Below, in pieces: positions 1-32,281 of a stretch of 32,281 bases of DNA (positions are counted from its first letter, which is position 1; each line of letters starts with the position of its first letter). A model generated the notes under the pieces. The model had not been told where the DNA came from, searched no databases, and worked only from the letters and a program-made list of their open reading frames with translations. Source of the DNA: a virus; the IMG/VR virus record IMGVR_UViG_3300032011_000067, positions 1 through 32,281 of that record. One strand, 5' to 3'. The position numbers were made by a program, and so were the translations under genes.

Positions 1-1
1 G

Positions 2-82
2 CGTAATAAGTTTGGAGACAAGCGTAAGTGGATGTTGCAAACCCAAGAAGATAATTCAATTAGAATCTGGAGAAAACTATGA
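2..82 (+). CDS. C-terminal end of an unknown protein (partial)
   Basis: An open frame enters from the left edge of the window and runs for 26 codons to a TGA at 80-82. The visible tail is basic and aromatic (ends RIWRKL). The stop overlaps the next start as ATGA, the coupling arrangement seen many times in this window, so this is probably the last part of a real upstream gene in the same operon. Too little is visible to assign a family. Confidence 0.55.
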   Translation, partial: RNKFGDKRKWMLQTQEDNSIRIWRKL

Positions 83-411
83 GTGGGTACGCGAGAAAAA
101 GACATAACGGGAAACCAATGAGAAGGCTATCTCTCGTTAAGCAGATCAATCAGATTATTCCAGAGGCAGAGGCAGCCTTTAGAGAAGATTTTGATGGACA
201 AGACACTGGTATTTGGTTGCGCGGTAGTGAGAGTACGCACACTGACAAAAAGGGTAATGTTCAGAGAATTTTTGATTACTGGGCGATGGAAGAAAAAAAG
301 CAGTATCACCCAAAGTTATTAAAAATATTAGACAGAGCAGATTGGTGGGCAGAGCCGCATGATGCAGGAACCCTGATGCTCTGGCCTAATCCAATAAAAC
401 ATTACAGATAA
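79..411 (+). CDS. Hypothetical protein, 110 aa
   Basis: The start ATG overlaps the preceding stop (ATGA). The protein is basic at the N-terminus (Lys/Arg-rich residues 6-16) and ends in a Trp-rich stretch (WW near residue 89, then LWP). No catalytic motif, membrane segment or signal peptide is visible. It is followed at once by a strong ribosome-binding site for a tiny membrane peptide. I do not recognise the family. Its position among small genes upstream of the replication genes suggests an early accessory function, which is inference only. Confidence 0.6.
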   Translation: MSGYARKRHNGKPMRRLSLVKQINQIIPEAEAAFREDFDGQDTGIWLRGSESTHTDKKGNVQRIFDYWAMEEKKQYHPKLLKILDRADWWAEPHDAGTLMLWPNPIKHYR

Positions 412-523
412 GGAGAGGACAATGAAAGAACTAATGAGCATGATGGTGTGTCTTTTCCTAAGTGCGTTGCTAGGAGTAATGGTTGCAACAGGATGGGTTT
501 TATAATTTAAGGAGAGGACAATG
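409..523 (+). repeat. Duplicated 16-bp stop/RBS/start cassette
   Basis: The 16-base string taaggagaggacaatg occurs twice, at 409-424 and 508-523. Each copy supplies an ATG start (422 and 521) with an excellent Shine-Dalgarno (AAGGAGAG) and an identical spacer. In the first copy the TAA is also the stop of the preceding gene. The duplication flanks the 27-codon gene and suggests that one of these genes and its RBS was copied or inserted as a unit. Confidence 0.8.
422..505 (+). CDS. 27-aa single-span membrane peptide
   Basis: A short frame starts with ATG at 422 and ends with TAA at 503-505, giving 27 residues. It begins MKEL and then is almost entirely hydrophobic (Met, Val, Leu, Ala, Gly, one Cys) to its end, so it is a predicted single membrane span with a two- to three-residue cytoplasmic head. 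The ribosome-binding site is optimal and identical to that of the next gene, which supports real translation. Possible roles include a small holin/antiholin-like or host-takeover peptide, but nothing in the sequence decides this. Confidence 0.55.
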   Translation: MKELMSMMVCLFLSALLGVMVATGWVL

Positions 524-805
524 GACATTCATAACATTGATCTGTCATCAAGAGAGCTGCAAGTAATATACATTGCGTTATCTAAAGTTTGGTGGTCAGG
601 TCAAGATGCTGAAGCAGATATATCTGTCAGGACTAAGCTAGAAAAAAGTGCGCTAAATAAATCTGGAAGAAGTGTGCATGATTTTTTAGTAGAACATGAA
701 GCAATTAATGACACTGATAAACCGGATGTAAGGACTAAAGCTCAGAAAGCTGCAAGCCTGAAACGTGAACATAAAAGGCAGATAGCAGAGCTGAAGGCTT
801 CATAG
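521..805 (+). CDS. Hypothetical protein, 94 aa
   Basis: The start is fixed by the AAGGAGAG ribosome-binding site at 509-516. The sequence looks helical and charged. The N-terminal part resembles a short alpha-helical domain (LSSRELQVIYIAL), and the C-terminal third is strongly basic (repeated Lys/Arg with KREHKR). No cysteine pairs, catalytic motif or membrane segment are seen. It is the last gene before the non-coding island, so transcription of this left block may end after it. Family not recognised. Confidence 0.6.
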   Translation: MDIHNIDLSSRELQVIYIALSKVWWSGQDAEADISVRTKLEKSALNKSGRSVHDFLVEHEAINDTDKPDVRTKAQKAASLKREHKRQIAELKAS

Positions 806-870
806 AAGACCACAGGAATTGTCATTTCCTGTTCTCCACGTTTGCCTGAGCGTGGGTCTTAAAATCAGGC
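806..870 (+). other. Three-way-junction-like RNA structure with competing hairpin
   Basis: Directly after the stop of the 94-aa gene, three perfectly complementary pairs can form together: outer stem 806-810/856-860 (AAGAC/GTCTT), hairpin 813-818/826-831 (CAGGAA/TTCCTG) and hairpin 836-840/851-855 (CCACG/CGTGG). The last stacks directly on the outer stem. A mutually exclusive hairpin, 844-849/865-870 (GCCTGA/TCAGGC), would break the second hairpin. No U-run follows, so this is not a classical intrinsic terminator. It could be a Rho-dependent end, an mRNA 3' protective structure or a small RNA. The pairs are read directly from sequence; function is inferred. Confidence 0.4.
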
Positions 871-1110
871 TTATAAAGTTGTGATCGCGTTTGTTGTTTG
901 GTGTGCGCGATTCCTGTCCCAGCAAGCGGTGGGCAGATTCAGCAAAACACTTGCAGTTGGTGATGGAGCCAAACGGTTTTTTAGGTGCTTGACATGGCCT
1001 TTTTGACTTCCTACTTCATGCGCTAACCGAGGAAACCGCGCTAAGGTTAGTCGTACTCTTAGCGAACGATTTGAGTACGCACCCAAATTATTGATATATA
1101 AGGGATTATA
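871..1110. other. Non-coding, GC-richer inverted-repeat island
   Basis: No plausible gene lies here. GC over 901-1080 is about 51% by count, against about 25% in 1081-1140. Perfect inverted repeats are ATCGCG 884-889 / CGCGAT 906-911, CTAACC 1023-1028 / GGTTAG 1045-1050, CGCTAAG 1039-1045 / CTTAGCG 1058-1064, and CGTACTC 1052-1058 / GAGTACG 1073-1079. The last three overlap, so only some can form at once. Candidate roles are a replication origin, a structured regulatory RNA or a recombination/attachment region. The sequence alone does not choose between them. Confidence 0.4.
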
Positions 1111-1161
1111 TTGTTAACAAAGTGTTTGCAAATAGGAATTAGGTATGGTCTAATAACCATA
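1111..1161 (+). promoter_or_regulatory. Promoter-like sequence with operator-like palindromes
   Basis: A sigma70-like pair is present: TTTGCA at 1125-1130 (4 of 6 matches to TTGACA) and TCTAAT at 1149-1154 (5 of 6 matches to TATAAT), with an 18-bp spacer. The -10 lies inside an inverted repeat, TATGGT 1144-1149 / ACCATA 1156-1161. A perfect 10-bp palindrome, TTGTTAACAA, sits just upstream at 1111-1120. It lies about 30 bp upstream of the 1187 gene and would drive the replication and terminase genes. The palindromes could bind a repressor or activator; none is visible in the window. Confidence 0.4.
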
Positions 1162-1186
1162 TTGATTAATAACTTGGAGAAAAAAA

Positions 1187-1543
1187 ATGGCCCTACGAAA
1201 AATTGTTAACTCGGACGCAACTCACAAGGTTTTTGAGGCTCGACTTGATGCTTATCGTCCAGACGACCAGTTATATATCGACGGCTGGTACTTTACTTTC
1301 GGTGATGTATTCAGTGCCGCTTTGAACAACGGTCAGTGCCCATTAGAGGGGCTAGCCAGAGCCGAGAAGTTTGAAAACCCTGTATACTGGCTAGCGCGAA
1401 ACCCAACAATACTAAGCGCAATCAAAAACGAAGAAGTCGAAGTAGCTTTTGAAGCGAAGATAGGAGACACGATTCAGTACATTGGAAAGACCTTTACTAT
1501 CGAAAAAGCCAATAACGGAAATCTAAAATTAGTAGAAGTTTAA
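1187..1543 (+). CDS. Hypothetical protein, 118 aa
   Basis: The start is supported by a TTGGAGA ribosome-binding site followed by an A-tract before the ATG. This is the first gene after the non-coding island, so it is probably the promoter-proximal gene of the main rightward transcript. The protein is mixed alpha/beta. The N-terminus has a DDQLYIDGWYFTFGD segment, and the C-terminal third looks like a small beta-barrel (IGDTIQYIGKTFTIEKA). No known catalytic motif is seen. A DNA-binding or early regulatory role is possible from position only. Confidence 0.6.
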   Translation: MALRKIVNSDATHKVFEARLDAYRPDDQLYIDGWYFTFGDVFSAALNNGQCPLEGLARAEKFENPVYWLARNPTILSAIKNEEVEVAFEAKIGDTIQYIGKTFTIEKANNGNLKLVEV

Positions 1544-1582
1544 TTCAAACAGCACAAGGATGTGCATAACCGGAGAAAAAAA

Positions 1583-1987
1583 ATGACAATAGTAAAATTT
1601 CAGGAAACAAAGAAAGAGTGGAGTATAAGAGAAAACTTTTTCTTTGAAAGGTGTGCAGAGTGGGTAGTTGAGCATGATGGCGAAAACGTAGTTGATTGGG
1701 ACTTGGTCCCAGACGAAGTAATAGACGAAGGCATAGACTTGTATTTTGGACCTAAAGCAGATGTTGCTTTTTATTACGATGCCATAGAAAAGATAGATGG
1801 CGGTGATGCAGCACAGCTTGTAGTAAATTTGATTAGAAATGATACAGATGATCTAGAGGCTGCATCTGAGTTAAAAAAGACAGTTAGAAGTTTGCTTGTT
1901 GATTGGATACATAACCATGTAGATGAACAGCTAGAAACAGGAAATGCTGGTTATGATCCTGCCGAACAGTCTAGGGAGCCGTACTAA
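1583..1987 (+). CDS. Hypothetical acidic protein, 134 aa
   Basis: The chosen ATG at 1583 has the same GGAGAAAAAAA leader as the preceding gene. An in-frame GTG at 1562 would add seven residues but lacks such a site. The protein is acidic, with an aromatic N-terminal half (FFFERCAEWVVEH) and many Asp/Glu. No catalytic signature or membrane segment is visible. Its stop overlaps the helicase start by one base (TAATG), indicating translational coupling to replication proteins. Family not recognised. Confidence 0.6.
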   Translation: MTIVKFQETKKEWSIRENFFFERCAEWVVEHDGENVVDWDLVPDEVIDEGIDLYFGPKADVAFYYDAIEKIDGGDAAQLVVNLIRNDTDDLEAASELKKTVRSLLVDWIHNHVDEQLETGNAGYDPAEQSREPY

Positions 1988-3465
1988 TGGTTGCTGAACT
2001 TAGACCACATCAACTAGACGCTGTAGCTGCTCTGAGGGGCAGCCTAGCGTCTGGTAAGCTTAGACCAATACTGGCGGCTCCTTGTAGTTTTGGAAAGACA
2101 GCCATCGCTGCTCATATCCTTATGTCTGCTGCCAAGAAGGGTAAGACAGGTATTTTCTTTGTGGACCGCTTGAAGTTGCTTGCACAGACTGAAGAAACTT
2201 TCAAGCGGCTAGGAGCTGATTACACTGTCATCCAAGCAGATAGACCTTTTGATCCTACCAAGAAGATTCAAATTGCCAGCGTCCAGACTGCTATTAATCG
2301 AGAGTTGAGGTTCGATGTTGGTATTGTTGACGAGTGCCACGTTCAGTACAAAGGCCTTCTAAACATTATGCATCGCTGGAACGCAATACCCTTCATTGGT
2401 ATGAGCGCCACTCCTTACAGCAAAAATCTTGGGCTGACCTACGATGACCTGATAGTCACCAAAAAGCCTAGAGACTTGATGGAGGAGGGCTGGTTGTGTC
2501 CTGTAGAGTATTATGCAGGCAAGAGGCTAGACACTAAGGGTATCAAGACTAAAGCTCTATCTACTGGCGGCTCAGACTACGACCCTGAAGAGCTAGGACA
2601 GAAGATGATAGAAGACGATACATTGGCAGGAGACATCATTGAAAACTACAGGAAGCATTCTAAGGGACTCACAAGGCGTGGAATAGCCTTTGCTCCTAAC
2701 ATTACATACTCAAAAAACTTAGTAGAGAGATTTAACGAGGCAGGAGTTCCAGCCTGTCACATTGATGGGTACACGCCTGATGAAGAGCGAGAGCTAATCT
2801 ATCAGGACTTTGAAGACGGAGTTTACAAGGTGTTGTCATGTTCAAAGCTACTGGCAACTGGCTATGACTCTCCATCTACTGAAATCCTCATAGACTGCTT
2901 TCCTACTAAGTCTCTGATTAGTTTTGTGCAGAGAGCTGGGCGCATCATGCGGATACATCCAGATAAAGAGATAGCAACCTATCTAGACCACGCTGGCAAT
3001 CTGGAGGAGCATGGACAGTTCCCTGAAGACGTTATCCCTTCAGAGCTAGATGAAGGTAAGCAAAACTTCAAAGAACGAGAGCAAGTTGAGAAACCAGAAG
3101 TTGAACTCAAGATGCAGGAATGCCCTGTGTGCTATAGCCAGTTTCAAGGCAGAACTTGCGGAGCCTGCGGCTATCAGCTACCTCCTAAAGCCGAGATACT
3201 CAAGGATGATGGCAAAGAGCTAGTCAAAGTCAACAAGCTAACCAGCAAAGAAGACAAGCAAGCATTCCTTAGCGGCTTGATTAGGTTTGGTTTGAATAGA
3301 GGCTATAAGGACGGATGGGCTAGTTGGAAGTACAAAGAAAAGTTTGGGGTGTTTCCACGAGGTCTAGACAAAGTAGCCAGCGATGAAATACCAGAAGAAG
3401 TTCGGGGTTACATCCAGCACATGAACATCAAGAATGCTAAAAGGAGAGAACATGAGCTACGTTAA
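1987..3465 (+). CDS. Superfamily 2 DEAD/DEAH-type helicase with C-terminal zinc knuckle
   Basis: This is an ATP-dependent SF2 helicase of 492 aa, likely unwinding DNA at the phage fork or origin. Visible motifs in order: Walker A with GKT at residues 36-38 in the unusual form SFGKT, motif II DECH at 115-118, motif III SAT at 140-142, a second RecA-like lobe with the conserved TGYDSPS segment near 291, and motif VI QRAGRIMR at 315-322. After the helicase core a CxxC...CxxC pair (C379, C382, C391, C394) forms a probable zinc ribbon. Such phage helicases are related to the type III restriction/UvrB-like group. The gene is coupled by TAATG to its upstream neighbour and overlaps the CHC2 gene by 14 bp, consistent with a replication complex. 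The core assignment is firm; the exact role is inferred. Confidence 0.92.
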   Translation: MVAELRPHQLDAVAALRGSLASGKLRPILAAPCSFGKTAIAAHILMSAAKKGKTGIFFVDRLKLLAQTEETFKRLGADYTVIQADRPFDPTKKIQIASVQTAINRELRFDVGIVDECHVQYKGLLNIMHRWNAIPFIGMSATPYSKNLGLTYDDLIVTKKPRDLMEEGWLCPVEYYAGKRLDTKGIKTKALSTGGSDYDPEELGQKMIEDDTLAGDIIENYRKHSKGLTRRGIAFAPNITYSKNLVERFNEAGVPACHIDGYTPDEERELIYQDFEDGVYKVLSCSKLLATGYDSPSTEILIDCFPTKSLISFVQRAGRIMRIHPDKEIATYLDHAGNLEEHGQFPEDVIPSELDEGKQNFKEREQVEKPEVELKMQECPVCYSQFQGRTCGACGYQLPPKAEILKDDGKELVKVNKLTSKEDKQAFLSGLIRFGLNRGYKDGWASWKYKEKFGVFPRGLDKVASDEIPEEVRGYIQHMNIKNAKRREHELR

Positions 3466-3853
3466 CAACTTCTTGAATCGTTTACAGAAAGTTAAACAAG
3501 TCGGCAATGACAAGTATACAGCGTTATGTCCTGTTCATGATGACAACAATCCTAGCATGACTATTAAGATTGTTGACGACAAAATACTAGCTTACTGCTT
3601 TGCTTGTGGGGCTAAGGCTCCAGCAATAGCAGAGGCTGTAGGACTAAAAACGTCTGACCTGTTCTCTGGCGACACTCCGTTCGCACCAGATAGAGACTAC
3701 AAGCTTATGCAAAAGAAAGGGTTAGACGATACTTTTCTACTAATACATGAAAAGTCAGTACAGAAAAAAGAAAAAATGAGGCATTCAGACTATAAGTTCA
3801 TGCGCCAAGCTAAAGCTAGAAGACAAGTCAGAGAGGAGAAAGGCCTTGAGTAG
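3452..3853 (+). CDS. Stand-alone CHC2-type primase zinc-finger protein
   Basis: The chosen ATG at 3452 follows an AAGGAGAG ribosome-binding site; an in-frame ATG at 3434 would add six residues. The 133-aa protein has C26-x2-H29 and C49-x2-C52 (CPVH...CFAC), the zinc-binding pattern of the DnaG/T7 gp4 primase N-terminal domain, followed by a helical segment (IAEAVGL). The C-terminal half is a Lys/Arg-rich helix. No TOPRIM catalytic domain follows, and the protein is far shorter than a full primase. It probably recognises priming sites or partners a separate catalytic subunit or the adjacent helicase. The zinc domain is well supported; function is inferred. Confidence 0.85.
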   Translation: MSYVNNFLNRLQKVKQVGNDKYTALCPVHDDNNPSMTIKIVDDKILAYCFACGAKAPAIAEAVGLKTSDLFSGDTPFAPDRDYKLMQKKGLDDTFLLIHEKSVQKKEKMRHSDYKFMRQAKARRQVREEKGLE

Positions 3854-4283
3854 ACCAATTTATGAAACAGAGGGAGACAGGCTCAACGAAAGTTTTCTAA
3901 AAACAAAGCTAGAAAAGATTTGGAACTGTAAGCTAATTAAGCTTCCTAAGAAGTCTATGCTAGATTTTTGTGCTGAGAGAGACAAAGAGATAGTGGCGTT
4001 TATTGAGATGAAGCATAGAAGCAAGCCTAGTGGGAGCTACCCAACGTATATGCTATCATTGGCTAAGTTGCAAGCTGCAAAGAGATTGCATCAAGATACT
4101 GGCAAGCTTTGTTTGCTTGTAGTTCAGTGGACTGATCTACTAGAAATGGTAGACTTAGCTGTATGTGATTTTACTTTAGCAATGGGAGGCAGGACCGACA
4201 GAGGAGACTCACAGGATGTTGAACCAGTGGTTCATATTCCCTTCACTGGATTCGGTCTAGTAGGAAGCGATGGCAAGACCTGA
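3846..4283 (+). CDS. PD-(D/E)XK-type nuclease candidate, 145 aa
   Basis: The start is a TTG at 3846 preceded by a strong AGGAGAAAGG site. No ATG is in frame near it. The protein carries a D40...E54-x-K56 signature (LDF...IEMKH), with conserved-looking Glu residues near the N-terminus (E7, E15) and a following helix with a Gln (near Q74), the layout of the restriction-endonuclease-like fold used by phage resolvases and VRR-NUC-type enzymes. A role in resolving replication intermediates or trimming DNA before packaging fits its place between replication genes and terminase. It overlaps the small terminase gene by 14 bp. Fold call moderate; substrate unknown. Confidence 0.65.
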   Translation: MSRPIYETEGDRLNESFLKTKLEKIWNCKLIKLPKKSMLDFCAERDKEIVAFIEMKHRSKPSGSYPTYMLSLAKLQAAKRLHQDTGKLCLLVVQWTDLLEMVDLAVCDFTLAMGGRTDRGDSQDVEPVVHIPFTGFGLVGSDGKT

Positions 4284-4638
4284 GCGTAAAATAACAGAAG
4301 AAGAACTGGTAGAAATTGAAAGACTAGCACCTTCATTAACTAAAGAGCAGTTAGCAAAGCATTTAGGTATGTGTTTCAATACCTTAGAAAAAATAATGGC
4401 TAGAGATGATAGAGTTAATGAAGGATACAACAGGTCTAGAATGGCGGCTGGCACAAAGATGATAGAGGCGCTATACCACAAAGGATTAGATGAAGGAGAT
4501 TTTCAGTCAATGAAGCTTTGGTTATCTCATGTAATGGATTGGACCGAGAAATCTAAGCAAGAGATTACAGGCGCTGATGGTGGACCTATTGAGAAAGATG
4601 TAGAGGTAACCATCACAGTTATTGGCGCAGATGACTGA
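4270..4638 (+). CDS. Terminase small subunit
   Basis: This is the DNA-recognition component of the packaging motor, 122 aa. An N-terminal helix-turn-helix is visible (about residues 23-42, TKEQLAKHLGMCFNTLEKIM). A helical region likely to mediate oligomerisation follows (EGYNRSRMAAGTKMIEALY), then a C-terminal GADGGPIE tail of the kind common in small terminases that contact the large subunit. Location supports the call: it sits 10 bp upstream of a tiny basic protein and then the large terminase. The start has an AGGAAG site inside the end of the preceding gene. Confidence 0.82.
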   Translation: MARPERKITEEELVEIERLAPSLTKEQLAKHLGMCFNTLEKIMARDDRVNEGYNRSRMAAGTKMIEALYHKGLDEGDFQSMKLWLSHVMDWTEKSKQEITGADGGPIEKDVEVTITVIGADD

Positions 4639-4647
4639 GGAGGATAT

Positions 4648-4812
4648 ATGCCACTCAAGAAAGGTAACAGCAAGAAAACCATAAGCAGCAACATCCGTAC
4701 AGAGATCAACGCTGGAAAGCCACGCAACCAAGCCATAGCAATCGCCTATGCAAAAGCTCAAGAGAAGAAAAAGAAAAAGAAGGCTGGGCCGAAAGGCGCT
4801 ACTTATGCCTAA
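4648..4812 (+). CDS. Small basic head-region protein, 54 aa, C-terminal GATYA motif
   Basis: A 54-codon gene has a GAGGAT ribosome-binding site and a stop overlapping the large terminase start (TAATG). The sequence begins MPLKKG, contains the pattern INAGKPRNQAIAIAYAKA and then a poly-lysine run. It resembles the small phage proteins with an AGKP...QA(V/I)AIA core often found near packaging genes. Its last residues, KGATYA, match the C-terminal motif of the scaffold and two other small proteins here. Its role is unknown. A DNA- or terminase-binding accessory is plausible because of the strong positive charge. Confidence 0.75.
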   Translation: MPLKKGNSKKTISSNIRTEINAGKPRNQAIAIAYAKAQEKKKKKKAGPKGATYA

Positions 4813-6248
4813 TGAACTATAACCTAACAGTCATCAACAAAGAGCTAGGCAAGCTTGCTCAGTCTAAGGCGAGGTTTCTTATTCTCTTTGGCGGCAGAGG
4901 CTCAGGCAAAAGCGTAGGCATAGCAAACATACTCCTAGCCAAAGCAATGCAAGGCAAGAAGACAGCTTGCTTTAGAGAGTTCCAGAGCAGTATGCAGGAC
5001 AGCGTTTACTCTTTGCTCTGCTCAGAAATAGAAAGGCAAGGCCTGCAAGATGTATTTGAGATACAAAGCAACCAGATAAACTTTCGCAAGAATGGTGATA
5101 CTGCCTTTGTGTTTAGAGGCTTAGCTAGATCACCAGAGAATGTGAAGTCGTACCATGATTTTGATTTATTCTGGGTAGAGGAAGGACAGAGCCTTAGCTT
5201 TGAAAGTCTCAAGGCACTAACTCCTACTCTGAGAAAAGAAGGAAGCCAGATACTAATTAGTGCAAACCCACGCAGCAAGAATGATGCATTCAGCCAGAGA
5301 TTCTTTACTCCGTTTGAGAAAGAGCTAAGAAGAAACAAGCATTACTCTGATGACTTGCACTGTATCTATTGGGTTAACTACGACAAGAACCCTAAGTTCC
5401 CTACGGTCCTAGAAGATGAAAGGCTGCATGATAAGAAGAGTATGTCAGCAGCTCTGTACAAACATATCTGGGAGGGAGAGTTCTATGATGAGGTCCAAGA
5501 CAGCCTGATAAGCGTGGAGTGGTTTGATTCAGCTATTGACGCTCACGATAAGTTAGGATGGAAGGGAGAAGGCGCGATAATAGCCAGCCATGACCCATCT
5601 GATACAGGCGGTGACTCTAAAGGATTCTGCGTTAGGAGAGGAAACCAAATTCTAGATATCAGCGAGATGGTAACCGGAGAAGCAGCAGACGGAATGGATT
5701 GGGCGCTGGATAAAGCTTTAGAAAGCCAAGCGGATTGGTTTGTATGGGATTGTGATGGCTTAGGTGTTAGTCTTAAACGACAAGTAGATAGCGCATTGGC
5801 CGATAAGAACGGCATAGACTACTTCATGTTCAAAGGCTCAGAAGCTGTAGAGGAGCCAGAGCAACCGTACACTGAAGGCGGCAAAACAAAGAACAAGACC
5901 AACAAGGAAACCTTTTACAACAAGAGGGCGCAGTATTGGTGGCGGCTGCGGGATAGGTTCTACAATACTTATCGTGCAGTTGAGCGTGGAGAATATGTGG
6001 ACCCAGAGGATCAAATTAGCTTATCCTCAAGCATATCTAACCTAGATCAAATTCGTTCTGAGGTTTGCCGCATACCTTTAAAGCGTAGCAACACTGGTAA
6101 AATACAGATTATGTCCAAGATAGAGATGGCTAGAAAGCCTTATCAGCTACCATCTCCAAACATGGGTGACGCTTTAATGATGGCTTGCTACAGGCCCAAG
6201 ACAAAAGCAGCGCCCACTAAGATTAATTTTGCAGGATGGAATGACTGA
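4812..6248 (+). CDS. Terminase large subunit
   Basis: This is the packaging ATPase and nuclease, 478 aa, the usual length. The ATPase domain shows Walker A GGRGSGKS at residues 27-34 and Walker B LFWVEE at about 119-124. The C-terminal RNase-H-like nuclease shows D261 (SHDPSDTGGD), the WDCDG segment with D313/D315, and a late GDALMM acidic residue. The ATP site is of the PBSX/P22-like type, consistent with headful packaging, though the packaging mode cannot be proven here. The start overlaps the preceding stop, and the stop overlaps the portal start (TGATG). Confidence 0.95.
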   Translation: MNYNLTVINKELGKLAQSKARFLILFGGRGSGKSVGIANILLAKAMQGKKTACFREFQSSMQDSVYSLLCSEIERQGLQDVFEIQSNQINFRKNGDTAFVFRGLARSPENVKSYHDFDLFWVEEGQSLSFESLKALTPTLRKEGSQILISANPRSKNDAFSQRFFTPFEKELRRNKHYSDDLHCIYWVNYDKNPKFPTVLEDERLHDKKSMSAALYKHIWEGEFYDEVQDSLISVEWFDSAIDAHDKLGWKGEGAIIASHDPSDTGGDSKGFCVRRGNQILDISEMVTGEAADGMDWALDKALESQADWFVWDCDGLGVSLKRQVDSALADKNGIDYFMFKGSEAVEEPEQPYTEGGKTKNKTNKETFYNKRAQYWWRLRDRFYNTYRAVERGEYVDPEDQISLSSSISNLDQIRSEVCRIPLKRSNTGKIQIMSKIEMARKPYQLPSPNMGDALMMACYRPKTKAAPTKINFAGWND

Positions 6249-8419
6249 TGAAATATAAAGACAAGCCTTACTCCTCAAAGAAATACAAAGAACACGATTA
6301 CGTCTATGACCTTTTAACCAAGTCTCAAAGTGCTGACCAAGACATGAGAGATCAGGCTAGAGAGTGTGCATTGTTCTTGGATAAGAGAGATGGACAGTGG
6401 GAGCCTAAGTGGTTAAGTCAGGCAAAGAACGAGAAAAAGCCACGCTACACTTTTGATATGGTCAATCCTATTGTGGACCAAATTTGTTCAGAGATAACGC
6501 AGGCAGAGTTCGATGTAAAGATTGCGCCTGCTGGCGGTAGTGCTACTCAGTCCATAGCTAACACCTACGATGGAATCATACGCAACATAGAAACCATGAG
6601 TGATGCTTCAGATGTTTATGCAGAGTCAGCCAGAGGAATGGTAGTGGGCGGCTTTGATGCTTGGAGAGTTTCACAGAAATACATTGATGATGATTCTTTT
6701 GAGCAGGACTTGGTGATTGAAAAGATAGGCAATGCCATAGATAGAGTCTTCTTTGATCCAGCAGCCGAGAGACAAGATAAGTCTGATAGCCGTTATTGCT
6801 TTGTTCTACACGCCATAAGCAAAGAAGAGTACCAGCGCAGATGGCCTGATGGCTCAGAGGAAAGCGTATCGGAAGGCAGAGATGGTGATGCTTACTATGA
6901 TAAGGCTGAAGTCATTGTTATTGGTGAGTTTATCTATTGTGAAGAGTCCGACAAAGAGTTAGTCATGTTTGACAGTGGCGCTGTGCATGAGGCTGACAGC
7001 GAATTGAAGAAAGTGATTGATGATTTCAAAGCAATGGGAATCAATGAGATACAAAGAAGAAAGCGAGTTCACAAAACAATTTGCAGTAGATTCTTTGACG
7101 GAAAAGATTGGCTAGAAGATAAATCGGAAACAGTGTTTAGCAGAATGCCTGTTGTTCCTATCTATGCCAACTACAGAATAACTGAGAACAAGTCTATCTA
7201 TTGGGGTGTAGTAGAGAAGCTGCTTGACCCTCAAAGAGTGTTGAACTACTCAGTAAGCAGAGAGATTGAAGAGGGAGCCTTAGCACCTAGAGCCAAGTTT
7301 ATGATGACACCAGCTCAGGCTGCTGGGCATGAAGACACTCTGGCAACGCTCAACACTAACTCTGATCCGGTGCAGTTTTACAATGTTGATCCAGATGCTC
7401 CAAACCCTCCACAACAGGTAGGAGGCGCAGCAATTAATGCTGGACTTAGAACAATCTCTGAGTCGATGAGAGGAATGATTACTTACGCCTCTGGAATGTA
7501 TGCATCAAACATGGGAGAAAATGCAGGCCTACAAAGTGGTGTAGCTATTGAGCAATTACAAAACAAGGGTGACAACTCTACGCTCAAGTATTTCAGTGCC
7601 TTAGAGACAGGTATAAGAGCAACTGGCCGTGTATTGGTAGAGGCTATCCCAAAGGTATACAACACAGCAAGAACGGTTAGGATTCTTAAAGAAGATCAAA
7701 CCTATGATGTAGCTCCGATTAATACGCAACAGATTGACCAACAAACAGGACAAGTTGTAACTCTGAATGATCTCTCTGTAGGCGTTTACGATGTAAGTGT
7801 AAGAGCTGGAGCAAGCTTTAAGAACAGACAGAAAGAGACAATCGACACCATTATTGAGATAGCAAAGATTGATCCCACTATCTTGCAGATTGCTGGTGAT
7901 GTCCTATTGGATAATGTTTCTACTGCGTCAGCAAAACAAATCTCTGACAGAAAGAGAGAGCAGATGCTTTCTCAGGGAATGATACCTCAGTCTCAGATGA
8001 CGCAAGATGAGTTAGCGGCTATGGCTCAGGCTCAACAACAGCCACAAGAACCTGATCCAGCTTTTATGATAGCTCAGGCAGAAATGGGTAAGGCTCAGGC
8101 AGAGCAGTTAAGGGCGCAGATAGAAGGGCAGAAAGTCCAGAATGAAACTATGCGGATACAGCTTGAGGCTCAGAAGATGCAAAACACTTCTGTAGTTGAT
8201 CAGGCAAAGAGTCAGGTAGACATCTTTAATGCTCAGACTAGCAGGCTCAAGGTAGAGGTAGACGCTGAGAAGGCTGGAGCAGCTATAGACAACACTGATG
8301 TTAAGACTTTTGGTGAAGAGATAGACAACCAAAGAAAGATACAAGAGATGAATAACGAGAACCGAATGAGAAGCATGAGCACTCCAGACCTTATGAGAAT
8401 TGCTAATCGTGGACGATAA
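6248..8419 (+). CDS. Portal protein, P22 gp1-like
   Basis: This protein forms the dodecameric DNA entry/exit ring at one capsid vertex. Its length of 723 aa is nearly that of P22 gp1 (725 aa). The N-terminal part contains the WEPKWLSQAKNEKKPRYTFDMVNP segment, followed by a conserved portal core (YWGVVEKLLDPQRVLNYSVSREIE and SGVAIEQLQ). The C-terminus, from about residue 590, is Gln/Ala-rich and predicted coiled coil, as in the long helical barrel of P22 portals. The gene is translationally coupled to the terminase. A P22-type portal fits the gp4/gp10-like genes downstream. Confidence 0.92.
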   Translation: MKYKDKPYSSKKYKEHDYVYDLLTKSQSADQDMRDQARECALFLDKRDGQWEPKWLSQAKNEKKPRYTFDMVNPIVDQICSEITQAEFDVKIAPAGGSATQSIANTYDGIIRNIETMSDASDVYAESARGMVVGGFDAWRVSQKYIDDDSFEQDLVIEKIGNAIDRVFFDPAAERQDKSDSRYCFVLHAISKEEYQRRWPDGSEESVSEGRDGDAYYDKAEVIVIGEFIYCEESDKELVMFDSGAVHEADSELKKVIDDFKAMGINEIQRRKRVHKTICSRFFDGKDWLEDKSETVFSRMPVVPIYANYRITENKSIYWGVVEKLLDPQRVLNYSVSREIEEGALAPRAKFMMTPAQAAGHEDTLATLNTNSDPVQFYNVDPDAPNPPQQVGGAAINAGLRTISESMRGMITYASGMYASNMGENAGLQSGVAIEQLQNKGDNSTLKYFSALETGIRATGRVLVEAIPKVYNTARTVRILKEDQTYDVAPINTQQIDQQTGQVVTLNDLSVGVYDVSVRAGASFKNRQKETIDTIIEIAKIDPTILQIAGDVLLDNVSTASAKQISDRKREQMLSQGMIPQSQMTQDELAAMAQAQQQPQEPDPAFMIAQAEMGKAQAEQLRAQIEGQKVQNETMRIQLEAQKMQNTSVVDQAKSQVDIFNAQTSRLKVEVDAEKAGAAIDNTDVKTFGEEIDNQRKIQEMNNENRMRSMSTPDLMRIANRGR

Positions 8420-8996
8420 GTTAAAGCAATACCTTATTGATAGCGGAGAGTCTTTAATTAAGAAAGGCGCTGATGCTTTAGGTTTTGGTGATGAAAGACA
8501 GCTTGCTATATCTCAAGAGGCAGTAGAGCTTACTAATCAGATGGTAGATGCTGGTTTAATAGGAAAAAACTCTAGAGTTGAGTTGGTCCTGCCAAAAGAA
8601 GGCGAAATGAATAGGCAGAACACAGGAATAAGAGGCGATGAAGAGATATTCAACATAGTCAATCATGCGCTATTTTCTTATTACGCAGGACAGAATCCAT
8701 TAGCTGGTCTTGGCGCTCAGGCTAAGGAACACTTTCAAGCTATTAAGCAGAAGTCGCAAGGCAAAGACCCAAGAACAGAGTACCTTGATTACATCAACAA
8801 TGAGTTTGGGATAGAGCTTGCAAGACAGGGATTAAGTCCAGAAGAAGCTAAGGATGCAATTATGATGACTATTGCTAGTGGTGGCAGGAATAGAGAGTTG
8901 GGGGGCGTTCCTCAGTTTGTGATGGGAAGAGACACACTACAAAACATAAATGATGTACCAAAGTCTCGTTACCCTTGGTTTAACTACAATGAATGA
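8409..8996 (+). CDS. Hypothetical virion-region protein, about 195 aa
   Basis: The start is uncertain. GTG 8409 has a GAGA site about 10 bases upstream and overlaps the portal stop by 11 bp. An in-frame TTG at 8400 would add three residues. The protein is largely helical. An N-terminal segment, DSGESLIKKGADALGFGDERQ, is followed by a region with NPLAGLGAQAKEHFQAIKQ and then EYLDYINNEFGIELARQGLSPEEAK. It has no catalytic motif. It lies between portal and scaffold, where P22 has no extra gene. It is probably head- or ejection-related, but I do not recognise it. Confidence 0.7.
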   Translation: MDDKLKQYLIDSGESLIKKGADALGFGDERQLAISQEAVELTNQMVDAGLIGKNSRVELVLPKEGEMNRQNTGIRGDEEIFNIVNHALFSYYAGQNPLAGLGAQAKEHFQAIKQKSQGKDPRTEYLDYINNEFGIELARQGLSPEEAKDAIMMTIASGGRNRELGGVPQFVMGRDTLQNINDVPKSRYPWFNYNE

Positions 8997-9183
8997 GATC
9001 GCATCAGGACCAGTATCAGCAGTACCTTTAGTTTCAACTCATGTGAACAGAGAAACTAGGACAGAGGTAGTGCATGAGCCTGTTGTCAAGACAGTAGAAC
9101 AAGTGACCGTTATAGATACTTATGATTGGCGTGGTGCTAAAAGCTCTAGAGCCAGAGAATACACAGTTAACTATTTAGTTTAA
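8989..9183 (+). CDS. Hypothetical protein, about 64 aa
   Basis: The ATG at 8989 overlaps the previous stop by 8 bp. An upstream in-frame ATG at 8950 would give 77 aa but lies deep inside the previous gene, and neither has a strong ribosome-binding site. The protein is Val/Thr-rich and beta-like (TRTEVVHEPVVKTVEQVTVIDTYD), with a basic end before YTVNYLV. It has no known motif. It sits between two unknown virion-region genes and is probably coupled to them. The reality of the gene is supported by tight packing, not by homology I can name. Confidence 0.55.
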   Translation: MNEIASGPVSAVPLVSTHVNRETRTEVVHEPVVKTVEQVTVIDTYDWRGAKSSRAREYTVNYLV

Positions 9184-9193
9184 GGATTTAACA

Positions 9194-11671
9194 GTGGCTG
9201 AACCTGTTAGTGCATTAAGAGACTTAGATGAACTTTCTGGTTACACAGAGCAGAATCCATTGTCTGTTGGAGATGACCAGCAGAAAGCAATACAAGAGTT
9301 AGAACGTAGAGGTATTAAGGCTCCTGAACAACCAGAGTTTGGTTATGACTATGGTGGAGATAGAGGCGTAACAGATATTTTTATGCCTTTTCGTAGAGAA
9401 GTCATAAGACCAGAACAAACCATTCCTACAGGAAATATTTCTTTTGGTCCCAGAGGAAATATGCAGCAAGAAGTTAAGACGATACCAGCTCAGTACGGAG
9501 AGTCAGAGTTTGGTATGGAGTATATGCCTTTAGTAAGAGGCACTAAGTCAGCTCTTAACGCTGTAGGTGATTTTTTCTTTGGTGACGCTGGAGAACAAGC
9601 AGCCGTAACAAAGTCAGCTTTAAATATGGCAGAAGGCCTTGGTCAATACGCAACAGAGCAAGCAAAAGCTGCGGCATCCGGTGGAGAATACTACGACCCA
9701 GAACAACAAAGAATAGTTAGCTTTGATCCTACGTCAGTAATGATTGGCGGCAATCCAACAGCAGGACAAGCCGTTCTAGCCTCTGGGGTCAGACTACCCT
9801 CTGGCGGCAAGAAAAGAGCTTATGAACAATACGGTGGAACTTTAAATGACGCTAGAGAAAAGCTAGGTATTACGCAAGAAGGTACAGATGCTTGGCGTTC
9901 TACAAGAAAGGGATTCAAAAGCGAAATACCACAGGAAATAAGAGAGGCAGCTCAAAAAGTTTACGATGGTGATATGGACATACAAGAGTACAACAACATT
10001 GTACAAAGAGTATTGCCTCCAGAACCCATAGGCCAAGTATTAGAAGTTCCAAGCTATGAAGAGATAGCGATGGCTCTTGGCAAGGGAGAAAAAACAGGTG
10101 GAATAATTGGCGTTAACATAGCTCTGCCTGATGGAACTCCAGCATCATCAAGGCTTGATATTAATGCCTATCAAGATCAAGGCACTTGGGTAGCAACTGT
10201 GCATGACGCTGGTACTAGTGGCACTGTTTTAGGTTATGGGCCTACTGCTGTTCTTAACAATGTTTCTTTTAATTCTAAGCCTAACGTAGCTCTAGATATT
10301 GCTAGGGGCGCAAAAACTAAATCCACAATAGGAAGAGTGGAAGGCGCTTGGGAAAATCGTGATCCCAAAGTTGTTGAGCAGCAAGTTAGAGACATATTAA
10401 ACGGAACAGCTCCTGATGCTGACCAATGGATAGAAGTTGGAATGAATCCAGCAAGAGGAAGCGGTTTTTACGATAAGAAAAACGGTCAGCGTCTTGGAGA
10501 GGCAGAGCAAATTTTACAGATAGGTCCGGTTGTTCTAGCCAAAAGAGCTACAAGAATTGAATTAGATGATCCTAGAAACCTACTAACAACTAGAGGAAAG
10601 CCAAAACTAAACGATCAAGGCGAACAAATGTTTTTTGCTGGTGACAATAGAGTAGCTGGCTCTGGTGCTATTAGTGCGTTAAGGGAACAATTCAATATAA
10701 GTGATGAAGGTTTTGATCCTAGATTTGATAAAAGAATTCAAGAACAAGACAGAATATTAAATACAGAGCTAGTCTACGATAACAGGAATTTTGAAAAACC
10801 AGAATTAAGTATTTTTGATTTTGAGGGAAGACCTTTTGCTTTAACTATGTCTGACAGGACTAAGGCAGGATCACAGTTAAGAGGTGTTGAAGGTATTCAG
10901 TATGATATACCTATAGACTTGCAAGGCGGTCAAGACTTTATGTTTGCAAACCCTTTAGGTAGGGAGGGACAGGTTTGGGCGCAAGATCAAGGTGCAACTA
11001 GCGGTTACTTAAACGCTTTAAAACTAGGAGGAAGGCCTTTTAATAATGATGAAGTTTTAATGCTTCCGTATAGGATGGCTCCTACTGGCGGTGATTTTGC
11101 AACCATGACAGGAGAAGTTATGGTTACTCATGCAAGACACGCTGTACCAAAAACCATGAAAACAAAAGCAGATAGAAAGATAAGAGAATTTTATCCAAGC
11201 TGGAAAGGTATTGATGATCCAGAAAGCATAAAGCAAATAAGCGAGATGTCTGGTGATCCAAGAAAGAAATTATTAAATGTATTAGATATAGGTTTGCGTA
11301 ATGAAGGCGGGTTAGGCATTGGTCAGGCAAGACTAGCTGTTTCAGACAGAATGCAATTTAACGCTCCTGATATGGGTTTGCAGAATGTTGGTTTTCTTAA
11401 TCCTTTAGGCGGTAGGTTTGAAGTTTCTGGTCACAGAACATACGGACAAGGGTTGGCTGGAAGGGGAGGCGGTGTTTTAAGAGAACAAGATATTAATGCT
11501 TTTGAGCTGCTTCCTGAGTTTGCTCAACAAAGAGGATTTAATAGTGTTGACGATTTACTTAGGGCTGATCCTTCAACGATGGCAAAAGAACAATATACGC
11601 TTAGAAGACTAAAGCCTATGGGAACCATTACAGAAGATATTTTAAAAGGAATTGAGCAAAGACGAAATTAG
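9194..11671 (+). CDS. Large unknown protein between portal and scaffold, 825 aa
   Basis: A GTG start at 9194 follows an AAGGA site. No transmembrane segments or cysteine clusters are visible. The N-terminal region (1-220) has charged helices and a segment GDFFFGDAGEQAAVTKSALN that resembles internal/ejected virion proteins. The middle and C-terminal parts are mixed alpha/beta with many Gly and Asp. No polymerase, protease or lysozyme motif was recognised. Its size and place among head genes suggest an ejected or internal protein, or a polyvalent protein delivered with DNA. P22 has nothing of this size between portal and scaffold. Function unknown. Confidence 0.75.
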   Translation: MAEPVSALRDLDELSGYTEQNPLSVGDDQQKAIQELERRGIKAPEQPEFGYDYGGDRGVTDIFMPFRREVIRPEQTIPTGNISFGPRGNMQQEVKTIPAQYGESEFGMEYMPLVRGTKSALNAVGDFFFGDAGEQAAVTKSALNMAEGLGQYATEQAKAAASGGEYYDPEQQRIVSFDPTSVMIGGNPTAGQAVLASGVRLPSGGKKRAYEQYGGTLNDAREKLGITQEGTDAWRSTRKGFKSEIPQEIREAAQKVYDGDMDIQEYNNIVQRVLPPEPIGQVLEVPSYEEIAMALGKGEKTGGIIGVNIALPDGTPASSRLDINAYQDQGTWVATVHDAGTSGTVLGYGPTAVLNNVSFNSKPNVALDIARGAKTKSTIGRVEGAWENRDPKVVEQQVRDILNGTAPDADQWIEVGMNPARGSGFYDKKNGQRLGEAEQILQIGPVVLAKRATRIELDDPRNLLTTRGKPKLNDQGEQMFFAGDNRVAGSGAISALREQFNISDEGFDPRFDKRIQEQDRILNTELVYDNRNFEKPELSIFDFEGRPFALTMSDRTKAGSQLRGVEGIQYDIPIDLQGGQDFMFANPLGREGQVWAQDQGATSGYLNALKLGGRPFNNDEVLMLPYRMAPTGGDFATMTGEVMVTHARHAVPKTMKTKADRKIREFYPSWKGIDDPESIKQISEMSGDPRKKLLNVLDIGLRNEGGLGIGQARLAVSDRMQFNAPDMGLQNVGFLNPLGGRFEVSGHRTYGQGLAGRGGGVLREQDINAFELLPEFAQQRGFNSVDDLLRADPSTMAKEQYTLRRLKPMGTITEDILKGIEQRRN

Positions 11672-11679
11672 TTAAATAA

Positions 11680-11708
11680 TTATGCAAAACCACAATATGT
11701 GGTATAGT
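11680..11708 (+). promoter_or_regulatory. Promoter with operator-like palindrome upstream of scaffold
   Basis: A good -10, TATAGT, lies at 11703-11708, with only a weak -35 (TTATGC 11680-11685, 17-bp spacer). Between them is a perfect inverted repeat, ACCACA-ATA-TGTGGT, at 11689-11703 that touches the -10. A weak -35 with a palindrome in the spacer is typical of a regulated promoter. It stands in one of the very few gaps of the plus-strand gene array and would boost scaffold and coat transcription. Confidence 0.5.
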
Positions 11709-11786
11709 TAAAGTACAGCGAACTCCACGCTTTTTTGGAGGTGCGGAACGTCACCGTTCATTTGACGGCATTTACGGAAGGTTAAG
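11709..11786 (+). promoter_or_regulatory. Structured 5' leader of the scaffold-coat transcript
   Basis: The leader can form CTCC 11723-11726 / GGAG 11737-11740 around a T-run. It can also form one of three exclusive pairings: GAACG 11746-11750 / CGTTC 11755-11759 with a 4-base loop; CGTCA 11749-11753 / TGACG 11763-11767; or CCGT 11754-11757 / ACGG 11765-11768. The GGAAGG ribosome-binding site (about 11775-11780) lies just downstream. In P22 the scaffold is known to regulate its own synthesis after transcription, so a switchable leader here would make sense, but that is inference. Confidence 0.4.
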
Positions 11787-12602
11787 ATGCTACCAGAAGA
11801 TGATCTTGATGAGGCTACAGACATTACGTTTGAGCTTGAAGAGACAGAAGCTGAAGGTCAGGTAACTGACTCCGAATCATCCACGGATACTGAGGAAGCT
11901 CAGGAAAAATCTACTAAACCTGTTTTTGACGAGGCTCAACAAGATGCCTTTGATAAGGCTATAGGCAAGAAGGTCTACCAAATTTCTGAAAAGGAAAGGG
12001 AGATCCAAGGCCTAAATGCCAGAATCAAAGCTCTTGAAGATAGCGCCCCTAAAGAACAGAGGCCTGTTATACCGCCAACGCCTGACCCTTATCAGTTAAG
12101 CGATCAGGAGTTCAGGAGAAAGGCTAGTGAGCGTGATCAGGCAATAGCAAGACAAGCTGCTTATGATTCTCAGCAAGAGTCGTTACAACAACAACAATTG
12201 CTGGCTCAGAAGCAGGAGCAAGAACAGTATGTAGCTAAACAGAACGAGAAGATTAACTCTTATTCTAAAAAAGCTGCTGCTTTGGGTATAACGCCAGAGG
12301 AATTGCAAGTTGCGGGTAACACTGTAGCTGGCTTTGGTGTATCGCAAGACCTTGTTGACCATATTTTAGAGGACGACATGGGACCAGCGATCACAATGTA
12401 CCTCAGTAAGAATGCTGTTGAACTAGACAACATTCGCAACATGACCCCAATGCAGGCTGCGATTAGGATAGAGAATGAAATTCGGGCTGAAGCTGCAAAA
12501 CTTAAACCTAAAGTAAGTGCGGCTCCTCCTCCGGTTGATACGCCACAGGGTGCTGGTTCAGCGCCTAAAGCTAGAGGCCCAGCAGGAGCAACCTTTGAAT
12601 GA
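11787..12602 (+). CDS. Scaffolding protein
   Basis: This 271-aa protein is placed immediately upstream of the coat gene, the conserved scaffold position. The first 45 residues are extremely acidic with Ser/Thr. A long Gln/Glu/Lys-rich helical region follows (about 55-170, including a Gln run near 133-150). A compact helical segment follows (ITPEELQVAGN...), and then a Pro/Ala-rich tail ending GPAGATFE. High charge and low complexity match internal scaffolds (P22 gp8 is 303 aa). The C-terminal GATFE motif recurs in three small neighbouring proteins, which may indicate shared coat docking. ATG 11787 has a GGAAGG site. Confidence 0.8.
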   Translation: MLPEDDLDEATDITFELEETEAEGQVTDSESSTDTEEAQEKSTKPVFDEAQQDAFDKAIGKKVYQISEKEREIQGLNARIKALEDSAPKEQRPVIPPTPDPYQLSDQEFRRKASERDQAIARQAAYDSQQESLQQQQLLAQKQEQEQYVAKQNEKINSYSKKAAALGITPEELQVAGNTVAGFGVSQDLVDHILEDDMGPAITMYLSKNAVELDNIRNMTPMQAAIRIENEIRAEAAKLKPKVSAAPPPVDTPQGAGSAPKARGPAGATFE

Positions 12603-12615
12603 ATGAGGTGGCCCA

Positions 12616-13884
12616 ATGGCTAATAATTTGTCGAGTAATATTACTCGAAAAGTGGCAAGAGTATTTTTAGATGCTTTTGAAGCTTCTCGTGTAGTTACTA
12701 AAACTATTGACACTCAGCTCTTGAGTGGCAAGTTCAACCCTTCCACTGGTAGTAATGTAGACTTCAAACGTCCTCATGACTACAACTCAATTCGTACAGC
12801 AGGCGGTGACATATCTGGCGCAGCTAAGTCTGACATCATTGCAGGCAAGGCAACTGGTACGGTTCAGAACTACTTCACTGTTTCCACTTCTTGGAGCAAC
12901 ATTGAAGAAGCTCTTGAGCTTGACCAGCTAGATGCAATCTTAGCTCCTGCTGCTAGACGTATTGTTACTGATCTGGAAACAGACCTTAGTGGATACATGA
13001 TGAAAAACGCTTCACTACGTTATGGTAGTCACGGTGTCTTTGCTGATGCTTGGACTGACATAGCTGGTGCTGGAGCTTTGTTAGATAGCGTAGGCGTACC
13101 AGCATCTGCTGATAAGTTCTATGTTATGAATCCTTTCACAGCTACTAAGCTTGCAAGCGTTCAGAATGGCCTAAGTGCCTCTGATAGCTTGGTTCGTACA
13201 GCTTGGGAAAACTCTCAAATCTCTGCCAACTTTGGTGGACTTAGAGCGTTAACTTCTCAAAGCTTAAACACTTTTACCTCTGGCACAGGCGCTGACAGAG
13301 CTGGTACGTTGAGTGCTGCTCCTGATGCAACTTATGTCACAGCAAAAGACACTATGACTCAAACCCTAGCGGTAACAGCTCTACAAGCCAATATGGTTGT
13401 TAAGGCTGGAGACATGGTTAAGATTGCTGACGTTAATCGTTTAAATCTTGATAGCAAGACTGCGATGATTAATGAGAGTGGTGCTGCTGTAGAGTGGACA
13501 GGTGTTGTTACTGCTGACGTTACGCTTAGTGGTGCTGGTGCTGGTAACCTAGTTGTTGCTGGTCCTGCTATCTATGAGGCTAACGGACAGTACAATACTG
13601 TAGACGCTGCTCCTGCTAACGGAGCTGTTGTTACTGTACTTAGCGCATCTGCAACTATGTATCAGCCAAACTTGTTCTACATGAAGCAAGCTTTTGGTAT
13701 GGGTACTGTTAAGTTGCCTAAACTGTATTCAACCGACACTATTGCTACTACATCTGATGGTATGTCTATTAGGGTTAGTAAGTATGCTGACGGTGATGCC
13801 AACACCCAGAAGATTCGTTTTGACTTGTTGCCAGCTTATGCAACATTCAATCCGTTTATGGCTGGTCACGGCTTCGGAGTATAG
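12616..13884 (+). CDS. Major capsid (coat) protein, P22 gp5-like
   Basis: This is the structural shell protein, 422 aa against 430 in P22. The N-terminal region (NITRKVARVFLDAFEASRVV) and following beta-rich segments fit the P22-coat branch of the HK97 fold. Residues about 250-330 hold a beta-rich segment with VVKAGDMVKIADVNRLN, comparable to the P22 inserted I-domain (KRGDKISFAGV...). It has the strong ribosome-binding site GAGGTGG 14 bp after the scaffold stop. Its Ala codons are often GCT and its Gly codons GGT, as expected of a highly expressed gene. A stable UUCG hairpin follows it. Confidence 0.92.
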   Translation: MANNLSSNITRKVARVFLDAFEASRVVTKTIDTQLLSGKFNPSTGSNVDFKRPHDYNSIRTAGGDISGAAKSDIIAGKATGTVQNYFTVSTSWSNIEEALELDQLDAILAPAARRIVTDLETDLSGYMMKNASLRYGSHGVFADAWTDIAGAGALLDSVGVPASADKFYVMNPFTATKLASVQNGLSASDSLVRTAWENSQISANFGGLRALTSQSLNTFTSGTGADRAGTLSAAPDATYVTAKDTMTQTLAVTALQANMVVKAGDMVKIADVNRLNLDSKTAMINESGAAVEWTGVVTADVTLSGAGAGNLVVAGPAIYEANGQYNTVDAAPANGAVVTVLSASATMYQPNLFYMKQAFGMGTVKLPKLYSTDTIATTSDGMSIRVSKYADGDANTQKIRFDLLPAYATFNPFMAGHGFGV

Positions 13885-13903
13885 AGTTCCTCCTTGGGAT
13901 GAC

Positions 13904-13919
13904 GGGAGCTTCGGCTCCC
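13904..13919 (+). terminator. GGGAGC-UUCG-GCUCCC hairpin after the coat gene
   Basis: A perfect 6-bp GC-rich stem closes the extra-stable C(UUCG)G tetraloop 20 bp after the coat stop. No U-tract follows, so it is a poor intrinsic terminator. It may instead protect the 3' end of coat mRNA or attenuate downstream expression. The hairpin is certain from sequence; its effect is inferred. Confidence 0.6.
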
Positions 13920-13947
13920 AGAATCTCTACTCAAATAGGATATTAAT

Positions 13948-14190
13948 ATGCCAAATGTAGGTGGAAAAAAGTTTCCTTATACTCCCGCTGGTAAAGCTGC
14001 GGCTTCTGCTGAAAAAAAGAAAGAAGCGAAAGCAAGGTTAAGTGAGTCAGATATAAAATTAATGGAATCACTTAAAAATAAAGGAAATTTAACTGAGTCA
14101 GATTTACAAATGATGAAACAAGTTCTTTCTAATAGTAAACCACCTAGAAAACCGAGAAAGAAAATAAACGCTGGAGCTAAGTTTGAATAA
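13948..14190 (+). CDS. Small basic head-region protein, 80 aa, C-terminal GAKFE motif
   Basis: The ATG at 13948 follows an AGGAT site. The sequence begins MPNVGGKKFPYTPAGKAAA, a start typical of small phage proteins located after coat genes. The middle holds an internal near-duplication (LSESDIKLMESL, then LTESDLQMMKQV), followed by a Pro/Lys/Arg-rich region. It ends NAGAKFE, a variant of the motif found at the end of the scaffold. The net charge is strongly positive. It may bind DNA or the capsid interior. Function unknown. Confidence 0.75.
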   Translation: MPNVGGKKFPYTPAGKAAASAEKKKEAKARLSESDIKLMESLKNKGNLTESDLQMMKQVLSNSKPPRKPRKKINAGAKFE

Positions 14191-14357
14191 TGGCGGGACT
14201 ATACGAGAACATACATAAAAAAAGAAAGCGTATCAAAAGACAAAAAGCTGCTGGTAAAACTCCAGAACGTATGAGACGAGTTGGCTCTGCTGGTGCTCCT
14301 ACAGCTAAAGCTTTTAAGAAAAGTGCTAAAACTGCTAAAGGAGCGACATACGAATAA
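14190..14357 (+). CDS. Small basic head-region protein, 55 aa, C-terminal GATYE motif
   Basis: The frame starts at the ATG overlapping the previous stop (TAATG, 14188-14192) and ends at a TAA overlapping the next ATG. The 55 residues are extremely basic (KKRKRIKRQK near the start, ERMRR at 26-30) and contain GSAGAPTAKAF and SAKTAK before ending KGATYE. This resembles a family of tiny phage proteins (ENI..KR.RI...GS.GAPTA.AF..AAKTA) found next to coat or tail-adaptor genes. It is probably a virion or assembly component. The role is not known. Confidence 0.78.
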   Translation: MAGLYENIHKKRKRIKRQKAAGKTPERMRRVGSAGAPTAKAFKKSAKTAKGATYE

Positions 14358-14839
14358 TGGCTACTGTAGCGCAAGTTGCTAAAGCATCATTACAACGAAT
14401 CTTAGTTCAGGCTAGTGAGGCTCCGTTAGAAGCAGACGAGTACGCTGACTTCATTTTTGCTATGAACAATTACATGGGTGAGCTTGATGCTCAGGGCGTT
14501 AAGTTAGGTTTTACTACTGTTTCCGGTCTAGGTGATGAAGTTACGATTCCCACAGGCGCTCTGAGAGGCGTTATTGCTAACCTAGCTATAGAAGTAGCCC
14601 CAGATTATAACGGTATAGTGTCGCAAGGCCTTGTAAAAGCTGCAAAAGAAGGCATGAATACAATGCGCCTTATAGGACAAACTATAACAAAAAGCGAAAT
14701 GCCTTCTACATTACCGCTAGGCTCAGGTAATGAGGGTGACCTGTCAGGCATCTCTGGACATTTCTATCCAGACTCAGAAGCAGATATTTTGGCAGAAACA
14801 ACTGGAGCAATAGCTTTGGAGCAAAATACAAATGGATAG
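14357..14839 (+). CDS. Tail accessory / DNA-stabilisation protein, P22 gp4-like
   Basis: This is a head-completion protein that binds beneath the portal and begins the tail, 160 aa (P22 gp4 is 166 aa). Recognisable features are an N-terminal helix for portal binding (VAQVAKASLQRILV), the segment IANLAIEVAPDYNGIVSQGLVKAAKEG, corresponding to the P22 HNLACRIAPDY region, and a late PLGSGN...GHFYPD stretch matching the P22 PTGSGN...HYFPG region. It is coupled by TAATG to the tiny basic protein and overlaps the next gene by 8 bp. It precedes a gp10-like gene, as in P22, but with one gene inserted. Confidence 0.85.
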   Translation: MATVAQVAKASLQRILVQASEAPLEADEYADFIFAMNNYMGELDAQGVKLGFTTVSGLGDEVTIPTGALRGVIANLAIEVAPDYNGIVSQGLVKAAKEGMNTMRLIGQTITKSEMPSTLPLGSGNEGDLSGISGHFYPDSEADILAETTGAIALEQNTNG

Positions 14840-15677
14840 ATCGCAAGGTAGAAAAAAATCAGATTTTGTTGCAAAGACATCTGTAGATGCTGGCGCATAC
14901 ATAGATTACTTTGTTAACGGCACAAACTATAAAATTTTATACACAAACTTTCTTAGCGGTCTTGGTGTTACTGGAACGATAGTTTCAGAAGGCGATGCTT
15001 CTGGAATTGCTGTTTTAAATGTAGATGGAACTGTTAATAAAATTAGAAACATAGAAAACGGGTCAGGTATCATAGCTAGCGTTTCAGCTAACGGTGGTGT
15101 AAAGCTACAACAAAACTTTACAGCAGATACTACTGGCGAACCTATACTGCGAAACATAACGGATGATACTCCAGACATAGTTTCTTTGGTTGCAGGAGCT
15201 GGAATTTCTATAGCAAGGACAAACAACTACCTTACAATATCAGAAACAGCAAACACTATATTAGATGGACTTGTAAGTTTACAGGCTAACTCAACGGCTA
15301 CTACTATATCAGTAGCTGGAACAGCCGTAATTGTAGCGGGAACATGGGTTGTTCAAAAGAGTGGTGTAGGATCAGCTACAACGTCAGGAAGAATAACTTA
15401 TACAGGCTCTGCTAACCAAGAGTTAGTGTTAGACGCAAGTTTGTCTATAAAGACAGCTTCAGCTTCAGCTCAAAACGTATCTGTTTACTTAGCAAAGAAC
15501 GGCACAATAATAGCTGCCTCAAGAATAAATGCGGAAACAGATAACACAATGGAAAAAAATATTTCTGTTAGTTGGATAGAGACTGCGGCTCAAAATAATT
15601 ACTTTGAAGTGTTTGTAGCTAACGATACAAGCACAGATAATTTAATAGTTTCTAGGGCTGTTCTTAGGACTTCTTAA
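14832..15677 (+). CDS. Beta-rich tail protein with C1q/TNF-like C-terminal domain; needle or fibre candidate
   Basis: 281 aa. The N-terminal part (about 1-130) is beta-repeat-like with segments such as NGTNYKILYTNFLSGLG and NGGVKLQQNF, reminiscent of tail fibres. From about residue 145 to the end, a jelly-roll-like pattern appears (ISVAGTAVIVAGTWVV... VSVYLAKNGTIIAASRI... VSWIETAAQNNYFEVFVAND) of the C1q/TNF type. It lies between the gp4- and gp10-like genes. Some P22-like phages have a tail needle with a TNF-like knob. This could be a functional counterpart, but no long coiled coil is seen. It may instead be a small receptor-binding or decoration protein. Confidence 0.6.
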   Translation: MDRSQGRKKSDFVAKTSVDAGAYIDYFVNGTNYKILYTNFLSGLGVTGTIVSEGDASGIAVLNVDGTVNKIRNIENGSGIIASVSANGGVKLQQNFTADTTGEPILRNITDDTPDIVSLVAGAGISIARTNNYLTISETANTILDGLVSLQANSTATTISVAGTAVIVAGTWVVQKSGVGSATTSGRITYTGSANQELVLDASLSIKTASASAQNVSVYLAKNGTIIAASRINAETDNTMEKNISVSWIETAAQNNYFEVFVANDTSTDNLIVSRAVLRTS

Positions 15678-17098
15678 TGCCAAAAACTATATTGCCTATA
15701 GCAAACGGATATTACGAAAGTGACTCTCTGCCTATCTCAGCGCAGGAGTGCATTAACTTTTATCCAAATATAGTTCAGGCTCCAGCGTTAAATCAGGAAA
15801 CATTGTTTGGAACTGATGGCATAGAGCAAGTTGCATATGCAAGCAGCCTAGAGATAAACAGAGGCGCACATGAAATGAACGGTGTGCCTTACTTTGTAAT
15901 AGGCAATACGCTTTACAGTATGGACTCTAGTAATGTGTTGACCACTAGAGGAACTATTGCTGGTAGTGGATTAGTGTCTATGGCAGACAATGGAACTCAG
16001 ATGTTAGTTTTGGTTCCTAACGGTAATGGTTACATCTATAACCATACCTCTACGACACTGACACAAATTACTGATGTAGACTTTACTGCTAATGGTAATC
16101 CTCAAAAGGTAGTCTACATAGATGGATATTTTTGTTTAACAACAGACAGTAAGAAATTTATTGTAAGCTCTATAAACGATGGACTTAGCTATAACGCTTT
16201 AGACTTTGGTACGTCAGAGTCTGACCCTGATGAAATTGTTGCTCCGGTAGTGTTTAAGAACCAGTTGTTTATTGGCGGCTCCCAGACAATAGAAGCGTTT
16301 TCAAATATTGGAGGCGCAGACTTTCCATTTCAAAGGACAGGATTGTTTTTAAGTAAGGGTATAGTCAGTCCTTTTAGTATTCAGTCATTGCAAGATACGT
16401 TTATATTTATCGGGTCCGGTTATAGAGAATCTCCTGCTATATGGGCGTTAAGCGGTAATGACGTTGTAAAAATATCTACAACGGCAATAGATAAAGAGCT
16501 AGGAAGTCTCACAACGGACCAGATTAATGCTATTTACTCTTGGTCCTATGCTCAGAAGGGAGCCTACTTTGTTGGTTTTGCTTTGCCTTCTACTACGTTT
16601 GTTTATGACCTTATAAGCAAAAGATGGCATGAAAGAAGGTCTGTTATAGATGGGACTTTAGGAGCTTACAGGGTTAAGTCGTTAGTTAGAGCTTATAATA
16701 ATGTGTATTGTGGTGATTTAACTGATGGTAGAATAGGCAGGCTTGATGCAGATATTTTTAAGGAGTATGAGACTCCTATACAAAGAACAATAGTCACACA
16801 ACCTTTTCAAAACAATATGGAATCTTTTGTGCTGCCTTCTATAGAGATGACAGTAGAAAGCGGTGTAGGAAATCCTAATAGCGTTGATCCATTGCTTGGA
16901 ATGTCAAGAAGTAAGAACGGCAAAATCTGGACAAGTGCTAGATACCGAAAGATGGGCAAGGTTGGTGAGTACGACAAAAGACTTATATGGAGAAGGAACG
17001 GCAGAGCGTCAAGGTTTGAGCTTTTTAAATTTACTATGAGCGATCCTGTAAAGCCTGTCCTTATTCAACTAACGGCTGAGATAGAGGCGGCAGCATGA
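15677..17098 (+). CDS. Packaged-DNA stabilisation protein, P22 gp10-like
   Basis: 473 aa, the length of P22 gp10 (472 aa), which forms the hexameric tail hub plugging the portal channel. Repeated beta segments of propeller type run through the protein. Examples are NQLFIGGSQTIEAFSNIGG, FIFIGSGYRESPAIWAL, NNVYCGDLTDGRIGRLD and, near the C-terminus, YDKRLIWRRNGRASRFELFKF, matching the P22 YDKRVLWKRVGRIRR region. Start and stop both overlap neighbours. It anchors the P22-like tail assignment of this phage. Confidence 0.88.
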   Translation: MPKTILPIANGYYESDSLPISAQECINFYPNIVQAPALNQETLFGTDGIEQVAYASSLEINRGAHEMNGVPYFVIGNTLYSMDSSNVLTTRGTIAGSGLVSMADNGTQMLVLVPNGNGYIYNHTSTTLTQITDVDFTANGNPQKVVYIDGYFCLTTDSKKFIVSSINDGLSYNALDFGTSESDPDEIVAPVVFKNQLFIGGSQTIEAFSNIGGADFPFQRTGLFLSKGIVSPFSIQSLQDTFIFIGSGYRESPAIWALSGNDVVKISTTAIDKELGSLTTDQINAIYSWSYAQKGAYFVGFALPSTTFVYDLISKRWHERRSVIDGTLGAYRVKSLVRAYNNVYCGDLTDGRIGRLDADIFKEYETPIQRTIVTQPFQNNMESFVLPSIEMTVESGVGNPNSVDPLLGMSRSKNGKIWTSARYRKMGKVGEYDKRLIWRRNGRASRFELFKFTMSDPVKPVLIQLTAEIEAAA

Positions 17099-17346
17099 CT
17101 TACAAGTTAAATGTAGCGCAGCCAATAGTTGAAAGAGATGGGACAATGGCTAATGCTTTCAGGCAGTATACTCAGGATGCTGCTTTGAGTATTCCCATTA
17201 CAGGAACAGGTACACCAGAAGGTAATGTAGAGGCTAGGCAGTTTAGTTTGTACTTAGACACTTCTGGAGGTGCTGGCAGCATTCAATACAGAAAGATGCT
17301 GGCAGAAATTGGTGGTGATCGCAAAAAGGGCTGGATAGCCGTTTAG
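17095..17346 (+). CDS. Small virion-associated protein, 83 aa
   Basis: The ATG overlaps the previous stop (ATGA). The second half carries the pattern GTPEGNVEARQFSLYLDTSGGAG...GWIAV, matching the GSPEG-V-A-GSLY-DT-GG...TGW motif common in phage tail and fibre-associated proteins. The N-terminal half (RDGTMANAFRQYTQDAA) looks helical. It is probably a minor tail or virion protein working with the gp10-like hub. The family pattern is recognised; its exact function is unknown. Confidence 0.7.
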   Translation: MTYKLNVAQPIVERDGTMANAFRQYTQDAALSIPITGTGTPEGNVEARQFSLYLDTSGGAGSIQYRKMLAEIGGDRKKGWIAV

Positions 17347-17355
17347 GAGAATATT

Positions 17356-18129
17356 ATGTCAGGAGCAGGAGCAGTAGCAGGCGCAGTAGCTTCAACGGTT
17401 GGAAGCGTTTTAGATTATAAAGCTAATAAAAAAGCAGCTAAAGAGCGCGAAGAACAATTAGAAGCTTTAAAAGGTGATATTACAAAATATGGGGGAAGAG
17501 CTGTTGATAGTCTTCTTCCTGCTTATACTGCTGGTCAAAATGTAAGAGAGGAAGGCCTTAACGCAAACTTAGCCTTAGCTGGAAATATGTTTGAGCCTAG
17601 AGTGGACCTTTTGCAAGATTCTGGATACATGGCTCAACAGGCTATACTTGCAGGACTAATGGGCCAAAGAGCTGCAACATTAGGTGATCCTATTAATTAC
17701 GGAGCATTGCAGCCGCAAAGTGTTCCTGTAGATATGTCTGCCTTGACAGGTATAACGAATCCAACAGGAATAACTTTTGCCGATATGAAAGTTCCTGATT
17801 ACGGAGCTTCTTCTGGAGAGGCGGCTCAACAAAATTGGAATGCGGGTACAGTAGCTCAATATTTAGAAAATTATCCTGACATTGCTGAAGAGTATAACGC
17901 AACTAAGGGCAAGTTAATTGACGACAGTGGAAACAAGATTTTTAATAGCCTTGAAGGTTATGCTAAATGGCATTACGACAATTACGGAAAAAATGAAAAT
18001 AGGATATTTGATAGGCCTTTGCCTACTATGGCTGCCGCACAAGGCGCACAGACAACAAACATAGATACATCAATGGATGGCTTTACCGGAGATCAGGTAA
18101 GAGGCGCTATGATGGGAGTGGAGGGTTAG
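17356..18129 (+). CDS. Ejection-region protein, 257 aa
   Basis: This is the first of four genes in the ejection-protein block, with an AGGAG site. The N-terminus is Gly/Ala-rich and weakly hydrophobic (GAGAVAGAVASTVGSVLDY), followed by a charged coiled-coil stretch (NKKAAKEREEQLEALKG). The C-terminal 165-220 region contains YLENYPDIAEEY...GYAKWHYDNYGKNENR, resembling the YL..NPDV...HY..YG..EGR unit found in some bacterial surface and phage proteins. It is placed where P22 has gp14/gp7. It is probably packaged and ejected, inferred from position and N-terminal character. Confidence 0.65.
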   Translation: MSGAGAVAGAVASTVGSVLDYKANKKAAKEREEQLEALKGDITKYGGRAVDSLLPAYTAGQNVREEGLNANLALAGNMFEPRVDLLQDSGYMAQQAILAGLMGQRAATLGDPINYGALQPQSVPVDMSALTGITNPTGITFADMKVPDYGASSGEAAQQNWNAGTVAQYLENYPDIAEEYNATKGKLIDDSGNKIFNSLEGYAKWHYDNYGKNENRIFDRPLPTMAAAQGAQTTNIDTSMDGFTGDQVRGAMMGVEG

Positions 18130-19998
18130 ATGGCACTAAGCAACTTAAAAGGCATACCTAAAAAACCTCCATACGCTGATGCTGATGTTGAGAGGGTAAA
18201 AGGTTTGCTTAACTCAGCAGCGGTAACTGTTGGAGAAGTATCTCAGTATTTTAAAGTTCCACGGTCAGTAGTTATAAGTAATCTGGCTGGCGTTCCAGTT
18301 GACGGTGAATACAGCCAAGAAGAAGCAAATAAAGTTGAAAAGCTTATAAGTGCTGGTGTTGCAAGTATTAGTGATATTGCTCAAAACTTTAAAGTTGCTC
18401 CTTCTGTTATAGAAGATGCATTAGTTAATGGGTTTAATTATAACTCAGCTCAAATTGCTGAAGCTCAAGCTGGGCTTCCTGTTAGCAGGATTCAAACTCA
18501 AGCTCCTCCTGTAGCTCCTGATCCTGTAGCTCCTGCTGCCGACACTCCTGTAGCTGTTGCGCCAGCCGCCGCTGCGGTTCCAACTAACATAAATGATATT
18601 CCTGTGGATGGAGATTACACTCAGCAGGAAGTTGCTCTTGTTGTTGGTGCGTTAAATAATAAATATGTTACTGCCGCTGATGTGGCTAAACGGTTTGGAT
18701 TTACAGAACAACAAGTAAATGAAGAGCTACAAAGACAAAATGAAGTTTTAAACAGAAACTTAACGGAACAACTTAAAGCAGCTCTTTCAGCTACACCTAT
18801 TTCACCCGCTCCTGCTGCCGCCGCTCCAGCCTCTGCACCAGCCGCCGCTGCACCAGCCGCCGCTCCAGCCGCTGCTATTGTTACTCCTACTCCTGCTGCT
18901 GCACCAGCCGCTACTCCATCAAGCCTCAGTGGTGGAGCTGCGGTAGGCGCTGCTGGAGCGTCTGGAATACAAAATACTACTGACCCCAATGCAGTAACAG
19001 CAAAAGATAAATTACCTCCAATTGCGGTAGCAAATTACGCGACAGGTAGCGATATACCTATAGGTCTAAAGGGTTCAGAACAAGCTTTAAAAGGCACTAC
19101 AGCAGGGTCAATAGACGTTCTTGATGCTGTTAACAGAGCTGGAAGGCAAGACATAAACCCTTATGCTATTGCTGGGCAAGATGCGTTAAGGACACAAAGA
19201 GCTTTAGCTGGACTAGATGGTCAGGCGGCTTTTGATGCAGCCTATCAAGAAAGTCCTCAGATGGCTTTCCTTAGAGAGCAGGGAGAAAGAGCTGCCTTGA
19301 GAAATGCGGCTGCAACTGGTGGGTTAGGTGGCGGCAACGTATTAAAAGAGCTGACAAGATACAACACTGGTTTAGCTTCTCAGGACTTACAGAACCAAAT
19401 AGCTAACATAAATCAGTTATCTGGCAGAGGATTTAACGCAGCAACTCAGATGGCTAATTTAAATTTAAACACAGGACTTCCTGCGGCTAACGCTATTAAT
19501 ACGTTAGGGATTAACCTTGCAACAGGTAGAACTGATGCGGCCACTAAACTTGCTAACCAATATGGCGATGCTTCTAATAAGCTTGCTAACATTCTTGGAA
19601 GTCAGGGATTGAATATAAGCAATCTGGTTGGGAATACATCCTCAAATATTATGAACGCAAGAAACAATGCAGCACTAAATGAATCTAGGGCGCAAGAAAA
19701 TTTTGGAACTAATCTTTCAAACATTCAAACAGGAATGGGCAGTCAATTATCCGGTGTTCCTGTGGCTCCAATAGCTGTTCCAAACTATTCGGGAGGAGTT
19801 CAAAATGCTTTTAACGCTGCTGCTTTAGGAGCAGAAGTTTTTGGAAGAAATGATGGTGGAGCGCCAGTGGATAACTCTAAAGGAATCCCTAACCCTAACT
19901 ATCAAAATACTAATATGGCTCCAGCAGCAAATGCTAACTCTGGAGCTTGGGGCAACTTTTATGGTGTTCCCAGACAAAACACAGCGTGGAATTTTTAA
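18130..19998 (+). CDS. DNA-transfer/ejection protein with three HTH-like repeats, 622 aa
   Basis: The N-terminal third has three related units at about 14-53, 60-101 and 163-203. Each has the pattern VxxLLxxxxVTxxxVxxxFxVPxxVVxxxL, like short helix-turn-helix modules. They are separated by Pro/Ala-rich linkers (122-151 and 220-263). From about 340 to 560 is the ejection-type core: a SPQMAFLREQGERAALRNAAATGG segment, then NTGLASQDLQNQIANINQLSGRG, matching DNA-transfer proteins of P22-like phages. It is probably packaged in the capsid and ejected to help form a DNA channel. It immediately follows the previous stop. The HTH-like calls are by pattern only. Confidence 0.78.
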   Translation: MALSNLKGIPKKPPYADADVERVKGLLNSAAVTVGEVSQYFKVPRSVVISNLAGVPVDGEYSQEEANKVEKLISAGVASISDIAQNFKVAPSVIEDALVNGFNYNSAQIAEAQAGLPVSRIQTQAPPVAPDPVAPAADTPVAVAPAAAAVPTNINDIPVDGDYTQQEVALVVGALNNKYVTAADVAKRFGFTEQQVNEELQRQNEVLNRNLTEQLKAALSATPISPAPAAAAPASAPAAAAPAAAPAAAIVTPTPAAAPAATPSSLSGGAAVGAAGASGIQNTTDPNAVTAKDKLPPIAVANYATGSDIPIGLKGSEQALKGTTAGSIDVLDAVNRAGRQDINPYAIAGQDALRTQRALAGLDGQAAFDAAYQESPQMAFLREQGERAALRNAAATGGLGGGNVLKELTRYNTGLASQDLQNQIANINQLSGRGFNAATQMANLNLNTGLPAANAINTLGINLATGRTDAATKLANQYGDASNKLANILGSQGLNISNLVGNTSSNIMNARNNAALNESRAQENFGTNLSNIQTGMGSQLSGVPVAPIAVPNYSGGVQNAFNAAALGAEVFGRNDGGAPVDNSKGIPNPNYQNTNMAPAANANSGAWGNFYGVPRQNTAWNF

Positions 19999-21471
19999 AT
20001 GGCAGATACATTAAGCGATTATTACGGTCTTGGTCTACCACAACAAACCCAAGATCAAATACCAGCAAGCAACGCTTTATCTGGAAACCCTATTAGCTTT
20101 CCGTCTTTAGATGCGCCTCTAGGCGGCTCTACAAGATCAAGAGGCCAAAAGCTTATGGGCATGGGTGGCGGTGCTGACCTTCCTACAAAGCTAAGAGCCT
20201 TGGGTGCAATGTTTGGTAACGAGGTTCCTGAGTTTAGACAGCAGATGATGCAAGAAAGAGAAGCAGAAAGCAGGCTTGGTGTGCAAGAGCTTCAAAAAAG
20301 AGAGATGTTGGATAAGTCTTTAGCTAAGGATTATTTTACTGCCTATGCTATGGCTGAGAATGAAGACTATCAAGGGTTTATGGACTTGATGCAGGACAGG
20401 CTTCAGCTAGAAAGAAAGCTTGGCTTAGACTCAAGTTCAACATTAGAAATCATGCAGGATGCTCAAGGACCAGATGGTTTAGCTAGTGTTATGCCATATT
20501 TAAAATCTACTATAGATGCCTCCTTTGCTGCTGGTTACTTAACGCCTGCTTCTGTTTTGCAAAACGTGCCAGCATCTTACAGAGCTTTACAACTTAGAGC
20601 AGATGAGGCTGGTTTACCAATAGGTTCGGCAGAACGTGCAGAATTTATGCGTTCCGGTGGAACAGATTATAACAGAGGAGGAATAGGTTTAGAGAGATGG
20701 GCTAATGGTACAGCGATTCAATATTTACCTGACGGAAATACTCGCGTTATTGATAGGTCGGGAAGAATTATTACAGACCCAGCAGAAAAACTTCAAGTTT
20801 TAGAATTAGCTTATGCATCTGGGCCAGCAGAAGCTGCTGCTGAAGCTACTCAAGTTGCAAATGTAAATAGATCACAAGAAATTATTACTAATTCTTTAGA
20901 TTCAGCAAAAACTGTTCCTAATATAAAAGCATCTTTAGTTTTGCTTAATGGTGTTATAGAAACAGGAGGATTTTCTGGAATTAGTTTAAGGCTTAAAAAT
21001 TCTTTAGGAATAGGCTCTGGAGATGAGGCTGAGTTAGCTTACAATTTAAGAAAAAGCGTTTTAGAACAATTAAGACCTACTTTTGGAGCTGCGTTTACTG
21101 AAAGAGAAGGCGCTCTTTTAAGAGAGATAGAAGCAAGCGAAACGAAAAGCACTGAGGGAAATATAAGACTTCTTGAAAAGCTTCTTGCAGCTGTCGAATT
21201 AGATGTTGAGATGGGTAGAGCAAGAGCAATGGATCAGCAAGATACAAGCACTGTTCGTGATCTTGATACTTTTATGAACGCACAGCTAGGGGCTAACTCA
21301 ACAGGTTTGTTTAATGAAATTTACCAAAATAATTTAGAATTATCTGAGACTAATACAGGAATTCCTCCAGCTCCTCCTATTCCAAATGAATATGGAGATA
21401 TGACCCAAGAAGCGTGGGAACAAATATGGCAAAACATGGAACCAGAAGGTAGGGCGTTATGGAGACGTTAA
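19999..21471 (+). CDS. Ejection/internal virion protein, 490 aa
   Basis: The gene starts directly after the previous stop. Gly-rich segments lie near residues 40-60 (GMGGGADLPTKLRALG). A strongly helical centre follows (EFRQQMMQEREAESRLG...LQKREML). Around 370 the stretch LRPTFGAAFTEREGALLREIEASET appears, a pattern seen in internal/ejection proteins of short-tailed phages (RPTFG..FTE.EG). No enzyme motif is visible. It corresponds in position to P22 gp20. Probably a component of the ejectosome across the host envelope, by position and pattern. Confidence 0.75.
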   Translation: MADTLSDYYGLGLPQQTQDQIPASNALSGNPISFPSLDAPLGGSTRSRGQKLMGMGGGADLPTKLRALGAMFGNEVPEFRQQMMQEREAESRLGVQELQKREMLDKSLAKDYFTAYAMAENEDYQGFMDLMQDRLQLERKLGLDSSSTLEIMQDAQGPDGLASVMPYLKSTIDASFAAGYLTPASVLQNVPASYRALQLRADEAGLPIGSAERAEFMRSGGTDYNRGGIGLERWANGTAIQYLPDGNTRVIDRSGRIITDPAEKLQVLELAYASGPAEAAAEATQVANVNRSQEIITNSLDSAKTVPNIKASLVLLNGVIETGGFSGISLRLKNSLGIGSGDEAELAYNLRKSVLEQLRPTFGAAFTEREGALLREIEASETKSTEGNIRLLEKLLAAVELDVEMGRARAMDQQDTSTVRDLDTFMNAQLGANSTGLFNEIYQNNLELSETNTGIPPAPPIPNEYGDMTQEAWEQIWQNMEPEGRALWRR

Positions 21472-23279
21472 CAGAGGAACAAAAAGCCGCCATAGAAAGT
21501 GCTATGTCTAACAGTAGTTCTAATGCTCTTAGTCAGGAGCAGCAATCAGTTATTGAAGCGGCAAAGTTACCTCCAGCTCAAAGATTGTTTCTTGAGGCTA
21601 CAGGTGGAGTTGTGGATTGGTTGCAGAGCGACTCTCCACGCGCTCAAAAAACTTCAGAAATAATTACGGCTGGATTGAGGGGAGACCAAACAAAATCAGA
21701 AACTGTTGGTCAGCTTGAGGGACAAGCTTTTGCAGCTTTTGGTGATTTGTTAATGGAAGGAGTAAACGCAGCAGGAAGAGGACTTTCGTATGTTACTCCA
21801 GACTTCATAGAAGATGAGGTAATGAATCAGTTAGGAATATTTTTTGACCAGCCTTTAATGAGAAAAGGAAAAGAAGCATTAATTGCTGGAGGGCAAGCTT
21901 GGCAAAATTTTTCTCAAGAAAACCCAAGAGCAGCAAGAAACATTGAAGCAGTTGTTAATGTAAGCTCGGTTGGGGTTCCTACAAAAATAGGAACTGATGT
22001 AGCTGGAACCGCATTAAAGAAAAATCTTCCTGAAATGCCTTCTACCAGAAGGCAAAGAGAAGCAGAACAAAGTATGCAAGTCCCAGAAACTAGAGGTAAT
22101 AGAGAAACAGCTAGGTATAGAGAAGTAGAAACCGGATTTGATGGGCCTGTTACAACATCACAGGCTGGTCCTGTTAGGCCAAATACCCAAGTTGTTAGAG
22201 ACCCACTTCAAGATAAGGCAATAAAGGTAGGTTTTGATGAAGCTACAATCCCTTTGATTAGAGAATCAAGCCCAACAGACAGAAGGAATATGCTTGAGTC
22301 TTTAGATATAATGGAAAAAGCTTTTAAAAACAAAGCATATAGTATGACAGCAAGAACTACTGATGTTGCTGGAAATTCAATTTTACAAAGATATAAGCTT
22401 ATAAAAAGAGTAAACGAACAAGCAGGAAACAGTATAGATGGATATGCAAGAAGAAATTTAAAAAATGAAAAAGTAGCATTTAAAGAGCCTGTTGAAAACT
22501 TTTTATCTTCCTTAAATAAAATGGGAGTAAAAATTAATCCTGATTTAAGTTTAGATTTTAGAGGGTCTACTATTGAGCAGCTTGCAGGGTCTGAAAGGCT
22601 TTTATCTTTAGTAGTAAAAAGAATGAAAAGCCCAAGAGAAAATATGAACGCCTATGAGGTTCATCAATTTAAGAGATTTTTAGATGAGCAACTTGATTAT
22701 GGCAAAAACCCAAACACATCAGACGGAGCTTTATCTACAAATGTTGAAAATCAAATAAAAACTTTAAGAAGAGAAATGGATCAAGTTTTAGATAATAATT
22801 TTCCAGAATATAAAAAATTTAATGACACTTATGCTGAATCAATAAGTGCTATGCAAAATTTTCAAAAAGTAATAGGTAATATAAACTTAACAAGCGACAA
22901 TGCGTTAAGTGCTGTTGGAACTAAATTGAGAGGTCTTGATTCAAACGCTCAATACAGAATACCTCTTATGGATTCTGTTGAAGAGTTGCAAAGGCTTGGG
23001 GTAAAGTATGGCGGTAATTTTGATGATAATGTGGCTAATCAGGTAGCATTCACATTAGAGCTAGATAAGGTTTTTGGAACCAGAGCAGAGGCAAGTTTAA
23101 AAGGACAAATAGCGCAAGTTGTAGCAGGAGTGCCAACCAGAGGCAAAACAGGAAATGCGATAGAATTTGGTAAATTAGCTTTAAAACAGGGGCCAAATAC
23201 AGAGGCTCAGTTTACGGCAATGAGAGAATTATTAGAAAGTTTTGACAAACCTTTTAGAAGTGGTCCTTTCAGAGAATAG
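21459..23279 (+). CDS. Ejection/internal virion protein, 606 aa
   Basis: The ATG overlaps the previous gene by 13 bp. The N-terminus (1-60) is Glu/Gln/Ser-rich with LTEEQKAAIESAM and LSQEQQSVIEAA duplicated units. Residues about 270-560 are very Lys/Asn-rich and helical, likely coiled coil (KRFLDEQLDYGKNPNTSDGA, then LRREMDQVLDNNFPEYKKFNDTYAESI). No lysozyme motif was found, unlike some gp16-type proteins. Third large protein in the block, at the place of P22 gp16. It is probably ejected. The NFPEYKKFNDTYAES pattern is frequent in phage internal proteins. Confidence 0.72.
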   Translation: METLTEEQKAAIESAMSNSSSNALSQEQQSVIEAAKLPPAQRLFLEATGGVVDWLQSDSPRAQKTSEIITAGLRGDQTKSETVGQLEGQAFAAFGDLLMEGVNAAGRGLSYVTPDFIEDEVMNQLGIFFDQPLMRKGKEALIAGGQAWQNFSQENPRAARNIEAVVNVSSVGVPTKIGTDVAGTALKKNLPEMPSTRRQREAEQSMQVPETRGNRETARYREVETGFDGPVTTSQAGPVRPNTQVVRDPLQDKAIKVGFDEATIPLIRESSPTDRRNMLESLDIMEKAFKNKAYSMTARTTDVAGNSILQRYKLIKRVNEQAGNSIDGYARRNLKNEKVAFKEPVENFLSSLNKMGVKINPDLSLDFRGSTIEQLAGSERLLSLVVKRMKSPRENMNAYEVHQFKRFLDEQLDYGKNPNTSDGALSTNVENQIKTLRREMDQVLDNNFPEYKKFNDTYAESISAMQNFQKVIGNINLTSDNALSAVGTKLRGLDSNAQYRIPLMDSVEELQRLGVKYGGNFDDNVANQVAFTLELDKVFGTRAEASLKGQIAQVVAGVPTRGKTGNAIEFGKLALKQGPNTEAQFTAMRELLESFDKPFRSGPFRE

Positions 23280-23288
23280 GAATTAACA

Positions 23289-26200
23289 ATGGCTAGATTT
23301 GGCGAAATAAACGCACAATACTTTGATGACGCTGGTGATCCTTTAGGCTCTGGAAAGCTTTACTTCTATGATTCAGGAACCACTACATTAAAGACTACTT
23401 ACTCTGATATTAACCAAACGGTAGCGAATACTAATCCGGTTATACTAACTGCGGCTGGTAGACAGCCAAACATATTCTTCAGTGGTAACGCTAAGGCGAT
23501 ACTAACGGACTCCAGTGATGTGCAGATACTGGTGCGTGACCCTGTAGGACAGACTGCTTCAGCCTTTGGTGACGCTTGGGTAGCGACTAAAATATACGAT
23601 GCAGACGCTGTAGTTCTTGGTAGTGATGGTGTTTACTATCGCTCCTTGGTGTCAGCAAACCAGAACAATGATCCTACTTCTACGTCAGGATACTGGACGC
23701 TTCTCTACTCAATAGAGTGGAGTGCAGGAATAACTTATAGTGCTGGAGATGTTGTTACAGTTGGAACCACACAGTTTCAGTCTTTGCAAAATAACAACCT
23801 TAATCAAAATCCAGCTACACAGCCTTCTTTTTGGGTTTCTATAGCGTTTGCTTGGTTATCTACTCAAACTTATGCAATTCATCAGAATGTTGTAGGACCG
23901 GATGGAATCCTTTATACATCTCTTCAGAATTCAAACGTAGGTAATACGCCAGCAAGCTCTGGAGCTTATTGGGTTGGTACAAGTGCGGCTGCGGCAGCGT
24001 CAGCAACGGCAGCGGCTGGATCGGCCTCTACAGCCAGCACTCAGGCCACTAATGCGGCTGCTTCTGCCACAACAGCCACTACACAGGCTACTGCTGCTAC
24101 CACGGCTAAAACGGCTGCTGAGACTGCGAAAACAGCGGCTGAGACTGCTCAGACAGCGGCTGAAACGGCAAAGACTAATGCTGAGACTGCTGAAACTAAT
24201 GCAGCAAATAGTGCATCTGCCAGTGCTACAAGTGCGGCTGCGGCTCTTGTTTCTCAGAACGCAGCAGCTACAAGTGCTACTGCTGCCGCATCTTCAGAAA
24301 GCACTGTGGCAACAGATGCAGCGGCGGCAAGCACGTCAGCCACAAATGCATCTAATTCCGCTACTGCTGCTGCTGGAAGCGCAACCACAGCTACCACTCA
24401 AGCCTCTACAGCTACTACTCAGGCTGGTATTGCTACTACAAAAGCTGGCGAAGCAGCTACAAGTGCTACCGCTGCTGCAACCTCTGCTACTGCCTCTGCT
24501 ACAAGCGCCACGGCATCTGCTAACAGTGCAACCTCTAGTGCGGGTAGTGCTACATCAGCGGCAGCCAGTTTTGATTCTTTCGATGATAGATATTTAGGAG
24601 CCAAATCATCAGACCCATCAGTAGATAATGACGGAGATGCTTTGGTTACAGGGGCTTTATATTTTAATAGCTCCTCTAATGCCATGAAGGTGTATACAGG
24701 AAGTGCTTGGTCTGCGGTTGCTCCTACAGCCACAAGTGTCACTTTATCTCAAGTAACAGATTTCCCAAGTCAATCCGGTCAATCAGGCAAATTTCTCACA
24801 ACAAACGGCTCAGTACCCAGTTGGGCGGAGGCGGCTGCTGCGTCTGGAGAAGTTGAAGCCGTAGCGTCAGAAACGATTACTGCTGGTCAAAGTCTCATTT
24901 TAAAATCAGACGGTCAGGCGGCTCGTGTATCAGGCACTAAAACGGCTGGATTTCAGACCTCATATGTTAATGCCGCTGGCGCTTCAGACCTTATTAGGTC
25001 AGCATTTGATGCGGCAAATAATAAATTAATCATTGCACAGTCTACTAATCAATCTCCCGCTAGTTTAAACGTAAGAGTCGGTGTTGTTTCAGCTTCAGGC
25101 ATTGCTTTCGGTACTGCTGTTCAGGCTCATAACGCTCTCAGTTATGCTTTTGATATTGGTTATGATGCGACAGCAGAGAGAGTGATACTAGCATATAGGG
25201 GAACTTCTAATTATGGCTATGTGGTGATTGGTCAAATAACAGGCTCCAATATCTCGTTTGGAACTCCTGTGCAATTTACCACTACGACTCCGTACACTAT
25301 TTCTCTGAGCAAAGACACAGCCAACAATAAGTGGACGATGATGTGGAGCCACAATGCAAGCACTCTTTACGGCTCTATAATAACGATCAGCAATTTAACC
25401 CCTTCAGTCACTACACCTGCAAATCTTGGCATTTCTGCAACGCATATCGGTAGCACTTATGACGCATTAAACTCTCGAATTGCGGTGGCTTGTGCTTCTG
25501 GAGCGGGTGGAGTAATAACGGCAGTTTTTACCTCTAATGGAACTGCGTTGACAAAAATAGGAACAGAAATACAGACTTCCGTATTTGGGAGTAGTGGATT
25601 CGAGCAAGATATTGTCTATCACTCAGATCAAGACGTTTATGTCGTTGCTAGTCAAGACAACTCTACTAAAGCCTATGCTTTTGCATGGAAAGTAAACACG
25701 GCATCGACTAATACACTTGCAGTGACGGTGGCAGACTCAGGTAGTGGCAATAAATTTTATATTGATGGTGTTGAGCAAGCCTCCTTAGTATTAACTGAGG
25801 GAAATACTTATAAGTTTGATCAATCTAATGCCACAAATGCGACACATCCTTTATTACTTAGCACCACAAGCGATGGTACCCATGGAGGCGGTAGTTCTTA
25901 CACCACGGGAGTGACCGTTGTTGGGACTGCTGGCCAAGCTGGGGCTTATGTGCAGATCGTCGTTGCCGCTTCAGCCCCATCGCTTTATTACTATTGTTCA
26001 AATCATTCTGGGATGGGTGGAGCTATCACGACTCCTGTTCTCGCCACTTATTCTGCTGGCGCGCCAATTAAGTTAGGTGGTGGGCTTGCCAATGATTCGC
26101 TCAATTACAATTCTCAACAAGCGGTCTATATGACTGCAATTAATAAAACTTACATTAGAACAAATGCGGCAGGTAGTGGTCAGCAAAAATATAATGAAAT

Positions 26201-28154
26201 TACAGTCTCGGGAACAACAGTTTCTGAAAGTGGATCAGCAAGAACAATCGACCCAAGATATTTTGGTAGTTCAGTTAAGGATACTTTTGTTAATTCTGCC
26301 ATTTATCTAAGCTCACTAAATGCGATTTGTGTCGTTTCTGCAAATAGTGCTTCTGCTGGAAATCCAGACACAACTTTTGCCAAAGTGATTTCTATTGGTT
26401 ATGAGTCTACAAATGCTGGCAAGTATATCGGCCTAGCTGCTGAAAATATTGCCTCTGGAGCAACTGGAAAAATAAGCATAATTAGTGCAACAAATAATAA
26501 CGTGTCTGGCTTAACTGTCGGGCAAGAATACTGGCTGGATTATGACGGTTCTTTTTCTACTACTGAAACGGCTTATTCTAAAGTTGGTATAGCTAGAAGC
26601 GCGACAAGTATGTTATTGACTGCGAATTCGTTGGTGCCAACTGCGCCATCTACAACTGGGCGAAGAAATTATGAAGTAAATGGAACGGTTAGTTCTGGTG
26701 ATTTGTTGTTTCTCGACGCATCTGGTTTGCCAGCAAAAGTAGAAAAAAGGTTCACTGTTGCGACTCAAAAATCCCAGTCTATGAATTCCTATAATCCATC
26801 TGGAACGGCATGGGCAAGCTATACGCAAGAGCAATTTGCTAATCTCCCAACTCCAGACGGTGGCGGGATAATTATGGCAACCAACAGTAGCAACTATATG
26901 CACGCCATACCATATACTATTTCTGCTGAAGGAAATTTCACTTATGGCGCTGCCTATAATCTGACAAACGGCTACGGAGTTTCAGCCACTCCATATATAT
27001 ATTTTGATGCGGCGTGGGATAACTTGCATCAACAATGGGTTGCTATTTATCAATCTGGCAGCACTGTCTTCATGGTGTATCTGAGAAAGGAAAATAACGG
27101 CGTTACATTTGAAAACGAGATTAATTACAGTTCGCCACAATATGACAATCTCGGTTCTTGGGGTGGTAACAACTGGGGTATTCAATTAGGTATGTTCAAA
27201 GAAACGGGTGACTATGTTGCCATGATGCAAAACGTGGGAGGCAGCAATTACGCGAAAATTTTATTTAGGCGATACAACACAACAACCTCCAAAACAACGA
27301 CAGTTGGCACTTTTTCCGGTGGTCTTCCTATTACCTATGCTTGGGGCTGGGGTTACAACGATAAAACTAATATCTTCTATATGAGTAAAAAATATTCTGC
27401 TGGGTATTATTTTAGTGGTTTTGTTTACGACTCATCAAGTGACACTTATGCGACATCAAGCGGAGGTTTTAGCAATCAATACATTGCTGGAACAAATTTC
27501 CCTAACCACTCTAATAGTAGTTGGACATATGCTATCCCGATGATGTATGACCCTGCTTCCGATAAGATGCTTTTTTCCTATATTGGCAGTAATAATGCTT
27601 ATCAACAGATGGCTGCTTTGACCATTTCAGTGGGTAGCCCATTTTTAGCTCAAACGACAGGTTCAGACTGGACGGAAGGCTATAACGGTTATAATGGGTA
27701 TAGCAAACCAAGGTTCCAAACTTCGAGTGAAACTGGGATTTGTACTCTTGCATATGGCGGTAAAATCCGTTCATTTATGTTTGATGGAACAGTTATCAAT
27801 ATGCTTAATTTGGTTTCAGGCATTAGCTCCTCCTATGATAGTTTCAATGCTTTTTATAACCCAGTCAGTGACACGATAAGAGTTAGCTGGAAGCAATCTA
27901 CTACTGCTTATTTCGCTTATGAATTAAGCACGTTTAGCTCTAACAGTGGACTGTTCTTTGGCGTTGCTAACTCATCTGCAACTTTGGGACTAGATGCGCG
28001 AGTTGATTTGGTTGGGGGCATAAACCAAGATCAAACAAATCTAACCCAAGGCTCCACTTATTACGCAACTGCTGATGGCACCTTAACAACGACCTCCAAT
28101 TCAAGCAGGGTCGGTCTAGCAATTAACGCTAATGATCTCTATATCAAAGGATAA
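23289..28154 (+). CDS. Giant modular tail fibre with cupredoxin-like insert, 1621 aa
   Basis: Domains in order: residues 1-90, a P22-tailspike-like head-binding region (GKLYFYDSGTTTLKTTYSD...NPVILTAAGR); 97-139, 144-183 and 189-229, three CBM5/12-like repeats with the W...Y..GdvV...Y.sl..N....P..W pattern; 231-427, an Ala/Thr/Ser-rich heptad coiled coil; 428-512, a linker domain beginning FDDRYLG. Two related modules follow, about 519-1124 and 1125-1621. Each opens with G-EV-(N)...G.(S/L)L.L...G.pa and has propeller-like repeats. Each closes with a YIGLA..I.SG...LT.G..Y..DG..(S/T)TT...VG.A domain (about 1043-1115 and 1553-1621). Module 1 also carries a cupredoxin-like insert (about 808-918) with H853, C903, H906, M909. 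It is the probable host-recognition organelle. Fold calls inside the modules are by pattern. Confidence 0.85.
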   Translation: MARFGEINAQYFDDAGDPLGSGKLYFYDSGTTTLKTTYSDINQTVANTNPVILTAAGRQPNIFFSGNAKAILTDSSDVQILVRDPVGQTASAFGDAWVATKIYDADAVVLGSDGVYYRSLVSANQNNDPTSTSGYWTLLYSIEWSAGITYSAGDVVTVGTTQFQSLQNNNLNQNPATQPSFWVSIAFAWLSTQTYAIHQNVVGPDGILYTSLQNSNVGNTPASSGAYWVGTSAAAAASATAAAGSASTASTQATNAAASATTATTQATAATTAKTAAETAKTAAETAQTAAETAKTNAETAETNAANSASASATSAAAALVSQNAAATSATAAASSESTVATDAAAASTSATNASNSATAAAGSATTATTQASTATTQAGIATTKAGEAATSATAAATSATASATSATASANSATSSAGSATSAAASFDSFDDRYLGAKSSDPSVDNDGDALVTGALYFNSSSNAMKVYTGSAWSAVAPTATSVTLSQVTDFPSQSGQSGKFLTTNGSVPSWAEAAAASGEVEAVASETITAGQSLILKSDGQAARVSGTKTAGFQTSYVNAAGASDLIRSAFDAANNKLIIAQSTNQSPASLNVRVGVVSASGIAFGTAVQAHNALSYAFDIGYDATAERVILAYRGTSNYGYVVIGQITGSNISFGTPVQFTTTTPYTISLSKDTANNKWTMMWSHNASTLYGSIITISNLTPSVTTPANLGISATHIGSTYDALNSRIAVACASGAGGVITAVFTSNGTALTKIGTEIQTSVFGSSGFEQDIVYHSDQDVYVVASQDNSTKAYAFAWKVNTASTNTLAVTVADSGSGNKFYIDGVEQASLVLTEGNTYKFDQSNATNATHPLLLSTTSDGTHGGGSSYTTGVTVVGTAGQAGAYVQIVVAASAPSLYYYCSNHSGMGGAITTPVLATYSAGAPIKLGGGLANDSLNYNSQQAVYMTAINKTYIRTNAAGSGQQKYNEITVSGTTVSESGSARTIDPRYFGSSVKDTFVNSAIYLSSLNAICVVSANSASAGNPDTTFAKVISIGYESTNAGKYIGLAAENIASGATGKISIISATNNNVSGLTVGQEYWLDYDGSFSTTETAYSKVGIARSATSMLLTANSLVPTAPSTTGRRNYEVNGTVSSGDLLFLDASGLPAKVEKRFTVATQKSQSMNSYNPSGTAWASYTQEQFANLPTPDGGGIIMATNSSNYMHAIPYTISAEGNFTYGAAYNLTNGYGVSATPYIYFDAAWDNLHQQWVAIYQSGSTVFMVYLRKENNGVTFENEINYSSPQYDNLGSWGGNNWGIQLGMFKETGDYVAMMQNVGGSNYAKILFRRYNTTTSKTTTVGTFSGGLPITYAWGWGYNDKTNIFYMSKKYSAGYYFSGFVYDSSSDTYATSSGGFSNQYIAGTNFPNHSNSSWTYAIPMMYDPASDKMLFSYIGSNNAYQQMAALTISVGSPFLAQTTGSDWTEGYNGYNGYSKPRFQTSSETGICTLAYGGKIRSFMFDGTVINMLNLVSGISSSYDSFNAFYNPVSDTIRVSWKQSTTAYFAYELSTFSSNSGLFFGVANSSATLGLDARVDLVGGINQDQTNLTQGSTYYATADGTLTTTSNSSRVGLAINANDLYIKG
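24105..24203 (+). repeat. 21-bp tandem heptad repeats in the fibre gene
   Basis: Four 21-base units and a partial fifth encode A-K-T-A-A-E-T, A-K-T-A-A-E-T, A-Q-T-A-A-E-T, A-K-T-N-A-E-T and A-E-T-N-A. They form one stretch of the larger Ala/Thr/Ser heptad region (residues 231-427) expected to form a trimeric coiled-coil shaft. The repeat could expand or contract and change fibre length. Confidence 0.75.
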
Positions 28155-28156
28155 CT

Positions 28157-28471
28157 ATGAATATTCTAGTTAAAAAAGAAGATAACTGGGTAATTGCGAG
28201 TTTTGATGAAAGCTTAAACCTTGAATATACGCCTGTGCTACTCGTCCACGATTCTTATCCTATCGTTTTCAGCGGCTACGATGAAGATAATTCAAAAATT
28301 GTTGAGGGAGTAACCATCCCTGATGATTACGTTGATTTAAAATATAACTACGATTCAGAATCCGAAACATGGTCTGAAAATGAAACTTATGCATCGTGGC
28401 AGTCAGTCTCAAATGAGCCGTCAGAGCATGATCCTAATCCAGATTTTGATAGAGACTTAATTGAAGATTAG
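28157..28471 (+). CDS. Probable tail-fibre assembly/chaperone-type protein, 104 aa
   Basis: The gene starts 2 bp after the fibre stop, with an AAAGGAT site inside the end of the fibre gene. The protein is strongly acidic and aromatic, with a beta-like N-terminal half (VKKEDNWVIASFDESLNLEYTPVLL) and a very acidic C-terminus (SEHDPNPDFDRDLIED). Small acidic proteins directly after the fibre gene are often assembly chaperones. It shares no specific motif that I recognise, so the role rests on position and composition. Confidence 0.6.
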   Translation: MNILVKKEDNWVIASFDESLNLEYTPVLLVHDSYPIVFSGYDEDNSKIVEGVTIPDDYVDLKYNYDSESETWSENETYASWQSVSNEPSEHDPNPDFDRDLIED

Positions 28472-28484
28472 AGTTGTGTGATGA

Positions 28485-28658
28485 ATGAACGCTTTTATAT
28501 TGATTTTAATTATAGGAGGTATATCTGCAATATCTGATTGTGATAATGGCGGCTTGTGTTTCCAAGAAAAAACAACTTGCGAAAAGTTTGCTCAGAGAAT
28601 TATTCTCAACTCGGTAAATACAAACATAACTGCTATGTGCAAGAGGATTGAGAGATGA
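28485..28658 (+). CDS. Cys-containing exported or membrane-anchored mini-protein, 57 aa
   Basis: ATG at 28485, TGA at 28656-28658, the stop overlapping the next start as ATGA. Residues 3-16 are hydrophobic (FILILIIGG...), followed by a short polar domain with cysteines at 19, 25, 32 and 52, an even number suited to disulfides outside the cytoplasm. It is therefore a predicted signal-anchor or secreted protein. It is first in the lysis region. It could be a spanin-like or superinfection-type envelope protein. No lipobox is present. The ribosome-binding site is weak, but the exact ATGA coupling supports it as a gene. Confidence 0.6.
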   Translation: MNAFILILIIGGISAISDCDNGGLCFQEKTTCEKFAQRIILNSVNTNITAMCKRIER

Positions 28659-29155
28659 TTGGAGAGGCTATTTTAGCCATCAAAGCGTTAGACACCGCCT
28701 TTGTCACGGTTCAAGGACTTATCGCTAAGAAAAAAGATGTTGAGGACATGGCTGGTGAGGTTGGTAAATTTTTCACCGCTAAAAAGAAAGTAGAGGAACA
28801 TATTGCTAATGCAAGAAAAGCTGGCACTGATGACTTAATGACAGGCTCCGCACTAGAAGAAGCGATTACAATAGACCAGCAAGAGGAGCGGATTGAGAAG
28901 ATGATGGAGAAGATTCGTGACCATTACATGAAAAAAGGACAAACACACCGCTGGGCAAAAATTAAACAACAGGCAGCAATTATAGAGAAAAAGCGCGAGG
29001 TAAAACGCAAAGCTAATGCAGCGGCTAGATTGGCAGCTAATCAAGAAGAAGAAATGTTAATACATGATTTAGCAAAATTGTTTTTATATTTGGTAGGCAC
29101 AATAACTGTAATAGCTGGTGTTGTTTTCTTAATATTTGGTAGTGGAGCTGAATAA
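28655..29155 (+). CDS. Tail-anchored coiled-coil membrane protein, 166 aa
   Basis: The N-terminal 140 residues are helical and rich in Lys/Glu, with a coiled-coil-prone region (QEERIEKMMEKIRDHYMKKG). A single hydrophobic span occupies about 142-162 (LFLYLVGTITVIAGVVFLIFG) and only four residues follow. This predicts a cytoplasmic coiled coil anchored by its C-terminus in the inner membrane. It lies in the lysis module between two envelope-related genes and is coupled by overlaps on both sides. It may be an accessory holin or membrane-organising protein. Not a classical spanin, which anchors by its N-terminus. Confidence 0.7.
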   Translation: MIGEAILAIKALDTAFVTVQGLIAKKKDVEDMAGEVGKFFTAKKKVEEHIANARKAGTDDLMTGSALEEAITIDQQEERIEKMMEKIRDHYMKKGQTHRWAKIKQQAAIIEKKREVKRKANAAARLAANQEEEMLIHDLAKLFLYLVGTITVIAGVVFLIFGSGAE

Positions 29156-29907
29156 TGAAACTAGACCCTGTACTTCTAAATATGGCTTGTTCTTGGAGCA
29201 TGAAGGCCTACCGAGAAGGCTATGTAGAAGACTGCATAAGAGTCGAGACTAAATGGAGTTCAACAACAGCACTAATAGCCAAGCGTAAGACTATTGACGT
29301 TATAGCTTTCAAAGGCACTGAGGACGGCTTAGACTGGCTTACAGATGCCTTGGTAGTACCAGTACCCTATGCGGGAAGAATGTGTCATGGCGGCTTCACA
29401 CTGGCTCACAAGTCTATTTGGAAGAAAATACTAAGACACATAGATTTAAACAAGCGTACCTTGATAACAGGTCATTCGTTAGGCGGGGCATTGGCTGAAC
29501 TGTCTGCTGCTAAGTTGTGGAAGAAGCATGACAACCTCAACATAATTACTTTTGGCAAGCCAAATACTTTCTTTAAAGGATTCAAGCAGCCTATGACTAC
29601 GCTGGATAATCAAATATCTTGCGTACAGGGATCAGATTTAGTAGCAAGAATACCTAAGTTTTGCTATGGACCTAGTAAGTCGCAAACAATGTTATACTTT
29701 GCCAATACAGGTGTGGACTTTGTAAACCCTGACAAACTTACCAGAGATGAAGACAGGCGTATAAAAGATGCGTTATCAGATCATTTTATGGAAGGCTACA
29801 AAGAAAGGCTGTCAGTGTTTTTGGAAGAACAAGATAAGAAACCAAACAAAAAGATAGGTGAAGAATTGTTAGAAACTAAACCTAAGAAGAGGAAACGAAA
29901 TGCTTAG
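29155..29907 (+). CDS. Class 3 lipase-like alpha/beta hydrolase, 250 aa
   Basis: This hydrolase is expected to cleave acyl esters. The class 3 lipase layout is complete: AFKGTEDGLDWLTDA near residues 51-65, the nucleophile elbow GHSLGG with S108, the GSDLVARIP segment with D161, and the late LSDHFMEGY with H210. This gives a plausible Ser-Asp-His triad. There is no signal peptide or membrane span. The C-terminus is Lys/Arg-rich. It starts at the TAATG overlap and overlaps the lipoprotein gene by 8 bp, within the lysis module. It may attack membrane lipids during lysis, which is inferred. Confidence 0.88.
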   Translation: MKLDPVLLNMACSWSMKAYREGYVEDCIRVETKWSSTTALIAKRKTIDVIAFKGTEDGLDWLTDALVVPVPYAGRMCHGGFTLAHKSIWKKILRHIDLNKRTLITGHSLGGALAELSAAKLWKKHDNLNIITFGKPNTFFKGFKQPMTTLDNQISCVQGSDLVARIPKFCYGPSKSQTMLYFANTGVDFVNPDKLTRDEDRRIKDALSDHFMEGYKERLSVFLEEQDKKPNKKIGEELLETKPKKRKRNA

Positions 29908-30109
29908 AGTTGCTGCGTTGTGTTTACTAATGGCTGGCTGTACTGTCTCTGAAGAGATGATAGCAAATAAAGAGCTGTATTGTTCTGGAGTGTACAAAGG
30001 TATTAGAGCTGTTGGCAGGGTAGCTACTGAAGTTACGACAGGTGTAGCGATTCCAGATGTGTGTACAACCATTGAAGAAATCGTGGAGGAAGACTCTGCG
30101 GGAAAGTAA
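29900..30109 (+). CDS. Outer-membrane-type lipoprotein, 69 aa
   Basis: The start is supported by a GAGGAAAC site. The N-terminus is a lipoprotein signal (MLRVAALCLLMAGC) with the lipobox L-M-A-G-C and lipidated Cys at residue 14. The mature part has two further cysteines (28 and 55) and an acidic end. Residue +2 after Cys is Thr, not Asp, so outer-membrane sorting is expected by the Lol +2 rule. In a phage lysis module such a lipoprotein could be an o-spanin, but the Pro-rich character of Rz1 is absent and no obvious i-spanin partner is seen. Alternatively, it blocks superinfection. Confidence 0.78.
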   Translation: MLRVAALCLLMAGCTVSEEMIANKELYCSGVYKGIRAVGRVATEVTTGVAIPDVCTTIEEIVEEDSAGK

Positions 30110-30152
30110 TTAACAACATAGAGGCACTAATTAAAGTGTATCTTTTAACAAA

Positions 30153-30623
30153 ATGAAATTAGGTGGACTCCTTAAAAGCCTAGCACCAACTATAGCCTCT
30201 GCTGCTGGCGGTCCAATGGCTGGCATGGCTGTCAAGATGGCAGCATCTAAGTTAGGACTTCCTGAAAATACAACAGCTAATGAGATTGAAGATTTAATAG
30301 AGCGCGAACCAGAAAAAGCAGTATTAGTAAAGCAAGCAGATCAAGACTTTAAAAATCGCATTAGAGAAATGGAAATTGATTTAGAATCGTTTAAGACTGA
30401 GGTAGAGGATAGAAAGTCAGCAAGAGAATCGTTTGGCACAGATTGGACACCAAAGGTTTTTTCTATCTTAGCTCTGCTGCTTTATGGAAGTTATGTTATG
30501 GTGGTCACCTTGTTTGAACACTCTCAGCAGTCTGAAACTGTTATCTCACTCGTTCTCGGCCAGCTAAGTGGTATACTTGGCACCGCTGCGGCTTTCTTCT
30601 ACGGATCATCAAGTAAGAAATAA
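30153..30623 (+). CDS. Holin of the 3TM/gene-transfer-agent-release type
   Basis: 156 aa. An N-terminal Gly/Ala-rich segment (11-33) could insert in the membrane. A charged coiled-coil region follows (45-95), with the family-like pattern ESFKTEVEDRKSARE...DWTPK, then two clear hydrophobic spans at about 102-121 and 129-150 separated by a short polar loop. This matches the GTA-type 3TM holin family. It forms the pore that releases the downstream lysozyme, which lacks an export signal. The ribosome-binding site is poor, which could set late, low expression. Confidence 0.82.
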   Translation: MKLGGLLKSLAPTIASAAGGPMAGMAVKMAASKLGLPENTTANEIEDLIEREPEKAVLVKQADQDFKNRIREMEIDLESFKTEVEDRKSARESFGTDWTPKVFSILALLLYGSYVMVVTLFEHSQQSETVISLVLGQLSGILGTAAAFFYGSSSKK

Positions 30624-30624
30624 G

Positions 30625-31053
30625 ATGAATAAAATGGACAGACTAATAGAACAATTAAAAAGGCATGAAGGTGTTTCAGCCTACGTTTACACAGACATAA
30701 ATAACTTAGAACACATAGGCGTTGGAAGAAACATATCTAAGACAGGTATTGGCTTAACTATGGAAGAGATTGAGTACCTTTTGTCTAATGATATTCTTAG
30801 GTGCATTAAAGAAATTAGTTCAGAGTATTCTTGGTTTGGAAGTTTAGATGAAGTTAGACAAGAAGCAATTATCAACATCTTTTTTAATCTGGGAGCTACA
30901 AGGTTTAGAGGATTTAAGAAAGCTATTGCGGCTATGGAAGTACACGATTATAAACTTGCGGCAACAGAGTTTCTAGACAGCAGATGGGCAAAACAAGTCA
31001 AAGGCAGAAGCTTAGAGCTTACAGATATTATCCGTACAGGTGAGTATGTCTAA
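30625..31053 (+). CDS. Endolysin, T4-lysozyme-type GH24, with Thr-to-His change
   Basis: Starting at ATG 30625, 2 bp after the holin stop, gives 142 aa; a longer in-frame start exists but lies inside the holin gene. The GH24 catalytic Glu is E15 (RHEG) and the Asp is D24 (VYTD). In T4 lysozyme these are Glu11, Asp20 and Thr26. Here the Thr position, six residues after the Asp and just before IGVGRN, is H30. Later segments (RQEAIINIFFNLGATRFRGFKKAIAAM) are the conserved C-terminal lobe. No signal or SAR domain, so it needs the holin. It hydrolyses, or possibly transglycosylates, peptidoglycan. Confidence 0.88.
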   Translation: MNKMDRLIEQLKRHEGVSAYVYTDINNLEHIGVGRNISKTGIGLTMEEIEYLLSNDILRCIKEISSEYSWFGSLDEVRQEAIINIFFNLGATRFRGFKKAIAAMEVHDYKLAATEFLDSRWAKQVKGRSLELTDIIRTGEYV

Positions 31054-31480
31054 TCCTTACATCTTTACTGCTACGGTTTCTAAAATTGTAGATGGAGATA
31101 CGATGTATGTTACTGACATCAATTTGGGGTTTGGTATTTATCATTGCGGTGATACTGGGCGCGGGGTTTGTTTGCGTCTTAATGGAGTTGACACACCCGA
31201 ATCAACTAATAGAAAAGGTAGAGACCCAAAAGAAAAAAAATACGGTCTTGCAGCAAAAGAGTTTGTCAAAGCGTTCTCTCCAGTAGGCACTGAAGTTACT
31301 CTAAGAACATATGAGAAAGGTAAATACGGTAGATGGCTTGCTGACATTAAGGTAGGCGGAAAGTGGCTATGCAAAGAGCTTCTCAAGAATCATCATGCAG
31401 TTGAATATCATGGTAAGTCTAAGAAGGATATTAAGAAGGCTCACTTAGCAAACAGGAAGTTAGTTAAGCTTAGTGGATAG
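31046..31480 (+). CDS. Staphylococcal-nuclease-like (thermonuclease) protein
   Basis: ATG 31046 gives 144 aa; a GTG at 31040 adds two residues. The SNase catalytic set is complete: VDGDT (D16/D18), R44 with LNGVDTPES (D49, T50, E52), and KYGRWLADI (R96), corresponding to D21, R35, D40, T41, E43 and R87 in the staphylococcal enzyme. Calcium-dependent cleavage of DNA and RNA is expected. No signal peptide is present, so it would act in the cytoplasm or be released at lysis. It overlaps the lysozyme gene and, on the other strand, the next operon. Confidence 0.88.
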   Translation: MSNPYIFTATVSKIVDGDTMYVTDINLGFGIYHCGDTGRGVCLRLNGVDTPESTNRKGRDPKEKKYGLAAKEFVKAFSPVGTEVTLRTYEKGKYGRWLADIKVGGKWLCKELLKNHHAVEYHGKSKKDIKKAHLANRKLVKLSG

Positions 31481-31715
31481 TGTCGCTACAAAGTATTATT
31501 TCTTGCATTTTTTTTTCTTGATGAACAGAAAACAACATATAAAGATTAGCTATAACGGTTAGATCAAGTTCTGATAGTTTGCTTTTTTTATTCTCTACAT
31601 CTTTAAATATTTTGTTAAACCATTTCTGGATATCACTATCCTCTACAGCCTTAAACTCTTCTAGATTATTAAGGGTTTCAAAAACATCGTTAAAAAAAAG
31701 CAGATCGTCTTTCAT
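31470..31715 (-). CDS. Hypothetical protein, 81 aa
   Basis: Last gene of the minus-strand operon. Its ATG (31715-31713) overlaps the NinG-like stop as ATGA. The sequence is acidic and helical (FFNDVFETLNNLEEFKAVEDSDIQKWFNKIF, then LSELDLTVIANLYMLFSVHQEKK). No motif is recognised. Its 3' end overlaps the SNase gene by 11 bp tail-to-tail, so there is no room for a separate terminator. Possibly a regulator or subunit for the recombination gene, by position only. Confidence 0.6.
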   Translation of the reverse strand: MKDDLLFFNDVFETLNNLEEFKAVEDSDIQKWFNKIFKDVENKKSKLSELDLTVIANLYMLFSVHQEKKMQEIILCSDTIH

Positions 31716-32137
31716 AAATAATCCTGAAATTCTATCCTTCCTGTTTCACCATCGTTTCTTTTTTCTAACATACGTTCATATTCAGTTTTATAGTGTTTAG
31801 CAACTTCTTTTTCGTTCTTCTTAAAAATCTTAGCTCTGCTTATGTCTTCTCGTTTCTCTCTGAGAAGGTCTATCATGCCTTGACCAACCTTGTTAACAGC
31901 CCACAACCTAAAGTCATCAGGGTTACTGCCTAGTTTTTGGTGACAGCCCCAGCACATGGCAAATGCATTATCCTTAGCCCATCTCAGGGCGTTTGCTCGT
32001 CTGCCAAAGTAGTGTGAGCATTGGAGTCCTTGAGAGCCTTCTTCATGAACGGACCCGCAAACCTCACAGGTCCATGCTGTTCTTTCCCTAATGCATCTAG
32101 AGAACCATCTGTCAGAGGCCTTTATCTTAACTTTCAC
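31712..32137 (-). CDS. NinG-like (lambda Rap-type) recombination protein
   Basis: The GTG start at 32137 overlaps the upstream stop by 4 bp (GTGA); an in-frame TTG at 32182 would add 15 residues. From the GTG, cysteine/histidine groups are C24-x2-C27, C40-S-H42 and C62-x2-C65-H66. They are set in SDRWFSRCIRERTAWTC, QCSHYFGR and NAFAMCWGCHQ, the NinG zinc-binding pattern. Lambda NinG (Rap) is a structure-specific endonuclease in Holliday-junction-type recombination. The C-terminal helices (KVGQGMIDLLREKRE...YERMLEKR) fit the family. The gene is in a replication/recombination operon transcribed opposite to the virion genes. Confidence 0.85.
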   Translation of the reverse strand: MKVKIKASDRWFSRCIRERTAWTCEVCGSVHEEGSQGLQCSHYFGRRANALRWAKDNAFAMCWGCHQKLGSNPDDFRLWAVNKVGQGMIDLLREKREDISRAKIFKKNEKEVAKHYKTEYERMLEKRNDGETGRIEFQDYL

Positions 32138-32280
32138 CGTAGATTCATCTCTGCTCTGTTGGTGGCCTGCTTGGTTCTCCAAGACTCAAACTTCATCTCA
32201 ATAACCTTGATTTTAAATCGCAATGACATAGACTTTTCTACAGCAGCCTTTAGGCCTTTAAGAAACTCAATGTACTCAGG
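32134..32280 (-). CDS. C-terminal end of an unknown protein (partial, minus strand)
   Basis: An open minus-strand frame runs in from the right edge for 48 codons and stops at 32134-32136, overlapping the NinG-like GTG start. The visible part is helical and basic (EYIEFLKGLKAAVEKSMSLRF, then EMKFESWRTKQATNRAEM). It belongs to the same operon as the NinG-like gene, so a recombination or replication accessory is likely. Too short to name. Confidence 0.6.
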   Translation of the reverse strand, partial: PEYIEFLKGLKAAVEKSMSLRFKIKVIEMKFESWRTKQATNRAEMNLR

Positions 32281-32281
32281 G

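Follow-up and report, generated by a model that had tools for sequence, protein, structure and literature searches.

The window (the whole 32,281-nucleotide stretch of DNA analysed here, from the viral record IMGVR_UViG_3300032011_000067) is part of the genome of a marine P22-like podovirus, with a tail fibre gene that follows genes for a terminase, a P22-type portal, a stabilisation protein and a gp7-like ejection protein. The features of this gene are as follows.

23289-28154, plus strand: tail fibre gene, 1621 aa (open reading frame; PHROG tail-fibre matches; 3' of the ejection-protein-like genes)
24843-25700, plus strand: upstream fibre region, residues 519-804, predicted beta-propeller blades (AF2, structure matches)
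25710-26033, plus strand: cupredoxin domain, residues 808-915, with a predicted complete type-1 copper ligand set (AF2, PDB matches, conservation)
25845-25847, plus strand: H853, first predicted ligand, counterpart of the plastocyanin core His (invariant; aligned with the His of plastocyanin APHN)
25995-25997, plus strand: C903, predicted Cys thiolate ligand (invariant; aligned with the plastocyanin Cys)
26004-26006, plus strand: H906, predicted ligand (invariant; aligned with the His of plastocyanin CEPH)
26013-26015, plus strand: M909, predicted axial ligand in a Cys-x2-His-x2-Met loop (invariant)
26034-26654, plus strand: downstream fibre region, residues 916-1122, same module as in the related loci L001 and L283; low pLDDT
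26709-28151, plus strand: C-terminal region, residues 1141-1621, without the cupredoxin insert (weak similarity to residues 519-1122)

Shortly 3' of the fibre gene, at 29155-29907, lies a class 3 lipase gene (PF01764, 65 bits; PHROG esterase/lipase), and the N-terminal part of the fibre itself (residues 143-182, 23715-23834) gave a weak match to carbohydrate-binding module 5/12, at 19 bits against a cut-off of 26.2.

Modelling of residues 519-1122 with AF2 from three sequences gave a mean pLDDT of 44, with the cupredoxin part and everything 3' of it poorly modelled. Values of 64-87 were confined to residues ~568-756 of the upstream region, which matched propellers at Z up to 18, and propeller lectins were among the structure matches of the region just upstream of the cupredoxin domain. 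This suggests, with moderate confidence and as a hint of fold only, that the upstream region adjoining the domain consists of propeller blades. The similarity of the C-terminal region to residues 519-1122 amounts to 21% identity over 254 columns (E 2e-10). Fibre residues 480-1621 are present in L001 at 86% identity and residues 117-1621 in L283 at 53% identity, the N-terminal part of the latter being different. As the module recurs in both loci, and in L283 behind a different N-terminus, it is an exchangeable distal unit that takes the cupredoxin along with it. In L283, which is probably a phage of another morphotype, the gene carrying the shared distal module and the cupredoxin (5374-9174) is located 3' of a tape-measure-like gene.

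A preliminary description of this DNA, made from the sequence, had suggested a cupredoxin barrel within the fibre, and structure prediction bore this out. The AF2 model of the domain, built from 57 sequences, is a confident barrel of eight strands (pLDDT 96.7, pTM 0.89), and both the model and its PDB matches, which cupredoxins lead, agree with the Greek-key beta-sandwich of about eight strands that characterises the cupredoxin superfamily. The best Foldseek match in the PDB was 2dv6 (E 2.9e-4, probability 1.00), followed by rusticyanins, and the best VIA-align match was the N-terminal cupredoxin domain of HdNIR, with a Z-score of 9.6 and an rmsd of 2.4 over 97 residues. Cupredoxin-fold chains made up all of the best 50 VIA-align matches listed, with middling Z-scores below the first rows, and rusticyanin and laccases were also among the best matches to solved structures. 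Predicted viral structures yielded 61 matches at E <= 0.001, with structural proteins of cyanophages at the top.

All four proposed copper ligands were found in the translated open reading frame at the places where the preliminary description had put them, and H853, C903, H906 and M909 follow the type-1 ligand order His ... Cys-x(2-4)-His-x(n)-Met. The ligand order that it had read thus stood, while the spacing was refined to Cys-x2-His-x2-Met, two residues shorter than that of plastocyanin. The ligand stretch of the fibre domain is YYYCSNHSGMGG. The domain has no Cys other than C903 (the whole fibre has 4), and residue composition would lead to an expectation of 0.00035 CxxHxxM motifs in the whole fibre. 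By computed fold and by sequence, the domain at residues 808-915 of the fibre is a member of the cupredoxin superfamily with a complete type-1 ligand set.

Related stretches are numerous in viral contigs, with 258 in a first scan and at least 593 in a second, and a genome scan of cellular assemblies yielded 143 more; a search of a plasmid collection returned no match. Using tblastn free of any motif pattern, the domain was detected in 31 phage records, nearly all of them cyanophages and Pelagibacter phages, where the carriers are annotated as tail fibre, virion structural or hypothetical proteins. Some fibres contain tandem pairs of the domain. When all retrieved loci were searched with a profile, the His, Cys, His and Met were kept in 226/226 complete non-redundant relatives, comprising 130/130 copies from viral contigs, 81/81 cellular copies and 15/15 copies from isolated phages. 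Variable ligands among homologues would have counted against the site, and no such variation was found. This invariance is not an artefact of the searches, because H853 lay outside every search pattern used and the isolated-phage set came from the pattern-free tblastn. The 57-row alignment has 11 invariant columns, which include all four ligands (the chance of four named positions among 112 all falling in invariant columns is 5e-5), and in a more diverse set of 68 rows, some as little as 38% identical to the window copy, the only invariant residues were Y, H, C, H, M and G.

When the window was compared with L001, its nearest relative, dN/dS was 0.05 in the domain and 0.18-0.19 in the flanks; between the window and L283 it was 0.075 and 0.18-0.20, respectively, with synonymous sites close to saturated. 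These values indicate that purifying selection acts more strongly on the domain than on the flanks. Four cyanomyovirus structural proteins (L247, L248, L249 and L251) have a second, partial domain match without the Cys, at about residues 780-1000 of their open reading frames, showing that the fold can persist in the absence of the site. Because the scaffold can exist without the site, the invariance in the main copies is informative. Selection keeps both the fold and the ligand set.

A profile search against cupredoxin families, which the preliminary description had proposed, linked the family to plastocyanin-family proteins, but the window copy alone matched none of them. PF00127 was matched by 13/68 family members at E <= 1 (best E 2.7e-5) and the plastocyanin model TIGR02656 by four of the 68 (best 1.5e-4). 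The copy in a Woeseiaceae lipoprotein (L152) passes the PF00127 cut-off, with 24.0 versus 21.2 bits, the match (G012:C2:18750-18980) being placed in the L152 domain by contig position and a 627-aa open frame. The window copy itself (P0002) matched no Pfam or NCBIfam family and no sequence of a solved structure; it does not reach the PF00127 cut-off and is not filed as a member, but as L152 does pass, the window copy is a relative that falls under the detection line. In an hhalign comparison of the family with Prochlorococcus plastocyanin, H853, C903 and H906 met the ligands of that protein (single sequence, probability 35), and comparison with a secreted single-domain Prochlorococcus cupredoxin gave a probability of 96.7 over 81 columns. 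The gene for this small secreted cupredoxin (L258, 1498-1902, minus strand) encodes the same TTG..GTPG loop and bridges PF00127 and the fibre domain. The fibre domain is a homologue of plastocyanin-family proteins and of a marine family whose members occur in phage fibres and in cellular lipoproteins.

The domain is shared by phage fibres and by surface proteins of marine bacteria and archaea. A simple pattern for a lipoprotein-type N-terminus was matched by 22/80 cellular open reading frames versus 0/177 from phages and viruses. The cellular proteins include SAR86 lipoproteins of 167-188 aa that are little more than the domain, gammaproteobacterial lipoproteins combining it with cadherin-like stretches, and Marine Group II archaeal lipoproteins combining it with collagen-like repeats (domain names in the latter two assigned by eye). 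Giant open frames of marine Bacteroidetes, thousands of residues in length, also contain the domain (L086, L087, L090, L093, L095, L102, L103, L121 and L129). In a tree of viral and cellular copies, which had few columns and unsettled bootstraps, the two kinds of copies interleave; the 'viral' label has to change at least 7 times to satisfy the well-supported branches. Some loci labelled cellular are phage-like, namely SAR11 single-cell genomes with fibre-like open reading frames and several Maricaulis bin contigs, so that claims about origin rest on the lipoproteins and on large contigs, among them L134 (1.19 Mb), L136 (520 kb) and L145 (471 kb).

Judging from the fold and the ligand set, the fibre domain very probably binds copper. 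It would hold one copper ion, taken up from lysate or seawater, since fibre synthesis takes place in the cytoplasm and the protein lacks an export route. Less certain than copper binding is what the domain would do in the adsorption fibre, where, from context alone, it is most likely an accessory contact module, a metal-rigidified stability module or both; a ready-made domain would have been exchanged between phages and host surface proteins. The contact and stability roles that the preliminary description had offered are accordingly plausible in context, and the copper sensor that it had also proposed is without any evidence. The fibre cupredoxin is probably not an electron carrier, and the analysis gave no support for an electron-transfer role. 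A soluble plastocyanin acquired as a metabolic gene was rejected as a candidate, the domain being internal to the fibre. We consider it likely that the explanation holds as a whole, with a cupredoxin bearing a type-1 set in a propeller-containing distal fibre module, where it would bind copper and serve in contact or stability.

The same domain could instead be a rigid beta-sandwich spacer or display domain, comparable to phage Ig-like domains, whose conserved residues bind zinc, another metal or none. Such a use fits the ligand-less partial second copies in cyanomyovirus structural proteins and the tandem copies in several fibres, but pure spacing would give no reason to conserve His, Cys, His and Met in 226/226 complete copies that otherwise diverge to ~40% identity, which leaves this reading improbable. 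It is more doubtful still that the copper-loaded fibre acts as a lure, recognised by a host receptor for copper uptake or cupredoxin docking: the iron Trojan Horse proposed for marine phage fibres offers a precedent (PMC11705849) and lipoproteins of marine microbes contain the same domain, yet no receptor and no copper-dependent adsorption are known.

An immunoglobulin-like domain, with a Cys/His/Met arrangement that resembles a copper site by chance, was raised by the first-profile hmmsearch of the PDB, which ranked antibody chains first at E 0.2-1; like the single-sequence search of the PDB, it returned only noise. The structure search, however, puts cupredoxins first, a broader profile brings in pseudoazurin and plastocyanin at E near 0.5-1, and one family copy passes the PF00127 cut-off. 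An Ig-like domain was rejected on fold and ligands and is extremely improbable.

No earlier report of a cupredoxin or plastocyanin-like domain in a phage tail fibre was found in the open-access literature, where the nearest published concept found was iron in phage fibres and the Trojan Horse idea based on HxH motifs (PMC11705849). The preliminary description called a metal-binding or redox module in an adsorption protein unusual; a domain of the present kind is undescribed in that literature but common in marine phages, hundreds of whose sequences contain it, as do surface lipoproteins of marine microorganisms. A domain that PHROGs contains only within structural and tail-fibre families, and for which Pfam has no model, receives a name and a fold from this analysis. 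The predicted site suggests that the adhesion parts of marine phages may be copper-bearing; metal sites in fibres have been discussed for iron, and the invariant type-1 set makes a copper counterpart directly testable in cultured Pelagibacter phages and cyanophages, of which HTVC028P and S-TIM5, respectively, are carriers of the domain. A broader and rather speculative proposal, that several marine phage morphotypes carry copper-loaded type-1 fibre cupredoxins as a virion part that depends on metal and that was acquired from host surface lipoproteins or is shared with them, and that copper affects their adsorption or virion stability in the ocean, is possible but on the unlikely side.

Finally, the fibre domain can be compared with known systems. 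It is like the plastocyanin/azurin family PF00127 in fold, in His...Cys-x2-His...Met order and in detectable profile homology, whereas the proteins of that family are small exported electron carriers and the fibre domain is part of a large virion fibre. The small, exported, single-domain form of plastocyanin and amicyanin electron carriers does not apply to a domain inside a 1621-aa fibre. In plastocyanin (Cys-x2-His-x4-Met) the loop from Cys to Met is two residues longer, and the TTGV..GTPG stretch that the fibre domain keeps before its Cys is absent. The ligands of amicyanin are Cys92-His95-Met98, a Cys-x2-His-x2-Met loop equal to that of the fibre domain; the title of PDB 2vmj gives this amicyanin-type loop as CTPHPFM. 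The His-to-Cys distance of 50 residues in the fibre domain is longer than in amicyanin, however, and the amicyanin partner, methylamine dehydrogenase, has no counterpart here.

The best structural match, the N-terminal cupredoxin of Hyphomicrobium denitrificans nitrite reductase (2dv6, 6tfd; 21% identity), belongs to an enzyme, unlike the fibre domain. The Prochlorococcus cupredoxin (L258, P0003) shares HPF, GGG..TTGI..GTPG and YYYVCSPH..GMGG segments with the fibre family, but differs in being stand-alone, in its signal-like N-terminus and in its Cys-x2-His-x4-Met spacing. Metal sites have also been solved or proposed in the HxH iron-binding fibres (T4 gp37; Alteromonas phage R22Y, PMC11705849), as one is predicted here. 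The three His residues of the domain (853, 865 and 906) form no HxH motif, and whereas those fibres hold iron through HxH motifs in the shaft, the present fibre has a folded, predicted copper domain.
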